Source: Hymenobacter tibetensis (lineage in GTDB: Bacteria > Bacteroidota > Bacteroidia > Cytophagales > Hymenobacteraceae). Taken from it: a stretch of DNA of 64,000 bases. Below the pieces are notes generated by a model. That model was given only the letters and a program-made list of their open reading frames with translations. It was not told the origin of the DNA and made no database searches. Below are positions 1-64,000 of this stretch, one piece after another. Where the stretch lies: the NCBI RefSeq assembly GCF_022827545.1, contig NZ_CP094669.1:3872001-3936000 (forward strand), given 5' to 3'. The stretch's first letter is position 1. The number at the start of each line of letters is the position of its first letter. The position numbers and the translations under genes are program-made.

Positions 1-200
1 GTAGGTTCTTGCTAACGAGGAGCTTAATTGCTGCCACAAAAGGGTGCACTTACTGCCTTACATTAAATGCATCTAACATTAGTGTATAACGGCTAAAGTC
101 TAGCTGCGAGTGTTGCTATTAGCTTTTACTCTACTTGGACGACAGTATACAGTAGCTGTTGATACACTATATCTATAGTAAGGGCAGTCTGCCTCTCACT

Positions 201-1379
201 TTATATCACAATGTGTGGCACAAACTCCGATAGGTTAGTAATAAAACCAGCGTCGCGGCGGAAGCCGATGGCACTAGCGGATCCGGCCCAGAAAACGCCC
301 GCTTGATACCGGCGGCCTTGGGTATCTTGTGGTAACTCTGCGAACCGTTGGCGCACTTGAGGCTGATCAGCAAAGTCACCAGCGACGGACTCTCCCGCAC
401 GGCCTTCGTTTACTTCCGTTACATTCTGCCCTTCCCTGCCTAGCAGGGGTTTGCGAACGTAATGGCCGGGCAAATCTTGCAATGAGGCTTCGAGTAGTAA
501 AGGATGATACGGGAAATTCTGCCACAGCCATGCCAGAATGCCTTTACTTTGAAACAGCAGGGTGTAAGGTGGATTACCAATAATCAGGTCTCGACTTTGC
601 AGTAATTGTGTTAAGTCAGCGGTTAGCTCTGGTTCTTCGGCAGCTAATATTTCCCAAGGCACGAGCTTGAACACAAAAGCGAACCGTTGCCACTGGCCAG
701 GCTCTGTCTCCACCCAAGCACCTCGCTCCTCTCCCTGCACTGATACTTGCATGGCATCCACTGGGCAAACGTGCACTAGCTCGAAGCCAGCCTCGGTAGC
801 GGCTTCGGCTACTACCGCGCAGTTTGCTTCATCCTCGCTACTATCAGGCAAGTGCACGAGAAGCAACGTAGGTTCCAAGTCCTCGTTGAGTTCCAGCCAA
901 TGAATCAGTTGGTTGCGGAGTCCTTCAAACAGACCGTTTGCCTGGCGCTCGTCTTGTCCTTGGCCGGCAGCTACCAAACTAGCCCACTGTACCACGGCAG
1001 TTTCAGGAAGGCTGGTAGCAGTGTCCGCATTGAACTCGAGGAGTTTAGGGCCGTCAGGGGTATCTGCCAGGTCGAAGCGGCCATAAAGATGCCAGTGCCG
1101 GTCGTCGTTCCAGGAATGGCGGACGGCGGCCCACAGGTTCTCAGGAATGGCCAGTAGGCGCAATAGGTCGTCGGGAATAGGATCAGGAATGCACTGAACC
1201 AGCAGATCATAGAGCGTATCGGCGGCTTGCAGAAGTGCGTCGGCGGTGGTTTCGGGTAGCTGCACCGCCTCGCGAGCTACATAATTTTGGCAGGCGTCTT
1301 CAATGGCCCAATCCCAGCCCAGGCTGCGTACCGCGGGACTAACATCACCAGAAAGAGGCAATAACTTGATAATGCTCAT
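201..1379 (-). CDS. glutathionylspermidine synthase family ATP-grasp ligase
   Basis: A 392-residue protein that resembles the C-terminal synthetase half of glutathionylspermidine synthase and the E. coli YgiC/YjfC proteins, an ATP-grasp fold that joins a carboxylate to an amine. Family features visible are the N-terminal GWDW segment near residue 21, the GRFDLADTPDGPKLLEFNAD stretch near residue 100 and the C-terminal FITNLSEFVPH end. There is no amidase domain, so it is a stand-alone ligase whose substrate cannot be told from sequence. It lies about 100 bases downstream of a minus-strand lipoprotein gene. In enterobacteria YgiC is likewise paired with a small lipoprotein-like gene (YgiB), so the two genes here probably act together. 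Family call is firm; substrate unknown. Confidence 0.85.
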   Translation of the reverse strand: MSIIKLLPLSGDVSPAVRSLGWDWAIEDACQNYVAREAVQLPETTADALLQAADTLYDLLVQCIPDPIPDDLLRLLAIPENLWAAVRHSWNDDRHWHLYGRFDLADTPDGPKLLEFNADTATSLPETAVVQWASLVAAGQGQDERQANGLFEGLRNQLIHWLELNEDLEPTLLLVHLPDSSEDEANCAVVAEAATEAGFELVHVCPVDAMQVSVQGEERGAWVETEPGQWQRFAFVFKLVPWEILAAEEPELTADLTQLLQSRDLIIGNPPYTLLFQSKGILAWLWQNFPYHPLLLEASLQDLPGHYVRKPLLGREGQNVTEVNEGRAGESVAGDFADQPQVRQRFAELPQDTQGRRYQAGVFWAGSASAIGFRRDAGFITNLSEFVPHIVI

Positions 1380-1485
1380 AGGAAGAGGCGTAGAATAGCT
1401 TTACCGGCGCCTAACTGCACGCCAGACGAACGCACCGGTCATTTTTCACTGAATTAGGAACTCGCGTTAGGCTCCAAGCCCTAGA

Positions 1486-2181
1486 TTAACCGCCAAAACC
1501 ACGGCTACCGCCACGGCTGCCAAAACCAGAGCTACGGCCCGACGGCGCAGTACCACGCACGCTGCTTCGTCCGAAACCAGTGGTGCGCGTTACGCTCGTG
1601 CTGGGCCGAATACCAGCCGACGGCGACGTGCGGCTACCTGCAAACCCCCGACCAAAGAAACCGCGGCCCTGACCGCGCTCCTGTGCGACGCGGCTACGCC
1701 AGCCGTTGTTCTGTTGCACCAAGCCAGGATTGGCGTAAGCCCCTACGTTGGGCGTAAGGAACCGGCCAGCCATGTAGCCAATACCGCCCCACATCAGGAT
1801 GTCCATCATGCCAGTGCCGCCAGCACGATTTTCTGGGTAAGCGCGGCTGTAATCCTGCATCTGCTTCTGCAAAGCCTGGCCTTGCAGCGTATCTACTTTG
1901 CCATCGAAATGCTTGAGCACAGCGGCTACCTGCTCTTTGCCAGCAGGGCGCTCGGCTGTGATTTTCCACTGACCGGGCTGCACTTCAGTCATTTCAGTGA
2001 TAACACCTTCAGAATAAGAATCGGAAGCACCGTTGCCGCTGGTCCAGTCGCCTTCTGCAGCAGTGGTTTCAGACTCTGAGTTGCTGGAGCAGGCCGGTAA
2101 GCCAATACCTAAACTGGCCGCCGCCGCGACCATTAGCACATTGCGACGCCAGTCGCCAATGCGGAAGTACGGTTTGTTCAT
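1486..2181 (-). CDS. Gly/Ser/Arg-rich lipoprotein, partner of the ligase
   Basis: A 231-residue predicted lipoprotein. The N-terminus has a basic start, a hydrophobic stretch and a lipobox LPAC near residue 31. The middle, about residues 55-110, is a charged segment with VQPGQWKITAERPAGKEQV. A short hydrophobic patch (MMDILMWGGIGYMAGRFLTP) follows around residue 125. The last 70 residues are low complexity, rich in Gly, Ser, Arg and Phe. I do not recognise a catalytic domain. Its place just upstream of the glutathionylspermidine-synthase-like gene on the same strand, like the YgiB-YgiC pair of enterobacteria, suggests a shared envelope role. That link is inference from position. Confidence 0.75.
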   Translation of the reverse strand: MNKPYFRIGDWRRNVLMVAAAASLGIGLPACSSNSESETTAAEGDWTSGNGASDSYSEGVITEMTEVQPGQWKITAERPAGKEQVAAVLKHFDGKVDTLQGQALQKQMQDYSRAYPENRAGGTGMMDILMWGGIGYMAGRFLTPNVGAYANPGLVQQNNGWRSRVAQERGQGRGFFGRGFAGSRTSPSAGIRPSTSVTRTTGFGRSSVRGTAPSGRSSGFGSRGGSRGFGG

Positions 2182-2339
2182 GGCTGGATGATTAGTGTTG
2201 CTGGTGGGTGGATGCTGTAGCTTGCAACAAGGAATACAGAAATTTCAATCAAGCGGTTGAGACATAAGTGAAATTTCCTTGCAGAGCTTGCTATAACTTG
2301 TTTTTAATGGAAATACGAAGCCTACTCCCCTAGCCCGTT

Positions 2340-2363
2340 CTGCTTGTTTTCACTAACAAGCAG
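2340..2363 (-). terminator. hairpin downstream of murI
   Basis: Arms CTGCTTGTT and AACAAGCAG pair perfectly over 9 bp around a 6-base loop, just after the murI stop codon at 2370. There is no run of T on the exit side, so this is a weak terminator candidate. Confidence 0.4.
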
Positions 2364-2369
2364 CGGCCC

Positions 2370-3185
2370 CTACTCCCACAGCGGATAATGCTCTAGGTGC
2401 ACTTCTCGCTCGAAAAAGATGCGGGTGCTTTCCTCGAACGAACGGGTGAAATCGGAAACGTAAAAGTGGTGCGTGGGCGCTGTTGGCCCCGGCTGGGCTG
2501 CTAGCTGATTTTCTTCCAAGTACTTTTTCACGTGAGCAGCTACCACATCAGAGGCGTCCAACACTTCCACTGCGTCCTGGTAGTACGCGGCAATCTGCTT
2601 TTTGATAAGCGGGTAGTGCGTGCACGCCAGCACCAGCGCCTCAATGTCGGCCAGGGCGGGGTTCGTGAGGTAAGAGCGGATAATACTGTCGGAAATGGTA
2701 TTGGCGAAAAACCCTTCCTCTATCATGGGGGCCAGCAACGGTGTTGCTAGGCTTTGGAGCTGCACGCCGGCGTCTAAGTCATCTATTTTTTTGCGGTATA
2801 CATTACTATTCACGGTCTGTTTGGTACCGATTAGTCCTACTGTGCGCCCGGCATAGGCTGCTCCAACATGCGCTACTATTGGGTCAATAACGTTGAGGAC
2901 CCGCGCCTTGGAGCCCACGTATTCGCGTACTAGCTCGTAGGCCGCCGCCGATGCAGAATTACAAGCAATGAGAATGACTTTGCACTGCTGCTTCAACAGC
3001 AAGTCGCAGATTTTGACGGAGTACGCCTGAATGGCCGCCGTGGACTTGTCGCCATACGGTAGGTGGGCGGTGTCGCCGAAGTACACGAGCCGCTCGTGAG
3101 GTAGCTCGCGGGCTACGGCACGGGCTACCGTGAGCCCACCGATGCCGCTATCGAATACGCCTATTGGACGGGTGGTAAGATGCAT
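2370..3185 (-). CDS. murI: glutamate racemase
   Basis: Converts L-glutamate to D-glutamate for peptidoglycan synthesis in the cytoplasm. The 271-residue form starting MHLTTRPIGVFDSG is chosen because the IGVFDSGIGGLTV motif should lie close to the N-terminus; an open frame continues 17 codons further upstream to 3236. The two catalytic cysteines of the family are both present, in ACNSASA and LACTHYPL. PYGDKS and the other family segments are also intact. The length is normal for MurI. The gene is monocistronic, with a small hairpin after the stop. Confidence 0.95.
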   Translation of the reverse strand: MHLTTRPIGVFDSGIGGLTVARAVARELPHERLVYFGDTAHLPYGDKSTAAIQAYSVKICDLLLKQQCKVILIACNSASAAAYELVREYVGSKARVLNVIDPIVAHVGAAYAGRTVGLIGTKQTVNSNVYRKKIDDLDAGVQLQSLATPLLAPMIEEGFFANTISDSIIRSYLTNPALADIEALVLACTHYPLIKKQIAAYYQDAVEVLDASDVVAAHVKKYLEENQLAAQPGPTAPTHHFYVSDFTRSFEESTRIFFEREVHLEHYPLWE

Positions 3186-3349
3186 GGGCAGAATGCCGAT
3201 AAAAGGCGTTGACAACATATACGAAGTGAGCCGCAATACTAACGTTCAGCTTCAAAATACCAGTGAAACCACAAAGTTGTTGTTTTCTAATAACTCGTCC
3301 TGAATTCCGTCTTGATGCTTAAATATTAATTGTTAATTGCTCGTCGAAC

Positions 3350-3595
3350 ATGCACAATCCTATGAGCAAAATTCTGGAAGAAATCGACCAAGCCCTCGCC
3401 GCCTTCGATTCCACCCAGGGCCGCCCGGTTGCAATTGAGTTAGGCGAAAGGAAATACACGCAGCTCATTCTAGATGTGGCTTACCTGCATGCGGACGGTG
3501 GCGAGCTAACCCATAATACCGGCCGGCCGCTCGCCTACAAAGGCTTGGAAATCCTTCGGGATGATGTGCACATGGATCGAGTGCGCGTGATATAA
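3350..3595 (+). CDS. small conserved hypothetical protein
   Basis: An 81-residue acidic protein with no signal peptide or membrane segment. A second ATG at 3362 (MSKILEEID) is an equally good start. The sequence reads as a compact soluble fold (EIDQALAAFDSTQGRP, then GERKYTQLILDVAYL) ending in VHMDRVRVI. I do not recognise the family. Codon use is like its neighbours and it fills an otherwise empty interval between murI and the histidine kinase, so it is probably real. Confidence 0.6.
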   Translation: MHNPMSKILEEIDQALAAFDSTQGRPVAIELGERKYTQLILDVAYLHADGGELTHNTGRPLAYKGLEILRDDVHMDRVRVI

Positions 3596-3896
3596 TCTGG
3601 GTGATATCACCGCCTAAACTTCTATTTGCCTGTGTACCAAGCACAGGCACTGGGCATTGACAATATTGGTTATGTTCAACTTTCTCTCTTAAGAAGGTAA
3701 GACAAAATTGAACTATGGCGCTTCCATTCCCATTTTTGGAAACTTGAGCTCTACCGTTCCCAAACATAGAACTATGGGTTTTGTATTTGCTACCTGCTGT
3801 TCATCAAGCAGTAAAAAGCTAGATTTGTAGCTTACAGAAGTGAGTAGCCAACACGTAGAGTGCTTCTGTAGGAAAAGCTATTGTGCAATTAGTTCT
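3596..3896. other. non-coding interval before the histidine kinase
   Basis: No supported gene. It contains a -7-type box at 3820-3827 and two copies of the short string GAACTATGG about 55 bases apart. The open frame of the kinase extends into it from a GTG at 3840. Confidence 0.5.
3820..3827 (+). promoter_or_regulatory. TAnnTTTG -7 box upstream of the hybrid kinase
   Basis: TAGATTTG matches the Bacteroidota -7 consensus exactly. No convincing TTTG -33 box is seen at the usual 19-21 base spacing. If used, transcription would begin close to the in-frame GTG at 3840. Confidence 0.4.
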
Positions 3897-6800
3897 ATGG
3901 AGCAAGCTGGTGTTCATACCTCGATAAAAGCGCAGGCGTTGCCAGAAAAAAACGCCATCACGCCACCAGACACTCACTTGTTCGCACACTTAGAACAAGC
4001 CCTTTTGTTGGTGCAGCACGCTTTTACGGCCGTAGCCCTGCTCGATGGTGCTGGCCGGCTCATCTGGGTGAATGAGGGCTTTGTAGCGTTAGTGGGCACT
4101 ACGGTTCCTCGCTTGCTAGACCAGTCTCTGTGGGCCGTGTTGCCGCCCAACGCAGGTTTGGGAGCGGTACCAGCCGACTTGGATTCCGAAGCACCATTAC
4201 AATACGAAGGGCGCATGCACACCGAGGCAGGCACAACTCGGTGGCTACGAGTGAAGCTCCAACCGGCGCCTGCTACAACCGCCACTGAGCCGCGTTGCTT
4301 TTTTGCACTGCTGGAAGATATATCCACTGAGAAGGCTACGGCGGCAGCTACGGCGGCCCGTGATGCGCAGCTGCAGTACCTGACGGAGCAAGCTCCTGGC
4401 GTGCTTTTTCAGTGGCGAAACAACGTAGATGGCACTTCACGCCTAACCTATGTCAGCGCCACTTCAGAGAAACTATTTGGGTATCAGTTCACACAGCTAG
4501 AGCACTTCATTGAGGTAGTGCACCCCGAAGACCAGCAGGAGTGGGCCGCTTTTCTGCAAGCTCCCGAACACGAAACGGAGACGCCTACTTTCGAAGGTCG
4601 GCTGGTGGTGCCCGGACAGCCGTTGCGCTGGTGCAGCGGCAGCTACCAACTGTCTGCGCGCGACGCGGAGGGCGCGCTCTACAGCGGCATCCTCACCGAT
4701 ATAACGTCGCTGAAAACAACGGAGGAGGCCCTGCAAGACAGCGAGTATCGGTGGCTGCTGGCCATTGAACGTTTCGGGGATGGAGGCTGGGAGTTCAACT
4801 ACCAAACCGGCGACGACTACTTCTCCAATGCCTACCGAGCTATGCTTGGCTATCCGGACGAAGACTTTCCGCCCGGCTTTCAGTCGTGGCACAACCATGT
4901 CCACCCCGACGACCAAGCAGCGAGTATTCAGGCATCTGACGCGTATTTGCGCGGTGATGTTCCCATCTATTCCGTGGAACGGCGGCTTCTTTGCCGCAAC
5001 GGCGAATACAAATGGGTTCTTACGCGCGGCCTAATAACCAAATATGGTCCCGACGGTGAGCCGCTCATCATGACGGGCGTCCACACCGATATTTCGGAAA
5101 TCAAACGGGCCAACCTGGCCATTGAAGCTTCTACGCGCCGTTTGTCGACCACTATCGCCAATTTTCAGGAAGGTATCTTGCTGGAAGATGAAAATCGACG
5201 GGTGGTATTGGTCAACGAGGCATTCTGCCGCATGCTGAACCTGGAAACAACCCCCGACCAACTGGTGGGCGTCGAGACGGTGTCGTTGCTGGCGGACGCG
5301 AAGCAAGGCGCTACAACCGAGCCGGGGTGGTTAGCGGGCAGAAATGGACGGGCACTCAAGCAGCAAGCCATTGTTGGGGAACTGCTACCGCGCAAAAACG
5401 GCCAGGTGTTCCAGCGCGACTTCCTTCCCATTTACAGCAACGACACTTCGTTGGGCTACCTGTGGAAGTTTCAAGATGTCACGGAGCAAAAGAACGCGGA
5501 GGAAGCCCTGAAACGGCGGGAAGAGAAATACCGGCGCATCATCGAGCAAATGAAACTGGGGCTTGTGGAAACCAATCTCGCGGGGGAGGTGGTGTACGTC
5601 AACCAAGTTTTTTGCGATACCCTGGGCGTTTTCAGCACCGAAGTTGTCACGCAAGAGTTTTTGGCCACCTTACTGGCTCAGGAAACTTCGCACGTGGCTC
5701 AGGAAGAGGAAGAGGCTTACGAACTACCTGTCCTCAGCCAGGATGGTAGCCAGAAGTGGCTACAAGTCAGTCGGGCCCTCGTTTACGACGACGACAAGCA
5801 GCTCATCGGCACAATTCGCATTACGCTCGACATCACGCACCAGAAGCAGCTGGAAAACAAATTGCGCAGGGCCAAAGAGCAAGCCGAGGATTCGTCGCGG
5901 GCCAAAGAGTCGTTTTTGGCCAACATGAGCCACGAGATTCGGACGCCTATGAATGCCATTCTGGGCATGAGTCAGTTGCTGTCCAAGACGCCGCTCCGCC
6001 CCGACCAAGACGACTACTTACGGGCCATTGCCACGTCGGGCGAGAACTTACTGGTCATCATCAATGATATCCTAGACCTGTCTAAGATAGAGGCCGGCCA
6101 GTTGCAAGTGGAGCAGATTGGCTTTAGCGCCAGCCAGCTTCTTACGCAAATCGAAAAAACGCTGCTCTACAAGGCCGAGGAGAAAGGCTTGTCGTTCGTT
6201 ACGGAAGCAACACCTGAACTGCCAAAAGTTCTGCTCGGCGACCCGTATCGTATCACGCAGGTACTACTCAACTTGGCTGGCAACGCTATCAAGTTCACGG
6301 AAAAGGGCCTCGTGTCGATTTCCTGCGAACTTATCGGCCAGTCTGCCGACGCAGTGGAAATCAAATTCACGGTAGCCGACACAGGCATCGGGATAGCGCC
6401 GGCGTACTTGTCTAGCATCTTCCAGGAGTTCACCCAAGAAGATTCGTCCGTGACCCGCAAATTTGGCGGCACGGGCCTCGGGCTAAGCATCAGCAGGAGT
6501 TTGGTTAACTTGATGGGAGGTGAACTGCACATCACCAGCGAAAAAAACAAAGGCACGGTCAGCACCTTTTCGCTGTTTTTGCTGGAAGGTGAAGAGGTTG
6601 ACTTGCCGCGCCGGGAAGCGGCCGACCCTAGTCTCCGCGAACGACTACGAGGCAAGGAAGTGCTGCTGGTAGAAGACAACAAGTTCAACCGCCAGATTGC
6701 GAAAGCCCTGCTCAACAACGTACACATCCGGGTAGAAGAAGCTGAAAACGGCGCCTTGGCAGTGGAGATGCTACGCTCCCATCGGTACGATTTGGTTTTG

Positions 6801-7433
6801 ATGGATGTGCAGATGCCTATCATGAACGGGCTAGAAGCTACCACCGTACTGCGTCAGGAATTGTCCCTTTCAACGCCTATTATCGCCCTCACGGCTAATG
6901 CCATCAAAGGGGAACGAGAAAAGTGCTTGGCGGCGGGCATGAACGACTATCTGGCCAAGCCATTTCAGGAAGATGAGTTGCTCAAGCTAATTGGCGACTG
7001 GGTACTGGACACGCCGCACTCAGCTGCCCTCACGCCGCCACTCTTGGACGCTGATGCTATACCAGATTCCTCGGCGGCTCTTTACAAGCTCGATCTGCTG
7101 TACCAGATTGGGCAAGGGGACGAGGAATTTGTGGCCCTCATGCTCGAAACTTTTGTGGAGAGCTGCCAGGAAGCAACGCACGACTTAAGCGAGGCGCTAC
7201 GCACCCAAGATGCCAGGCTTTTGAAAGCTACTACGCACAAGCTCAAGCCCAGCCTCGACCACTTACACGCGTACCAACTATTGCCCCTAATCACGCATTT
7301 AGATACGTGTACCGGTCCTTTCGACTTGCAAGTACTGGAGCCGCTCATCGAAAACGCAATCAAATTGCTGCACCAGGTCATCAACCAGATGACAATTGAT
7401 TTAACCAATAGAGCAGCGAAAAAGGCGGAATAA
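3897..7433 (+). CDS. five-PAS hybrid sensor histidine kinase with REC and HPt domains
   Basis: A soluble hybrid kinase of 1178 residues when started at the ATG at 3897; a GTG at 3840 would add 19 residues. The order seen is: five PAS-type repeats at roughly 40-145, 160-280, 285-405, 415-535 and 545-655; a HisKA domain with phospho-acceptor His679 in the MSHEIRTPMN motif; an HATPase with N box near 780, DTGIGI near 827 and GGTGLGLSIS near 860; a receiver with LLVEDN near 921 and phospho-acceptor Asp970 in LMDVQMP; and a C-terminal HPt with His1114 in HKLKPS. There is no membrane segment, so the ligand is probably intracellular. No separate response regulator lies nearby, so the final output partner is encoded elsewhere. 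All phosphorelay residues are intact. Confidence 0.95.
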   Translation: MEQAGVHTSIKAQALPEKNAITPPDTHLFAHLEQALLLVQHAFTAVALLDGAGRLIWVNEGFVALVGTTVPRLLDQSLWAVLPPNAGLGAVPADLDSEAPLQYEGRMHTEAGTTRWLRVKLQPAPATTATEPRCFFALLEDISTEKATAAATAARDAQLQYLTEQAPGVLFQWRNNVDGTSRLTYVSATSEKLFGYQFTQLEHFIEVVHPEDQQEWAAFLQAPEHETETPTFEGRLVVPGQPLRWCSGSYQLSARDAEGALYSGILTDITSLKTTEEALQDSEYRWLLAIERFGDGGWEFNYQTGDDYFSNAYRAMLGYPDEDFPPGFQSWHNHVHPDDQAASIQASDAYLRGDVPIYSVERRLLCRNGEYKWVLTRGLITKYGPDGEPLIMTGVHTDISEIKRANLAIEASTRRLSTTIANFQEGILLEDENRRVVLVNEAFCRMLNLETTPDQLVGVETVSLLADAKQGATTEPGWLAGRNGRALKQQAIVGELLPRKNGQVFQRDFLPIYSNDTSLGYLWKFQDVTEQKNAEEALKRREEKYRRIIEQMKLGLVETNLAGEVVYVNQVFCDTLGVFSTEVVTQEFLATLLAQETSHVAQEEEEAYELPVLSQDGSQKWLQVSRALVYDDDKQLIGTIRITLDITHQKQLENKLRRAKEQAEDSSRAKESFLANMSHEIRTPMNAILGMSQLLSKTPLRPDQDDYLRAIATSGENLLVIINDILDLSKIEAGQLQVEQIGFSASQLLTQIEKTLLYKAEEKGLSFVTEATPELPKVLLGDPYRITQVLLNLAGNAIKFTEKGLVSISCELIGQSADAVEIKFTVADTGIGIAPAYLSSIFQEFTQEDSSVTRKFGGTGLGLSISRSLVNLMGGELHITSEKNKGTVSTFSLFLLEGEEVDLPRREAADPSLRERLRGKEVLLVEDNKFNRQIAKALLNNVHIRVEEAENGALAVEMLRSHRYDLVLMDVQMPIMNGLEATTVLRQELSLSTPIIALTANAIKGEREKCLAAGMNDYLAKPFQEDELLKLIGDWVLDTPHSAALTPPLLDADAIPDSSAALYKLDLLYQIGQGDEEFVALMLETFVESCQEATHDLSEALRTQDARLLKATTHKLKPSLDHLHAYQLLPLITHLDTCTGPFDLQVLEPLIENAIKLLHQVINQMTIDLTNRAAKKAE

Positions 7434-7533
7434 TAGCTCTACCGGACTATATAAAATACGATGATTGGGGTAAGCAGCGGGGAACATACCAGGGGATTTG
7501 TTGGGTTGTGCTTCCAGGCTGCCTAGCCCTGGC

Positions 7534-7541
7534 TACCTTTG
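7534..7541 (+). promoter_or_regulatory. -7 box next to the ABC-F start codon
   Basis: TACCTTTG, an exact TAnnTTTG match, ends only four bases before the ATG at 7546. Transcription starting at the usual distance would give a leaderless or nearly leaderless mRNA. Confidence 0.55.
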
Positions 7542-7545
7542 CACT

Positions 7546-9444
7546 ATGAATCTGCTTTCTGCTGAGAACCTTTCGAAGAATTATGCCGACCGGTGGCTTT
7601 TCCGGGAATTGAACTTTGGTCTTTCACAAGGCCAGCGTGTGGGGCTAGTGGGCATCAACGGCTCCGGCAAGACCACGCTGCTGCGCATCTTGGCGGGCAT
7701 TGAGCCCCCTGACACGGGCGGTTTGAGCACTCGCAAAGACACCCGCGTGTCTTTCCTGGGCCAACAGCCTGTGTTCGATGAAACACTGACCGTAGAGGAA
7801 ACCATCTTTGCCAGTCAGAACGATACGCTGGCCGCTATTCGGGACTACGAGCACGTAGTGAACGACCCCAACCACAAACCCGCTGATTTGCAACGGGTAA
7901 TGGAGTTGATGGATTCTTACAACGCCTGGGACTACGAGTCGCAGGTGCAACAGATTTTAGGCAAGCTGGGTATCTTGGGCGAGTTGCTGCAGCGCAATGT
8001 AAGCAAGCTCTCAGGCGGCCAGCGCAAGCGCGTAGCCTTAGCCCGCGTGCTGATTGAGGAGCCGGATGTGCTGATTCTTGACGAGCCTACCAACCATCTG
8101 GACCTAGCCACTATCGAGTGGCTGGAAAACCGGCTGGCCTCCCCTTCCCTCACACTGCTAATGGTTACCCACGACCGGTACTTCCTGGACCGGGTAGCCA
8201 ACGAAATTGTGGAGCTAGATCAAGGCCGGGTACACCGCTACCAGGGCAACTACGCTTACTTTGTAGAGAAGAAAGCCGAGCGCGAGCAAATGGAAACCGT
8301 GGAGGTGGAGAAGGCCCGCAACTTGCTCCGCAAAGAATTGGAGTGGATGCGGCGTCAGCCTCAAGCACGCGGTACCAAGCAAAAAGCCCGGATTGACTCC
8401 TTTTACGAAACCCAAGAAAAGGCCCGCACCAAAATCAAAGGCCCGGAAATGGAGCTGTCGGTGAAAACCACTCGGCAGGGAGGCAAAATCATTGAGGTGG
8501 AACACCTAAGCAAGAAGTTTGGCGACAAAGTGGTGCTCCATGATTTCAGCTACGTGTTCAAGAAGAAAGACCGGATTGGTCTGGTGGGGCCTAACGGCGC
8601 GGGCAAAACGACCCTGCTGAACATGCTCACCAAGCAGCTGGCACCCGACTCCGGTACGGTGGACGCTGGCCAAACCACCGTGTTTGGCTACTACACCCAG
8701 ACGGAACTGGTCTTCGATCCGACGCAGCGGGTGATTGACATTGTGAAGGAAGTGGCCGAGGTGATAGAGCTAGCGGATGGCAGCGTAGTTACGGCTTCGC
8801 AGTTTCTGCAACACTTTCAGTTTCCGCCGGCGCAGCAATACACGCTGGTAAGCAAGCTGAGCGGGGGCGAAAAGCGACGGTTGCAACTGTTGCGCGTACT
8901 TATCAAGAACCCCAACTTCCTGATTCTTGACGAGCCTACCAACGACCTCGACATCATCACGCTCAACATTCTAGAAGACTTTCTGCTTCAGTTTGCAGGC
9001 TGCCTAATTATTGTATCGCACGACCGGTACTTTATGGATGCTCTGGTTGAGCAAGTGTTTGCCTTGGAGCCCGGTGGCAAGATCCGCCAGTTCCCCGGCA
9101 ACTACACCGACTACCGCGAGTGGCTGCAGGAGCAACCCGCCAACACAGGTGCCCGCGACGCTGAGAAGGCATTGAAGTCGGTGAATCAGCCTGTTGTTTC
9201 TGCACCAGCGCCGGCGCCAGCCACTGCAAAACGCAAGGCCAGCTTCGCCGAGAAAAAGGAGTATGAAACGTTGGAAAAAGAGCTAGAGCAATTAGAGGTG
9301 CTGAAGCAGCATCTTATCGAAAAGCTTAACTCGGGTACTGGCTCGCACACAGAGCTAGCCGACTGGGCCGCTCAACTCAAGCGCACCGACGCCGACCTCG
9401 ATACGAAGGGGGAGCGGTGGTTGGAACTAGCCGAGTTTGTATAG
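7546..9444 (+). CDS. ABC-F family ATP-binding protein
   Basis: A 632-residue soluble protein with two ABC ATPase domains and no membrane part, as in the ABC-F group that acts on ribosomes (Uup/EttA/resistance types). Domain 1 has Walker A GINGSGKTTL, signature KLSGGQRKRVAL and Walker B VLILDEPTNHLDL. Domain 2 has GPNGAGKTTL, KLSGGEKRRLQL and FLILDEPTNDLDI. A basic linker with RRQPQARGTKQKARI joins them, and a coiled-coil C-terminal extension (EKKEYETLEKELEQLE) matches the Uup type. An upstream in-frame TTG at 7498 was not chosen, because MNLLSAENLSKNY is the usual start and a -7 box sits just before it. Confidence 0.93.
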   Translation: MNLLSAENLSKNYADRWLFRELNFGLSQGQRVGLVGINGSGKTTLLRILAGIEPPDTGGLSTRKDTRVSFLGQQPVFDETLTVEETIFASQNDTLAAIRDYEHVVNDPNHKPADLQRVMELMDSYNAWDYESQVQQILGKLGILGELLQRNVSKLSGGQRKRVALARVLIEEPDVLILDEPTNHLDLATIEWLENRLASPSLTLLMVTHDRYFLDRVANEIVELDQGRVHRYQGNYAYFVEKKAEREQMETVEVEKARNLLRKELEWMRRQPQARGTKQKARIDSFYETQEKARTKIKGPEMELSVKTTRQGGKIIEVEHLSKKFGDKVVLHDFSYVFKKKDRIGLVGPNGAGKTTLLNMLTKQLAPDSGTVDAGQTTVFGYYTQTELVFDPTQRVIDIVKEVAEVIELADGSVVTASQFLQHFQFPPAQQYTLVSKLSGGEKRRLQLLRVLIKNPNFLILDEPTNDLDIITLNILEDFLLQFAGCLIIVSHDRYFMDALVEQVFALEPGGKIRQFPGNYTDYREWLQEQPANTGARDAEKALKSVNQPVVSAPAPAPATAKRKASFAEKKEYETLEKELEQLEVLKQHLIEKLNSGTGSHTELADWAAQLKRTDADLDTKGERWLELAEFV

Positions 9445-9474
9445 GCAACTGCCATCAACCTAGTTTCTAGTACC

Positions 9475-9515
9475 GACAAAGGACCTTGGTGAACTCCAAG
9501 GTCCTTTGTCGTTTT
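9475..9515 (+). terminator. strong intrinsic terminator after the ABC-F gene
   Basis: Perfect 15-bp arms, GACAAAGGACCTTGG and its complement, around a 6-base loop, followed by GTTTT. Confidence 0.85.
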
Positions 9516-10114
9516 CAATAGTCACGTACTTCAGTGAAGAGGAACTATCAGTTGTTCCCGGCTTATATAAATCCGCTAAGGCAGTTTGTATTACATCCCT
9601 GTTCAGCTTCTACTTATCAGCTAGTTGGGTTTTGGGTTTGTCCGTGACGAAGGGAGTGAAAGAGCGCACACAACATTTTGGCATTTGTGCAAAAGCCTTA
9701 GGCAGTAGTATGCCTAACAGCTTGTTGTTTAAACGGTGTTATCACTGGTTTGCATATATAGCATCAGTCGCGCTGTAAGCTGCTGGCTGCTTTTCGACTT
9801 GTGCAGTAGGCGTACAACTCGTGCTACACTCGGAAGTCTGCATATTTTTTCGGCCATAGGAAGCGTGTGCTGTGCCTTGCATTTAGCAGATACAGTGCAA
9901 ATATTTAGGTAGCACCACGTAGGGCTTTTGCTGTGCAGATGGGTTAAGTGTCTTGCATTATAAAAGGATGCCTTTTCTCCTATTAGACAAGAGAAGCAAG
10001 CATACCAATGACATCTCCTGCGCTTCCAGGCATTGTGTATCCGTGACACGGCCTTATCCCTAAAACGATCTTCTACTTACCCATTCTTATTCCCACCAAC
10101 CAACCCTCAACACC
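9516..10114. other. non-coding interval upstream of the GH16 gene
   Basis: About 600 bases of lower-GC sequence. Short open frames on both strands show no recognisable protein features. I see no RNA gene. It probably holds the regulatory region of the secreted glucanase. Confidence 0.5.
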
Positions 10115-11557
10115 ATGAAAACCAGTTTACGCTCTTTACTTGGCGCGGTAGCCTGTGTGCTCCTAAGCCACGCCTCAGTGCAGGCTCAGACCTACCAACT
10201 CGTCTGGGCCGATGAGTTCAATGGCAGTATCAGTCCTGATTGGCAGTTTGAAACCGGCGGCGGCGGCTGGGGCAACAATGAGAAGCAATACTACCAAGCG
10301 GCCAATGCTACCGTAGCGAATGGCAATCTGCTTATTACAGCCAAAAAGCAAACGGTCGGGGGCATGCCCTACACTTCGGCCCGCATGATTACCAAGGGCC
10401 GCAAAGAATTCACCTACGGCAGAATGGAGGCCCGCATGAAACTGCCTTTGGGCCAAGGATTGTGGCCGGCCTTCTGGATGCTGGGTGGCAATATCAACAC
10501 CGTGAGCTGGCCGGCCTGCGGCGAGATTGATGTGATGGAGCACATCAACTCGGAAAACAAGACCTATGGTACGCCCCATTGGGACAGCAACGGCCACGCC
10601 GAGTACGGCGGCAGCATCGTAACTACTCCGCAAGACTACCATGTATACTCGGTGGAATGGGATGCTAGTGCTATCCGCTGGTTTGTGGACGGCACGCAGT
10701 TCCACGTCATGAGCATCCTCAACAATGCGGGCAGCACCGAGGAGTTTCATCGGCCCTTTTTCTTGCTCTTGAACCTGGCAGTGGCTGGTAACTGGCCCGG
10801 CCAAACGGTAGACGAAAGCAAGCTACCCGCTACCATGTACGTTGATTATGTGCGCGTGTACCAGAAAACCGGCACCACTCCTACGCCCACTGCCACCCAA
10901 ATTCAGGCGGAAAGCTATAGCTCCATGAACGGAGTGCAGCTAGAGAACTGCGCCGATACGGGCGGCGGCCAAAACGTAGCCTACATCGACGCCAACGACT
11001 GGATGGCGTACAGCAACGTGAACTTCCCTACTTCCGGCAACTACACCATCGAGTACCGCGTGGCCAGCCCGAGCGGCAGCCGCCTATCCGCCGACCTCAA
11101 CGCTGGCTCCACCCAACTGGGCACCGTGACTATTCCGGCTACGGGCGGCTGGCAAAACTGGACTACGGTTTCTCATACGGTGTACGTGAATGCGGGCACC
11201 TACAACTTTGGCGTGTTCGCGCAGGCCGGCGGCTGGAACTTCAACTGGTTGCGCATCACCAAGCAAAGCGGGGCGCGTACGGCAGAAACCACAAACGATC
11301 AGCTTGCTCTTTCACCTTCGCCCAAACAAAGCAGCATAGAGCTTTATCCGAATCCGGTTACAGACCAGCTCACGCTCACCGGAATGACCGATGGACCCAC
11401 CCAAATCAGTATTCTGGACATGCAAGGCCAACAGGTGTGGAGCGGTTCGTACACGGGCAAAGCGCTGAACATTTCGAAACTACAGCCAGGGCTATATAAC
11501 TTGGTGATTATCGACAAGAACCAGAAAAAGCAAGTATCCCGATTCAGCAAACAGTAG
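10115..11557 (+). CDS. secreted GH16 beta-glucanase with CBM6 and type IX sorting tail
   Basis: Hydrolyses beta-1,3 or mixed-linkage glucans outside the cell. The 480 residues run: signal peptide ending near residue 24 (VQAQ); GH16 jelly roll about 28-246 with the catalytic motif EIDVME giving Glu137, Asp139 and Glu142; a Thr/Pro linker; a CBM6-type carbohydrate module about 262-388 (IQAESYSSMNGVQLENC, WMAYSNVNFPTSGNY); and a type IX secretion domain from about 405 (ELYPNPVTDQLTL, KLQPGLYNLVI). The sorting tail predicts export through the type IX system to the surface or medium. It is separated from the SusCD locus by about 9 kb and has its own long hairpin terminator. Confidence 0.93.
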   Translation: MKTSLRSLLGAVACVLLSHASVQAQTYQLVWADEFNGSISPDWQFETGGGGWGNNEKQYYQAANATVANGNLLITAKKQTVGGMPYTSARMITKGRKEFTYGRMEARMKLPLGQGLWPAFWMLGGNINTVSWPACGEIDVMEHINSENKTYGTPHWDSNGHAEYGGSIVTTPQDYHVYSVEWDASAIRWFVDGTQFHVMSILNNAGSTEEFHRPFFLLLNLAVAGNWPGQTVDESKLPATMYVDYVRVYQKTGTTPTPTATQIQAESYSSMNGVQLENCADTGGGQNVAYIDANDWMAYSNVNFPTSGNYTIEYRVASPSGSRLSADLNAGSTQLGTVTIPATGGWQNWTTVSHTVYVNAGTYNFGVFAQAGGWNFNWLRITKQSGARTAETTNDQLALSPSPKQSSIELYPNPVTDQLTLTGMTDGPTQISILDMQGQQVWSGSYTGKALNISKLQPGLYNLVIIDKNQKKQVSRFSKQ

Positions 11558-11581
11558 AAACGGTATTGCCGACTGCATACA

Positions 11582-11634
11582 CCAACGGACACCCAAGAAG
11601 AGCTACCTACTGGCTCTTCTTGGGTGTCCGTTGG
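11582..11634. terminator. 22-bp perfect hairpin between convergent genes
   Basis: Left arm 11582-11603 and right arm 11613-11634 are perfectly complementary over 22 bp with a 9-base loop. It lies between the ends of the GH16 gene and the minus-strand lipoprotein gene, so it could stop transcription from both sides. No T run follows. Confidence 0.75.
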
Positions 11635-11651
11635 TTGAAAGGGCCTTGGAT

Positions 11652-12440
11652 TTATTGCTGTGTGGAAGTGACTCTTGCCGTTGACTTGCTGGTTGGAGAG
11701 CTTACTTGCTGCGTGAAGTCAAAGCTGACCGGCCGCTCGTTGAAAAACACCACCACTCGCAGCCGGCGGGCGGCGTCGGTGCGTGGGAAATAGACCAGCC
11801 CACGCACAAACTTGCCTGGGCTGAGCAGCGTCTTGCGCAACCCTACGGTCTGCATGTTGAGGTGCTGTGTGTAAAGCGTATCGGCTTGCTGGGCATGCTG
11901 CTCGCGCTGGTAGTCGAAGTAAGCGCTGCTGCTCTGGTGCCGTTCTTCCCGTTCTGCTATTTGCTCCTCGGTTTCTTTCTTTTTGATGCTCGACACGTCT
12001 TCGGCCACGTTGGAAACCATAGTCAAGATTTCAAGCCAGCTCACTTTTTCCGACTTCGTGGTTTCTTCCTCTAAGCGGGCTGCCAGCTGCTTGAGGCGCA
12101 GTTCGGGGTCGAGGGCCGTTACCCGGGCGGTGGCAGTGGTAGGCACCACGGCCGCGCCAGTGTCAACGGGGGCATAGAAAAACGTTTCGGGCGTTACCCA
12201 TACCGGCTGGCTGGAATCGTTGCCAATTTCCACTTCAAACACCAGTGTAGCGGGTTCGTAACGGACGAACCCCAGCTTTACTTCCACACTATCGGGGTGG
12301 TAGCTGAGGCTGGTGGGGTGGCCGTTTACGCTGGGACCATTTGCCTGGGCTGGCATCATGGTTAGGAAGGAAGTGGAGCCGCAACTCGCTAACCCGGCGC
12401 TTAAGCCAGCCAAACAAGTGTATAGTATAGATTGACGCAT
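11652..12440 (-). CDS. hypothetical lipoprotein
   Basis: A 262-residue predicted lipoprotein: hydrophobic N-terminus with lipobox LASC at about residue 20. Residues 45-110 look like a beta-rich module (VEVKLGFVRYEPATLVFEVEIGN). Residues 130-185 are charged and probably helical, with a run of Glu, Arg and Gln. The end again looks beta-rich (KFVRGLVYFPR, LRVVVFFNERPVSFDF). I do not recognise the family. It is convergent with the GH16 gene, so no shared operon is implied. Confidence 0.7.
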   Translation of the reverse strand: MRQSILYTCLAGLSAGLASCGSTSFLTMMPAQANGPSVNGHPTSLSYHPDSVEVKLGFVRYEPATLVFEVEIGNDSSQPVWVTPETFFYAPVDTGAAVVPTTATARVTALDPELRLKQLAARLEEETTKSEKVSWLEILTMVSNVAEDVSSIKKKETEEQIAEREERHQSSSAYFDYQREQHAQQADTLYTQHLNMQTVGLRKTLLSPGKFVRGLVYFPRTDAARRLRVVVFFNERPVSFDFTQQVSSPTSKSTARVTSTQQ

Positions 12441-12520
12441 ATCCCGTACAGTTAACCGGTTTCTATTGAATAGAGGAGGGCAACCGACTGATGGTTGTAC
12501 TGGGTAATACTACCTATACT

Positions 12521-12865
12521 TTACAGCCCAGCCGGCAACGTAAATTCATCTGCTAAATCCGGGCCAAACGCCCAGTGGCGTCGCACAGCGGCCAGCGGAA
12601 CGGGCGCGAAAATATGCGCGAAGTGCTCCTGCCGGGCTTCCACCCACTCTCGCTCCACCCGCACCCCTGCCGCGGCCAAGGTGTCTTCGTCCCATTCCAG
12701 CAACACCAACTCTGGGCGGCCAGTATAGTAGCGGCGGGCCGTTTCCAGAATCTGGCTGCGTTCAGAGCTATGGATGAATCCTTCGGCAGCTAAGTCGGAG
12801 CTGGCAAAAAAGCCGGTTTGCTGCGCGCGATTCCAGTCAACTAAGTCGGCAATGCGGTAGAGCAT
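12521..12865 (-). CDS. DUF952 domain protein
   Basis: A 114-residue cytoplasmic protein matching the DUF952 family, a compact fold of unknown biochemical role. Diagnostic parts are the GFIHSSERSQI segment near residue 29, the LVLLEWDEDTL strand near residue 53 and the HIFAPVPLAAV stretch near residue 88. The length fits the family. It is an independent unit between a lipoprotein gene and the pectin lyase. Confidence 0.85.
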   Translation of the reverse strand: MLYRIADLVDWNRAQQTGFFASSDLAAEGFIHSSERSQILETARRYYTGRPELVLLEWDEDTLAAAGVRVEREWVEARQEHFAHIFAPVPLAAVRRHWAFGPDLADEFTLPAGL

Positions 12866-12960
12866 AGTGTCTGCTTGAGAGGTGGTTTCACCTATTTACT
12901 AGAACAGGCAACTACCAGTAGTAGCTGTCCGGCTTCATTTAGAAGCACTTAAATAAACGC

Positions 12961-13022
12961 AGCAGGGCGGACAGTACGACAAGTTAAGCTTTTGCCTGCC
13001 CTATCGTACTATCCGCCCTGCT
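12961..13022 (-). terminator. hairpin downstream of the PL11 lyase gene
   Basis: 19-base arms (12961-12979 and 13004-13022) are complementary with one mismatch around a 24-base loop. They lie just after the stop of the minus-strand lyase gene. Confidence 0.55.
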
Positions 13023-13047
13023 ACTCTCGTCTAGCTTTGGCTGACAC

Positions 13048-15275
13048 TTACTGCTTCACCACGCTCAGCATACTGGTGCCTTCGGCGGTGCTGATGCGCA
13101 GCACATACAAGCCGGGCCGCAGCTTCTCACCCACGAGTTGTTCGGTTTGGCCGTCGCCTTCCTCCAGGCGCTGGCCGGTTTGGTTGTACACCTCGTAGTG
13201 GAAGTTGCCCTTCACCCGCACCCGGAAAGAACTGGTGGAAGGATTGGGAAACACGGCTGCTCCAATCAGGTTTTTCGTTTGCTTCATTCCGGCTACCACC
13301 GGCATGCCTTCGCCGAGGTAATAGCCAGTATGCGGGGGCTGATTGTAGCCTACGTTTTGCCAGGCAATACTGAGGCGGTACTGCGGATCGTGCATCAGGG
13401 TAGGAATGCGGTAGGCCGTCGGAATGGTGGTGGTGAAAATCAGCAGCTCCTCGTTGTTGGTGTTGCGCCAGATTACTTCCTCGCGCCAGTCGCCGAATAG
13501 GTCGGCGCTGAGGTTGGGGGTGGCTTTGGTGCCGTTGTTGGAACCTGCTCCAAGCGCTGCGGCATTCAGCAGCGTGTTGGTGCGGCCACCCACCCAGTCC
13601 CATTTGTTGATGGTGGTACCATCGAGCTGCTCGCGCAACAGGTCACCGTCCCACCACACCGCGAAGTTGATGGTGTTGGGCTTGGCCGTTGAAACCTGGG
13701 TGCCGGTAGCCGAGTACAAGCCGCCCCGTGTGCTCCACGACTCCGCGCCCCACGTGCGGGGGTCCACGTCCATCGTCACGCCCCGGCCCACGTCGCCTTG
13801 GTTGGCTGCTGGGCCGCCCCAAATCAGGGTGCCGGTACGTGCATCGCGGAAGTCGTTGGGGTTGTTGCCGTACGACGATGGTGATTCGTGTACTGAGAAC
13901 ACCTCCAAGCCTGGCCGCGCAGGGTCCAGATCCGACACGTGCATGGCGTCGCCGTGGCCGCGCCCGGTGGCGTACATACCCCGGCCATCGTCATCGACGG
14001 CGCAAGAGCCGTATATAATTTCATCTTTGCCGTCATCATCAACGTCCGCTACGCTCAGGTTGTGGTTGCCCTGTCCCCTGAAGGCAGCATTGCCGGGAGT
14101 GTTATCGTCGCTGTCGAACTTCCAGCGCTGCGTTAGCTGGCCGTTGCGCCAATCCCAGGCCACCAGCACCGTGCGCGTGTAATACCCGCGGCACATCACC
14201 AGGCTAGGCCGCTCGCCATCCAAATACGCCACGGCGGCCAAGAACCGGTCGATGCGGTTGCCATAGTTGTCGCCCCACACGGCGTTGATTTGCGCCGGCG
14301 TTGGATTGTCGCCGGCAATGGGGTGGCGTTGGGGCTGGTAGGTGTGCTAGCCATCGCCGCGCCCGTTTGCCCATTGAAAATGGTCAGGTACTCGGGACCC
14401 GACAAAATATAGCCGCCCGCATTGCGGTAGTCGGCAGTGGCGTTTCCAATTACGTTCCCTCGCCCATCAACAGTGGCATCCGACGTTTTGCAGGCTAGTT
14501 CGGCCCGGCCATCCCCGTCGAGGTCATACACCATAAACTGCGTGTAGTGGGCTCCAGCCCGAATATTACGCCCCAGGTCGATGCGCCATAGGCGGGTGCC
14601 GTCGAGCTTATAGGCATCCAGAATCACGTTGCCGGAAAAGCCGCTGCTGGCATTGTCGCGGGCGTTGGAGGGGTCCCACTTTACAATGATTTCGTATTCT
14701 CCGTCGCCGTCCAGGTCGCCGGTGCTACAGTCGGCGGGGCTGTAGGTATAGGTGCTGGCACTGGTACCCGTGCCCACTGTTCCGCCGGCGGGCTGTTGGA
14801 GCACCAAGCGCATGTAGTTTTGGTTCCAGAGAGTGGCCACCTCTGAATTGGCCTGCGAACCGCCTCCGTTCTGCACCGCCCGCACGAAGTAGGTGTTGGT
14901 TTTGGTGAAGTCGGCGGTCTGGTCCACCCAGTTGGTGCTGGAAGAAATAGGCGTGCTGTTCAACTTGACGGCCGCTCCCCCATTCTCCTGGCGGTACACA
15001 TCAAATGACACCCACGTGGCATCCGTTGTCAGCAGCCGCCAGCTCACGAAAACCTTGTTATCGTCTTTAACGGCCACGATGCCGCGCTTCAGGGTTTCCA
15101 TCCGCCGGGTGGTGCGGGCGGGGTCAGGAGCTGTTTGCGCCGCCGCCATACCAACAGGACCCAACAAGCAAGCCGCCAACAGTGGTGTACACCAGACCGT
15201 TAGTCGGCCCATGGTTGCTGCTCGTAGGGAAAAGGGGCCATCAACCGATGGTAAGTGAGAAGAGGTTGGACTCAT
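13048..15275 (-). pseudogene. PL11 rhamnogalacturonan lyase, interrupted by a frameshift
   Basis: Cleaves the rhamnogalacturonan-I backbone of pectin when intact. The N-terminal half reads from 15275 (or more likely the ATG at 15212, which gives a good signal peptide) to 14196. It carries the fibronectin-like start and beta-propeller repeats with calcium-type DLDGDG loops and the RNIRAGAHYTQFMVYD signature. The C-terminal half reads 14280 to 13048 in another frame, resuming at WGDNYGNRIDRFLA and ending in a type IX sorting tail (AVFPNPSTSSF, KLRPGLYVLRIS). The frames would join if one base were added between about 14300 and 14345, a region with two GGGG runs on the plus strand. Everything else is well preserved, so the break is recent, a sequencing error, or a recoding site. 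Confidence 0.85.
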
Positions 15276-15511
15276 AGCTGGTAGGATTTGGAAAGATGGA
15301 TACTAGGAGGTGCTGTCCTGCTGACACCTGCGCGAAGCAAGCGTGTGCCGTACTGAGTGATGACTCACTTGCATATTACCTATCTCCCTTCTGCCCACCA
15401 TCCTGTAGTTTCCTGTTCTCAACACCGGCCTTCTTCCCCGCCCACAGCAGCCCAAGTCTCCCCGACTTTCTACTACACTAATAACATAAACTTCACACTA
15501 GCCCAACGAAA
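15276..15511. other. non-coding interval upstream of the PL11 gene
   Basis: No gene seen. It would contain the promoter of the minus-strand lyase. No exact TAnnTTTG box was found near the start. Confidence 0.4.
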
Positions 15512-15554
15512 TTGGCCGTTCCGCACTTCCCAATAGGAAGCACGGAACGGCCAA
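15512..15554 (-). terminator. hairpin downstream of the small acidic protein gene
   Basis: TTGGCCGTTCCG pairs with CGGAACGGCCAA, and an inner TTCC/GGAA step closes a 5-base loop. It lies about 35 bases after the stop at 15589. Confidence 0.7.
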
Positions 15555-15588
15555 CACAGCATTCTTACAATCTAGTATTCGAAATTCG

Positions 15589-15978
15589 TTACTCCGCTTT
15601 CCATAGTTCCTGCTGCACCGCCTTACCAACCGTCAGGACAATGCGCGTGGGGTTGGGAACCAGCGTGATGCGGGCTTCCTTGCCAGGATATTTTTCCGAG
15701 TCCACCCACACACCTTCTTTGGGCGATGGTTTGCCGCCGGTGCTGGAGGGCAAGTAGGCAGTGGGCAGCAATACGTCGGTATCGGAGCTAAGGTCGGTGT
15801 GTACCTTATCGAGTGCGGCTTCCAGGAAAGTACCGTACTCATCATTGAAGTCGTCTTCCAGGTCGTGCAGTTCTTCCTCTACTTCGTCGTAGCGGGCGTC
15901 GTCGTACTTCATATCGTGTAGTACTTGCTTTTTCTCGATCAGGGTAACGAGGGCGCGGTTCAGCTCTTCCAGGTTCAT
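15589..15978 (-). CDS. hypothetical protein with acidic coiled-coil start
   Basis: A 129-residue soluble protein when started at MNLEELN; the open frame continues upstream to 16056, but the extra 26 residues look non-coding. Residues 1-55 are helical and very acidic (YDEVEEELHDLEDDFNDEYG). The rest is a small beta-rich unit (KEARITLVPNPTRIVLTVG). No signal peptide. I do not recognise the family. An imperfect -7 box (CACCTTTG) sits upstream. Confidence 0.7.
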   Translation of the reverse strand: MNLEELNRALVTLIEKKQVLHDMKYDDARYDEVEEELHDLEDDFNDEYGTFLEAALDKVHTDLSSDTDVLLPTAYLPSSTGGKPSPKEGVWVDSEKYPGKEARITLVPNPTRIVLTVGKAVQQELWKAE

Positions 15979-16266
15979 AAGCGTAAGGCAATAGGTTAAG
16001 TAACAAAGGTGCGGAGCTTTTCCTAATTTTCGTGAAGAGCCCCTACCCTGCCACAATTTTACGAAGAATAGTGCAAGGTTTGCTTGTTGCTCGCTCGTTG
16101 ATTTGCTGAATCTTAAGTGAGTGGCTGCCAGGGTGCTTTTCCTGCAGTATAGGGTATGGCAAAGGCCCGCTACTGCTACCTAAGCGACTCTTACCTTCCA
16201 GCAGCCAACAATCGTTGCCAAAACCTTATTTTTACCGCCCTACACCCACCCATTCCCACCCGTACC

Positions 16267-17400
16267 ATGCAAACCATGACCTCCCCGGCCGTACAGGCCC
16301 ATTCCGCCCAAGATTTTCTTCCCCTCAATGGCACCGACTACCTCGAGTTCTACGTCGGCAATGCCAAGCAGTCGGCTTACTATTATCAAGCGGCTTTTGG
16401 CTTCGAGCTAGTAGCGTATGCTGGCCCCGAAACCGGCGTGCGCGACCGAGCCAGCTATGTCCTGCAGCAAAACAAGATCCGCTTCGTACTAACCACCTCC
16501 CTGCTTCCCGACTCCGATATTACGCGGCACGTGGCCCAGCACGGCGATGGCGTGAAGGTGATGGCCCTGTGGGTAGACGACGCCCGCAAATCGTTCGAGG
16601 AAACCACCAAGCGCGGCGCCAAAGTGGCTTTCGAGCCCTACACTATGGAAGATGAGCACGGCTCCGTCACCCTGGCCGGCATCTACACTTACGGTGAAAC
16701 CGTCCACACTTTTGTGGAGCGCAGCAACTACAGCGGCCCGTTTTTGCCTGGCTTCGTGGCGCGCACTAGCTTGGTTCCGCAGGGTGCTCCCGTTGGCTTG
16801 CAGTTCGTAGACCACTGCGTGGGCAACGTCGGCTGGGGCGAAATGAATCAGTGGGTGAAGTTCTACGAAGATGTGATGGGTTTCAAACTACTCATCACCT
16901 TCGACGACGACGATATCAGCACCGAGTATTCGGCCCTGATGAGCAAGGTGGTGAGCAATGGCAACGGCTTCGTGAAGTTCCCCATCAACGAGCCCGCCGA
17001 AGGCAAAAAGAAAAGCCAGATCGAAGAGTATCTGGATTTCTACCACTCGCCGGGCGTGCAGCACATGGCCCTTATCACCCACGACATTCGCGCGACTGTC
17101 ACGGAACTACGCCGCCGCGGTGTGGAATTCCTGACCGTACCGAGTTCTTACTACGATGACTTGCTGGACCGCGTCGGCCACATCGACGAGGACCTAGACA
17201 GTGTACGCAACCTGAACTTGCTCGTGGACCGCGACGAGGAAGGCTACCTGCTACAGATTTTCACCAAGCCCGTAGAGGACCGGCCCACGGTGTTCTTCGA
17301 AATCATCCAGCGCAAGGGAGCCAAGAGCTTTGGGAAAGGCAATTTCAAAGCCCTGTTCGAAGCTATAGAACGCGAGCAAGGACTACGTGGCAACTTGTAA
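16267..17400 (+). CDS. hppD: 4-hydroxyphenylpyruvate dioxygenase
   Basis: Turns 4-hydroxyphenylpyruvate into homogentisate, the second step of tyrosine breakdown, using Fe(II) and oxygen. The 377-residue protein has two vicinal-oxygen-chelate halves. The metal ligands are His183 (VDHCVGN), His266 (GVQHMAL) and Glu345 (FFEIIQRKG), and the C-terminal GFGxGNF-type helix appears as SFGKGNFKALF. The start MQTMTSPAVQAHS is preferred over an in-frame upstream ATG at 16156. No homogentisate dioxygenase gene is nearby; a very long hairpin follows. Confidence 0.95.
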   Translation: MQTMTSPAVQAHSAQDFLPLNGTDYLEFYVGNAKQSAYYYQAAFGFELVAYAGPETGVRDRASYVLQQNKIRFVLTTSLLPDSDITRHVAQHGDGVKVMALWVDDARKSFEETTKRGAKVAFEPYTMEDEHGSVTLAGIYTYGETVHTFVERSNYSGPFLPGFVARTSLVPQGAPVGLQFVDHCVGNVGWGEMNQWVKFYEDVMGFKLLITFDDDDISTEYSALMSKVVSNGNGFVKFPINEPAEGKKKSQIEEYLDFYHSPGVQHMALITHDIRATVTELRRRGVEFLTVPSSYYDDLLDRVGHIDEDLDSVRNLNLLVDRDEEGYLLQIFTKPVEDRPTVFFEIIQRKGAKSFGKGNFKALFEAIEREQGLRGNL

Positions 17401-17441
17401 GAAGTAATAGCAAGGCACTAGCTCTTTGCTGAACAACTAGG

Positions 17442-17527
17442 AAAGCTGCGGCTTCAGGTATCGGTGCACAACGAGGGCTCTGCTCAGGCAAAGGGCGCCT
17501 TCCGACGATACCTGAAGCCGCAGCTTT
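17442..17527 (+). terminator. 22-bp perfect inverted repeat after hppD
   Basis: Arms 17442-17463 and 17506-17527 are perfectly complementary over 22 bp. The loop of 42 bases is long for a plain terminator. The right arm runs into TTTTCTTTG. Confidence 0.65.
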
Positions 17528-17860
17528 TCTTTGTGCCTAAGGGTGAAGCTATTTCTGATTTCAATTTCTCGCTGAATAATCTTTGCCTCTCAGCCACCGT
17601 ATGCTCCGCAACGGCACCAGCTACTGCAGTCAGGCATTCGTGGTTGAAAAGGAAATCTATTTTTCACCTTCAGAGAAATCTGGCTGGATTACTTGGAAAC
17701 ACCATCCTGCTGCTATCCCTAGATCGGGAGGTTTATGCTGACAGTCAGCTTTGTAGCCAGTACTTTTTTCAGAAAAATAATGACTCAGTAAAGTTGGGTT
17801 AGCTGTTATGCTTGTAGCAGCCTGCCTGTTTTTTCATGTAAACTTGTTTTCTTTACCCCA

Positions 17861-17868
17861 TACCTTCG
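17861..17868 (+). promoter_or_regulatory. possible -7 box for the phosphomutase gene
   Basis: TACCTTCG differs from TAnnTTTG at one base and lies 27 bases before the ATG at 17896. Confidence 0.3.
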
Positions 17869-17895
17869 CCCCTCTTCACTCAGTTTCTCCCTTAT

Positions 17896-19632
17896 ATGGC
17901 TCTCACTTCTGAAGTTCAACAGAAAATAAATACGTGGCTCACCGGCAATTACGATGCTGCCACACAAGAGGAAATCCGTCAGTTGCAGTCTCAGAACCAG
18001 GACGAGCTTTTGTCGGATGCTTTCTATCGGGATTTGGAATTCGGGACGGGTGGGTTGCGCGGTGTCATGGGGGCAGGTTCAAACCGCATGAACCGTTACA
18101 CGTTGGGCATGGCTACGCAGGGCCTGAGCAATTATTTGCTGCAACAGTTTCCTGGCCAGGAAGTCAAGGTGGCCGTAGCTCACGACTCGCGCAACAACAG
18201 CAAAGAATTTGCCCGCATTGCGGCTGATATCTTTTCGGCCAATGGCATTACCGTTTATTTGTTTGACGCCTTGCGGCCCACGCCAGAGTTGTCGTTCACT
18301 ATCCGGCAGCTCGGTTGCCAAAGCGGCTGCGTCGTGACGGCCTCGCACAACCCCAAGGAGTACAACGGGTTCAAAGTGTACTGGAATGATGGCGCGCAAG
18401 TAGTAGCCCCCCACGACAAAAACATCATCCGGGAAGTGGAAGCCATTCGCTCGGTTGATGAGGTGAAGTTCCAAGCCGATGAAGCCAAGGTTCATCTGAT
18501 TAGCGCCGACCTTGACGCAGCGTACTTGGCTAAGGTAAAAGCCCTAAGCATCAACCCCGCCGCTATTCAGCGCCAGCACGACCTGAAAATCGTGTTTACG
18601 CCGTTGCACGGCACGGGTATCACGCTGGTACCGCAGGCACTGGCCCAACTCGGCTTCGACAACGTGCACATCGTGGAAGCCCAGGCTACTCCCGATGGTA
18701 ACTTCCCCACGGTACAATCGCCGAACCCGGAAGAGAAAGTAGCCATGCAGATGGCCCTCGACCAAGCCAAGCAACTGGATGCCGACCTCGTACTAGCTAC
18801 CGACCCCGATGCTGACCGGGTAGGCATTGCTGTGAAGAATACGGCGGGCGAATGGGTGCTCGTGAATGGCAACCAAACAGCTGCTTTGCTTACGTACTAC
18901 AGCCTATCGGCCCGAAAGCAGGCCGGCAAGATGACCGAGAAAGACTTCATCGTCTACACCATTGTGACCAGTGAGGTACTTGGTGACATTGCGCGCGCCC
19001 ACGGCGTGAAGAGCTACCAGACCCTAACCGGCTTCAAATACATTGCTGGCCTCATTCGGGAGCTAGAAGGCAAAGAAACCTACATCGGTGGCGGCGAGGA
19101 AAGCTACGGCTACATGCTCGGCGACTTTGTGCGCGACAAAGACGCCGTATCAGCGTGCGCTATGCTGGCCGAAATGGCTGCCGTAGCGAAAGACAATGGC
19201 CGTACCCTCTACGAGGAGATGACCCAGATGTACGCCACCTACGGCCTCTATCAGGAAAGCCTGATTTCGCTTACCAAGAAAGGCCAGCGCGGCGCCGAAG
19301 AAATTCAGGAAATGATGCGCGACCTGCGGGCCAATCCGCCGGCTACCATTGCGGGTTCGGAAGTAACCGAGCTGCGCGACTACCAAACCGGCAAGATTCG
19401 GGACCTTCGCACCGGCCAGGAAAAGCCTACGGGATTAGAAGCCAGCAACGTGCTCCAGTTCATCACCGCCGATGGCAGCAAGATATCTGCTCGCCCGTCT
19501 GGCACCGAGCCAAAAATCAAGTTCTACTTCAGCGTGAAAGCTCCCTTGTCTTCTGCCGCTGATTTCGAGCAAGGCGAACAACAGCTCAACCAGCGTATTG
19601 CGGCCATCATCGAAGACATGCAACTGAAGTAA
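17896..19632 (+). CDS. phospho-sugar mutase (phosphoglucomutase/phosphomannomutase type)
   Basis: Moves a phosphate between C1 and C6 of hexoses, feeding glycogen, cell-wall sugar and nucleotide-sugar pools. The 578-residue length and the N-terminal FGTGGLRGVMGAGSNRMN segment match the long PgcA-like class. The catalytic phosphoserine is Ser150 in TASHNP, the metal loop is DPDADR starting at Asp303, the sugar loop is GGGEESYGY, and the phosphate-binding loop is SARPSGTEPKIK. All key residues are intact. It could favour glucose or mannose; sequence alone does not decide. Confidence 0.93.
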   Translation: MALTSEVQQKINTWLTGNYDAATQEEIRQLQSQNQDELLSDAFYRDLEFGTGGLRGVMGAGSNRMNRYTLGMATQGLSNYLLQQFPGQEVKVAVAHDSRNNSKEFARIAADIFSANGITVYLFDALRPTPELSFTIRQLGCQSGCVVTASHNPKEYNGFKVYWNDGAQVVAPHDKNIIREVEAIRSVDEVKFQADEAKVHLISADLDAAYLAKVKALSINPAAIQRQHDLKIVFTPLHGTGITLVPQALAQLGFDNVHIVEAQATPDGNFPTVQSPNPEEKVAMQMALDQAKQLDADLVLATDPDADRVGIAVKNTAGEWVLVNGNQTAALLTYYSLSARKQAGKMTEKDFIVYTIVTSEVLGDIARAHGVKSYQTLTGFKYIAGLIRELEGKETYIGGGEESYGYMLGDFVRDKDAVSACAMLAEMAAVAKDNGRTLYEEMTQMYATYGLYQESLISLTKKGQRGAEEIQEMMRDLRANPPATIAGSEVTELRDYQTGKIRDLRTGQEKPTGLEASNVLQFITADGSKISARPSGTEPKIKFYFSVKAPLSSAADFEQGEQQLNQRIAAIIEDMQLK

Positions 19633-19654
19633 GAACTTTTTTGCGCTACCTTAT

Positions 19655-19685
19655 GCGGCCCGTCCTGTTCGTCAGGGCGGGCCGC
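19655..19685 (+). terminator. hairpin after the phosphomutase gene
   Basis: GCGGCCCGTCCTG pairs with CAGGGCGGGCCGC (one G-T pair) around a 5-base loop, 20 bases after the stop and before the next gene at 19705. Confidence 0.6.
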
Positions 19686-19704
19686 TATTGTATACTGCTC
19701 CGCT

Positions 19705-20238
19705 ATGCCAACCATTCGTTCCGCTCAAAACCATGTGGTGGTTCTTAGCAAGCCCGATCTACTCCACTGGCTGTGCGTTGCTCTTCTAGCTGGCGCCTTG
19801 GTGTGGCTCGACCTCTATTACGTGGCCATTCCGCTACTTTTTTTCTGGATGTTCGCTTCTACAGGCAAAACCACATTGGAGATAGACGTAAAAGCGCATC
19901 ACTATCGGACAGGCTCGCAGGTATTAGGCATTCATATAAGCGACTGGCACCCGCTGCCCGAAGCTCAACGCGTTGTTGTTCGCTACTTTTCTGAATATAA
20001 CCTCACTACCACCAGAGAGGGCATCGAAGAAGCGCATCAAAACGCAGAGTTTGTAGTCTTGCTTTCCGTACCAAACGCTTCGCAGGGCTTTATTCTTTTT
20101 CGCCATTTACACCACAAAGATGCCGTGCGTGTTGCCTGCGCGGTAGGAAGCATCTTGCAATTGGAAGTAGTTGAATTCAACCGCCAGCACGAAGCCAGCA
20201 CGATACAAGAGGCGCACCTACTAGATAGCGAAGCGTAG
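19705..20238 (+). CDS. hypothetical membrane protein
   Basis: A 177-residue protein with two hydrophobic segments close together at about residues 18-50 (LLHWLCVALLAGALVWLD and YYVAIPLLFFWMFA), forming a membrane hairpin. A soluble domain of about 125 residues follows, with alternating strands (TTLEIDVKAHHYRTGSQVLG, RVVVRYFSEYNLTT, AEFVVLLSV) that resembles a small beta-sandwich. I do not recognise the family. It is separated from the phosphomutase by a hairpin, so it is probably transcribed alone. Confidence 0.7.
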   Translation: MPTIRSAQNHVVVLSKPDLLHWLCVALLAGALVWLDLYYVAIPLLFFWMFASTGKTTLEIDVKAHHYRTGSQVLGIHISDWHPLPEAQRVVVRYFSEYNLTTTREGIEEAHQNAEFVVLLSVPNASQGFILFRHLHHKDAVRVACAVGSILQLEVVEFNRQHEASTIQEAHLLDSEA

Positions 20239-20530
20239 GGCGTTACTGCAATGCCGATAGGTGCAACTGCGTCTTACGTTCTGCGCCTCCATGCTGCTAA
20301 CTGCCTCGTAGCGGGAGGCAAGTAGGTTAAGCTGTTGATGCTGCCATAAGTTGTAACCTACATATAGTTACAGGGCCTGGGGCCACGCTGATACAGTTGG
20401 CTTTGCTTGCCGTCGGTGCTCTTCACTTGAAAAGAAACCTAGTGTGGCGTGGCAGAGAGGTGATTGGCACCTTTGCTAGGTGCAGTACTGTGTTTACTAG
20501 TGCGGGACTTTCTTTATCTTGGAAATCCCC

Positions 20531-22552
20531 ATGTGCTGCTCCATCAATTCCCCCAAACTTCTTTGCCGGGCGCGTGCTTGGCAATGGCTCTGGCTTCTGA
20601 CCATAGCCCTCTTATCGGCCACTTCAAGCACCGGCGCCCCCGTCGTCGGTTCAGAAAAGCCCATCCGAGTTGACGCCCTCCACGACGAACTCCCGGTTGA
20701 GCTTTCCAACTACAGCGTACTAGAAGACCCCTCCGGACAGCTGACGTTGCGAGACGTACAGCGGCCCCAGCATGCATCGCGCTTTGTGTTGGCCTCACGT
20801 ATAGACCCGACGATGGAACACGTTGGGTCCGCGTATTGGCTGCGCTTAGCGGTGCAGGCTCCGGGGCTGCAACGTCAGCACTGGTACCTAGAACTGTTTG
20901 ATTCTCACCTAAACAACATCACGTTCTACCCGGCTTCCGATACGGAACAGGGCTTGGTACGCACTGGCGCCGACTGGCCTTTTGCCTCGCGGCCCTACAG
21001 CTACAAGAATTTCCTGATGCGCCTGCCGCTTCAGCCCAACGAGTCGCAGACTTACTACCTCCGGCTGCAATCAAATTCCAAAACCAGCTTTCTGGCCCGG
21101 CTACGTACGGAGCGGGGCATCGCAGAGCAATTCCCAACGGAGTACGGGTTGCTAGGCGGCTTCTATGGCATTCTGCTGATTATGGTGGTGTATAATTTCT
21201 GTTTGTTTGTCTTTACAGGCGAGCAAACTTATTTGCGCTACGTGGTATATGTGTTGAGTTGCAGCTTGGTGTTCTTATCGGAAGATGGGCTGGGCTTCCA
21301 ATATTTTTGGCCCGACCAGCCCTTGCTCAACAAAATAGTAGCAGCGGGTTCGCCCCCCCTGCTGCTGCTCTCCTTTGGCTATTACGCCCGCCAGTTTCTG
21401 GACACCCCGCAGCGCCTACCGCAGTATGACCTTTGGCTACGGGCCATTATTCTGCTTAGCGTTGTGGCGCTGTTGCTGGATGCGCTCTGGTGGAAAACCG
21501 ATGACTTAGGCATCGGGCTATACTTATTGCCGTATGGGATGTTGCTTTTGGCCGCACTACGGGTGTGGCAGCGCGGCTTTCGGCCAGCTCGGTTCATTTT
21601 ATTGGCTCACTCGCTGGTGGCGGTTGGCATCTTGTTCCTGATCCTGCGCAAGCTTGGCATCAATACCTTCACTAATACCTACACCGTGTACAGCATGAAC
21701 GCGGCGTTTGTGTTGGAAGTGGTGGTGCTGTCGTATGCCTTGGGCGACAAAATGAAGAGCATTCAGGAGTCGACGCTTAGGGCACAGCATAGCTTGGTGA
21801 AGCAACTCCGCAAAAAGCACGAGGTACAGGAACAACTCGTGGAACAGCTGCGCCAAAACGAAGAGCTGAAAGACCAGCTGAATTCGGAATTGGAAGGCTT
21901 GGTGACCCTACGCACCCAGGAGCTTCAGCAGCAAGGCGAAACCATAGCTGCCCAGAACCGGGAGTTGCTGCAAGCCAACGGGCTACTGGCACTACAGTCG
22001 GCGGCCATCGAAAAACTGAATGCCGAGCTGCAACTGGACCTGCAGAAGGCCCAAACTGCCCGGGTGCTTTCGCAAGAAGTGGACTTCGGGGAGTTCAGCC
22101 AAATCTACCCCGATAAAGACACATGCCTGACCTACTTAGCCGACCTGAAATGGGCCAACGGCTACCAATGCCGCAAGTGTGGACACGACAATTATTGCGA
22201 AGGCCGCGAGGCACATTCGCGTCGTTGTACCCGCTGCCGGTACGTAGAATCGGCTACGGCCAACACGCTGCTTCAGAAGTGTAAGTTCTCTATTGTGAAG
22301 GCATTTTATGCGGTGTTTTTGTTGCATACCCACAAAGGGAATTATTCGGCGCAAGAGCTTTCTCGGGTGCTTGATTTGCGCCGGGCCACCTGTTGGAGCT
22401 TCAGCCAGAAGGTAGCTGACGCCATAAGCCGGCAAACCGCCGAACATCCTGAAGATGAAAGCTGGACCCGTTTGCTGCTAGATGACTCTGGCAACGAGAA
22501 CGACGAAAGCGGCGACGAAGCGGCGGCCCTCGTGACCGACACGAGACATTGA
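20531..22552 (+). CDS. 7TMR-DISM membrane receptor fused to an IS1595-type transposase zinc ribbon
   Basis: A 673-residue mosaic. Signal peptide at about 1-35; an extracytoplasmic 7TMR-DISMED2-like beta domain at 50-195 (YWLRLAVQAPG, WYLELFDSHLNNITFY, YYLRLQSNSKTSF); seven membrane helices at about 206-413; a long coiled coil at 415-510. From about 518 a segment looks like the N-terminus of IS1595/ISL3-like transposases: FSQIYPDKDTCLTYLADLKW, a zinc ribbon with Cys547, Cys550, Cys566 and Cys569, then a helix-turn-helix-like stretch (KAFYAVFLLHTHKGNYSAQELSRVL, RRATCWSFSQKV). There is no kinase, cyclase or DDE domain. DISMED2 modules are proposed to bind carbohydrates, and susC follows on the same strand, so a sensor-regulator role is attractive but inferred. 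The ATG at 20531 is preferred over a TTG at 20519. Confidence 0.88.
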   Translation: MCCSINSPKLLCRARAWQWLWLLTIALLSATSSTGAPVVGSEKPIRVDALHDELPVELSNYSVLEDPSGQLTLRDVQRPQHASRFVLASRIDPTMEHVGSAYWLRLAVQAPGLQRQHWYLELFDSHLNNITFYPASDTEQGLVRTGADWPFASRPYSYKNFLMRLPLQPNESQTYYLRLQSNSKTSFLARLRTERGIAEQFPTEYGLLGGFYGILLIMVVYNFCLFVFTGEQTYLRYVVYVLSCSLVFLSEDGLGFQYFWPDQPLLNKIVAAGSPPLLLLSFGYYARQFLDTPQRLPQYDLWLRAIILLSVVALLLDALWWKTDDLGIGLYLLPYGMLLLAALRVWQRGFRPARFILLAHSLVAVGILFLILRKLGINTFTNTYTVYSMNAAFVLEVVVLSYALGDKMKSIQESTLRAQHSLVKQLRKKHEVQEQLVEQLRQNEELKDQLNSELEGLVTLRTQELQQQGETIAAQNRELLQANGLLALQSAAIEKLNAELQLDLQKAQTARVLSQEVDFGEFSQIYPDKDTCLTYLADLKWANGYQCRKCGHDNYCEGREAHSRRCTRCRYVESATANTLLQKCKFSIVKAFYAVFLLHTHKGNYSAQELSRVLDLRRATCWSFSQKVADAISRQTAEHPEDESWTRLLLDDSGNENDESGDEAAALVTDTRH

Positions 22553-23217
22553 GGAGGGTTGGTACTGTGAAGTTGAAAAACTAGAAAAAATTTATATCGG
22601 GAGTTTATTTTTTTACTTGTTTTTTACCCGTCAAGGGTAGGATGGGCTGATGGGCCATTTGGAACTAATGGCCGCTAAAACTGCACAAAATACGTGTGCT
22701 CTAAGCGTACACATTTACGTGATACGTAAGCGAAAACGCACTTTGCAAACGTTTGGGGCGAGGTTTTCACTTGATTTTTAGAAATAAGGTCGGGTATATT
22801 TGGCTATTCCTACCGCCCCTCATGCCCCACCCCGTTCCTTTCTTCAACTCTTGCAATGTGAGTACCCACTCACCTCTTGCGCGATTACCCTTCCGTTCGC
22901 ACCCACCCCTTCTAATTGTATCCAGCGGGTACGCGAACAATGTTGCAGTGCTTGTCTCTCTTGCTACTGCGCTGTGTAAGGGTATACTCCCAGATGCTAT
23001 CGGGTAGCCTTGCTACGTAGCGTCCAGCTCTACAGTGTTTATCGAAATTGTTTGCCGTGAGCATGCTTGCTGGCTCCCTGTATCTTTTATGCGGAGCTAA
23101 GCACTTACTCACTTTGCCAGTTTGCCTTACCCATTTTTCTCATTATTTGCTTGCATTTCTCCTTTTTGAAAGGAGTCTGCTAAGTGTTTTCAATTCCCAC
23201 ATTCTTTCCCATCACGT
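22553..23217. other. long intergenic leader upstream of susC
   Basis: 665 bases without a convincing gene. It holds a good promoter at 22771-22802, which would give susC a leader of about 410 bases. An 84-codon frame at 22753-23007 has no protein-like features. I did not recognise a known riboswitch. Confidence 0.55.
22771..22802 (+). promoter_or_regulatory. promoter of the SusCD locus
   Basis: TTG at 22771 and TATATTTG at 22795-22802, separated by 21 bases, fit the Bacteroidota -33/-7 pattern. Transcription would begin near 22808. Confidence 0.55.
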
Positions 23218-26200
23218 ATGAATCGTACTTATTACTCGTATCTGGGATTCCGACGCGTAGTACCTCTTGCAGCTTGCGGCTTACTGACTTTGGCTATGGC
23301 TCCTGCGCAAGCGAGCAGTGTAGCAGTGTCTAGCCGTACAGTTGAGGCCGATGTACCAGTATCAGGCCGCGTAACAGGCGAAAAAGGAGAGCCTTTACCC
23401 GGTGTTACCATCATCGTAAAAGGCACCACGCAAGGCATCACCACCAACTCCGACGGGGGCTTTACGCTCAACGCGCCGGAGGGGTCCACACTGGTGTTCA
23501 GCTATGTTGGCTACGGCCGCAAGGAGCTGGCCGTAACGGGCGCCACTAACAGCCTGAACGTAAGCTTGATAGAAGACACCCGGGCGCTGAGCGAAGTCGT
23601 GGTGGTTGGGTACGGCACTCAGTCGCGGGGTAGCGTAACAGGCGCTATTTCATCGGTGGGGGCCGCAGAAATTGTGCGCCAGCCCGTGCCAGATGTCACG
23701 CAGGCCATTCAAGGCAAAGTGGCCGGGGTAACTATTACCTCCGGCGGGGGTGCTCCAGGCGGAGCGGCGGGTACGGCGGTGCGCATCCGCGGTATATCGT
23801 CGGCGGGCCTCAATTCGCCTCTGTATGTAGTGGATGGCTTCCCGCTGCCCACTGGCGTGGACGGCAATGGCAACGCCACAAACAACGAATTGAACGGCAT
23901 CAGCCCCAACGATATCGAATCTATTGATATCCTGAAGGATGCTTCGGCTACGGCTATCTACGGGGTGCGAGCTGCCAACGGGGTAGTTGTAATTACCACC
24001 AAGCGGGGCAAAGCCGGCAAAACCAACATCAACTTTGATGTTTACCGCGGTGTGCAGACACTAGCCCGCAAGCTAGACCTGCTCAACGCCGAGGAGTACG
24101 CTACTATCAACAACGAGTCACTATATGCAGCTGGCAAGCCGCTTGCCCTGGAGAAGCTGCGCGACCCGTCTACGTTGGGCGAAGGCACCGACTGGCAGGA
24201 TTTACTGTTCCGCCGGGCTAAGATTCAGAACTACTCGTTGTCGGCGACTGGGGGCAGCGAGAAAGCGCGCTACGCCTTATCGGGCACCTACTTCCAGCAG
24301 GATGGTATCTTGCTAGGAACTAAGTTCGAGCGGTTTACGCTGCGTGCCAACGGCGACGTGCAGGTAGGCAAAATGCTGAAGCTGGGCAACAGCATCTCGC
24401 TCACCAACCTCAACGACCGCCAGATAACAAGCAACGACGGGGAATACGGAGCCGTGCAGCAACTGCTACGCATGCCCCCTACAGTACAGCCATATCGGCC
24501 GGATGGCTACTGGTACCAGCCCAACAGTGCTTCCGACAACTTCACGGAGGAAAACCCACTGGCTACTTCGCAGCGGGTCAACCAGAAATTCACGCGCAAC
24601 CGGGCCATCACCACGTTCTTCGCCGAACTCGAGCCGCTTAAGGGGCTCCGCTTCCGTACCAACGTAGGTGCCGACCTGATATTCGACAACTTCAACAGCT
24701 TCGCGCCCAAAGGGCCGGAACTTGCGGGCTTCACCCAGCGCTACATTACGGCTGGGGCGCGTGCTACTTCCAGCTACGCTCCTAGCTACCTAATTGAGAA
24801 TACCATCACCTACGATCATCTGTTCGCTGAAAAGCACCAAGTCACTTTCCTGGTGGGTCAGTCGGCGCAGGAGTTCAACTACAGCAACGTAGAAGCGAAC
24901 CGCTCTATGTACCTGCGCAACGACTTGCAGGTAATCAACGCGGGTCCGATCAACGCCCTTCTTACCAATGCTGGCGCTATTGATCCTTCCCGGCGCCTGG
25001 CCAGCTACTTTGGCCGCCTCAACTACGAGTTTAGTGGCAAATACATCTTCCAGGCCACGGCCCGCTACGACGGCTCGTCGCGGTTTCAGCCCGGCGAGAA
25101 GTTCGGCTTCTTCCCTGGAGCATCGGCCGGCTGGCGCATTTCGGAAGAAGGCTTCTTGCAAGGCAACAGCACCATCAGCAACATGAAGCTGCGCGTGGGG
25201 TATGGCCGCGTAGGCAACGAGCTAAACGCAGGTCGTTTTGCCTACCTCTACACCATCAACTTCGGGGCGGTATATCCACTGGGACAAGATGGGGCCATCA
25301 ATACGGGCGGTGCGCCAGTGCGTTTGCGTAACCCTAACCTGCGCTGGGAATACAACGACCAAACCAACATTGGCTTGGATCTGGGCTTCCTCGACAACCG
25401 TTTTGAGGCCACCATTGACCTCTTCAATCGGAATTCGCCGAACCTGATTGCCGGCGTACCTCCATCCTATGTGTCGGGTACGTACGAATCAGTGAATACC
25501 AACGCCGCATCGGCTTACAACCGCGGTATTGACTTCTCGTTCACCTCACGCAACTTCACCGGAGTTGATCAAGCGCTGAGCTGGACCACGACCCTGAACG
25601 CCTCGGCCTACAAAACCAAGCTGGAGTCGTTGGGTGCGGGGGTACCGTACAACGGATTAAGCTCTTTGAGCGGCGTTATTGTGCGCTACGACGTGAACCA
25701 GGCATTCGGCTCGTTCTACGGGTATGTGAAAGAGGGATTGTTCCAGACGCAGTCGGAGGTAGATGCTTCGCCGAGGCAGCCTGGCGCAGGCCCTGGCGAT
25801 ATTCGCTACCGCGACCTGAACGGCGACAACGTTATTACGGATGCTGACCGCAAGTTTATTGGCAATCCGAACCCAAACTTCACGTTCGGCATCACCAACA
25901 ACTTCAACTACAAGAACTTTGATTTAAGCGTCTTCATCCAAGGTTCGCAGGGCAACGACGTGTACAACCTTAACCGCTACATCACGGAAAGCGCGTTGTA
26001 CAGCACCACCAACGGTACCACCCGCGTGTTGAAGCGCTGGACCGGCGAAGGCACCAGCAACGACGTGCCACGAGCCATCAACGGTGACCCCAACAACAAC
26101 CTACGGGTATCCACTCACTTCATTGAGGACGGCTCCTACGTGCGCCTCAAGAACCTAACGCTCGGTTATACGCTACCCAAAACGCTCATGAGCCGCATTT

Positions 26201-26355
26201 CGGCCACCCAGATGCGCGTGTACTTCACGGCCCAGAACTTAGCCACCCTCACCAAATACACCGGCTACGACCCTGAGGTAAGCATTAGCGGTGTCGACCG
26301 GGGTATCTACCCGCAAACACGGGTGTTCATGGGCGGCCTGAACATCGGGTTCTAA
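23218..26355 (+). CDS. SusC/RagA-family TonB-linked outer membrane transporter
   Basis: Imports oligosaccharides across the outer membrane with its SusD lid, powered by TonB. The 1045 residues include a signal peptide ending near ASSV (residue 33); a carboxypeptidase-regulatory-like domain at about 45-120 (VSGRVTGEKGEPLPGVTIIVKGTTQG); a plug domain with the SusC marker SEVVVVGYGTQSRGSVTGAIS near 125 and SPNDIESIDILKDASATAIYG near 225; and a beta-barrel ending in the aromatic C-terminal residue of LNIGF. It is the first gene of a run of five on the same strand. No ECF sigma or anti-sigma gene is nearby, so control is not the usual SusC-linked type. Confidence 0.95.
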   Translation: MNRTYYSYLGFRRVVPLAACGLLTLAMAPAQASSVAVSSRTVEADVPVSGRVTGEKGEPLPGVTIIVKGTTQGITTNSDGGFTLNAPEGSTLVFSYVGYGRKELAVTGATNSLNVSLIEDTRALSEVVVVGYGTQSRGSVTGAISSVGAAEIVRQPVPDVTQAIQGKVAGVTITSGGGAPGGAAGTAVRIRGISSAGLNSPLYVVDGFPLPTGVDGNGNATNNELNGISPNDIESIDILKDASATAIYGVRAANGVVVITTKRGKAGKTNINFDVYRGVQTLARKLDLLNAEEYATINNESLYAAGKPLALEKLRDPSTLGEGTDWQDLLFRRAKIQNYSLSATGGSEKARYALSGTYFQQDGILLGTKFERFTLRANGDVQVGKMLKLGNSISLTNLNDRQITSNDGEYGAVQQLLRMPPTVQPYRPDGYWYQPNSASDNFTEENPLATSQRVNQKFTRNRAITTFFAELEPLKGLRFRTNVGADLIFDNFNSFAPKGPELAGFTQRYITAGARATSSYAPSYLIENTITYDHLFAEKHQVTFLVGQSAQEFNYSNVEANRSMYLRNDLQVINAGPINALLTNAGAIDPSRRLASYFGRLNYEFSGKYIFQATARYDGSSRFQPGEKFGFFPGASAGWRISEEGFLQGNSTISNMKLRVGYGRVGNELNAGRFAYLYTINFGAVYPLGQDGAINTGGAPVRLRNPNLRWEYNDQTNIGLDLGFLDNRFEATIDLFNRNSPNLIAGVPPSYVSGTYESVNTNAASAYNRGIDFSFTSRNFTGVDQALSWTTTLNASAYKTKLESLGAGVPYNGLSSLSGVIVRYDVNQAFGSFYGYVKEGLFQTQSEVDASPRQPGAGPGDIRYRDLNGDNVITDADRKFIGNPNPNFTFGITNNFNYKNFDLSVFIQGSQGNDVYNLNRYITESALYSTTNGTTRVLKRWTGEGTSNDVPRAINGDPNNNLRVSTHFIEDGSYVRLKNLTLGYTLPKTLMSRISATQMRVYFTAQNLATLTKYTGYDPEVSISGVDRGIYPQTRVFMGGLNIGF

Positions 26356-26382
26356 TTCTCTTGTAATTCCCACTTACTACTC

Positions 26383-27930
26383 ATGACTATCTCTAAATTC
26401 ACCTGCGGCGCCTTCCTGCTGTCGTTAGGATTACTGACTGGCTGCGGCGAAAAGTTTCTGGAAGAAACTCCTTCCGACCAGGTTACGGACGTAAACTTCT
26501 ATCAAACTCAGCAGGATGCTATTCAGGCCACTACAGCTGCCTATAGCGAACTGACCAAGGAAGGCCAGTACAACCTGTCGATGTGGGCCTTTGATATCAT
26601 GGCCGATATATCGGTGACGGGCGGCGACGACGGCAACGACGGCATTGAATACAAGCAGCTCGAAGCCTTCAACATTCCTACCACCAACATCGTGGCCAAC
26701 CGCCTGTGGGGCGGCAGCTTCATCGGGATACAGCGGGCCAACCTGGTACTGCAGAAGGTGCCGGACATCGCCAACATGGACCCCGACATCAAGAAGCGCT
26801 GCTTGGGCGAAGCACAGTTTCTGCGGGCCAAATACTACTTCGACTTGGTACGGGCCTATGGGGATGTTCCGCTGTTCACAGCACCACCTGCCAACCAGGC
26901 AGCTGTGAGCATTCCGCGCACGCCGGCTGCAGAAGTGTACAAGCAGATCGAGCAGGACCTGATTGCTGCTATCGATAACCTGCCGCCATCCTACAGCGGT
27001 GCTGATTTGGGCCGTGCTACCAAGTGGGCCGCCACGGGCCTGCTAGCCAAAGTATACATCACGGAAGCTTCCCAAGGCGACGCCAGCAAGAAACCACTGG
27101 CCGCCCAGCGTGCCCGCGAAGTAATCAACAACTCGGGTAAAACACTGCGGACCAACTACGGCGACAACTTCAAGGTAGCCACCGAAAACGGCGCCGAGTC
27201 GCTGTTTGAAGTACAGTACGTGAACGGCCGCAACGAGTATGAGCGCAACAACGTGGGCTCTGCTATGAACGAGTTCTTCGGGCCCCGCGGTGCCAACCAA
27301 ACGCCCGGCAGCGGTTACGGTTTCAACATTCCAGAGCCCGATTTCGTGAACGGCTACGAGGAAGGCGACCAGCGCAAAGCCGTTACTATTTGGGTGCCCG
27401 GCGACACGTACCCGGATGGCGGCAAGCAGTCGGCACGCGCCACTGGCTCGCCCTTCGGCTACAACTGCAAAAAGTGGTTTGTAGGCAAAGTGAACACCAA
27501 TATCTGGGATTCGGGCCTCAACGTACCGGTGCTTCGTCTGGCGGAAATGTACCTGATTGTAGCCGAAGCGCTGGGGCCAAACACCGAGGGCTTGGAAGCC
27601 ATCAACAAGGTGCGGCGCCGGGCTTTCGGCCTCCCCATCAACACGCCCTCTGCTCGTGACCTGACCAGCGCTACCGCTGACTTCACAGCAGCCGTGTTGC
27701 GCGAGCGGAAGTATGAGTTGGCGTTCGAGTTCGACCGGTGGTTTGACTTGAAGCGCTACCACGGCACCCAGTACGGCCTGATACCCGTCATGACGGCGCA
27801 GGCCAACTATCTGCGCAGCCTGAACCTGGGCATCGTGCGCGGCATCCCAACCGAGAAAAACCTGGTACTGCCTATTCCGCAATCGGAATTGGATGCCAAC
27901 TCCGGCCTGGTTCAGAATCCTGGCTACTAA
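26383..27930 (+). CDS. SusD/RagB-family glycan-binding lipoprotein
   Basis: The surface lid of the SusC transporter that captures glycan. It has 515 residues, with a lipobox LTGC at about residue 21, the typical early FLEETPSDQVTDVNFY segment, TPR-like helices through the middle (LRAKYYFDLVRAYGDVPLF is a family hallmark near residue 150) and the RERKYELAFEFDRWFDLKRYH signature near 445. It ends with VLPIPQSELDANSGLVQNPGY, the normal SusD ending. It starts 27 bases after susC, so the two are co-transcribed. Confidence 0.95.
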   Translation: MTISKFTCGAFLLSLGLLTGCGEKFLEETPSDQVTDVNFYQTQQDAIQATTAAYSELTKEGQYNLSMWAFDIMADISVTGGDDGNDGIEYKQLEAFNIPTTNIVANRLWGGSFIGIQRANLVLQKVPDIANMDPDIKKRCLGEAQFLRAKYYFDLVRAYGDVPLFTAPPANQAAVSIPRTPAAEVYKQIEQDLIAAIDNLPPSYSGADLGRATKWAATGLLAKVYITEASQGDASKKPLAAQRAREVINNSGKTLRTNYGDNFKVATENGAESLFEVQYVNGRNEYERNNVGSAMNEFFGPRGANQTPGSGYGFNIPEPDFVNGYEEGDQRKAVTIWVPGDTYPDGGKQSARATGSPFGYNCKKWFVGKVNTNIWDSGLNVPVLRLAEMYLIVAEALGPNTEGLEAINKVRRRAFGLPINTPSARDLTSATADFTAAVLRERKYELAFEFDRWFDLKRYHGTQYGLIPVMTAQANYLRSLNLGIVRGIPTEKNLVLPIPQSELDANSGLVQNPGY

Positions 27931-27963
27931 GCCTCCCTCCCGACTTTTAGCGCGACTCTACAG

Positions 27964-28782
27964 ATGAACTATACCTTGAACAAAGCAGCACTGGTCTTAC
28001 TGGCCGGCTCGCTGCTACTCACGGCCTGCGACAAGGAAGACGAAGGCTCGTTGGACGGCCCCAAGCCCACAGCAAGCTTCACGGCTACTGCACCCAAAGT
28101 GGTTGGCCTGACTTCGGAAGTAACCTTCACCAGCACCAGCACCGATGCGTTTCTCTATCAGTGGGATTTCGGTGACGGAACCATTGGCTCGGGGCAGACC
28201 GTCACGCACGCTTACACCCGGGGCGGTACCTTCAAAGCCAAGCTAACGGCTGTGGGCCGTGGCGGGGCTACTCCGTCGGAAACGCAGGATGTCACCATTG
28301 CTTCCACGCTCAACCTTGTCAACCAGCTGCTCACGGGTGGCTCGTCGCGCACCTGGAAGCTCGACAACGCAACTGCTGCCCCTATAGTGGTGGGCACGGA
28401 AGCAGCGCCCACCACGTACTTTCCGGGCGTAGCGGCAGGTGATTTGCCAGCGTGTCAGTCGGATGATGAGTACACCTTCTCAACCAGCAACACCTTCACC
28501 TACGACGCCAAGGCCGAGACGTTCTACGCTGACAGAATGAATTACAGCTGTCAAGCTCCCCTTTCGGGCACCTCGCCGTTTGTATTTGGGGCGGCCACCG
28601 GAACTGGGCTAGCGCAGTTTACATTATCACGGGCTGGGGCTTTCATTGCGGCCACCGATGCTTCCCTGACGGAGCGCGTGTACCGCATACTAAGCATCGA
28701 CAACCAGAAAATGACCCTGCGCGCCGGCAGCGGCCAGAATGGCGGCACCGTGTTTACTATCAAGATGGTAGTTAAGCCTTAG
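27964..28782 (+). CDS. PKD-domain surface lipoprotein, SusE-like position
   Basis: A 272-residue lipoprotein with lipobox LTAC at about residue 21 and a PKD domain at about 33-115 (ASFTATAPK, YQWDFGDGTIGSG, HAYTRGGTFKAKLTAV). The C-terminal half (SSRTWKLDN near 136, DEYTFSTSNTFTYDAK near 185, RVYRILSIDNQKMTLRAG near 240) is a lipocalin-like beta domain often seen in Bacteroidota polysaccharide loci. Its place directly after susD suggests a surface glycan-binding protein. Ligand specificity is not visible. Confidence 0.85.
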   Translation: MNYTLNKAALVLLAGSLLLTACDKEDEGSLDGPKPTASFTATAPKVVGLTSEVTFTSTSTDAFLYQWDFGDGTIGSGQTVTHAYTRGGTFKAKLTAVGRGGATPSETQDVTIASTLNLVNQLLTGGSSRTWKLDNATAAPIVVGTEAAPTTYFPGVAAGDLPACQSDDEYTFSTSNTFTYDAKAETFYADRMNYSCQAPLSGTSPFVFGAATGTGLAQFTLSRAGAFIAATDASLTERVYRILSIDNQKMTLRAGSGQNGGTVFTIKMVVKP

Positions 28783-28828
28783 GAAGCTTCCTAACCGCTG
28801 CTTGCTCACTACCATTAAGCGTATTCCG

Positions 28829-29701
28829 ATGACCTATCCCACCATGTGGGTGCGGCAGAACCTGACGCTCGGAGCCGGCCTCTTGCTGGCTCTGAGCGTA
28901 AGTTCCTGCACCGAAACCAAGACCAAGAATATTCCGGCGCCCACGCCCGTTACGCCCGTCGTGAACGAAGAGGCCCGCGACTACGGCCAGTACACCAACC
29001 TGGTATGGAGCGACGACTTCAATAGCAACACCCTCGACCAAACCAAGTGGACGTACGAACTGGGTGGCGGTGGCTGGGGCAACAACGAGTTGCAGAGCTA
29101 CACCAACACGCCCGAAAACGTATTTCTCGACGGCAGCCACCTCGTGATTCGGGCGCGCCAGCAGGCTGGCAGCAATGTCTACACCTCTGGGCGCCTCATT
29201 ACCAAAGGCAAGCAAAGCTTTCAGTTTGGCCGCATTGATGTACGGGCAAAGGTTCCGAAAGGCAAAGGCGTATGGCCCGCCATCTGGATGCTAGGCGCCG
29301 ACATCGACCAAAACAACTGGCCGGTCTGCGGTGAAATCGACATCATGGAACTGCGCGGCAGCAAGCCCCGGGAAATGCTTTCGACCATGCACTTTGGCAA
29401 CAGCACGGCTACCCACCAATACAAAGGCACCACCAAGCAGCTCACCGCCGACTTGTCTGATGAATTTCACGTGTTTACGGTGGTGCGCAGCAGGAACCTG
29501 ATGCGTTTCTTCCTGGACGGGCAGGAATACTACCGGTTCACCAACGCCGATGTAGGCTCGTTCTCCTATCCCTTCAACAACCCGTTTTTCGTGATTTTGA
29601 ACGTAGCCGTGGGGGGAAACTTCGACGGCAATCCAGATGGCTCTGCTGTTTTTCCGCAGCAAATGGAGGTGGATTACGTGCGCTACTTCCAGTATCAATA
29701 A
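28829..29701 (+). CDS. GH16 beta-glucanase lipoprotein
   Basis: A 290-residue laminarinase-like enzyme. The N-terminus starting MTYPTMWVRQ has a hydrophobic stretch and a lipobox-like SVSSC, so it is probably anchored in the outer membrane. The GH16 domain fills about 55-290, with WSDDFNSNTLDQTKW, GGGGWGNNELQSY, the catalytic EIDIME motif (Glu169, Asp171, Glu174) and the terminal QMEVDYVRYFQY. It has no CBM or type IX tail. It follows the PKD lipoprotein closely and is the likely endo-acting enzyme that makes oligosaccharides for SusCD. An ATG at 28802 is also in frame. Confidence 0.93.
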   Translation: MTYPTMWVRQNLTLGAGLLLALSVSSCTETKTKNIPAPTPVTPVVNEEARDYGQYTNLVWSDDFNSNTLDQTKWTYELGGGGWGNNELQSYTNTPENVFLDGSHLVIRARQQAGSNVYTSGRLITKGKQSFQFGRIDVRAKVPKGKGVWPAIWMLGADIDQNNWPVCGEIDIMELRGSKPREMLSTMHFGNSTATHQYKGTTKQLTADLSDEFHVFTVVRSRNLMRFFLDGQEYYRFTNADVGSFSYPFNNPFFVILNVAVGGNFDGNPDGSAVFPQQMEVDYVRYFQYQ

Positions 29702-29745
29702 GCGTCGCCGAGGACTAGCTTGTGTAGCTTTTTCACGCCGGTATA

Positions 29746-29807
29746 TTGCGTGGTATGACTGAGGTAAGCCAGCCTTGAAGTTGCTTGCCGCCGGCTATAC
29801 CACGCAA
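29746..29807. repeat. inverted repeat between the two GH16 genes
   Basis: TTGCGTGGTAT (29746-29756) and ATACCACGCAA (29797-29807) are perfectly complementary with a 40-base gap. It could partly stop transcription or protect a 3' end between the genes. Confidence 0.5.
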
Positions 29808-29872
29808 AGCAGGCACCCTATGTCCTGGCCGTGCGTCGTTGTGTTGCTCCAGCCCGACTTTTATTTCTCGCT

Positions 29873-30736
29873 ATGAAATCCCCTTTACCCCGACCGATGC
29901 TATCGGCTGCCATGGGTATGCTGCTTCTGATTTGTACTTCTAGCACGGCCACATTTACTGCAGCTTCTGCCTCTAAGCCCTCCAAATACTCTTTCAAAGA
30001 GTTGCTGTGGAGCGACGAGTTCAACTACACCGGGCTACCCGACTCCGTAAAATGGACCTACGATGTAGGCGGCAGTGGTTGGGGCAACAAGGAAGCGCAG
30101 TTCTATACCAAAGCCCGCCGTGAAAATACCCGCGTTGAAAAAGGACATCTACTTATTGAGGCGCGGCGTGAAGCCCTGAACCCACAGAACCCCTACACTT
30201 CCGCACGGCTGGTGTCAAGGGCCAAAGGTGGAGGCAGCCTCACGTATGGCCGGGTGGAAGTACGGGCCCAGCTGCCAGCCGCTCGTGGCACCTGGCCCGC
30301 CATCTGGATGCTCCCCGACGACTGGAAGTACGGCGACAAAAGCTGGCCCGCCAACGGCGAAATAGACATTATGGAATACGTGGGTTACCGGCCCGCCGTG
30401 GTGCAGGCCTCCACGCATTGCAAGAAGTATTACTTCCGCACCAACAACCAGAAAACCGATTCTATCAGTGTGCCTACCGCCACAACGGCATTCCATGTAT
30501 ATGCCATTGAGTGGACGCCTGAAAGTATTACGGCCTTGGTTGATAATAAAGCCTACTTCACCAGCCCGAACGAGCACAGCGGTTGGGAAGCCTGGCCTTG
30601 GGACCACCCATTTCACGTGTTGCTGAATGTGGCGGTCGGGGGCGAGTGGGGCGGCAAAAAGGGTATCGACGATACCGCGTTTCCGCAGCAGATGCTCGTG
30701 GATTACGTGCGCTTCTACAAGTTAAAGCAACAGTAA
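29873..30736 (+). CDS. second GH16 beta-glucanase of the locus
   Basis: A 287-residue GH16 enzyme started at MKSPLPRPM (an upstream ATG at 29831 is in frame but adds a poor leader). A signal-peptide-like N-terminus (MLLLICTSSTATFTAASA) precedes the catalytic domain at about 45-285: LLWSDEFNYTGLPDSVKW, GGSGWGNKEAQFYT, catalytic EIDIME (Glu163, Asp165, Glu168) and QMLVDYVRFYKL. Two Cys residues may form a disulphide. It is clearly divergent from the first GH16 enzyme, so it may differ in product or linkage. It closes the glucan locus. Confidence 0.92.
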   Translation: MKSPLPRPMLSAAMGMLLLICTSSTATFTAASASKPSKYSFKELLWSDEFNYTGLPDSVKWTYDVGGSGWGNKEAQFYTKARRENTRVEKGHLLIEARREALNPQNPYTSARLVSRAKGGGSLTYGRVEVRAQLPAARGTWPAIWMLPDDWKYGDKSWPANGEIDIMEYVGYRPAVVQASTHCKKYYFRTNNQKTDSISVPTATTAFHVYAIEWTPESITALVDNKAYFTSPNEHSGWEAWPWDHPFHVLLNVAVGGEWGGKKGIDDTAFPQQMLVDYVRFYKLKQQ

Positions 30737-30837
30737 GTAGCCTTGCTGCCGTGGGCAGCTCTTCTCTTATTTCTTGGTATTACAACGGCTCTTGCAAAGG
30801 AGCCCGGCTTCTTTATTGCACTTTCTAGCCGTACTAT

Positions 30838-31302
30838 ATGGGCCGCCAAAAACAGTTTTTCCGGTTGTCGGCCGCTGAGCAGCAAGAGTTGCAGCACTAC
30901 TTGCAACAAGAGCAGCTTGTGCGCCGACAAGTTAACAGGGCACAAACCCTGCTCGATTGGCACGCCGGGTACTCGGCCGCCGAAACAGCGCAGCGCCTAG
31001 CCATGACCGAAGGCCGGGTGTATGCCTTACGACGAGCGTATCAGCGCCAGGGTCTCACCTCGTTCCTGAATACACATCCGCAGGGTGGTGCCCCCACCAA
31101 ACTAACGCCCACCGTAGAAGCAGCCTTGCTGGCGTTGCTTTCGCGTCGCACTTCCGATCCGGCCCGGCACTGGACCCTGCGCGAGTTGGCTGCTTACTTG
31201 GTGGACAAGGGCCACGCCAAATCAATTTGCCCAGTTACCGTCGGCAAGGCGTTGCAACGGCTCCAAACACTGCTTGTTCCCGTCTCTGATACCGACAAAT
31301 AA
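30838..31302 (+). CDS. orphan IS630-type helix-turn-helix protein
   Basis: A 154-residue basic protein that looks like the DNA-binding N-terminus of IS630-family transposases without the DDE catalytic domain. Seen: RRQVNRAQTLLDWHAGYSAAETAQRL with EGRVYALRRAYQRQGLTSFL (first HTH, about 30-80), the linker PQGGAPTKLTP, and a second winged unit with HWTLRELAAYLVDKG and ICPVTVGKALQRL (about 115-148). The frame ends cleanly at a stop with no terminal inverted repeats or DDE remnant within the next 130 bases before a terminator. It is either a domesticated DNA-binding protein or an old truncated element. Confidence 0.75.
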   Translation: MGRQKQFFRLSAAEQQELQHYLQQEQLVRRQVNRAQTLLDWHAGYSAAETAQRLAMTEGRVYALRRAYQRQGLTSFLNTHPQGGAPTKLTPTVEAALLALLSRRTSDPARHWTLRELAAYLVDKGHAKSICPVTVGKALQRLQTLLVPVSDTDK

Positions 31303-31395
31303 GCGCCGTCCTTGTCTCAGCCGCCAATGCGTGAGGTGTGAGTCCTGACTACTCTATCACGCTATAGTTTGTGTAGTATATTTCTATGGATAAGG

Positions 31396-31432
31396 AAACA
31401 GCCTAACTACTTTGGTAGCTAGGCTGTTTTTT
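31396..31432. terminator. bidirectional terminator
   Basis: AAACAGCCTAACTAC pairs with GTAGCTAGGCTGTTT with one mismatch around a 4-base loop, followed by TTTT. It lies between the plus-strand HTH gene and the end of the minus-strand kinase gene. Confidence 0.8.
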
Positions 31433-33119
31433 ATTCACGACGCTCTTTTTTGGTACCCAGGATAAAAAGAATCAGCAGCAAAAAGGCAGCGACGCCCAGG
31501 CTATACCACGTCACGACGGGGAGGCCGCGGTAGTAGGGCATCTGACCAGACGGATAATGCCCGAGCAAGCTCAACCCCGCAAACAGAATCATGGCTACGG
31601 AAACTGCGGCTAAAATGCTGCGGCTTACCAGTTGATCGGCCTTGTGCAACAGCAACATGTAACCGCTCAGCTCCACCCGTACTCGCAGGTCGCCGCGGGA
31701 AATTTTGCGCACAATCTGCCGGATATCAGCTGGCAGAGTCTGGATGAGCGCCAGCAATTGGGTGCCGGTATACTCGGCTTCGCTGAGGATATTCTCAGCT
31801 GAATACTGCTCGGCTACAATGCGCGCGCCATAGGGCCGCACAAATTCGAACGTGTTGAAGCGCGGGTGGAGCACCTTTCCAATTCCTTCCAGAATCACAA
31901 GGGCTCTTAGGATAAGGAACACCGCGCCGGGCACCTGCAGCTTATAGGTATAAATGACCCCTTGGAGCGCCTCCGCCAAGTCCGACATGCTCATGTCTTT
32001 GACGTCGAGGCTGGCGAAATCCTCTATCAGCTCCCCCAACGAGGCCTCGAAAGCCCGCATGTCCTGAATATCGGAGGTGATGGCCAAGCGACGGAAACTC
32101 AAGGCCATACCGCGTGGGTCTTGCCGGGCCATGCCAATGAATACGCCCGCAAAGGCGTATTTCTGCTGTTTGCTCATTTTGCCCACCATCCCGAAGTCGA
32201 TGAGCACCAACGTTCCATCGGGGCGAACTAGCACGTTGCCGGGGTGCGGGTCGGCATGGAACATCCCGAACTCGAATATCTGAGTCAGGTAGATGTCCAT
32301 GCCGGTTTCGGCCACCTTTTCGGGGCTGAGGTCCCACTCCAAGAGCTGCGCCTTGTCCGTGATTTTGCAGCCGCTCACAAACTCAATCACCAAGATGCGG
32401 GTGGTACTAATATCCCGGTAAGGCTTAGGAATATAGAAGGTCTCGTAGTTGGCATACAGCGAGCGAAACTGCTCCATGCTCCGCGCCTCGGAGGTGTAGT
32501 CCAGCTCCTTGGTCATGCTCCGCTCAAAGGCATCTACTACATCTTGGGGGTTGCTGAGGCCTTGCTTGCGTAGAAAGTTGCCCGTCAGGCGCACCAATTC
32601 GTGCAGCAAGGCTAGGTCGGAGCGTACTTTTTCCTGCACGCCGGGGCGTTGCACTTTCACTACCACTTCCTCGCCCGTGAGCAGCCGCGCCCGGTGCACC
32701 TGCCCAATGCTAGCCGAACCAAGCGGCACGTCATCAAACTCAGAAAACATTTCGTCGAGGGGGCAGCCAAGTTCCCGCTCGATGATACCTTTGGCTGTTT
32801 GCACATCAAAGGGCGGCACGTTGCTTTGCAGCTTTTCGAACTCGTCGATGAGGGGTTGGGGCAACAGGTCGGCACGGTTACTCATGGCCTGGGCCAGTTT
32901 GATGAAGGTTGGGCCCAGTTCCTCGATGATCATCCGGATCCGCTGCCAACGGGTGGTTTCAAACACGGCTTGCTCGCCCTCCTGCCACGAAACACGCCGG
33001 CTTTTAGACACTAGCCGCCGCAAGGGGGTACTGGTTACGGCATCTTCGAAGCCATACCGAATCAGCACCTCCGCTACCTGCCGGATGCGGGTCAGGTTGG
33101 AAATCGTGTTTTTAAACAT
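31431..33119 (-). CDS. ABC1/AarF (UbiB-type) kinase-like protein
   Basis: A 562-residue member of the atypical kinase family that includes UbiB/COQ8 and supports isoprenoid quinone synthesis; in an organism like this it would be linked to menaquinone. Family motifs are the KxGQ-like segment FIKLAQAMSNRADLLP near 52-67, PLGSASIGQVHRARL near 128, the kinase lysine in VVVKVQRPG, and the catalytic-loop-like FHADPHPGN and LVLIDFGMVGKM near 280-305. Two membrane segments close the protein (about 500-518 and 538-556), followed by KKERRE. The terminator at its stop is shared with the HTH gene. Confidence 0.93.
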   Translation of the reverse strand: MFKNTISNLTRIRQVAEVLIRYGFEDAVTSTPLRRLVSKSRRVSWQEGEQAVFETTRWQRIRMIIEELGPTFIKLAQAMSNRADLLPQPLIDEFEKLQSNVPPFDVQTAKGIIERELGCPLDEMFSEFDDVPLGSASIGQVHRARLLTGEEVVVKVQRPGVQEKVRSDLALLHELVRLTGNFLRKQGLSNPQDVVDAFERSMTKELDYTSEARSMEQFRSLYANYETFYIPKPYRDISTTRILVIEFVSGCKITDKAQLLEWDLSPEKVAETGMDIYLTQIFEFGMFHADPHPGNVLVRPDGTLVLIDFGMVGKMSKQQKYAFAGVFIGMARQDPRGMALSFRRLAITSDIQDMRAFEASLGELIEDFASLDVKDMSMSDLAEALQGVIYTYKLQVPGAVFLILRALVILEGIGKVLHPRFNTFEFVRPYGARIVAEQYSAENILSEAEYTGTQLLALIQTLPADIRQIVRKISRGDLRVRVELSGYMLLLHKADQLVSRSILAAVSVAMILFAGLSLLGHYPSGQMPYYRGLPVVTWYSLGVAAFLLLILFILGTKKERRE

Positions 33120-33435
33120 TAAGTGTTAAATAAACAGGCAATTCAGTGTGGAAGCTTGGCGGTAGCAAGGTTGTGTTGCCTGCCGGAAGCTGGACTGGCA
33201 GTTGGCGGCCGATGCTTCGCGCAAGCTAACAGTGAAGGTCAGTAATGCGTCTGTAAGTGCTCAAGAAACGCTTGAAATGCTTCCCAGGTGCCCACCTTTT
33301 TCACTGACCTCCCTAACGAACCACGCAGCGTCTGCACAGCGGATAACAGTTTCTTGGTTGAACAGTTGAATCGAACATACAGAAAACCCCGTTCGGTGCC
33401 TCCGAACGGGGTTTTCCAACTTCTTAAACAAGAAG
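33120..33435. other. non-coding interval with a terminator
   Basis: No gene is seen. It holds the leader of the minus-strand kinase gene and, at 33383-33415, the terminator of the phasin-like gene. Confidence 0.5.
33383..33415 (-). terminator. terminator of the phasin-like gene
   Basis: AAAACCCCGTTCGG pairs with CCGAACGGGGTTTT around a 5-base loop. The arms end in A and T runs, so it can work in both directions. Confidence 0.85.
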
Positions 33436-33981
33436 CTACGACAAGGTGCTGCCTGTGCTAGAGGTGTTGTCGTTGGGCGAAATGGCTTTCTTGGCCGCTG
33501 TTTTATTGGCTTTGGTTTCCTTGCTATCCGTGCTGGCGGCTTTCACTTTGCCCGCGGCGCTGGTAGCAGGAGTGGTTACGGTTTTTTTGGCCGCGGCAGT
33601 TCTGCCAGCGGAACTGCTTACGTTGGTGACTCCAACCGGAGAATTAACGGTGGGCTTGCTGGCCTTTGGTGCCGCTGCTTTCGGAGCAGGCGTTGCCGCT
33701 TTGCTACCGCCTTTCACCGTACGCTTCAGTTCTTCCACTTCCGCGTTGGGAGCTACGCCCACTGTCTTCATCACGCGCGAAGCAATGCTTTGCACCTGCT
33801 TTTCCAACTCCTTGCGCTTGGTTTCGCCGTTTTGCTTCAGCTCATCCATGATTTTGGCACCTTCCTGCTCCGACAACTTGCTTTCTTTCACCAACGCGTC
33901 AATGGTTTTTTGCACCCGGTCGGTGGTAAGAGAAACGAAGCCAACGCCTGCGTTGACAAACTTCTTAAACAAATCTTCCAT
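33436..33981 (-). CDS. phasin-like protein with Ala/Lys-rich tail
   Basis: A 181-residue protein. Residues 1-95 are an amphipathic helical unit (LFKKFVNAGVGFVSLTTDRV, then KTIDALVKESKLSEQEGAKIMDELK) like the phasin-type proteins found on polyhydroxyalkanoate granules. Residues 96-181 are low complexity, mainly Ala, Lys, Thr, Ser and Pro, and probably disordered. There is no polyhydroxyalkanoate synthase nearby, so a granule role is uncertain; in other Bacteroidota similar proteins appear as stress-related helical proteins. The fold call is moderate and the function is unknown. Confidence 0.7.
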   Translation of the reverse strand: MEDLFKKFVNAGVGFVSLTTDRVQKTIDALVKESKLSEQEGAKIMDELKQNGETKRKELEKQVQSIASRVMKTVGVAPNAEVEELKRTVKGGSKAATPAPKAAAPKASKPTVNSPVGVTNVSSSAGRTAAAKKTVTTPATSAAGKVKAASTDSKETKANKTAAKKAISPNDNTSSTGSTLS

Positions 33982-34210
33982 AAAACTGCGTGATTAAAAG
34001 AGAGTGGGAGAAGTAAAACCGGCGTTGCGGACCTGCCTGCCGGGAAAAGTAGTATGCAAGCCGACTATATTTCGCAAACCTACGAAACCGAAGCTATATA
34101 GTTGGCAGTGAATGGAAAATAATTGCGCACCTCCTATTTCATCTGTGAGATTCACTTGACATGACTCATTTTTAACTACTCGTCGGCTTCCCTTACCTGC
34201 TTCCTGGTTG

Positions 34211-35149
34211 TCAGGCCGCAGAATTCACCTGGCTTTGGGCTTGCTGCTCGGCCCATACGCTGTGCGTAAATTCCCCGACCTGCTGGAGTGCTTGCCGCGC
34301 TTCGGGCACGAACCGCCAGAACAGATGCCACCAGTGTACTAGCCCTTCAAACACTTGGAGTGTAACAGGCACACCGCTAAGGCTAGCTTTGCGGCAGAAG
34401 CGCACAACGTCATCATGTAGCACCTCGGCGTTGGAAATCTGGATCAACAGTGGTGGCAAGCCATGTAATTTGCCTTTGGTGGGCGAAACCAACGGGTGAG
34501 TTTGGGGGGTATCGGCGGCGTAGAGGCTGCCCCAGGTTTGCATCTCCAGTGCCTCCAACATCCGGGTTTCCTCTTGGCATGCCTGCCGCCGCAGGGTAGT
34601 TGGCAGCGCCAAATCAATCCAGGGGGAAAGGCCGATGGCCGCGGCTGGCAGCGGCTGCCTAGCGTCGCGCAGGTGCTGCAACAGTGCCAAGCCCAAGCCG
34701 CCACCCGCTGAGTCGCCGGCGACCATAATATTGGAGGCCTCGTACCCTTGGTTCAACAGCCAGTCGTACGCAAGTCGGGCGTCTTCGAGAGCCGCTGGAA
34801 AGGGATATTCAGGCGCTTTGCGGTAGTTGATAGCCAACGTATTCAGCTGGCAACTCGCAGCCAACGCTCCTACCAATGCCCGGTGCGTGTTCAGAGAGCC
34901 TATTACATACCCGCCACCGTGCAGATACAGCAACACTCGCTCGGGCCGAGCGCCCACAGGCCGCAGCCATTCGGCCGCCATGCCCTCTACATCAGCATCT
35001 TGCAAAAACACGTTCCAGGGCACGAACTGGAAAAGCGCGGCGGCCTCTGCGGCCAGCCGAATGGCAGGGAGTCGCGGCCGACTACGGGCTAACGGGCCAG
35101 TGGCGGCCGTCAAGAACTGCTTGAGCAGCAAATGCTGGGAAGACGGCAT
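34211..35149 (-). CDS. alpha/beta hydrolase, hormone-sensitive-lipase family
   Basis: A cytoplasmic esterase of 312 residues when started at MPSSQHLLL; the open frame runs 21 codons further. The oxyanion motif LHGGGYVIGS and the nucleophile motif GDSAGGG mark the hormone-sensitive-lipase group (family IV). Asp and His of the triad fall in the C-terminal part, with the His in FEGLVHWWHLF near residue 270. Likely substrates are short-chain esters. It is followed upstream on the same strand by an acyltransferase gene about 150 bases away, so lipid metabolism is a fair guess. Confidence 0.9.
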   Translation of the reverse strand: MPSSQHLLLKQFLTAATGPLARSRPRLPAIRLAAEAAALFQFVPWNVFLQDADVEGMAAEWLRPVGARPERVLLYLHGGGYVIGSLNTHRALVGALAASCQLNTLAINYRKAPEYPFPAALEDARLAYDWLLNQGYEASNIMVAGDSAGGGLGLALLQHLRDARQPLPAAAIGLSPWIDLALPTTLRRQACQEETRMLEALEMQTWGSLYAADTPQTHPLVSPTKGKLHGLPPLLIQISNAEVLHDDVVRFCRKASLSGVPVTLQVFEGLVHWWHLFWRFVPEARQALQQVGEFTHSVWAEQQAQSQVNSAA

Positions 35150-35299
35150 CGAAAAAGCAAACGTGGGAACTTGGAGGGGAAGCGGGGCGGTAGCAACGGC
35201 GCGAAGCCGCAAACACTAAGCGCTGCCTATCAGATACGTAGAGCAGCTTTTGTAAGATACTGATTTGGTTAAAGATTATAGGAAACCTTGGTGCAGCCG

Positions 35300-36454
35300 C
35301 TACGGCTTCTTTCCAATATTGTGTCCTTTGTACCCTCGGATGGCAATAGGAATCCAGCCCAGAATAGGAATAAAAAAAGTGATGGTGAACGGGTTGCGCC
35401 ACACCATACGCAGCCATGCGCCCGGTTTGTCGAGCTGCATGTCGAAGTCGCGGTGGCCTTTGTGCACGTAGAGCCGCTCGAATTCTCGGAATAGTGCGGG
35501 CCAGGCAATCGGCAGGAAAAATGGGAAATAGCGCCAGTTCTGCTTCATGCGCTGCCACAGCTCACGCCACCGGTAAGGCTGCTGGCCATGCTTGGCAACG
35601 GCGGCTTCCAACTCGGCTTGCATCAACACACGCACTTTCTCGGAAAGCGCGGTGTAATCTTCGCGGGTGAGGTCAGCCGGGTCTTTGTCAATCATTTCGT
35701 AGGGCCGGATGCGCGAGCCCAACACGAACGTGAGTTGGGCTGGATAGGCCATATAGAACGACCACGGCTGGAGCAGCACCAACAGCACTATCGGCCCGAG
35801 AGGAATGAACGGAATACCGATTTTTTTGCTAAGCGTATTCAGCCACTCCCAGCTGTAGGCGTACGGATTGAGGTATTCGCCGTTGACGGTGTAGAACGGC
35901 ACCACGTCCGTACGGTGGGCAATGCTATGGCGCACCATGCTACTGGCCAGCCGCTGAAGTTTGTACTTCTTGTTGAACCCTTTGCCGATGCCAGGCACGC
36001 CCTCCGGATACAACATCAGGTTCATGTCCTGATAGTACATCATTGTATCAAAGTTGAGCGTGGTAGCATCCACACAGCCGCATTTCTTCCAGAAATCCTT
36101 GACCTGGAACGGATTCATGAGCGTGGATTGCGAGAGCAACGGCGCCGACAATGGCCGGGGCAAGCCAATCTGGCCCGGCAGGATACGCCACATGTGCGCC
36201 AGGGCCACAATGGCATCCCAGGGGAACGCCATACCGGAATGATTGGAGGCAAAGATGAGCGGGCGCTCGGGGTTGTTGCGCTCCGGAAAATCCTCGAAAC
36301 CCACTAGGCGCGAGCGAAACCATACCCTATCGAGCAGCTGTAAGACGTTGCGGTCAAGTGTCTCAACGAAATCTTCCCGAAAGTAGTCGGAGTAGATATG
36401 CTGGTTGGCCTGGATGGAAGGCGGCGGCGACGGCAGCACGGGGGGCGTGGGCAT
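35300..36454 (-). CDS. lysophospholipid/glycerol acyltransferase family protein
   Basis: A 384-residue protein with the acyltransferase motifs of the LPLAT superfamily: FASNHSGMAFPWD near residue 70 in place of the strict NHxxxxD box, LMLYPEGVPGIGKGFNKKYKLQ near 150, and DVVPFYTVNGEYLNPYAY near 185. Hydrophobic segments near 220 (LVLLQPWSFYMAYPAQL) and 365 (ITFFIPILGWIPIAI) suggest membrane association. It probably transfers acyl chains to a glycerol or lipid acceptor; the exact substrate is not visible. An esterase gene lies directly downstream. Confidence 0.82.
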   Translation of the reverse strand: MPTPPVLPSPPPSIQANQHIYSDYFREDFVETLDRNVLQLLDRVWFRSRLVGFEDFPERNNPERPLIFASNHSGMAFPWDAIVALAHMWRILPGQIGLPRPLSAPLLSQSTLMNPFQVKDFWKKCGCVDATTLNFDTMMYYQDMNLMLYPEGVPGIGKGFNKKYKLQRLASSMVRHSIAHRTDVVPFYTVNGEYLNPYAYSWEWLNTLSKKIGIPFIPLGPIVLLVLLQPWSFYMAYPAQLTFVLGSRIRPYEMIDKDPADLTREDYTALSEKVRVLMQAELEAAVAKHGQQPYRWRELWQRMKQNWRYFPFFLPIAWPALFREFERLYVHKGHRDFDMQLDKPGAWLRMVWRNPFTITFFIPILGWIPIAIRGYKGHNIGKKP

Positions 36455-36654
36455 CGGGGGGTGGAAGTAGCGGGGAAGCGTGGAGAAGAAAGTACACTCT
36501 GACCAGCTTCTAATGTATGAATTTTAGCTGTAGGGCAGCGAAATAGGGCATTAGAGCCAATGATTACCTGAGCATGTAGCGGGTCAAGCTCCCCAGCAGA
36601 GCACGCCAGTGGCTGCGCACATGAACGCAGGCAAACCAGCGAAAACCGACTGCT

Positions 36655-37950
36655 CTAAATCTGACGTTTCAGGCGGATAAACGCCGAGATAAGCTCGTCT
36701 TTGCGTTGTAAAAGCAAGAACAGCGTTTTGCCATCACCGGAATGGAAAATTCGGCTGATTTGCGTGAGGCTCATGCCTTTGACCGGAATCAAATTGATGG
36801 AAAGCAGCTCGTCGTCCGGCATCAGATCCGCTGCGGCAGCCGGCGAATTGGGCTCGATCCGCAGCACGAAATAGCGACGATAATTGGGGCCGGAAGCCAG
36901 CAGTTCCAAGCCACACATATCGTGCTCGAATGGGTCGCGGTAGAGGGAGTTGGGCCGGAGCCACAACGAATTGTGCGTGTAATCAATTATCACCTCAAAC
37001 CGTTTCAGCAATTCAAACCCGATGTTGCCGTTGCGGGGCACTTCGGCACGCAGCGCCCCATTCTCGGCATCGGGGAAAGACGTAAGCGGGGCCTTGAGCC
37101 GATACTGCCCTAGCTGCATGCTTTGCACCCGGCCCAGATACCCGTTGATGGCACCGCTAAGCCCACGCCCCAGTTGGGCCCGCATCCGTTGCGCAGGCAC
37201 CCGCATACGCGGGTCAGAGGATGTTTCCAAGGACAAGGCATGGCCGGCTCCGGTGTCGAGCACCAGCTTGAGCGGCAGCGTAAGTGAGTCGCTGAGGCTG
37301 ATGGGGGCGTATACGTAGGACTTACGCCCCTCCAGGTCGAGGGGGAGGCGGGCCCACCGCCGGCCTTTCGGCGACTTATAGGAGTTGGGGGCATGAAACC
37401 AGAGCTGCGCGTTGGTAGGCTCTACCTGCACCACAAAGCTGTTGAACACGTCGTAGCCCAGGATGCCGTGCACGGGTATGCCCACGTAGCCCGACAGGTT
37501 GAGCACATCAGAAGAAAGCACTAGAAAGGGCAGATGAGGTGCCACCACGCCCCGCATATCCACGTGTACACTGTCGGAATAGAAAGCTTCCAGGGGCTTT
37601 TCCTGCCCGGCGCCCATCACGTTGTAGTTGACACCCCGGCGCAGTTTTAGAATCTCAATCAGTGACGGGTCGGTGATAAGCGAAATACCCACCCCGGAAT
37701 CAAGCAGAAAATTGTAGGGCCCTTGCCCGTTGAGGTGGGCCTGCACGAGAATAAGGTTGCGCTGAAATTCGAACGGCACACGCACCTTCTGCTGCCCGGC
37801 CTTCGCAAATCTAAAGGCCGGCGCTTCGCCGACGCGTTGTGCGGGTGCGGCAATCGGCAGCAAAAGCAACAAGGCTAGTTTACACCACAGCCGGCCCGGC
37901 CACCAATGGCGCGCCAAAACAACGAGCGTAAAAAACCAATGGGCAAGCAT
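36655..37950 (-). CDS. retropepsin-like aspartyl protease with PDZ domain
   Basis: A 431-residue exported protein when started at MLAHWFFTLVV, which gives a signal peptide (LLLLLPIAAPAQR); the frame extends upstream to 38001. Two retropepsin-type active-site motifs are present, LLDSGVG near residue 92 and LVLDTGAGH near 232, so one polypeptide carries both halves. A PDZ domain follows at about 340-415 (VLRIEPNSPAAAADLMPDDELLSIN). This domain order is common in Bacteroidota envelope proteins. Substrate unknown. A hairpin sits upstream at 38107-38132. Confidence 0.88.
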   Translation of the reverse strand: MLAHWFFTLVVLARHWWPGRLWCKLALLLLLPIAAPAQRVGEAPAFRFAKAGQQKVRVPFEFQRNLILVQAHLNGQGPYNFLLDSGVGISLITDPSLIEILKLRRGVNYNVMGAGQEKPLEAFYSDSVHVDMRGVVAPHLPFLVLSSDVLNLSGYVGIPVHGILGYDVFNSFVVQVEPTNAQLWFHAPNSYKSPKGRRWARLPLDLEGRKSYVYAPISLSDSLTLPLKLVLDTGAGHALSLETSSDPRMRVPAQRMRAQLGRGLSGAINGYLGRVQSMQLGQYRLKAPLTSFPDAENGALRAEVPRNGNIGFELLKRFEVIIDYTHNSLWLRPNSLYRDPFEHDMCGLELLASGPNYRRYFVLRIEPNSPAAAADLMPDDELLSINLIPVKGMSLTQISRIFHSGDGKTLFLLLQRKDELISAFIRLKRQI

Positions 37951-38106
37951 AGCGGAGCGGGCGGGATGGGAAATATAGCCAAAAGCCACCTGTTTCGCCA
38001 TTGTTTAGGCGGCTACGTTGTCCTCTGCCTGCACAAAACATTCCACTGCTATGCGGTACGCCGTATCTAGCTTTCTTCCAGCAAGCTAGTGTGCTCCTCT
38101 GCGGAA

Positions 38107-38132
38107 CACAGGAAGCCTGTTTGCTTCCTGTG
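38107..38132. repeat. 10-bp perfect hairpin
   Basis: CACAGGAAGC and GCTTCCTGTG pair perfectly around a 6-base loop in the interval between two minus-strand genes. Without a T run, it may be a terminator for menC or a structured leader element. Confidence 0.45.
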
Positions 38133-38239
38133 GGTTGCGTGGCCGAACAGCGGCAGCGCGCACAGTCGCGCCTCCAACCACTCCTTATCTTGTGGTAACC
38201 AACACATGCTACTTGTAGCCTGGTTCCTAAGCCTGCGGT

Positions 38240-39328
38240 TTATACGTACTGCTCGAGCATTGGCAGTTCCCAGGAGCCGCGCGGGTCGTAGTGGAGCTGC
38301 CCGGCCTCGATGCGGAGTGGGGCAGCCAGGTTGTTGTGATACAGTTGTCCGGTGCCCAAGCCTTGCGGAAAATTGGGGAGAGCATACTCGCCGGCTAGCT
38401 GGCTGATGGCGTTCAAGGCAGTATTGGATTCCAGCGCCGAAGTCAGCCACCAGCTGATGCCCCAGTCTTCGGCCAGTTGCCACCAGGTGGCTGCAGCAGC
38501 CATGCCCCCTACCAGCGTGGGCTTCAAAATGATATAAGCAGGCGCTATTTCCTCCAGCAACGCTTCTTGCAGGCCAGGGTCAGTAACGCCAATCAACTCC
38601 TCATCGAGGGCAACGGGTACCGGCGAATGGCGGCACACTTCGGCCATGGCCGCCCACTGGCCGGCTGCCAATGGCTGCTCGATGGAATGCAGTTGAAAAC
38701 GCGCCAGTTGCTCTAGCTTGGACAACGCCTCAGTGGAGGAAAAGGCACCATTGGCATCTACGCGCAAGGTGAGTTCAGCAGGACCAGCTTCGGCCCTGAT
38801 TTCGGCCAGTAATTGCAGTTCAGTGGCAAAGTCTAGGCTTCCTATTTTCAATTTCAGGCACGAATAGCCCTCTTCCAGCTTCTTCCGAATCTGCTCCCGC
38901 ATGAAGGAAGCGTCGCCCATCCATACCAGCCCGTTGATGGGCACTCCCGCCTCGCCGCGGCTGAAAGGGTTGTCGAAAAGCTGGCGTTGGGCCCCGTGGT
39001 GTAGGTCGAGCAGTGCGGTTTCGAGTCCGAAGCGCAAGGCTGGCCACTCCGGCCCGATAAGCGCCAGCACATCCTCTACACCAACGTCCGCCTTGAATTG
39101 GGCGCGGTTGAACGCCGTACACAGCGCAGCTAGATGGGCCTCGAAATCGGGGCGGTAGTCGGGGCTGAGACCAGCCAGCGGCGCGGCCTCTCCCAACCCG
39201 ACAAGATGGGGCTGCTGGCTATCCGTAAGGTGCAGATACCAGGCTACATGCTCGGTAAGGGCCCCGCGGGAAGTACGGGCGGGAAAATTGAAGCGCAGAA
39301 CGCGCTGTGAATAGCGAAGCTGAAGCAT
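38240..39328 (-). CDS. menC: o-succinylbenzoate synthase
   Basis: Dehydrates SHCHC to o-succinylbenzoate in menaquinone synthesis, in the cytoplasm. The 362-residue protein belongs to the enolase superfamily: N-terminal cap domain (GLGEAAPLAGLSPDYRPD), the KxK catalytic pair in CLKLKIGS near 165, the metal ligands in LRVDANGAF, HSIEQPL and VALDEEL, and the second catalytic Lys in ILKPTLVGG near 265. Related N-acylamino-acid racemases have the same fold, but the short length and Bacteroidota-type KIGSLDF segment favour MenC. No other men genes are in the window. Confidence 0.88.
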   Translation of the reverse strand: MLQLRYSQRVLRFNFPARTSRGALTEHVAWYLHLTDSQQPHLVGLGEAAPLAGLSPDYRPDFEAHLAALCTAFNRAQFKADVGVEDVLALIGPEWPALRFGLETALLDLHHGAQRQLFDNPFSRGEAGVPINGLVWMGDASFMREQIRKKLEEGYSCLKLKIGSLDFATELQLLAEIRAEAGPAELTLRVDANGAFSSTEALSKLEQLARFQLHSIEQPLAAGQWAAMAEVCRHSPVPVALDEELIGVTDPGLQEALLEEIAPAYIILKPTLVGGMAAAATWWQLAEDWGISWWLTSALESNTALNAISQLAGEYALPNFPQGLGTGQLYHNNLAAPLRIEAGQLHYDPRGSWELPMLEQYV

Positions 39329-39465
39329 GGCGTGATAATACGGCGGTTTCCAACAAACCGCCTAGTTTGGTGCAGGATGAGGGCACAAACCGAGGAGTTA
39401 CATACCAACGGAAGCCGTTGCGGATAGTACGTAATGCCTAGGAAGCACTGAGACTTTTGCCAAAA

Positions 39466-39502
39466 AAAAGCTACTCCCAGAACAAGTCCGGGAGTAGCTT
39501 TT
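39466..39502 (-). terminator. terminator of the KGG gene
   Basis: AAAAGCTACTCCC and GGGAGTAGCTTTT pair perfectly over 13 bp around an 11-base loop between the KGG gene and menC. Confidence 0.85.
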
Positions 39503-39556
39503 CATAGTAGGCAGAAAACCTGGTTGGAAGCAGGCCTGCTTTGTTACAGCGTAAAC

Positions 39557-39808
39557 CTATGCTTTTGCCGAAGGTTTGCGGGTTGCTTGGCCACCTTTGC
39601 GGCCGGCTGCGCGGGCCTCTTCGGCGGTGAAGCGGTGGCCACGGCCACTTTCGTGCGAAGCCCGACCACCTTCGCTGGCGATGCGGCGCTGCTGCTCTGG
39701 GTCCATGGCAGCAAAGCCACGAGGACGCTTCGCTTTGGAGTCGGTGGTAGCCGCCTTGGCCTTAGCAGCAGGGCGGGATACTGGCGTAGATGGGAGATTG
39801 TTCTGCAT
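39557..39808 (-). CDS. KGG-repeat stress protein
   Basis: An 83-residue basic protein of the KGG (stress-induced, GsiB/YciG-like) family. Two imperfect copies of the repeat are visible: QRRIASEGGRASHESGRGHR at about 40-60 and EEARAAGRKGGQATR at about 64-78. The N-terminal 30 residues are Ala/Lys/Pro-rich and probably disordered. Such proteins are tied to general stress and desiccation tolerance in other bacteria. An overlapping longer frame on the same strand (39544-39858) is a shadow. Confidence 0.85.
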   Translation of the reverse strand: MQNNLPSTPVSRPAAKAKAATTDSKAKRPRGFAAMDPEQQRRIASEGGRASHESGRGHRFTAEEARAAGRKGGQATRKPSAKA

Positions 39809-39932
39809 AGCGGTATGATTGTGGAAAGGAAATACTTCGTGTTGATTTCTGTAAGCAAGAAACGCAGCTACTCGTTTCAGGACTAGCTAAATCCAATAAG
39901 AATTGGGGTAAGGGGGTCAAAATACCGCTTTC

Positions 39933-39992
39933 TACGGAGGAGCTTGCGCGATATACACGACCGTACCTGCGGCAAATACGGAGGAGCTTGCG
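39933..39992. repeat. 16-bp direct repeat upstream of egtB
   Basis: TACGGAGGAGCTTGCG occurs at 39933-39948 and again at 39977-39992, start-to-start 44 bases (about four DNA turns). It lies in the shared region between the KGG gene and egtB, where a paired operator could sit. Confidence 0.6.
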
Positions 39993-40082
39993 GACTCAAC
40001 AGTAGGTAAGCGCCGACCCGACACAAAACCTGAACCGAAGAAATGTAGTTACTTGGCAAGCAGCTTCTTTTCCTTACCTGCC

Positions 40083-41381
40083 ATGTCCTTGTCTTCTCTC
40101 TCCGTTGCTTTGCCCGTTGTGGCCGAGCCATCCTCCCTGGCACTTCGTTTTCAAGAAGTGCGCAACCGCACCGCCACTTTGTGTGCCCCCCTACTCCCTG
40201 AGGACACTGTGGTGCAGCCCATGCTCGATGTGAGCCCGCCGAAATGGCATCTGGCCCACGTCACTTGGTTTTGGGAAACATTTCTGCTGAAGGAATACTT
40301 ACCCGGCTACAGCGTGTATCACCCCGACTACGCGTTTCTGTTCAATTCGTACTATAATTCGCTGGGTTCCCGCGTAAACCGCGCCGACCGAGGCACCATT
40401 TCGCGCCCCGCACTAGCCGACGTGTACGCCTATCGGGCCCACATCGACGAGCACATGCCGCAGCTCTTGGCCCTGGCTGACACGCTGCCACCCGCCTTTC
40501 ACGAGGTATTCGAGCTGGGCTTACAACACGAGCAGCAGCACCAAGAGCTACTCGCCACCGACATAAAGTACATCTTGAGTACCAGCCCGTTGGCGCCTGC
40601 CTATCAACCTGCTCCGGCCGCGCCCGCTCGTACGCCCGCGCCTCCTGCGGCTTGGCTGCCCGTGCCCGGTGGCATTTCGCGCATTGGGTACGAAGGCACT
40701 GGCTTTTGCTTCGACAACGAACTGAACCCACACGAGGTACTAACCACCGATTTCGAAATTCAAAACCGGCTGGTTACTAACAGCGAGTATCAGGAATTTA
40801 TAGCGGCCGGTGGCTACCAAGATTTCCGCTACTGGTTGGGTGAAGGCTGGGAGTTGGTTCAAAGTATGGGCTGGGAAGCGCCGCTGTACTGGGTTGAAAA
40901 ACAAGGACAGTGGCACCGCTTTACGCATCACGGCTTGCAATCCGTACATCCTGCGGCACCTGTCACGCACATCAGCTTTTATGAGGCGCAAGCCTACGCT
41001 ACGTGGGCCGGTGCACGGCTACTGACAGAGCAGGAATGGGAAGTGGCAGCTCGGCATTTTCAAGCTACTTCAACTGCCGGCACCTTCCTGGAAAGCAACC
41101 TTCTAGACCCCCAGCCCCTTCCGCCCGACGCTGACCCAACCCACTGCCACCAGTTGCTCGGCGATGCCTGGGAATGGACGTATTCAGCATATCACCCCTA
41201 CCCTGGCTACAACCGGGCACCGGGCGCGCTAGGCGAGTACAACGGCAAGTTTATGGTCAACCAGTTGGTGCTGCGTGGTGGCTCGTGCGCTACGCCCGCC
41301 AGCCATATCCGGCTTACGTACCGCAACTTTTTCCACGCTGACAAGCGCTGGCAGTTCACGGGTATCCGGCTGGCTCGCTAA
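40083..41381 (+). CDS. egtB: ergothioneine biosynthesis sulfoxide synthase
   Basis: Iron enzyme that joins a thiol (gamma-Glu-Cys or Cys) to trimethyl-histidine with oxygen. The 432-residue protein has an N-terminal DinB-like domain with the iron histidines in WHLAHVTWFWETF near residue 54 and LQHEQQHQELL near 145. The C-terminal FGE-sulfatase domain runs from about 185 to the end (LPVPGGISRIG, TNSEYQEFIAAGGYQ, AEWEWAARH-like EQEWEVAARHF, GDAWEWTYS, LRGGSCATP, RNFFHADKRWQFTGIRLAR). The start MSLSSLS is preferred over 40053. It is separated from egtD by a terminator. Confidence 0.93.
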   Translation: MSLSSLSVALPVVAEPSSLALRFQEVRNRTATLCAPLLPEDTVVQPMLDVSPPKWHLAHVTWFWETFLLKEYLPGYSVYHPDYAFLFNSYYNSLGSRVNRADRGTISRPALADVYAYRAHIDEHMPQLLALADTLPPAFHEVFELGLQHEQQHQELLATDIKYILSTSPLAPAYQPAPAAPARTPAPPAAWLPVPGGISRIGYEGTGFCFDNELNPHEVLTTDFEIQNRLVTNSEYQEFIAAGGYQDFRYWLGEGWELVQSMGWEAPLYWVEKQGQWHRFTHHGLQSVHPAAPVTHISFYEAQAYATWAGARLLTEQEWEVAARHFQATSTAGTFLESNLLDPQPLPPDADPTHCHQLLGDAWEWTYSAYHPYPGYNRAPGALGEYNGKFMVNQLVLRGGSCATPASHIRLTYRNFFHADKRWQFTGIRLAR

Positions 41382-41387
41382 GGTTTT

Positions 41388-41438
41388 GGGTGGATGGCAC
41401 TAGGTAGTACTACGTAGTGCTATCCGCCCCTATTTTTT
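41388..41438 (+). terminator. intrinsic terminator between egtB and egtD
   Basis: GGGTGGATGGCACTA pairs with TAGTGCTATCCGCCC (two G-T pairs), followed by TATTTTTT. It ends 30 bases before the egtD start at 41468. Confidence 0.8.
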
Positions 41439-41467
41439 CATTGTGCACATTGTTTGCGTATTATCTA

Positions 41468-42496
41468 ATGTCCTTGTCTTCCGCTTCCTCTCTCTCCGCC
41501 CCTCTTGATGTTGCTGCTGAGCAACAAGCAGAAACTGAAAACCAGGAACTGGAAACGCTTAAGAAGCACGTGGCCGATGGCCTGCGCCGTCCGCAGAAAA
41601 CGTTGTCGTCGATGTATTTCTACGACGACGAGGGTAGCCGGCTGTTTCAGCAGATTATGGCCTTGCCCGAGTACTACCCCACTCGTACCGAGTTTCAGCT
41701 CCTGACCCAACACCAAGCCGCGCTGTCCGCGGCCCTGCGCCCCACCAATACCCAGGAACCGTTTTTTCTGCTTGAGCTAGGCGCCGGTGACGGATTGAAA
41801 ACCAAGATCCTGCTGCGGTACCTTCTGGAAACCAACGCCGACTTCACGTACGTGCCCGTTGATATTTCCGGCGCAGCTCTAGATGGCTTATCGGCAAGCT
41901 TGCGCGACGAGTTGCCCGCGTTGCGCGTGGAGCCGATTGTGGCGGACTACTCGGCCGCTCTGCGCCTGATGGCGGCTCGGACGGGCCGCAAAGTGGTGCT
42001 GTTTTTGGGCTCGAACATCGGCAACTTCTTACCTAGCGACCGACTGGCGTTTTTGCGTACGCTGGCGGAGCCGCTGAGCCCCAACGACCGGTTGCTGATT
42101 GGCTTCGACCTCCAAAAAGACCCGCGCATCATCCGGGCCGCTTACGACGATGCGCAGGGCGTAACAGCGGCCTTCAACCTGAACCTGCTGGCGCGGTTCA
42201 ACCGAGAGCTACGCGCAGATTTCGACTTGGCCCATTGGCAGCACTACACGGACTATGACCCGTTGGCTGGCACTGTCCGCTCGTTCTTGGTGAGTACCCG
42301 TGCCCAGGTGGTACACATAGCGGCCCTCAACCAAGTGTTCCACTTCGCTGCATGGGAAACCATTCATACCGAGAATTCCTACAAGTTCACGGCTCCTCAG
42401 ATAAGAGCAATAGCGGCCGAAGCCGGGCTCACCGTCACGGAGCTTTTCACTGACGAGCAAGAGTATTTTGCCGATGTAGTGCTGCGTCCTGCCTGA
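41468..42496 (+). CDS. egtD: L-histidine N-alpha-methyltransferase
   Basis: Makes trimethyl-histidine (hercynine) from histidine and SAM, the first step of ergothioneine synthesis. The 342-residue protein has the EgtD start region KTLSSMYFYDDEGSRLFQQI, EYYPTRTEFQLL, the SAM loop LLELGAGDGLKTKILL near residue 100, FLGSNIGNF near 180 and LIGFDLQKD near 210. The start MSLSSASS is chosen because the open frame upstream to 41417 lies in the terminator region. Note that egtB and egtD both begin MSLSS. Confidence 0.93.
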   Translation: MSLSSASSLSAPLDVAAEQQAETENQELETLKKHVADGLRRPQKTLSSMYFYDDEGSRLFQQIMALPEYYPTRTEFQLLTQHQAALSAALRPTNTQEPFFLLELGAGDGLKTKILLRYLLETNADFTYVPVDISGAALDGLSASLRDELPALRVEPIVADYSAALRLMAARTGRKVVLFLGSNIGNFLPSDRLAFLRTLAEPLSPNDRLLIGFDLQKDPRIIRAAYDDAQGVTAAFNLNLLARFNRELRADFDLAHWQHYTDYDPLAGTVRSFLVSTRAQVVHIAALNQVFHFAAWETIHTENSYKFTAPQIRAIAAEAGLTVTELFTDEQEYFADVVLRPA

Positions 42497-42577
42497 TAAC
42501 GTGCGCTTTACTTTGGGTTAACCTGGGTAAGTCGTTGTGTTCGGCATACCCTGCTAAAGGCCGGAGAACCTTGTCTG

Positions 42578-42633
42578 CACCTACTCCCCACAGTACTTCG
42601 GGAGGCATAGTACGGATACTGGCGGAGTAGGTG
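42578..42633. repeat. inverted repeat after egtD
   Basis: CACCTACTCC at 42578-42587 and GGAGTAGGTG at 42624-42633 pair perfectly, with a further AGTAC/GTAC step inside. It is probably a terminator or 3'-end stabiliser of the egtD mRNA. Confidence 0.5.
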
Positions 42634-42730
42634 GCTGGCAAGCTTGGTGGATAGTGAAGCCTTGCGCTTTTTGTGAAAGGGCAGCTACTTTACCTACCTT
42701 TTTGGCCTCTACCTCTCTTGCCTTTGCTTC

Positions 42731-43819
42731 ATGCCACTGATCAGCCTTGCCTCTGGATATGGCAACTTCCTGCCACCACCCGAAGTTATTTCTCAGGTAG
42801 CACACCTGCTGCATGCGGGCCGCTTTCCGGTTAGTCCGGTGGAAGGGCTGCCAGCGCTGCGGGAGGCCATAGCAGCCACCTACCAGCATCCGGAAGGCCC
42901 GCCCGTAACGCCAGCCAACGTGGTCGTTACGCCCGGTACCAAAGCAGCCTTATTTGCTTTGCTCCGAGCAGTGCTTCGCCCCGGCGACGAAGTGCTGCTC
43001 CCTACTCCGAATTGGTTTGGCTTCTGGGAGCTAATCGAACGAGCGGGCGGCACCGTCCGTGAGTTGCCGCTGCACGCCGCCGATGGCTATAGCTTGTCTG
43101 CGGAGGTTCTACAAGCGGCTCTCACCCCTCGCACGCGGCTCTTCCTTTTCACCAACCCCAACAACCCAACCGGCCGCATCTACCAACGCTCCGAGGTGGA
43201 AGCGTTGCTGACCGTCACGCGCCAGCATCCGCAGCTGTTCGTGCTGGCCGATGAAATCTACGACGGCATGTGTTTCGAGCCCGTGCCCGTACCTACGCTG
43301 CTCTCCTTCCCTGACCCCCACAACCAGCACCTCGTGGTGAATGGCTTCTCGAAGTCGTTGGCCTTGATTGGCTGGAACACCGGCTACCTCGTGGCGCCCC
43401 CGACCATAGCACGAGCGTGCGCACTTCAGCAGTTCGCTACTGGTGGTGCCGTAGCTGTTCCCAGCCAGCTGGCAGCCCAAGTAGCCACCGAGTCCAAAGC
43501 CACCATCACGGCTACGCTGCGGCAACAGCTGCTTGCTAACCGGCAGCGCCTTCTCGATTTTCTTTCCTCACTCCCAGGAGCCCTGCCGCATCTTCCGGGT
43601 GGCACTTACTACGCCTTTCCTGATTTGCGCGCCTTCATGGCGCCCCACCTAGCGCCTGTTGAGGCATCAGCTCAGGTGGTGGCACGGCTGCAAGCTGCGG
43701 GGGTAGGTGTATTAGACGGAAGTACCTGCGGAGCCCCGGGCTTCGCGCGTTTGTCGTATGCAGTACCGGTAACGGAATTGCGGGAGGCCCTCAGCAAGCT
43801 CGCTACCGTTCTTCAGTAG
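42731..43819 (+). CDS. PLP-dependent class I/II aminotransferase
   Basis: A 362-residue fold-type I aminotransferase. PLP-binding features are the TNPNNPTGRIY segment near residue 140, LADEIYDGM near 172 and the Schiff-base Lys208 in NGFSKSLALIGWNTGY. The C-terminal small domain includes GGTYYAFPDLRAF. Family membership is AspC/AlaA-like; the amino donor cannot be told. It follows the ergothioneine genes on the same strand but is separated by an inverted repeat and 234 bases, so a link with ergothioneine is only suggestive. A run TACCTTTTTGG lies upstream and resembles a -7 box. Confidence 0.9.
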   Translation: MPLISLASGYGNFLPPPEVISQVAHLLHAGRFPVSPVEGLPALREAIAATYQHPEGPPVTPANVVVTPGTKAALFALLRAVLRPGDEVLLPTPNWFGFWELIERAGGTVRELPLHAADGYSLSAEVLQAALTPRTRLFLFTNPNNPTGRIYQRSEVEALLTVTRQHPQLFVLADEIYDGMCFEPVPVPTLLSFPDPHNQHLVVNGFSKSLALIGWNTGYLVAPPTIARACALQQFATGGAVAVPSQLAAQVATESKATITATLRQQLLANRQRLLDFLSSLPGALPHLPGGTYYAFPDLRAFMAPHLAPVEASAQVVARLQAAGVGVLDGSTCGAPGFARLSYAVPVTELREALSKLATVLQ

Positions 43820-43885
43820 CGCACGGGTTCCGGCAACAACCCGAAACTTCACGGTAGCAACGCTAATTGCTCGCCGGGAGGGGGC

Positions 43886-43893
43886 TACCTTTG
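43886..43893 (+). promoter_or_regulatory. -7 box of the MATE exporter gene
   Basis: TACCTTTG, an exact TAnnTTTG match, 23 bases before the ATG at 43916. A TTG occurs 16 bases upstream, a little short of the usual spacing. Confidence 0.5.
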
Positions 43894-43915
43894 TGGCGTT
43901 CTTTTGCCTTGTGTT

Positions 43916-45283
43916 ATGTCGCTTACCGCCCTCCGCCCCCACCTCAAACCCACCCTCTTATTGGCTTATCCGGTTGTACTCAGCCAGCTGGGGCACGTAC
44001 TGGTTAACGTCTGCGACTCCGTGATGGTGGGCCAGACGGGCAAGGTTCCGCTGGCCGCTGTTAGTTTGGGTGTGAGCGTGAATACGGTGGTAATGGTGCT
44101 AGGGCTCGGCCTATCTATGGGTATCACGCCGCTGGTGGCTGCCGCCGATGGGCAGCGCGACGTGCGGCAACTTGGACGCCTCCTGAGCACTGGCGTTTGG
44201 CTGTGCGCTTTGGCAGGCATTGTGCTGGGCGCAGCCGGGCTGCTGATTGCCCCCCTACTTGGGCATTTGCGCCAACCCGCCGAAGTGGTGCGCTTGGCTG
44301 CTCCTTGGGTGCGCGTGCTGTTTTTGTCGTTGCTGCCGCTGATGGTATTTCAGGGATTCAAACAGTTCGCCGAGGGCCTGGGCCTGACCCGGCAAGCCAT
44401 GTACTTGTCGATACTGGCCAACCTGATCAACGCGGGCTTGTGCTACACCTTTATCTTCGGGCATTTTGGGGCCCCAGCCCTGGGCATGATGGGCTCGGCC
44501 TGGGCTACTCTTATTGCCCGTATCCTAATGGCTGTACTCATGGGGGCCTACGTGCTACGAGCAGCCCGCTTGCAGCCGTATCGGGAGGCCGTGCACTCCT
44601 GGCTTCGCCCCGACAAGGCCACGTTGCGCCGGCTAATTGGGTTGGGCTCACCTATTGGAGTGCAGATGATGTTTGAAATGGGGGCCTTCAGTTTCTCGGC
44701 TATTATGATTGGCTGGGTGGGCGCCACGGCTTTGGCAGCGCATCAAATTGCTATCAACGTCGCGTCTGTAACCTACATGGCCGCCAGCGGTATTGCGGCG
44801 GCGGCCACCATTCGGGTCGGCAATTTGCGCGGAGTAGGCGACGCCTATGGCGCACGCCAAGCGGGCTTGGCAGCGTATCTGTTGGCTTTCTTGTTTATGT
44901 CTTCTATGGGGCTGCTGCTGGTAGCTACCCGTCACTTCGTACCCCACTTCTACAACCACGACCCCACCGTAGTGGCGCAGGCCGCTACCCTGCTGCTGAT
45001 AGCGGCAGCTTTCCAGGTGTCGGATGGGCTGCAAGTGGTAGGGCTAGGGGCCTTGCGGGGCCTTGAAGACGTGAAAGTGCCGTCGGTAGTGGCCCTGCTG
45101 GCGTACTGGGTGGTGGCTCTACCGCTGGGCTATGGCTTGGGCTTCGGGCTGAAAATGGGCAACATTGGCGTTTGGTTGGGCTTGCTGCTCGGCCTCACGC
45201 TGGTAGCGGGCGTGCTCCTGTGGCGCTTCCGGCAGCATAGCGCCGTGTCCGTCCCACCGCCTGCTGTACTAGCTAGCCACTAA
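43916..45283 (+). CDS. MATE family multidrug/solute exporter
   Basis: A 455-residue inner-membrane protein with about 12 hydrophobic segments in two related halves, the layout of MATE transporters driven by Na+ or H+. Family features are YPVVLSQLGHVLVNVCDSVMVGQTG in the first helices, GFKQFAEGLGLTRQAMYLSI near 150, and GSPIGVQMMFEMGAFSFSAIMIGWVG near 245, the start of the second half. The start at MSLTALRP follows a -7 box. Substrate unknown; NorM-like drug efflux is the usual role. Confidence 0.92.
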   Translation: MSLTALRPHLKPTLLLAYPVVLSQLGHVLVNVCDSVMVGQTGKVPLAAVSLGVSVNTVVMVLGLGLSMGITPLVAAADGQRDVRQLGRLLSTGVWLCALAGIVLGAAGLLIAPLLGHLRQPAEVVRLAAPWVRVLFLSLLPLMVFQGFKQFAEGLGLTRQAMYLSILANLINAGLCYTFIFGHFGAPALGMMGSAWATLIARILMAVLMGAYVLRAARLQPYREAVHSWLRPDKATLRRLIGLGSPIGVQMMFEMGAFSFSAIMIGWVGATALAAHQIAINVASVTYMAASGIAAAATIRVGNLRGVGDAYGARQAGLAAYLLAFLFMSSMGLLLVATRHFVPHFYNHDPTVVAQAATLLLIAAAFQVSDGLQVVGLGALRGLEDVKVPSVVALLAYWVVALPLGYGLGFGLKMGNIGVWLGLLLGLTLVAGVLLWRFRQHSAVSVPPPAVLASH

Positions 45284-45411
45284 GCGGCTGCCGGGTGCGC
45301 TCTACCACACCAGTTCAGCTATTGTCAGCGTTTTAGCGCAGCTCAAGGGAACAAGGCGCTGCCGGTTGGTGTAGCAGGAAAGCCTTTGCTCCTGTATCAG
45401 CCTTCTTCGTT

Positions 45412-45419
45412 TATCTTTG
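45412..45419 (+). promoter_or_regulatory. -7 box overlapping the DUF922 gene start
   Basis: TATCTTTG ends three bases before the ATG at 45423. A TTTG at 45385-45388 could be the -33 box (23-base spacing). Transcription would start at or next to the start codon. Confidence 0.5.
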
Positions 45420-45422
45420 AAA

Positions 45423-45980
45423 ATGACATTTTTCTCGTTTCTCCTATTTCTGCTTGCGCAAACGCTGCAGAACCCAGTTCAAACGACTCCTAAACCAGCT
45501 CCCGCTAAAGAACTAATCGACTGGTCGGCGCAAAGGCCGCTCACCTGGGCCGACTTCAAGAGCAGGCCGATGGCCGTTGACCGGCTAGCCGCGCTTACTT
45601 CCGGCACTATTGACGTTCAAGTCGGTTGCACCGACTTTGTGTTCCGGTCCACCGTACGAGCCGTTTTTATTCCGCAGGAGTCGTGGGTGCGCGATGCGGC
45701 CAAGGCCACTCCTGCCCTTCTACGCCACGAGCAATTGCACTTCGATATCACCGAGCTGCACGCCCGCATGTTGCGCCAGAAGCTTAGCTTGGTGAAGTTG
45801 AATTGCCAACACCTCAACCCCGCTTTCAATAACCTCACCAAAGCGGCTTTTGCCACGTGGCAGCGCGAGGAAGGCCGCTACGACCAGGAAACCAACCATG
45901 GCCTCAACGCCGTGAAGCAAAAATATTGGGAAGAGCAAGTACAAGTGCGCCTCACGCAACTGAACGCTTTTGCTTTGTAA
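45423..45980 (+). CDS. DUF922 family exported protein, putative metalloprotease-like
   Basis: A 185-residue protein with a short hydrophobic export signal (MTFFSFLLFLLAQTLQ), then the DUF922 hallmark RPLTWADFKSRP near residue 37 and the RHEQLHFDITELHARML segment near 102. HEQLH fits the HExxH zinc-binding pattern seen in this family, and a further acidic/His region follows. Enzyme activity is not proven for the family. The start ATG sits immediately after a -7 box, so the message is probably leaderless. Confidence 0.82.
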   Translation: MTFFSFLLFLLAQTLQNPVQTTPKPAPAKELIDWSAQRPLTWADFKSRPMAVDRLAALTSGTIDVQVGCTDFVFRSTVRAVFIPQESWVRDAAKATPALLRHEQLHFDITELHARMLRQKLSLVKLNCQHLNPAFNNLTKAAFATWQREEGRYDQETNHGLNAVKQKYWEEQVQVRLTQLNAFAL

Positions 45981-46045
45981 CATCAGTATAGCGCATTACT
46001 TCGGGGCTGCGCTGCACCACGTATTAGCCACTCTAGTAGTTTCTT

Positions 46046-46387
46046 ATGTCTTCTACCATCACCTGGGCTGATTTCGAGCGAGTTGACTTACGCGTAGGCA
46101 CTATTCTGGAAGCACGGGAATTTCCGGAGGCGCGCAGACCGGCTTATCAATTGCTCATTGACCTTGGCCCCGAAATAGGCATAAAACGGTCGAGCGCCCA
46201 GATTACGCGCCACTATTTGCCCGCCGACCTGCTCGGACGACAAGTGTTGTGCGTGGTCAACTTCCCTCCCAAGCAAATCGGCAAGTTCATGTCGGAGGTA
46301 CTAGTGACGGGTGCCGCCGATGCCCAAGGTGATATAGTGCTGGCGGCGTTGGCAGGTCCGGTTCCTAATGGCAGCCGCTTGGTGTAA
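46046..46387 (+). CDS. csaA: CsaA-like tRNA-binding domain protein
   Basis: A 113-residue OB-fold protein of the tRNA-binding (EMAP/CsaA) family, proposed to act as a chaperone or RNA-binding factor. Diagnostic segments are FERVDLRVGTILEAREFPEARRPAYQLLIDLGPEIG (residues 7-42), SSAQIT near 47, VLCVVNFPPKQIGKFMSEVLVTGA near 66-90 and the terminal VPNGSRLV. Full length for a stand-alone CsaA. It is a single-gene unit. Confidence 0.92.
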   Translation: MSSTITWADFERVDLRVGTILEAREFPEARRPAYQLLIDLGPEIGIKRSSAQITRHYLPADLLGRQVLCVVNFPPKQIGKFMSEVLVTGAADAQGDIVLAALAGPVPNGSRLV

Positions 46388-46456
46388 GGTAGCCGGCACA
46401 CAGGGCATACAGCACTCTAGGTTGCATGCGTTGAATACGCACTCTGTTATTTGGCT

Positions 46457-46828
46457 CTACTTGGGGGCCAGTTTGGTTTGGCGCATGGCCAGCGTATCCA
46501 GCACAATGCCGTAGATGTCGTCGAGGTCTTTGCCGTGGCTGGCGTAGTACCGGTAGCTCTGCTGAAACAAAGAGTCCGTCACTTCCCGGCGCCAGAATAT
46601 TCCCTTCTGCTGCTGTAAGTACAAAGCACGGGCCGAATCTGGGGAAAGCCGAGCGTTTTCCACCTGCGCTTCAAGCATGTGCAAGTCAGCCAATACGCTC
46701 ACCAACTTCTCACGCGGCATAAGTGGCTGCGGTGGCGGCGTATCATCGGCGCGTTGGCAGCCGAACAACACCCCGACCAGCAGTAGGCTGATCCTGAACG
46801 AATAAGCACGAAGAAGCAGGTTTTTCAC
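46457..46828 (-). CDS. DUF4296 lipoprotein
   Basis: A 123-residue lipoprotein when started at the GTG at 46828 (VKNLLLRAYS). The GTG is preferred because an exact -7 box, TATTTTTG, ends five bases upstream; a longer frame to 46897 would run through the promoter. A hydrophobic signal with lipobox VLFGC is followed by the DUF4296 core: KLVSVLADLHMLEAQVENARLS and FQQSYRYYASHGKDLDDIYGIVLDTL. The family is restricted to Bacteroidota and of unknown function. Confidence 0.85.
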   Translation of the reverse strand: MKNLLLRAYSFRISLLLVGVLFGCQRADDTPPPQPLMPREKLVSVLADLHMLEAQVENARLSPDSARALYLQQQKGIFWRREVTDSLFQQSYRYYASHGKDLDDIYGIVLDTLAMRQTKLAPK

Positions 46829-46832
46829 GGCG

Positions 46833-46840
46833 CAAAAATA
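46833..46840 (-). promoter_or_regulatory. -7 box of the DUF4296 gene
   Basis: TATTTTTG on the minus strand, four bases from the likely GTG start. It decides the start codon and suggests a leaderless mRNA. Confidence 0.5.
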
Positions 46841-46918
46841 CAATTTCTCTAGGGTTACTGCTAGCTTTCTCTTTCTTACGAATGCCAACACTGGCATGAT
46901 TCACGTAGTTTAGCTGAT

Positions 46919-47821
46919 ATGAATGCCCCCACTCCCACTCCTTTTCAGTTGCTCGTGCGGAAGCTTCGGCAGGTGGAAATCCGGATGCTGAAGGCAGTGG
47001 ATGCGCAATTGCAAGGCAATTTTCATTCCGTCTTTAAGGGAACTGGCCTCGAATTTGACGATGTTCGCCTCTATCAGTACGGCGACGAGGTGCGAGCCAT
47101 CGACTGGGCGGTGTCCAGCAAAGGACACGGCACGTTCATCAAAACCTACAAGGAAGAGCGTGAGCAGCAAGTATTGCTCCTCTTCGACGTAAGCGGCTCA
47201 CAGCAGGTAGGTGCTGCCAACCGCCGCAAGCTGGACGTAGGCCGCGAAATTTGCGGCATTCTGGCTCTGGCCGCCGCACGGCAGGATGCACAGCTCGGTA
47301 TTCTGGCTTTTTCCGACCAAAAAGAGCTGTATATGCCCCCCGGCAAAGGTGTGCGCCATGCCTACGCCCTCATCAAGCAGTTGTTCAACCTAGAGCCGAA
47401 GTCGAGACAAACAGCCGTGGGAGCTGGTATCAAACAGGCGTTGGGGCTACTGAAACGGCGCAGTATCATTCTCTTGATTTCCGACTTCATTGACTCCGCA
47501 TACGAGCGTGAACTCACGATGCTGGCCCGCAAACACGACTTGGTGGTAGTACAGTTGCTCGACAAGCGCGAACGGGAGTTTCCGCCCCTAGGCATTGTGC
47601 CGCTTTACGACCAAGAATCGGGGCGCACAGTCTGGACCAACACCTCATCGGCTAGTTTCCGGGCCCGCTACCGCGCCACCTACGAACAGAACCTGTCTCA
47701 AATCGGCCAAATCTGCCGTCGGCACCGCACCGAGTACCTTTCCATTGCCACCGATGCCGACTACGTACCGCAGCTTATCCGGCTGTTTCGGCGGCGCAAC
47801 TTGCGAGCAGGCCGTGGATAA
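46919..47821 (+). CDS. DUF58 domain protein
   Basis: A 300-residue cytoplasmic protein with the DUF58 signature GTGLEFDDVRLYQYGDEVRAIDW near residues 40-62 and a VWA-like fold downstream (QVLLLFDVSGSQQVG near 85, with the DxSxS metal site intact; SIILLISDFID near 180). It stands first in a three-gene run with a membrane protein and a VWA protein, the core of the Bat/aerotolerance-type gene set, where a MoxR AAA ATPase usually comes first. No MoxR gene is seen here; the gene upstream is divergent. Confidence 0.92.
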   Translation: MNAPTPTPFQLLVRKLRQVEIRMLKAVDAQLQGNFHSVFKGTGLEFDDVRLYQYGDEVRAIDWAVSSKGHGTFIKTYKEEREQQVLLLFDVSGSQQVGAANRRKLDVGREICGILALAAARQDAQLGILAFSDQKELYMPPGKGVRHAYALIKQLFNLEPKSRQTAVGAGIKQALGLLKRRSIILLISDFIDSAYERELTMLARKHDLVVVQLLDKREREFPPLGIVPLYDQESGRTVWTNTSSASFRARYRATYEQNLSQIGQICRRHRTEYLSIATDADYVPQLIRLFRRRNLRAGRG

Positions 47822-48812
47822 GGCCGTCCGCTTTACTAGGGTATCGGGCAGCCGATTACGGGCTTCCTCTCCGTCTCGGCTGTGGGTGCGCGAGCTTCTG
47901 TGTGGCGGCATTATGGGGTTGCTGCTTTTGCTTGTGACGCCCACCGCTGCTTCTGGGCAAGACTCTACGGCCTCTCTTCCACGCGGCCGATTTTTGCAGC
48001 CCACCGTACGAGTCGGCGAAATCATAGACTTCGAGTTGAGTTACAGCCACGCGCCGGAGTTGAACGTCATCTTCCCCGATTCCACGGCTAGCTACGCCCC
48101 CTTCGAGTTTGTGGGCAAAACCTACCGCCCTACCCGCACGCGCCGGGGCCGCAGCCTCGACGAAACGGTGTATCACTTGCGCACCTTCGCCCTGGACTCG
48201 GTGCAGCGGCTTACGCTGCCCGTCACCATCTTGCGTGGCCGCGACACGCTAACAGTGCCCACCACCCCCACCAACGTTCGGTTGGAACGGGTGGTGCCGC
48301 CCCTTGTGGCCGGGGCGGTGCCCGTATTACGCCAGAATACCACGCTGCTGCCCGTGGAACCCACTTTCAATTATCCGTACTGGCTGCTGGGCTCGGGTGT
48401 AGTGGTGCTGATGCTTGGCGGCGTGGCCGTTGGCTTTGGCCGACGCTGGCGGCGTCGGTATCAACTATATAAGTTGCGCAAAAACCACGTTTATTTCCTG
48501 GCCCAATATGCCCGGCACGTCGAGCGGTTCACGCTTAGCCGTTCGCTCACCAACATGGAACGGGCTATTACCCTTTGGAAAAATTACCTCACGACCCTCG
48601 AAAACAATGTTATTAATAGCCTCACCACCCGCGAAATTGTGGCCCACTACCAGAACGATGCCGATGTAAGCTTGGCACTACGCCTGGCCGACCGCGTTAT
48701 CTATGGCAATCAATTCAACGAGGATGAAACCGAAACTGACTTGGCGTTCGATCTGCTTCGGGATTTTGCCCAGCGACGGTTCGAGCTGGAACTAACCAGA
48801 ATTGCCAGTTGA
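47814..48812 (+). CDS. membrane-anchored Bat-cluster protein of unknown function
   Basis: Starts most likely at the GTG at 47814, overlapping the DUF58 stop by eight bases, or at a GTG at 47886 or ATG at 47913. From 47814 it has 332 residues: an N-terminal membrane/signal segment (IMGLLLLLVTPTAASGQ), a periplasmic beta-rich domain (VRVGEIIDFELSYSHAPELNVIFPDS, LTLPVTILRGRDTL), a second membrane helix (WLLGSGVVVLMLGGVAVGF) and a cytoplasmic helical tail with a basic RRWRRRYQL start. This order matches the unnamed protein between DUF58 and BatA genes in Bacteroidota. Overlap implies translational coupling. Confidence 0.82.
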   Translation: MDKAVRFTRVSGSRLRASSPSRLWVRELLCGGIMGLLLLLVTPTAASGQDSTASLPRGRFLQPTVRVGEIIDFELSYSHAPELNVIFPDSTASYAPFEFVGKTYRPTRTRRGRSLDETVYHLRTFALDSVQRLTLPVTILRGRDTLTVPTTPTNVRLERVVPPLVAGAVPVLRQNTTLLPVEPTFNYPYWLLGSGVVVLMLGGVAVGFGRRWRRRYQLYKLRKNHVYFLAQYARHVERFTLSRSLTNMERAITLWKNYLTTLENNVINSLTTREIVAHYQNDADVSLALRLADRVIYGNQFNEDETETDLAFDLLRDFAQRRFELELTRIAS

Positions 48813-48916
48813 AGCGACGGCACGTGTAGGAAAGCGTTGGCCCCACCAGTCATACTACCAAGCTTCATTGCCCGAATCCGTCACACTTTCTCGCTTCCTT
48901 TAAGTACTCCTCCTGC

Positions 48917-49963
48917 ATGCAGCTTTGGCAACAGTTTCTCGGTCAGATGGTGGATAGCTTGCGCTATGCCACGCTGGCTAGCTATGCCTGGGAAATGCCG
49001 CGGCTGTTGTTTTTAATTGCCGGAATTCCACTGCTGTTCCTAGGCCGCTGGCTGCTGGTATATCGCCGGCGCAGCAAGTTGGGCGTGGCGTTTGTGCACG
49101 GCCAGGTACGCCGCGACTGGACCGCGGTGCTCCGCTTTATCCCCGACGTTGTGCTGGCTTTAAGCATGGCGTTTGGCATTGTGGCGTTGGCCCGACCGCA
49201 GCGCACGGATGAGCGGGTAGTGCAATCAGGTGAAGGCATTGACATTGTGCTGGTCCTTGACGTGTCAGGGTCAATGGAGTTGGGCGACTTGCGCCCGAAC
49301 CGCCTAGAGGCTGCGAAGCGCATGGCCCACGAGTTTGTGGATGGCCGCTCAGGCGACCGGCTTGGGTTGGTGGTTTTTGCCGGTGATGCCTATTCCCTTG
49401 CCCCCCTCACCACCGATTACGAGTTGCTGCGCGAAAGTATTGATGGCTTGAAGCTGGGCATGATTGCCAACGACGGCACCGCCATTGGCACCGCCTTGGG
49501 CGTGGCAACCAACCGCCTACGCGACTCACGCAGCCGCACCCGCGTGTGCATTCTGCTCTCCGACGGCGAAAATACGGCCGGTAGCCTCGACCCGCTGACG
49601 GCCGCCAGGCTGGCGCACGCCTACGGCATGAAAATCTACACCATTGGGCTGGGTCAGGATGGCGTAGTTCCCTTCGGTACTGATGGCTTGGGCCGCACCA
49701 ATTACGTGAACACCCGCCTCGATGAAACCACCATGCGCGAAATTGCGGCGGCGGGCGAAGGCCAGTTTTTTCGGGCCACTGACAACGCCGCGCTACGTCA
49801 GGTTTTCAAGCGCATCAACCGTTACGAAAAATCGGAAATCAAGCAGACCCGTTTCCGCAACACCCGGGACTATTACCGAATCTATTTGTTTTGGTGTGTG
49901 GGCCTATGGCTGCTTTGGCTAGGCCTGAAAAACACCTTCCTCACCAATGCCCTAGAGGACTAA
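48917..49963 (+). CDS. batA: VWA-domain membrane protein, BatA-type
   Basis: A 348-residue inner-membrane protein. Two N-terminal hydrophobic segments (LLFLIAGIPLLFLGRWLLV and VVLALSMAFGIVAL) lead into a VWA domain at about 105-300 with the complete metal site DVSGSMELGD, the TDYELLRES loop and DGENTAG. A last membrane helix lies near the C-terminus (YLFWCVGLWLLWLGL). This is the BatA layout. BatB, BatC and BatD are not found downstream; the next gene is the unrelated yggS. The symbol is given on domain order and neighbours. Confidence 0.85.
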   Translation: MQLWQQFLGQMVDSLRYATLASYAWEMPRLLFLIAGIPLLFLGRWLLVYRRRSKLGVAFVHGQVRRDWTAVLRFIPDVVLALSMAFGIVALARPQRTDERVVQSGEGIDIVLVLDVSGSMELGDLRPNRLEAAKRMAHEFVDGRSGDRLGLVVFAGDAYSLAPLTTDYELLRESIDGLKLGMIANDGTAIGTALGVATNRLRDSRSRTRVCILLSDGENTAGSLDPLTAARLAHAYGMKIYTIGLGQDGVVPFGTDGLGRTNYVNTRLDETTMREIAAAGEGQFFRATDNAALRQVFKRINRYEKSEIKQTRFRNTRDYYRIYLFWCVGLWLLWLGLKNTFLTNALED

Positions 49964-50068
49964 TAGAGATACCCTCCCCTTTACTACAGCTTACGCGGAG
50001 CCCCAAGCGCGGCAAATGCTACATCAGCGAGATGTCTCCAACAAGCTCCGCACGACGTTCACTTCTTC

Positions 50069-50737
50069 ATGTCCATATCCGACAACATCCACTTCTTTGA
50101 GAGTCAACTAGCCGGCACCACCTGCCGCTTGGTTACAGTTACGAAAACGCACTCCGTAGAGCGGCTTCAAGAGGCCTATGCTGCCGGCGCCCGGCTTTTT
50201 GGCGAAAACAAGGTGCAGGAAATGGCTGCCAAGCAGCCCGAGTTACCCACCGATATTGAGTGGCACCTGATTGGACATCTGCAAACCAACAAGGTCAAGT
50301 ACATCGCGCCATTCGTGCACACCATCCAGAGCGTAGACAGTTTGAAGCTGCTGCTGGAGATGGAGAAGCAGGCCGCTAAGCACAACCGCATCATCCACGG
50401 CTTGCTGCAGTTCCATATTGCCGCCGAGGACACGAAAACCGGGCTTTCATTTGCCGAGGCGGAAACAATTCTGCAATCCGATGCCTTCAAGGCCTTACAA
50501 CACGTGCGCTTGAGCGGGGTAATGGCCATTGCTACCAATACTTCTGATGAGGCACACTTACGACGTGAGTTCAGCGAATTGCGTGGCTACTTCCATGAAT
50601 TAAAAGCGCGTTACTTCTCTGACAATGAGACCTTCCGAGAAATTTCCATGGGCATGAGCTCCGATTACCAGTTGGCTATTGCGGAGGGTAGCACGCTCAT
50701 CCGCGTGGGCAGCGCTATTTTTGGCAGCAGAAACTAA
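50069..50737 (+). CDS. yggS: YggS-family PLP homeostasis protein
   Basis: A 222-residue single-domain PLP-binding barrel protein (PLPBP/YggS) that buffers the vitamin B6 cofactor. The PLP lysine lies in LVTVTKTHS near residue 27; FGENKVQEMAAK, WHLIGHLQTNK, the IQSVDS segment, and SMGMSSDYQLAIAEGSTLIRVGSAIFG at the end are all family hallmarks. Full length and intact. Confidence 0.95.
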   Translation: MSISDNIHFFESQLAGTTCRLVTVTKTHSVERLQEAYAAGARLFGENKVQEMAAKQPELPTDIEWHLIGHLQTNKVKYIAPFVHTIQSVDSLKLLLEMEKQAAKHNRIIHGLLQFHIAAEDTKTGLSFAEAETILQSDAFKALQHVRLSGVMAIATNTSDEAHLRREFSELRGYFHELKARYFSDNETFREISMGMSSDYQLAIAEGSTLIRVGSAIFGSRN

Positions 50738-50839
50738 TGGTTGCTTTGTTACAGAGGTAGCTGATAGCTGACTTAGTTGGTCCGGCTAACGGCTTCTTGC
50801 TCTTTTCAAACATCCGTTTACTTATTCACTTTTCCATTT

Positions 50840-51217
50840 ATGACTGCACGAATCATATTGCAGCTTGCCGCCTTGCTCGGCGCCCTAGGCGTAGGCATTG
50901 GGGCATTTGGCGCGCACGGCCTGCGTCCCATGCTGGAGGCCTCCGGACGTTTCGACACCTTCGAAACTGCTGTTCGGTATCAGTTTTATCATGCCTTGGG
51001 CTTGCTGGCGGTTGGCATTCTATTGCACGCTCGTCCGGAGCTGCGGCTGCTCAGCACTACCGCCTGGTTGTGGTTGGGTGGTATGCTCCTGTTCAGCGGC
51101 TCGCTTTACCTGTTGTGCTTCACGGGTATCACCAAGTTAGGCGCCGTGGCTCCTATTGGTGGCCTGCTGCTCATTGCCGGCTGGATTACCCTGTTGCTCG
51201 CAGCCCGGCAGGTATAA
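50840..51217 (+). CDS. DUF423 membrane protein
   Basis: A 125-residue inner-membrane protein with four hydrophobic segments, matching the DUF423 (YwdK/YgdD) family: ALLGALGVGIGAFGAHGLRP at the start, FETAVRYQFYHALGLLAVGIL near 40 and LYLLCFTGITKLGAVAPIGGLLLIAGW near the end. The ATG at 50840 is preferred over 50777. Function unknown. Confidence 0.9.
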   Translation: MTARIILQLAALLGALGVGIGAFGAHGLRPMLEASGRFDTFETAVRYQFYHALGLLAVGILLHARPELRLLSTTAWLWLGGMLLFSGSLYLLCFTGITKLGAVAPIGGLLLIAGWITLLLAARQV

Positions 51218-51247
51218 CCTACCCTGCTGCCTTTGGACAGCAGGAAT

Positions 51248-51300
51248 AGTCAAGACAAAAAAAGAGCGGCTTGGAAGCCGCTCTTTTTTTTGTCTTGACT
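51248..51300. terminator. long bidirectional terminator
   Basis: AGTCAAGAC, an A run and AGAGCGGCTT pair with AAGCCGCTCT, a T run and GTCTTGACT over about 25 bp with a tiny loop. It lies between the convergent DUF423 and DUF1573 genes. Confidence 0.9.
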
Positions 51301-51310
51301 AGAAGGAAGC

Positions 51311-51832
51311 TTACGACTTCTTCTTGGCTTTCATCTTGCTGTCGTCCATCTTCATTTTGGTCTTCTCGCCCGCAGCGGCCGATTCGGTTTTTTCTGCGCT
51401 AACTGTGGGCGCAGCGTTTTCCTTCACTTCTCCTACTACCGACACCATAGCGTTGCCAGCGGCGGAATTCGACTCAACGGTTAGGACTTTGTTTTGCATG
51501 CCCATTTTACCGGCCGTGTTGAAGTTGGCAGTGATAGAGCCAGTTTTACCAGGCATTACGGGTTCTTTGGTCCACTCAGGCGTGGTGCAGCCGCAGCTTA
51601 CACCGATATTGGAAATCACCAACGGCTGCGTACCAACGTTCTTGAATTTGAAGACGTGCTTTACCACTTCACCTTGCTTGGCGGTACCGAAGTCGTACTT
51701 CATTTCATCGAACTGGATTTGTGGGCCAGCCGGCTTCACCTGGGCATTAGCAGGCTTAACGGCGGCCGTCTGGGCCTGGGCGGCAAAGCCAGCGCAGGCC
51801 AGCGACAGGGCAAGTACGAATGCTTTTTTCAT
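51311..51832 (-). CDS. DUF1573 exported protein
   Basis: A 173-residue protein with a signal peptide (FVLALSLACAGFAAQAQ) and a DUF1573 immunoglobulin-like domain at about 38-135: FDEMKYDFGTAKQGEVVKHVFKFKN, QPLVISNIGVSCGCTTPEW and the closing GEV strand. The last 35 residues are Lys/Glu/Ala/Met-rich and probably disordered (KTKMKMDDSKMKAKKKS). The conserved SCGCT pair of cysteines is present. Function unknown; a periplasmic adhesion-like role is likely. It has a well-spaced promoter at 51865-51894. Confidence 0.9.
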   Translation of the reverse strand: MKKAFVLALSLACAGFAAQAQTAAVKPANAQVKPAGPQIQFDEMKYDFGTAKQGEVVKHVFKFKNVGTQPLVISNIGVSCGCTTPEWTKEPVMPGKTGSITANFNTAGKMGMQNKVLTVESNSAAGNAMVSVVGEVKENAAPTVSAEKTESAAAGEKTKMKMDDSKMKAKKKS

Positions 51833-51864
51833 GAGGTGGTGCTGCGTTAATATGTTGAGGAAAA

Positions 51865-51894
51865 CAAAATTAGTCGTTTTGGCGGGCGTGGCAA
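51865..51894 (-). promoter_or_regulatory. promoter of the DUF1573 gene
   Basis: On the minus strand TTG (51894-51892) is followed after 19 bases by TAATTTTG (51872-51865), a textbook Bacteroidota -33/-7 pair, about 30 bases before the ATG. Confidence 0.65.
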
Positions 51895-51980
51895 GTTGAG
51901 TGCCAGTTTTCTATATACTGCTAAGCTACCAGGAAGATAGACATATATGCGCGCATCCTTTGTTCCGGGTCTATCATTTA

Positions 51981-52020
51981 AAATGCCCCAAATCAGGCAA
52001 ATACCTGCTCTGGGGCATTT
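51981..52020 (-). terminator. terminator downstream of the 52041-52703 gene
   Basis: AAATGCCCCA and TGGGGCATTT pair perfectly, with an inner CAGG/CCTG step, 20 bases after the stop codon. Confidence 0.75.
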
Positions 52021-52040
52021 CAAAAAGACTAACGGGAAGC

Positions 52041-52703
52041 TTAACCTTTGAATTCTTTGGAATATGGAAACTGACGGGATGCCTTGCGCATGATCGTCGT
52101 TACGATGGTGTTGGTGTCGCTGCCAAAGCCTCTGGAGAGGCTCTTGTCATACTTCCAGAGCAGCTCACCCGCTTTACCGTCGTGGATGTTGATTACCAGC
52201 TTACCGGTGTTGGTTGGTGCGCTCATGCCTACCACCAAGTTCATGGCAACAGCTGCTCCGTTCGACATGGGCTGAGTGCTGGAAAAGCTGCCCGAAATGA
52301 TACCATCCACACCTAACAGCTGCGCCAGTTGCTCAGGCGTTTTGGTGGCGAGTTGACTAGCCGTGAGGCCAGCCTGAGCCAGCAACGCGTTGGTGCGGGC
52401 GGGGTCTTGCACTTCCACCGTCAGATCATTGGACTCTTTCTGTTTTAGGAAGTAAGAATGCAGCGCTTGTTGCACGTCGAGTCCTTCACGCTCTTCCAGT
52501 TTGGCCACTCCTTCTGCGCCGCCATTTTTCTCTACCTCCTTCGGGCGCAGTTGCAGCTTCACTGCGAAAGGCATAATGGCTAACATCTTGTGGCTTTGCG
52601 CCAGTGTGCGGAAGTTGTTGTTGGTGTAGATTTCCCGTGTTTGAGCTGCTGAAGCGAAGGCAACCATCACGGTCAGGAGCAGGGCGAATACTAGTTTTTT
52701 CAT
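52041..52703 (-). CDS. exported hypothetical protein
   Basis: A 220-residue protein started at MKKLVFALLL, which gives a clean signal peptide ending ASAAQ; the frame extends 11 codons upstream. The mature part resembles CsgG/GNA1162-like envelope proteins: a strand KMLAIMPFAVKLQLRP, helices KLEEREGLDVQQALHSYFLKQ, the stretch TPEQLAQLLGVDGIISGSFSS, VINIHDGKAGELLWKYDKSLSRG and a final helix. The GVDGIISGSF and GELLWKYD pieces are typical of proteins that sense or build envelope complexes, but I cannot assign a function. Confidence 0.75.
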   Translation of the reverse strand: MKKLVFALLLTVMVAFASAAQTREIYTNNNFRTLAQSHKMLAIMPFAVKLQLRPKEVEKNGGAEGVAKLEEREGLDVQQALHSYFLKQKESNDLTVEVQDPARTNALLAQAGLTASQLATKTPEQLAQLLGVDGIISGSFSSTQPMSNGAAVAMNLVVGMSAPTNTGKLVINIHDGKAGELLWKYDKSLSRGFGSDTNTIVTTIMRKASRQFPYSKEFKG

Positions 52704-52844
52704 GGAAAGGAAGGAAGGGATAAATGGAAAGAACATCGCCAGCTTACATAGCCTGGCTTAGATGGCGCTAAACTAATATCGTGCCAAACGAATATTCATC
52801 TCTTCTCTCCTAATGCTGCTCCTGCCACCCCAAACGGGGCGCTT

Positions 52845-54269
52845 CTAGACCTCCGGCTTCTCGGCTAGTAGCTTCTGATTGAAATTCAGCAAGAACAGCT
52901 TTTCCGATGCCCGCGTGACAGCCGTGTACAGCCAGCGCGCAAATTCCGAGTTCACCATATCTTCCTTCAGGAAACCATGATCCACGAATACCGCTTGCCA
53001 CTGTCCGCCCTGCGCTTTGTGGCAGGTGAGGGCGTAGGCAAATTTCACTTGCAACGCGTTCAGGAAAGGGTCTTTACGCAGAGCGGCACTTTTGTCACGT
53101 TTGGTGGTTAAGTGGTCGTAGTCTTTGCCTACGGCTTCGTACAGCTCTTTGCTTCGGTCGGCGGGCAAGGCGGGGCTTTCGGTATGCAGGGTATCCAGCA
53201 GCAGCTTGATTTCCATATCCGGCTCGTCGGGGTAGTCCACGAGCCGCACGCGGGCATCGGCGAACCGAAAGCCAAACTCCTCAGTACGCCGGATGATTTT
53301 TACCACCTGCACAAAGTCACCGTTGGCTAGGAAGCCCATTTCCGAATCTTTGGGCAGCCAGAAATAGTTGTTGCGCACCACCATCAGATAGTCGCCCGAC
53401 TCTATTTCGTCCTCCGCCTCGAACAGCACCCGCCGAATCATCTGGTTATACTGATTGGCGTTCTTATTGGAGCGGCAAATGATGGTGGTATTCTCGTGCC
53501 CGAAGTTTTTGTAGGCCCAGCGCAAGCCGTCTTCCAGCTTGTCGCCGCCCATCTGAAACAGGTCAGGGTAGCCACGCGTTACAAACTGGATGTTAGGCTC
53601 TTCCTGGCGCAGTTCTTCGCGCAGCACCGTAGCATTCATTAGGATACCCGACGCTTCGGCCTGGCGCATTACCTGGCGCAACTCCACGCCATCCACGGTG
53701 GCCCGGAAACGGTGGCGCAGCAGTTCGGGGTCGAGGGCAGGGCTGAGCAGCTGGCCTACTGGCGGCAGCTGGGCGGTGTCGCCGATGAGCAGCAGCCGGT
53801 TCGAAGTCTTCTCGAACACGTAGTTCATTAAGTCATCGAGCAAGCCATGTTCTCCGAAGGCCTTTTCGTCGGAAATCATCGAGGCCTCATCCACGATGAA
53901 GAGCGTGTCTTGGGCACGGTTGGGCTGACGCTGAAACGAAAGGCTCTGGCTAGGCGAGCCGCTGGTTTGGCGGTAGATTTTCTTGTGGATGGTGCTGGCT
54001 GCCACGCCTGCGTAGGCGCTCATTACTTTGGCCGCGCGGCCGGTGGGCGCCATCAGCACGTACTTGCGGCCCAGCTTGTGCAGCCACTGCACTAGGGCAC
54101 TGACTACGGTGGTTTTACCGGTACCAGCATAGCCGCGTAGCACAAATGCTTTGCGGCCAGGCAGATCATCTTTCAGAAACACATCCAGCTTTTGAAAAAG
54201 CGTGGCCTGGTCTTGAGTTGGCTCGTAAGGAAAATGGTCGCGGACGGAGGGGGTACGGAGAGAAAGCAT
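52845..54269 (-). CDS. RecD-like ATP-dependent DNA helicase
   Basis: A 474-residue superfamily 1B helicase of the RecD2/Dda type. Motifs in order: Walker A GYAGTGKTTVV near residue 45, MAPTGRAAKVM near 75, Walker B FIVDEASMIS near 125, LLIGDTAQLPPVG near 157, IICRSNKNANQYN (motif IV region) near 265, an SH3-like insert, and the C-terminal motif V/VI FAYALTCHKAQGGQW and ARWLYTAVTRASEKLFLL. It is shorter than RecD2 because the N-terminal helix-hairpin-helix part is missing. Alone on its strand; a role in DNA repair or replication restart is likely. Confidence 0.92.
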   Translation of the reverse strand: MLSLRTPSVRDHFPYEPTQDQATLFQKLDVFLKDDLPGRKAFVLRGYAGTGKTTVVSALVQWLHKLGRKYVLMAPTGRAAKVMSAYAGVAASTIHKKIYRQTSGSPSQSLSFQRQPNRAQDTLFIVDEASMISDEKAFGEHGLLDDLMNYVFEKTSNRLLLIGDTAQLPPVGQLLSPALDPELLRHRFRATVDGVELRQVMRQAEASGILMNATVLREELRQEEPNIQFVTRGYPDLFQMGGDKLEDGLRWAYKNFGHENTTIICRSNKNANQYNQMIRRVLFEAEDEIESGDYLMVVRNNYFWLPKDSEMGFLANGDFVQVVKIIRRTEEFGFRFADARVRLVDYPDEPDMEIKLLLDTLHTESPALPADRSKELYEAVGKDYDHLTTKRDKSAALRKDPFLNALQVKFAYALTCHKAQGGQWQAVFVDHGFLKEDMVNSEFARWLYTAVTRASEKLFLLNFNQKLLAEKPEV

Positions 54270-54828
54270 AGCGTATTGTCTGGTAACAAAGCTACACCCG
54301 TTTCAGGTCCCCGATGGCACAGGATTTCCGTTCGACCAACACACATAGTTATGTTACATCCCGACTGTGTGCTCTAGTACCTTCCGCTCCTGCACCTTCC
54401 ACGCGGGCTTAGTAGCAAGCCACGGACCATGGTTCGCACAAAGCAAATCGAATGCACGCACACGCGTTGGAGCGTGTGTGTTTCCATTGAAAGGCGTATC
54501 AGTGGTTCCGACGCTCAAGTCACTCCACAAATACCACGCAGCTACACAAACACAATGATCATTCGGCAGCTTGTCATGATGTTATATTTGGCCCTAAACG
54601 CTACCAAGATCTTGTAGAGCAGGTTTGCTGTCTTCCCGTTTAGAATTCAACTACAACGCCAACTCAGCTACTTCCTTTGCTGTCGAAAATAATGGCACTC
54701 GTCCGTAGGCATTATTCCACTACCGTTCCTTGCTTGGAGTACCAAGCCACAGGGCATAGCCATCCTGCTTCTACCATTGGTTTAGCTTACACAATGCTTT
54801 GTACGAGCATCTTGCGTCATTTCAACGG
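54270..54828. other. non-coding interval
   Basis: About 560 bases of lower GC than the flanks. Only short frames without protein features are seen. It contains an imperfect hairpin at 54456-54481 (ACGCACACGC against GCGTGTGTGT). No RNA gene recognised. Confidence 0.5.
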
Positions 54829-55278
54829 TTAGCCTTGCGGCTCTACTACCGCCATGGTGGCAGTGGCTTTGGCAATCAGCAGGTCGTCGCACCATACTTC
54901 GGCCTCGCAGAAATGTAAGCGGCGGCCGGCTTTCAGCACCCAGCCTACGGCGCGTAGCTTCTGGCCGACGCCAGGGTGCAGGTAGCTAGTTTTCAACTCA
55001 ACGGTCACTACTCCAGTGTCGTCGGGCACGAGCGTGACGGCCGCAAAGCCCGCCGCTAGGTCGGCCATGGTGGCGGTAAGGCCGCCATGCACAAATCCCT
55101 TTTGCTGCTGATGCTGCTGCCCCAGCACTAGTTCTGCCTCCACGCGGCCAGGCTCGATACGGGTGAGGTTTGCACCAATCAGGTGCATAAAGTGCTGTCG
55201 TGTAAGCTTGCGGCGGATGCGGGCCTCGAGCGAGTCGTCGGCTTGGGGGGAGGTGGTTGGCGTAGAGGGTGGGTTCAT
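54829..55278 (-). CDS. PaaI-family hotdog thioesterase
   Basis: A 149-residue hotdog-fold acyl-CoA thioesterase. Family features are VLGQQHQQQKGFVHGGLTATMADLAAGFAA (with the HGG motif before the central helix), VTVELKTSYLHPGVGQKLRAVG and the closing strand IAKATATMAVV. The ATG at 55278 is chosen over an in-frame TTG at 55287 because an exact -7 box overlaps the latter. Acyl substrate unknown. Confidence 0.9.
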   Translation of the reverse strand: MNPPSTPTTSPQADDSLEARIRRKLTRQHFMHLIGANLTRIEPGRVEAELVLGQQHQQQKGFVHGGLTATMADLAAGFAAVTLVPDDTGVVTVELKTSYLHPGVGQKLRAVGWVLKAGRRLHFCEAEVWCDDLLIAKATATMAVVEPQG

Positions 55279-55284
55279 CGGGGC

Positions 55285-55292
55285 CAAAGGTA
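55285..55292 (-). promoter_or_regulatory. -7 box of the thioesterase gene
   Basis: TACCTTTG on the minus strand ends six bases before the ATG at 55278, suggesting a leaderless transcript. Confidence 0.5.
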
Positions 55293-55391
55293 GTTTCTGG
55301 TTTTGGGTTGCGGGTTTTCAATCCGCTGTTTCTGGTTTTTCTATCCCTGGTTTATCAGTAAATTGATTGGCAACTACAAACCACATACCGT

Positions 55392-55982
55392 ATGGAATAC
55401 CTGTTGAGTGGCGCATTAGGATTGGCGTTGGCGGCGTGCAGCGGCTTTCGGGTGTTTGTACCGTTGTTGGCGGCCAGCATTGCCTATCACACTGGCGTGC
55501 TACAGCCGTCGGCGGGGTTTGCGTGGCTAGGAAGCTGGCTAGCCGTAGGAGCGCTGGGCACGGCTACCGTTATGGAGATACTGGGCTACTATTTTCCGGT
55601 AGTTGACAATGTACTGGACACGATAACGACGCCGGCTTCGTTTATAGCGGGCACCGTACTGATGACGGCAGCCCTCCCCGACCTCGACCCAATGATCCGC
55701 TGGGGATTAGGCATCCTAGTGGGGGGCGGCACGGCCGGCGTTATTCAAACGGGTACCACACTGCTACGAGCAGGTTCCACGTTCGGTACGGCGGGCTTGG
55801 CCAACCCAGTGCTAGCCACCGCCGAAAATACGTTGGCCGTGGTGGGCACCGTACTAGCACTGCTTGTGCCGGTGTTGGCTGCTGGTTTGGGGCTGGTATT
55901 GGTGCTGTATATTGCCACTCGGTTGCGGCGCTGGCGCCGGCAGCGTATGCACCAGCGTGCGGCTCCGCTGCCCAAAACCTGA
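55392..55982 (+). CDS. DUF4126 membrane protein
   Basis: A 196-residue inner-membrane protein with five or six hydrophobic segments. The N-terminus YLLSGALGLALAACSGFRVFVPLLAASIAYHTG and the segment GYYFPVVDNVLDTITTPASFIAGTVL near 65 are typical of DUF4126. GTTLLRAGSTFGTAGLANPVLATAENTLA near 125 is also conserved, and the end is a basic cytoplasmic tail (RLRRWRRQRMHQR). Function unknown. It ends 29 bases before the Nudix gene and may be co-transcribed with it. Confidence 0.88.
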   Translation: MEYLLSGALGLALAACSGFRVFVPLLAASIAYHTGVLQPSAGFAWLGSWLAVGALGTATVMEILGYYFPVVDNVLDTITTPASFIAGTVLMTAALPDLDPMIRWGLGILVGGGTAGVIQTGTTLLRAGSTFGTAGLANPVLATAENTLAVVGTVLALLVPVLAAGLGLVLVLYIATRLRRWRRQRMHQRAAPLPKT

Positions 55983-56011
55983 GCTTCGTTCTTACAAATT
56001 CCATCTATTGC

Positions 56012-56521
56012 ATGTCTGTTCTAAACTCTATTTCTGCCAGCCAACCTCTAGATGCGTACACAGGCCTGGTGCGGGTGCGCGTATGCGGGCTGCTGGTGCA
56101 GGAAGGCGCCTTGCTGCTTACCGCTCACCGCGGGCTACTCTCCGACGATGCCCCCTTCTGGTCGCCGCCCGGGGGTGGGTGGCAGTTCGGAGAAACCATC
56201 CAGGAGTGTTTGCGGCGAGAGTTTCAGGAAGAAACTGGGCTGGCCGTAACGGTCGGTCGGTTTTTGCACCTGCACGAGTATGGCAGCAATGATTTGCAGG
56301 CGCTGGAGCTGTTTTTCGAGGTAACCACCGACGACGCCACCGTATCGCCCCACCTGGGCCATGACCCTGAACACGACGCTGAAAATCAGCTGCTTACCAA
56401 GTTAGCTTTTATGGAGCCTCGGCAGCTTATCCGGCTGCCCCCCAATCAAGTTCACCCGGTCCTCCGCCAGATTATCAGCACGGATGATGTCTTTATTCCG
56501 CAGATTCGGTTTCAACGATGA
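56012..56521 (+). CDS. Nudix hydrolase
   Basis: A 169-residue pyrophosphohydrolase with a complete Nudix box at about residues 56-78, GGWQFGETIQECLRREFQEETG. The N-terminal strand VRVRVCGLLVQEGALLLTAHRG precedes it. The C-terminal half adds ELFFEVTTDDATVSPHLGHDPEHDAENQL, with several acidic and His residues. It probably hydrolyses a nucleoside diphosphate derivative; the substrate is not visible. Confidence 0.92.
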   Translation: MSVLNSISASQPLDAYTGLVRVRVCGLLVQEGALLLTAHRGLLSDDAPFWSPPGGGWQFGETIQECLRREFQEETGLAVTVGRFLHLHEYGSNDLQALELFFEVTTDDATVSPHLGHDPEHDAENQLLTKLAFMEPRQLIRLPPNQVHPVLRQIISTDDVFIPQIRFQR

Positions 56522-56568
56522 CCCTCTCCCATTCTGAGCGGGTGAGTAGGGGGTGAGGCACGGTTTTG

Positions 56569-56576
56569 TACCTTTG
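56569..56576 (+). promoter_or_regulatory. -7 box upstream of the DUF3822 gene
   Basis: TACCTTTG exact match, about 55 bases before the ATG at 56632. No clear -33 box. Confidence 0.45.
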
Positions 56577-56631
56577 GCTTCCTTCCTACCCGTTTTTGCC
56601 TGTGCCTGCTGATTCACGCGTTTCCACTGCT

Positions 56632-57513
56632 ATGTCCGTTTCTTCGTCGCACCTGCCGGCTCCTGCTGCCTTGCACTACCTCCGCGACGAAACGCTGGAC
56701 CCCACCAACCTAGCGGCTTACAACCTCTACCTGACGGTTAGTCCGGCCGGGACGCGCGTAGGCGTGGCAGATGTACGCCGCAACAAATTTGTGGTGCTAG
56801 AGGACTATGTGCCGCAAGCCGCCACTTCCTACGGAGGACAGCTACAAGCCTTGGCCGCCCGCCACGACTTAGTGGGGCAGCCGGGTTGGAACCACGTTCG
56901 GCTAGCTGTCCAAAACCGCCACTTCACGCTGCTGCCGGCGCCGTTGGTGCGGCCTGGCGACGAGGGTACCTACCTGCGGCTGCATCACACGGTGGATACA
57001 CAGCACGAAACGGTTTTTTCTTACACGCACAGCAGCCAGGAAATAGCCAGCGTTTTTGCCACAGAAAGCGTGCTGGCTACCTGGTTTAGAAACACGTACC
57101 CGGCTGGCACCCTGCTCCACCAAACCAGTGCATTGCTCGAAGGTCTTATTCACCAAAGCGAGCCAGGAGCCACCCGGCGCTTGTACCTCAGCATCGGCCA
57201 CCACGAACTAACCATCGTCGTTATCCGCGACAAGCGGCCGGAGTTCTGCAACGTCTTCGCCTTCAGTTCGCCGGAAGACCTGATCTACTACACGATTCTG
57301 GTGATGCAGGAATTGCAGCTTAACCCCGACCAGGATTCGGTGGTGGTATGGGGCGACCTGATGCACGATTCCGAGCTGTTCACCATCCTGCGCAAGTACA
57401 TTCGCCATATCAAGTTTGGCAACCGTCCCTTCGACCTAAGCTACAGCTACCGCTTAAACGAGCTTTTCGAATACCGCTTCTTCGAGCTATACAGCCTTCA
57501 CCTGTGTGAATAG
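56632..57513 (+). CDS. DUF3822 family protein
   Basis: A 293-residue cytoplasmic protein of the Bacteroidota DUF3822 family, which has an actin/ASKHA-like (PilM-like) look: LYLTVSPAGTRVGVADVRRNKFVVLEDY at the start, RRLYLSIGHHELTIVVIRDKRPEFCNVFAFSSPEDLIYYTILVMQEL in the middle and SVVVWGDLMHDSELFTILRKYIRHIKF near the end. In many relatives this gene lies next to rsmD and coaD; here coaD follows directly and no rsmD is between them. Start at MSVSSSHL is preferred over 56566. Confidence 0.88.
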   Translation: MSVSSSHLPAPAALHYLRDETLDPTNLAAYNLYLTVSPAGTRVGVADVRRNKFVVLEDYVPQAATSYGGQLQALAARHDLVGQPGWNHVRLAVQNRHFTLLPAPLVRPGDEGTYLRLHHTVDTQHETVFSYTHSSQEIASVFATESVLATWFRNTYPAGTLLHQTSALLEGLIHQSEPGATRRLYLSIGHHELTIVVIRDKRPEFCNVFAFSSPEDLIYYTILVMQELQLNPDQDSVVVWGDLMHDSELFTILRKYIRHIKFGNRPFDLSYSYRLNELFEYRFFELYSLHLCE

Positions 57514-57599
57514 GTTGCTTTTGCTTCACGGATTCACGGATTGTAAAAGCGTATAACTGTCTATGTGCTAAACAATTCTTCAGTTATAATTCCTGCTTA

Positions 57600-58064
57600 A
57601 TGAGGATTGCTCTTTTCCCTGGCTCATTCGACCCTTTCACCAACGGCCACCTTGACGTAGTGCGGCGGGGTACGGCTTTGTTTGATGAAATCATCATTGC
57701 CATCGGTAACAATAGCAGCAAAACGCGCTATCTACCGGTCGAACAAATGACAGCCATGATTGAGGACGTGTTTCGGGACGAGCCACGGGTATCGGTGCAA
57801 GCCTACAAAGGCCTTACCGCCGATTTTGCTCGCGAAGTAGGGGCCCGGTACCTGTTGCGGGGGCTGCGCAATACCACCGATTTCGAGTACGAAAACACCA
57901 TCGCGCAGGCCAACCGCCACGTTAATCCAGAGTTGGAAACTGTATTCCTGATTACCTCCCCTACTCTGGCGGCTATCAGCAGCACCATCATCCGCGAAAT
58001 TCACCGCTTTGGGGGCAACGTTGATGGGTTTGTGCCCTTCCAGCTCCCACCATTCCAACACTAA
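57600..58064 (+). CDS. coaD: pantetheine-phosphate adenylyltransferase
   Basis: Fourth step of coenzyme A synthesis: transfers AMP from ATP to 4'-phosphopantetheine. The 154-residue protein has the nucleotidyltransferase motif GSFDPFTNGHLDVVRR near residue 9, YLLRGLRNTTDFEYENTIAQANRH near 82 and the ISSTIIREI end motif near 128. Full length. Its last codons and stop lie inside the left arm of a 34-bp perfect palindrome shared with the convergent Nudix gene. Confidence 0.97.
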   Translation: MRIALFPGSFDPFTNGHLDVVRRGTALFDEIIIAIGNNSSKTRYLPVEQMTAMIEDVFRDEPRVSVQAYKGLTADFAREVGARYLLRGLRNTTDFEYENTIAQANRHVNPELETVFLITSPTLAAISSTIIREIHRFGGNVDGFVPFQLPPFQH

Positions 58065-58155
58065 GCAGCCTTACTACCAAAACAGCCGCGGCCATTCAAC
58101 ATCCCATCAGGAATCGTTGAGTGGCCGCGGCTGTTTTGGTAGTAAGGCTGCTTAG
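58061..58155. terminator. 34-bp perfect palindrome joining the ends of coaD and a Nudix gene
   Basis: Left arm 58061-58094 and right arm 58122-58155 are perfectly complementary over 34 bp; pairing goes on for about six more bases with one G-T pair around a 15-base loop. The left arm includes the coaD stop and the right arm the stop of the minus-strand Nudix gene. Both mRNAs would end in the same very stable stem. Confidence 0.85.
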
Positions 58156-58841
58156 TTCTTGCTGGATGTTTGTCCGGCCATTTCGCTCAGGTAATGGCGC
58201 ATCACCAGCGCGATACTGGCGTATGATGAGTCCAGAACCGCTAGGGCTTCTTGTGGCGTCATCCAACGCACTTCTTCTATGTATTCTTCGGCCTGAGGTT
58301 TCATGAGCGTGTCGTCGAGGCAGCGCATCACATACCAGTTGGTTTTCTTGAGAATCTTGTTGCCGTTATAGGCATACGAGTGCCACGTGCTTGGCAGTTT
58401 GTCGCCTAGTTCTACCTTGATGTTGCACTCTTCTTCCACCTCACGCAACGCACCAAGGCTAGGATCCTCCTCTTTCTTAAGCTTGCCTTTCGGCAAATCC
58501 CACTTCCCTAGCCGATAAATCATCAGCACTTTCCCTTGCTTCACCACTAGGCCACCGGCGGCTTTCACAATGCGAAATTGATCTTTCAGGTGCAGGATCA
58601 GGCGGCTCTTTTTGCGGGCTAGCATGGTTAAAGAAGTGAGCTTCTTCAGCTTTTTCACTTCCATCAGCCGTAGTAGCCGGTCTACAAACACGTCTGTGAC
58701 GTCGCGCACCAGCACGTCGCCTACCAGGTCTTTGGACGTGAATTCGTCTTCCGGATTCAGAATCAGGTCGTACTTGTGCTTGTATACTTTGTCGCTGTTC
58801 TTCTTGATGATCAGCGGTATATCGTTGATGAAGACGTTCAT
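58152..58841 (-). CDS. Nudix hydrolase with N-terminal extension
   Basis: A 229-residue protein started at MNVFINDIPLIIKK; the frame extends to 58946 but that part is not protein-like. Residues 1-90 are an N-terminal unit (KVYKHKYDLILNPEDEFTSKDLVGDVLVRD, RLLRLMEVKKLKKLTSLTMLARKK) that I do not recognise, typical of a Bacteroidota Nudix subgroup. The Nudix domain covers about 98-225, with GKLKKEEDPSLGALREVEEEC as the box, where Cys replaces the last Gly. Catalytic Glu residues are kept. Substrate unknown. Confidence 0.87.
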   Translation of the reverse strand: MNVFINDIPLIIKKNSDKVYKHKYDLILNPEDEFTSKDLVGDVLVRDVTDVFVDRLLRLMEVKKLKKLTSLTMLARKKSRLILHLKDQFRIVKAAGGLVVKQGKVLMIYRLGKWDLPKGKLKKEEDPSLGALREVEEECNIKVELGDKLPSTWHSYAYNGNKILKKTNWYVMRCLDDTLMKPQAEEYIEEVRWMTPQEALAVLDSSYASIALVMRHYLSEMAGQTSSKN

Positions 58842-59085
58842 CGCGGGGTAATCTGGAGGGCTACAAACTAGGAGAAATGCAGGCCGCGGCCCGCTGCAAA
58901 GCACAACATAAATCTTGGCAAACGAAAGCCCAAGGCAGACGGGCAAGATACGGGATGCCGCCGGTTGAGTTGTTAAAGTGCCAAAACAACCAGCCCCGCA
59001 ACCCCTAAACTTGACACTAGCCGGCCCCCGATTCCACGTTTGGAACGTTAAACCTACTATTTCACTGTCACATCACCTCACATGT

Positions 59086-59093
59086 TACCTTCG
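59086..59093 (+). promoter_or_regulatory. -7-like box of the YfcE-type phosphoesterase gene
   Basis: TACCTTCG, one base from TAnnTTTG, ends four bases before the ATG at 59098, another near-leaderless arrangement. Confidence 0.4.
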
Positions 59094-59097
59094 CCGG

Positions 59098-59592
59098 ATG
59101 AAGAAAATCGGTCTGCTCTCCGACACCCATAGCTACCTCGACGAGCGAATCTTGCACCACGTAAGCGGCTGCGACGAAATTTGGCATGCCGGCGACTTCG
59201 GCACCGCTGCCGTAGCCGAAGAGCTAGCCGCCCTTGCTCCGCTACGTGGCGTGTATGGCAATATTGATGGCCGCGACGTGCGCGACACCCAGCCGCTGGT
59301 ACAGGCCTTCGACATCGAGGGCTTGCGCGTGCTAATGACGCACATTGGGGGGTACCCCGGCCATTACAGCCCGGCGGCGCGGACGCTGCTACAACAAGAA
59401 CGGCCCGGCCTCTTTATAAGCGGCCATTCGCATATTCTTAAAGTCATGCCGGATGCCAAGCTCGGTTTGCTGCACTTAAACCCTGGTGCCGCCGGCCGCC
59501 ACGGCTTTCACAAGGTGCGTACGCTTTTACGCTTTGAGGTAGTTGCAGGCAAAGTGCAACAGTTGCAAGTAATTGAGCTCGGTCCGAAATAA
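59098..59592 (+). CDS. YfcE/MJ0936-family metallophosphoesterase
   Basis: A 164-residue calcineurin-like phosphodiesterase. Metal-binding motifs in order: GLLSDTHSYLD (residues 4-14), DEIWHAGDFGT near 34, GVYGNIDGRD near 55, LMTHIGGYPGHY near 78 and FISGHSHILK near 108, with NPGAAGRHG at the end. All ligands are present. The ATG at 59098 fits the family start; the upstream in-frame ATG at 58978 adds an unrelated 40 residues. Confidence 0.93.
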   Translation: MKKIGLLSDTHSYLDERILHHVSGCDEIWHAGDFGTAAVAEELAALAPLRGVYGNIDGRDVRDTQPLVQAFDIEGLRVLMTHIGGYPGHYSPAARTLLQQERPGLFISGHSHILKVMPDAKLGLLHLNPGAAGRHGFHKVRTLLRFEVVAGKVQQLQVIELGPK

Positions 59593-59668
59593 ATGGTGGC
59601 TTGTTGCAGCGCATTTCGGCTAGGCAGAGGTGTTTCACACCAGACAACCAGAAACACAGCCGGAAACT

Positions 59669-59705
59669 AAAAAAGCGTCTTTCCTATACAGGAAAGACGC
59701 TTTTT
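59669..59705. terminator. bidirectional terminator
   Basis: AAAAAGCGTCTTTCCT and AGGAAAGACGCTTTTT pair perfectly around a 4-base loop, between the convergent phosphoesterase and small basic protein genes. Confidence 0.9.
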
Positions 59706-59760
59706 GATTCTGACCGTAACCCACCGACACCGGGGTCGGGTGTGCCAGATGGTTCGCAGC

Positions 59761-59934
59761 TTAGGCCGCAGCTTCCGTTTTAGCTTCGCCGGTCTTAGGG
59801 AAACGGGCTTTCAGTTCTTCAATATCCACGTTCTTGAGAACGGGAGTCAACAGCAATTGCTTGATGATAGTCTGCTTGTTGTTAGCGCGGGCAATGTTCT
59901 TGCGGTGCTTGCGCTTCAGTCGGGTAGTGCTCAT
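59761..59934 (-). CDS. small basic protein
   Basis: A 57-residue protein starting MSTTRLKRKHRKNIARANN; an upstream frame to 60045 runs through the promoter and is rejected. The first 20 residues hold about eight basic residues, and the rest is a helical segment (TIIKQLLLTPVLKNVDIEELK) ending in an Ala/Glu/Lys tail. The basic start resembles small ribosome- or RNA-binding proteins, but I do not recognise the family. It has an exact -7 box and its own terminator, so it is probably expressed. Confidence 0.72.
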   Translation of the reverse strand: MSTTRLKRKHRKNIARANNKQTIIKQLLLTPVLKNVDIEELKARFPKTGEAKTEAAA

Positions 59935-59973
59935 TTTTTCCGGGTCGGTTAAGGTCTTTCTGTAAAGGAGGGG

Positions 59974-59994
59974 CAAAAGTAAGTTATAAATTTG
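59974..59994. promoter_or_regulatory. divergent -7 boxes between the small basic protein and threonine aldolase genes
   Basis: TACTTTTG on the minus strand (59981-59974) drives the small basic protein gene, and TAAATTTG on the plus strand (59987-59994) faces the aldolase gene. Only five bases separate the two boxes, so the two promoters cannot both be occupied at once. Confidence 0.55.
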
Positions 59995-60035
59995 AAACCG
60001 GGAAACCTTTCCCTTATTTCCCTTCTCCACTGATG

Positions 60036-61058
60036 ATGAATTCATTGATTGATTTGCGGTCTGATACCGTCACGCGCCCCACTCCTGCCATGCTGGAGGC
60101 CATGTTCAAAGCACCCGTCGGCGACGACGTATACGAAGAAGACCCTACCGTACGCGCCTTGGAGCAAGAAGCAGCTGCCCGCTTCGGGCTGGAAGCCGGC
60201 TTGTTTTGCCCTTCGGGCACCATGACCAACCAAATTGCCATCAAAGCCCACACCGAACCGTTGTCGGAAGTGGTGTGCGAGCAGAACTCCCATATTTATT
60301 TGTGGGAAGTAGGCGGCATTGCCTTCAACTCGGGGGCTTCCGTGGCGTTGCTGCCTGGTGAGCGAGGCCGCCTGACAGCCGCCCAGGTGGAAGCTGCCAT
60401 TCGCCCCGTCAACGTGCACTACCCCACCACGAGCCTTATATCCCTGGAAAACACGCACAATCGCGGCGGCGGCAGCTGCTACAACCTCCAAGAATTGGAA
60501 GCCATTGCCGAGGTGGCCCAGCGCCACCGCATTCCCCTACACCTTGATGGCGCCCGTATTTTCAACGCGCTTGTGGCCACTGGTCAGCAAGCTGCCGACT
60601 ACGGCCGCATTTTCGATACCATTTCCGTTTGCTTGTCGAAGGGATTGGGGGCACCAGTTGGTTCGGTGCTGCTCGGTAGCAAGGCCTTTATTCAGAAAAC
60701 CAAGCGCATCCGCAAAGTGCTGGGTGGTGGCATGCGGCAAGCAGGCTACTTAGCGGCGGCAGGCCTGTATGCCCTCGAGCACAACGTCGCACGCCTAGCC
60801 GACGACCATCGTCGGGCCCAGCAAGTAGGAGCCACCCTGGCGTTGCAGGCGTATGTAGCGGAAGTGCTGGCCGTTGAAACCAACTTGGTCATGTTCCGCC
60901 TGAAGCCGGAAATGCCGGCCGAGCAGTTTCTGGCGCGGCTCGAAGAACAGGGTATCAAGGCGGCTTCGTTTGGTCCGCAAATGATTCGCTTTGTGACGCA
61001 CCTAGATATCAACGACGAAATGATTACGCGCTTGGAAAAAGTCCTAAAAAGTCTCTAG
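60036..61058 (+). CDS. ltaE: low-specificity L-threonine aldolase
   Basis: Splits threonine or allo-threonine to glycine and acetaldehyde with PLP. The 340-residue protein has the family start IDLRSDTVTRPTPAMLEAM, CPSGTMTNQIAIKAH near 63, LENTHNRGGG near 138, LDGARIFNA near 170 and the PLP-binding Lys202 in CLSKGLGAPVGSVLLG. The second ATG (60036) is chosen over 60033. A hairpin follows at 61080-61115. Confidence 0.95.
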   Translation: MNSLIDLRSDTVTRPTPAMLEAMFKAPVGDDVYEEDPTVRALEQEAAARFGLEAGLFCPSGTMTNQIAIKAHTEPLSEVVCEQNSHIYLWEVGGIAFNSGASVALLPGERGRLTAAQVEAAIRPVNVHYPTTSLISLENTHNRGGGSCYNLQELEAIAEVAQRHRIPLHLDGARIFNALVATGQQAADYGRIFDTISVCLSKGLGAPVGSVLLGSKAFIQKTKRIRKVLGGGMRQAGYLAAAGLYALEHNVARLADDHRRAQQVGATLALQAYVAEVLAVETNLVMFRLKPEMPAEQFLARLEEQGIKAASFGPQMIRFVTHLDINDEMITRLEKVLKSL

Positions 61059-61079
61059 TTCGTAGCTATCCACCTTTAA

Positions 61080-61115
61080 AGTCAGGCCAGTGCGCCTTAG
61101 TGTACTGGCTTGACT
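61080..61115 (+). terminator. hairpin after ltaE
   Basis: AGTCAGGCCAGT pairs with ACTGGCTTGACT (one G-T pair) around a 12-base loop, 20 bases after the stop. T-rich sequence following is weak. Confidence 0.6.
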
Positions 61116-61221
61116 CTACTAACAACTGGGCTTGCGTACTACAGATGCGCTTTCAGACAGCTGCCATTAGCAACTTTCTGTTTCAGCATTTGCCCTACCG
61201 CTCTCTTTCGTACATCTGTTT

Positions 61222-61875
61222 ATGAACCTCTTTATAATTGGTGATGTCCATGGCTGCTTCCATACTTTCGAGAAGTTGCTTCAATACTGGCAGCCCGATA
61301 AAGAACTCCTGGTCCAAGCTGGCGACTTGATAGACCGGGGAAATTTTGCGCCGGAGTGCATTAATTTGGCCATCGAGTTGGAGGAGCGCTTTCCTGGCCG
61401 CACAGTGTTTCTGAAAGGCAACCATGAGGCTTCCATGCTCCAACATTTCGGCCCGCGGGGGCCTTTTCCGCCGTGGCTGGAATGGGGTGGCCGTTTCACC
61501 GTACAGCAATACGCTGGCCGGCCCACACTGCTTACCGCTCACTTAGCCTGGCTGGCCCGGCGGCCGTTGCTATGGGAAAATGCCTACCTACTAATCAGCC
61601 ACGCCGGCATAGCTGATACCCCTGACCCACTCAGTGAAACGCATCCTGATGGTATCCTGTGGCGCCGGGGCCCCTTGCTGAACGTGGGCAAACGCCAAGT
61701 AATTGGGCACACCCCAACGCCCTACGGCGAGCCCACCTACGATGCCGAAGCCAATGTATTCAATATTGACACGGGCGCTTACCTAGGACAGTGTCTTACG
61801 GGCATTCGGGTTTCCCATGCCGGTGAGTTGCTCGACGAATTCCTCATTCCAACCGTATCCATCGACATAAATTGA
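61222..61875 (+). CDS. PPP-type metallophosphoesterase
   Basis: A 217-residue serine/threonine-phosphatase-like enzyme related to bacterial PrpA/PrpB and ApaH. The PPP signature motifs are complete: GDVHGC at residues 7-12, GDLIDRG near 34, GNHE near 70, the ISHAGI histidine near 128 and VIGHTP near 155. Short, bacterial size, no extra domain. It could act on phosphoproteins or dinucleotide polyphosphates. The next gene, an AlkA-like glycosylase, starts 35 bases downstream, so the two may be co-transcribed. Confidence 0.92.
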   Translation: MNLFIIGDVHGCFHTFEKLLQYWQPDKELLVQAGDLIDRGNFAPECINLAIELEERFPGRTVFLKGNHEASMLQHFGPRGPFPPWLEWGGRFTVQQYAGRPTLLTAHLAWLARRPLLWENAYLLISHAGIADTPDPLSETHPDGILWRRGPLLNVGKRQVIGHTPTPYGEPTYDAEANVFNIDTGAYLGQCLTGIRVSHAGELLDEFLIPTVSIDIN

Positions 61876-61909
61876 GCCTCTAGCTTCACGCCTTCTATCC
61901 TATCTGCTC

Positions 61910-62578
61910 ATGCCTGCTGCTCCGCGCAAACCTGCTTTTCCTCCTACCCTACCAACGAATTCAACGGAGGCGGCCCTGGCACACCTGCGTCAGGCCGACC
62001 CGGTGCTGGCTGGCATTATCGACCGGGGCCAGCCGATACTCCCTTCCGCGCACGAAGACCTGTATGTAGCCTTGCTCCGGGCCATTGTCAGCCAACAGAT
62101 TTCCACCAAAGCCGCCGCTGCCATTTGGCGCAAAGTGCAAACGCTGTTTCCGCCAGATGGCTACCCCGAACCGGCCGCACTGCTGGCGTTGACGGAAGAG
62201 GACCTACGCACTGCCGGACTGTCGCGCCAAAAAGCCGGCTACTTGCGGGCCATTGCCGACTTCGCTCAGCGCGACCAACTCGACCACGCCCACCTCAGCC
62301 AGCTTTCCGAAGATGATTTCACCCGCCACCTGACCCAAATAAAAGGCGTCGGCCGCTGGACGGCCCAAATGCTCCAAATGTTTGCTTTAGACCAGCCCGA
62401 CGTGTTTGCGGAAGGCGACCTAGGCATTCAAAACGCCATGCGCAAGCACTACCACCTACCCGAAACGGGCAAGGCCCTCCTCACCCGCATGACCGAATTA
62501 GCCGAGCCGTGGCGGCCGTACCGCTCGCTGGCATGCAAATACTTGTGGCAGTCCTTGGACAATCAGCCCGCGGCATAA
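61910..62578 (+). CDS. DNA-3-methyladenine glycosylase, AlkA-like
   Basis: Removes alkylated bases from DNA in base-excision repair. The 222-residue protein has the HhH-GPD fold: LYVALLRAIVSQQISTKAAAAIWRKV near residue 50, LSRQKAGYLRAIADFA near 105, the helix-hairpin-helix IKGVGRWTAQMLQMFAL near 143 and the catalytic Asp in FAEGDLGIQNAM near 170. It lacks the N-terminal AlkA_N domain and the iron-sulphur cluster of Nth, so it is the short AlkA class. Confidence 0.92.
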   Translation: MPAAPRKPAFPPTLPTNSTEAALAHLRQADPVLAGIIDRGQPILPSAHEDLYVALLRAIVSQQISTKAAAAIWRKVQTLFPPDGYPEPAALLALTEEDLRTAGLSRQKAGYLRAIADFAQRDQLDHAHLSQLSEDDFTRHLTQIKGVGRWTAQMLQMFALDQPDVFAEGDLGIQNAMRKHYHLPETGKALLTRMTELAEPWRPYRSLACKYLWQSLDNQPAA

Positions 62579-62582
62579 ACGC

Positions 62583-62780
62583 CTACTCGTCTACTTCACC
62601 GGTCCGCTTTTGGTCGAGATACGTCACGACCATCGCCACCACAGCCGCCAGATAGGGCACGCAGAAGCCAAACAGCAACCACCGCCACAATGACCGGTCG
62701 TTCATGTGGGCAATGTAGGCCGTGATGAGCGCGGAGGGTATGCAGAGGAAAAACAGCGCGCAAAGAATATTGACGAGCAT
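62583..62780 (-). CDS. small membrane protein
   Basis: A 65-residue protein when started at MLVNILCALFF. Two membrane helices (LVNILCALFFLCIPSALITAYI and WRWLLFGFCVPYLAAVVAMVVTYL) are joined by HMNDRSL, and the tail DQKRTGEVDE is charged. I do not recognise the family. It is convergent with the AlkA-like gene, ending four bases from its stop. Confidence 0.65.
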   Translation of the reverse strand: MLVNILCALFFLCIPSALITAYIAHMNDRSLWRWLLFGFCVPYLAAVVAMVVTYLDQKRTGEVDE

Positions 62781-62902
62781 AGCATGAACAGAGGTACGTA
62801 GTGAGGCCCTTGTGTGACCCTTGGAAGGTAGATGAACAAGCAACGGGCTGTTTTGTACCCGCAGAACAACTGTACTTTTCTTTAATTGCTAATGGCAGCA
62901 AG

Positions 62903-63160
62903 CTATTGATAGCGCGGTGGCACTAGCTGCAATTGCACTTCCAGTTGCCAATCGAGGGGCTTTATCTTGGGATAAAACCAGGCAGCTCCACTGGCAAGCC
63001 ACTTAGCCCGATACTGCCGGGCACTATCGGGGGTGTAGTCTTCGTAGCCAAATTCCACTCCACAGCACTCACAGATGCTATGATCTGGCGACTGGCCGTC
63101 TGGTCCCCACGGTGACGCATCATAATCTAGCCCGCACACCCGGCAGTACCACACACGCAT
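62903..63160 (-). CDS. small zinc-ribbon-like protein
   Basis: An 85-residue soluble protein with two CxxC pairs, WYCRVCGLDYD at the start and ICECCGVEFGYEDY near residue 30, that can hold one zinc. The rest is a short helix/strand region (YRAKWLASGAAWFYP, WQLEVQLQLVPP). Similar small proteins with CxxCG...CxCCGFEFGYDD patterns are widespread in bacteria and without a known function; some sit beside toxin genes as candidate immunity proteins. Here the neighbours give no clue. Confidence 0.78.
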   Translation of the reverse strand: MRVWYCRVCGLDYDASPWGPDGQSPDHSICECCGVEFGYEDYTPDSARQYRAKWLASGAAWFYPKIKPLDWQLEVQLQLVPPRYQ

Positions 63161-63533
63161 TTGATTTCAAGGTAAAACTCACAGTGCCTAAGGGTACACT
63201 TCCTTGCAACAAGACGAAGACCTGAGTCTTTAAGTTTTGTCGCTCTTAACAGTTCACTTCAGAAGCGGGTTTTGCTAAACTATAAGCAGCTGCCAGTGCA
63301 TAGGTACCGGTTTAATTTTCAAGACAAAACCAACCTTCGAGAGTAGCAGCGCATCCTTATCGTCGAGAAAAGCTGCTCAGTTGAATCTGCAACTTTAAGA
63401 CAACGAGCAGAGCAGAATATGTCACCGAATTCAGCTAGTTTTCAGCACTCTACGAGCTTATTTTTCTAGATTAGTCTTGGCGCCACGCCACCTTCTCTAC
63501 TTACACCTACCTTCTCCGCCATTACCTGCATTT
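63161..63533. other. non-coding interval before the last gene
   Basis: About 370 bases of lower GC. No gene is seen. A TAGTCTTG near 63472, one base from TAnnTTTG, could serve the partial gene at 63534. Confidence 0.45.
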
Positions 63534-64000
63534 ATGACGTATTCGCTACTATTTCGTTTAACTCGGATTGGGGTATTGCTGGTGCTTTTGGTAGGGATGA
63601 TGAGTATTTCATTCTCAACGCAAGCCTCGCATATTCGGGCCGGCGACATTCAATCGAAAGTTGATACCACCGCCAATTACAACCCGCGGCGGATATTTTT
63701 TCGGTTGACGCTGTACTGCTCGCAGCCCGGCGGGATGATACCCGATCAACTAACTGCTGCTATTTTCTTCGGCGACGGGTCTTGCAACCGAAATGTTCCT
63801 CGAACTACGGACGTCTTGATAAGACCTGGCATCCGGCGCTACACCTACGACTTTGAGCACACCTACAATGCGGCCAGTACAAGCCCTTACGTAGTCAGTT
63901 TTATCGGTGAAAACCGTAACGGAACAATTTTAAATATCCGAAACCCCGATTCTCAGTCTTTCTATATTGCTACTACGGTTACCATTGACCCCTCACTGCT
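63534..64000 (+). CDS. N-terminal part of a large cell-surface protein (gliding-motility/PKD type), cut by the window end
   Basis: The first 155 residues of a gene that runs past the window edge. It begins with a signal peptide (MTYSLLFRLTRIGVLLVLLVG, then STQASHI), and the mature start SHIRAGDIQSK followed by NPRRIFFRLTLYCSQPGG and AIFFGDGSCNRN is typical of long Bacteroidota surface proteins. These proteins carry repeated immunoglobulin/PKD-type domains and a C-terminal gliding-motility (CHU_C) or type IX sorting domain. The later domains lie outside the window, so the full type is inferred. Confidence 0.8.
   Translation, partial: MTYSLLFRLTRIGVLLVLLVGMMSISFSTQASHIRAGDIQSKVDTTANYNPRRIFFRLTLYCSQPGGMIPDQLTAAIFFGDGSCNRNVPRTTDVLIRPGIRRYTYDFEHTYNAASTSPYVVSFIGENRNGTILNIRNPDSQSFYIATTVTIDPSL

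Follow-up and report, generated by a model that had tools for sequence, protein, structure and literature searches.

SusR of Bacteroides is described as a membrane protein that joins a periplasmic sensor to a cytoplasmic DNA-binding end and activates the sus genes, and its predicted sites are given as direct repeats with a spacing of 67 or 77 bp (PMC3878776). The same account presents HTCS proteins as glycan-sensing membrane regulators of PULs (PMC3878776). For proteobacterial genomes, 7TMR-DISM receptors with a ChiS-family DNA-binding domain appear in a figure legend (PMC8092284, Fig. 5 legend), and a paper in which 7TMR-DISMED2 is named reports a response of the Pseudomonas protein SagS to glucose-6-phosphate (PMC8544897).

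The receptor analysed here is encoded in the window, that is, the whole 64,000-nucleotide stretch of Hymenobacter tibetensis DNA under study. Judged by its domains, it would resemble SusR as portrayed in PMC3878776 in combining a periplasmic sensor, a membrane part and a putative DNA-binding end in one protein, and differs from it in having a DISMED2 sensor with seven helices and an IS1595 ribbon-HTH output. Like HTCS, it is a putative glycan-sensing membrane regulator beside SusCD; unlike HTCS as outlined there, the window protein and P0178, a propeller protein described below, have no kinase, receiver or AraC domain. It belongs to the same receptor class as the ChiS-type proteins and ends, as they do, in a (here putative) DNA binder, although the output is unrelated, to judge by the name that PMC8092284 gives to the domain. 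The preliminary description set the transposase-derived output apart from the kinase, cyclase, GGDEF and HTH outputs of known DISM receptors. The transposase origin stands, whereas a DNA-binding end on this receptor class was already known from the ChiS type (PMC8092284). Its membrane-held regulator likewise holds, as a prediction, for this receptor, but membrane-held PUL regulators were known from SusR (PMC3878776). What is new is the transposase origin of the receptor output; among the titles and abstract openings listed in searches of open-licence PMC papers, none describes a 7TMR-DISM receptor fused to an IS1595 module.

Receptor domains and the transposase-like module

The receptor gene and its domains are as follows:

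20531..22552, + strand: receptor gene (673 aa), ATG at 20531 and frame open up to the stop ending at 22552; conserved in 30/37 Hymenobacter genomes
20711..21103, + strand: 7TMR-DISMED2 periplasmic sensor, residues 61-191 (Pfam PF07696, E 1.7e-28)
21143..21751, + strand: seven membrane helices (7TMR-DISM_7TM), residues 205-407 (Pfam PF07695, E 4.6e-43; helices in the AlphaFold model)
21752..22072, + strand: coiled-coil linker, residues 408-514 (model helices 388-479 and 484-514; low confidence at ~461-520)
22112..22243, + strand: IS1595-type zinc ribbon, residues 528-571, Cys547/550/566/569 (Pfam PF12760, Zn_ribbon_IS1595, E 4.9e-6)
22280..22450, + strand: helix-turn-helix part of the module, residues 584-640 (NCBIfam NF033547; model helices 588-600, 607-614 and 618-638)

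Pfam and NCBIfam matches agree with the union of a 7TMR-DISM receptor (DISMED2, seven helices) and an IS1595-type segment that was first noticed in the sequence, and the coiled coil proposed between the helices and the module coincides with the long helices 388-479 and 484-514 of the AlphaFold model, at low confidence around residues 461-520. A TTG four codons 5' of the ATG at 20531 is a possible alternative start. Structure comparisons with the model show the sensor to be folded like the periplasmic domain of RetS. The model is confident in the sensor, the membrane helices and the module (pLDDT 83-94 per 10-residue block across 521-640) and poor in the linker (43-69 for the blocks of 461-520), so that the placement of the module relative to the membrane part is not predicted. 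The coiled coil fits the signalling-helix idea as introduced in PMC1592074. No kinase, cyclase, GGDEF or PP2C output was matched by Pfam in the receptor, the ribbon-HTH standing in that place instead as a putative output; histidine kinase, receiver and AraC domains had no Pfam match at E up to 1, and PADLOC returned no match.

The match to the IS1595 ribbon profile came out barely over the cut-off, with PF12760 scoring 26.8 bits in the whole protein against a Pfam threshold of 25.4, and 29.6 bits when the C-terminal piece was scanned alone. Positions 2-59 of the 215 in the NCBIfam IS1595 transposase model match residues 584-640 (E 2.2e-6) at 27.7 bits, far below the family cut-off of 75; in IS1595 transposases this segment lies behind the ribbon and ahead of the DDE domain. 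The absence of a DDE domain, as claimed in the preliminary description, was borne out: none is reported in the 673-aa frame, PF12762 has no match in the receptor, and the reading frame ends after the module. Because this nuclease domain is absent, we rejected the reading of the receptor as an IS1595 transposase.

Both ribbon and HTH are conserved among the fusions, and the four cysteines singled out at the start (Cys547, Cys550, Cys566 and Cys569) are invariant in 46 full-length fusions selected by hand for spread. The module has the zinc ribbon and HTH of IS1595-family transposases: a profile built from 40 modules, one of them stand-alone and 39 taken from fusions, aligned with the DDE-bearing transposase L097 (truncated at a contig end) at 42% identity across 127 columns and with a probability of 99.9%. 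Unlike those transposases, the receptor-fused module has no DDE domain. These sequence comparisons show that the module derives from an IS1595 transposase, of which it keeps the DNA-binding half and not the DDE nuclease. No solved structure matched the module profile (best E 0.25), and Foldseek and VIA-align, queried with the whole model, returned lists filled by the sensor/membrane domain in which the module fold was barely covered.

Three further sensor proteins (P0164, P0178 and P0181) end in the same ribbon-HTH module, with the ribbon of P0178 at 24.7 bits, slightly under the Pfam cut-off. They carry a propeller + Y_Y_Y sensor, which we take to be of the HTCS-like kind. In the module tree, a single group (98/93) inside the transposases takes in the 51 fusions together with the three propeller proteins and a stand-alone protein of 137 aa, and the propeller proteins are nested within the Sphingobacteriales fusions; the tree holds 82 hand-chosen rows and only 144 columns, with long branches and unsettled bootstraps. 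We lean towards a single domestication of an IS1595 transposase in Bacteroidota, which would have yielded a portable DNA-binding output that came to sit behind glycan sensors of two unrelated types, 7TMR-DISM and propeller/Y_Y_Y. Its products would form a further class of PUL regulators beside SusR, HTCS and ECF-sigma, working from the membrane on an operator with an AAGYGTAY core that perhaps itself came from transposon ends. If so, a membrane receptor would have taken over as its output the part of a transposase that binds DNA, with the nuclease left behind. TldR proteins descend from TnpB. As RNA-guided transcription factors, they are a precedent for a transposon protein turned regulator (PMC13418256); unlike TldR, which is RNA-guided, of another protein family and without a receptor, the module here sits on a receptor.

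Several relatives of the module stand outside the fusions. The stand-alone 137-aa protein placed in the fusion clade is encoded at L081:1194-1607 without a receptor. Nine relatives of 294-332 aa in genome G219 (L088-L096), in varied neighbourhoods, carry the closest module outside the fusions; the three scanned have a weak to moderate DDE_Tnp_IS1595 match, and by eye the acidic catalytic positions look altered relative to L097. A conserved stand-alone protein of ~154 aa with ribbon and HTH and no DDE domain occurs in one genus of the same class (L075, L076, L077 and L083) and is perhaps another domesticated IS1595 module.

Distribution of the fusion and its neighbouring genes

The fusion reaches residue 636 or beyond in 30 of the 37 Hymenobacter genomes (G000-G036). 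Six further genomes have no receptor, and in G003 it ends near residue 505, followed by an unrelated tail; the module was not found in the 19-kb locus. In G014 two stops are reported within the match, yet an open 673-aa frame spans the receptor. Protein searches with the module regions gave 248, 320 and 1066 matches, and the names among those listed (120 per search) include Hymenobacter, Pedobacter, Chitinophaga, Mucilaginibacter, Desertivirga and Arcticibacter. The largest set comprises 1066 proteins, limited to 0.55-1.75 times the query length, that carry the module at E up to 1e-3; both 7TMR-DISM domains were present in 117 of the 120 matches listed. Database names among the matches listed are '7TM diverse intracellular signaling', 'hypothetical' and 'chromosome partitioning protein ParA', the last given to many receptors perhaps on account of the coiled coil. 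Across the phylum, 41 of 296 sampled genomes had a module match at 1e-6; nine of these (the window's own included) carry it within an open frame of 634-718 aa, and the remaining frames are mostly transposase-sized. A Pedobacter-like genus gave a strong match in 27/40 genomes, two of them with only ~300-aa frames and one (G387) with only fragments. A search for the same fusion in other genomes thus found it widespread, whole in 30/37 Hymenobacter genomes and present in Pedobacter, Mucilaginibacter and Chitinophaga, and an assembly join or an oddity of one genome was rejected.

Downstream of the receptor, the window encodes a SusCD locus:

23218..26355, + strand: SusC (NCBIfam TIGR04056, Pfam)
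26383..27930, + strand: SusD (Pfam)
27964..28782, + strand: PKD-domain protein (Pfam)
28802..29701, + strand: GH16 enzyme (Pfam)
29831..30736, + strand: second GH16 enzyme (Pfam)

The position directly upstream of a SusCD locus, as the preliminary description had it, recurs across the genus. Among 40 Hymenobacter loci with a receptor more than 50% identical (L020/L044 and L025/L039 are duplicates), 39 have a same-strand SusC no more than 3 kb downstream, and in 28 of these it is no more than 1.2 kb away; only L062, where the receptor of G003 is truncated, departs from this. Longer receptor-SusC gaps hold one gene between, a GH3 gene in both loci scanned (L102 and L103). A SusD orthologue accompanies the receptor in 29/30 genomes with a whole receptor and in 0/7 without, at a limit of at least 61% identity that was set after inspection of the list (the next group stands at 59% and below); the receptor genome lacking it, G028, has an assembly that is 82% complete.

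In other families, SusC comes directly after the receptor in L051, L070, L072 and L073 and two genes after it in L068 and L071, and in L026 of Pedobacter caeni it follows one opposite-strand gene. L049 is divergent from a GH9 gene and L054 from a GH64-GH5 gene, L052 stands after a GH3 gene and L053 before a sulfatase. The 20 Pedobacter-type fusions, taken from 38 fusion or fragment matches, have SusC within ~1 kb on the same strand in 14 cases and no SusC within 3.5 kb in six. Glycan genes adjoin most of the loci examined, the exceptions being those six together with L050 and L056, where no clear glycan link was found among the neighbours; for Hymenobacter and most other loci, we rejected neighbours unrelated to glycan use.

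Other genes near the receptor were noted in passing. A 177-aa gene without Pfam or NCBIfam match lies ahead of the receptor (19705-20238), and a small conserved gene occupies the same place in other loci (cluster C5, 17 loci, the window's not among them). At the PUL end, a 154-aa frame (30838-31302) has several HTH matches (PF13565 and others) and looks transposase-like. Judged by eye, two abutting frames on the minus strand (13048-15275) resemble a single secreted gene of the polysaccharide-lyase type with a possible frameshift.

Candidate operators and their regulon

In the gap that separates the receptor stop from the following operon, we identified a candidate operator, GTGTGNNNTAAGYGTAYA, and a second site ahead of a glucanase gene elsewhere in the window. 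We take TAnnTTTG to be the -7 element of Bacteroidota promoters.

22693..22711, + strand: candidate operator CGTGTGCTCTAAGCGTACA, the window's best match, at 29.3 bits, to the 32-site matrix, which includes this site
22795..22802, + strand: TATATTTG, -7 box, starting 93 bp after TAAG
9798..9816, + strand: second candidate operator CTTGTGCAGTAGGCGTACA, second-best matrix match at 21.8 bits (next 10.5), ~300 bp before the GH16-CBM6 gene
10115..11557, + strand: GH16-CBM6 gene, candidate regulon member (Pfam)

The core TAA[GA][CT]GTA is present in 32 of 37 receptor-PUL gaps (the 40 loci minus L020, L025 and L062), compared with a mean of 1.4 and at most 5 in shuffles, and was not found in the gaps of L038, L041, L046, L047 and L102. 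It occurs also where another gene precedes SusC (L021, L023, L036, L040, L044 and L103). A TAnnTTTG box starts 92-94 bp after TAAG in all 32 core-bearing gaps (0.14 expected). G000, G002, G007 and G030 each have a single copy of the two-part form TAAGYGTAYA-N13-17-TAAGYG, in every case within the receptor-PUL gap; the form is absent from 13 other genomes, six of them receptor-bearing. The operator pattern and thresholds were drawn up after inspection of the gaps; the species are related, several gaps are alignable, and the Fisher p values (7.8e-7, 1.2e-5 and 3.3e-4) ignore kinship.

The strict pattern KGTGNNNTAAGYGTAHA gave 48 sites in 27 of 30 receptor-bearing Hymenobacter genomes (no match in G012, G020 and G035) and none in the seven without a whole receptor; its reversed control matched five times across all 37 genomes. 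By position, 17 sites fall in the receptor gap and 31 elsewhere. When each site was paired with the longest frame on its strand that begins no more than 1.2-1.5 kb away, 19 of the 31 precede glucanase genes (7 GH16, 8 GH5 and 4 GH30, one of the last, L123, at 1.4 kb); L127 and L128 were assigned only by their sequence starts, which resemble L118 and L126. About 12 (eleven or twelve) precede nothing glycan-related: one lies before an MFS transporter, two before DNA polymerase III, three 1.1-1.3 kb ahead of a GMC oxidoreductase, and six before unrelated or no recognised genes. A TAnnTTTG box stands behind 11 of the 31, at 71-72 bp (five), 82 bp (two) or 93-94 bp (four).

A stricter pattern at 0-1 mismatch finds three sites in the genome to which the window belongs, all at beta-glucanase genes: the window PUL, the GH16-CBM6 gene and a GH64-CBM6 gene 1.75 Mb away; at up to two mismatches the 17 matches compare with 7 for the reversed control, so further own-genome sites are largely chance. 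The GH16-CBM6 and GH64-CBM6 sites have no exact TAnnTTTG box at the operator spacing, and a degenerate AATATTTA was seen by eye 93 bp past the 9798..9816 site. No operator site precedes the window's phosphoglucomutase gene. The same genome has a paralogous SusCD locus, L141 (G000:C1:533000-546000), whose SusD is 59% identical and which includes a LacI-type regulator and an MFS transporter; none of the sites in its 13 kb scores above 13 bits. G003, with its truncated receptor, keeps a GH16-CBM6 gene (67%) and has no strict site. Among the seven genomes with no whole receptor, four (G004, G016, G017 and G027) have no such GH16 match, so the absence of sites there says less.

Among Pedobacter-type receptor-SusC gaps, the core AAGCGTAT is found in 12 of 14 (shuffles: mean 0.09, most 2), in seven of them as two direct copies 91-92 nt apart and in one as two copies 76 nt apart; because many of these gaps are alignable (66-88% over stretches), they are not independent. 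Such paired, widely spaced direct copies recall the SusR sites predicted in PMC3878776, unlike the strict Hymenobacter site, which is not a clear long-spaced repeat. The pattern GGTNYTNAAGCGTATY has 21 matches, in 14/25 fusion-bearing genomes (G387, with its fragments, counted among them) and 0/15 without the fusion, against two for the reversed control; by position, 18 of the 21 adjoin a fusion gene, partly by construction. L158 is the only one of the six SusC-less Pedobacter-type fusions with the core. The f19 fusions L051, L071, L072 and L073 adjoin SusC and have no core, and their recognition region differs (for example, LGTNTVWAF vs LRQGTCWSF). Two AAGCGTAT-like copies each occur in L026 (upstream of the receptor), L068 and L070. 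Across the other 13 fusion loci (these three, f19 and others), the motif was rejected, its frequency being at chance level (2/13 downstream and 2/13 upstream).

Proposed function and alternative readings

We consider it quite likely, from genome comparison, that the receptor is a one-component regulator which, held in the membrane, activates transcription for the use of beta-1,3-glucans of the laminarin type. Glucan oligosaccharides or glucose would bind DISMED2, for which the reported glucose-6-phosphate response of SagS offers a ligand lead by analogy (PMC8544897). The coiled coil would pass the signal to the modules, which would pair and grip the operator with the protein still in the membrane. 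The module is predicted to read GTGTGNNNTAAGYGTAYA ~94 bp before the -7 box of the SusC-SusD-PKD-GH16-GH16 operon, contacting the operator from one face of the DNA helix, and once bound would raise transcription. Scattered glucanase genes are predicted to respond likewise: GH16-CBM6 and GH64-CBM6 here, and GH5, GH16 and GH30 in other species. As a lead, GH16, GH64, GH30 and GH3 together point to a beta-1,3-glucan substrate, and a Hymenobacter GH16 endo-beta-1,3-glucanase has been characterised (PMC11480075). The DNA-binding membrane regulator of the SusCD locus that the preliminary description envisaged is supported by the candidate operator at fixed promoter spacing, by the glucanase genes behind further candidate sites and by the lack of sites in receptor-less genomes. 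If true, this would add a regulator family, with a candidate operator and regulon, to the PUL biology of environmental Bacteroidota, and one would have to ask how sites scattered over the chromosome are served by a protein that is kept in the membrane.

The receptor might instead control the PUL while another factor binds the conserved site and the module contacts that factor or polymerase. Receptor and PUL are lost together (SusD in 29/30 vs 0/7), and since receptor-less genomes are also without the PUL, co-occurrence cannot tell which factor binds the site; TGTG-rich sites are, moreover, similar to those of other families. We nevertheless regard this reading as unlikely, given that the AAGYGTAY core goes with the module in two orders and is absent beside the f19 fusions, whose recognition region differs, and that neither the paralogous SusCD locus nor G003, with its truncated receptor and retained GH16-CBM6 gene, has a site. 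Slightly less likely still is a repressor that sugar releases from the operator. The joint loss of site and receptor fits either sign of control, but the distance from site to -7 box is 71-94 bp and changes by roughly one helical turn at a time (71-72, 82 and 93-94), and activation fits such a placement upstream of the promoter elements better than repression.

Zinc ribbons often bind proteins, and the basic excess of the module is modest (19 K+R vs 14 D+E in the first 130 residues), as would suit a module that is past DNA binding and serves protein contacts or zinc sensing; we give this little credence, as ribbon and HTH are both kept and a DNA site travels with them. A functionless transposase remnant joined by accident would match the ribbon score barely over the Pfam cut-off and is hardly credible for a fusion kept in 30/37 Hymenobacter genomes and in other orders with invariant cysteines. 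An activator held in the membrane is the reading that we prefer.

The descent of the predicted operator from transposon ends is a lead only, with weak statistics. The flanks of 13 transposase-like genes have no consistent terminal repeat. Near 10 transposase-like genes, AA[AG][CT]GTA occurs in 2/10 upstream flanks, as expected by chance, and in 4/10 downstream flanks, a count reached by 14/500 shuffles. Separately, the possible element ends of L088, L095 and L096 share ATAAAAYGTAAT, which is close to the TAARYGTAAT core of some Hymenobacter loci.
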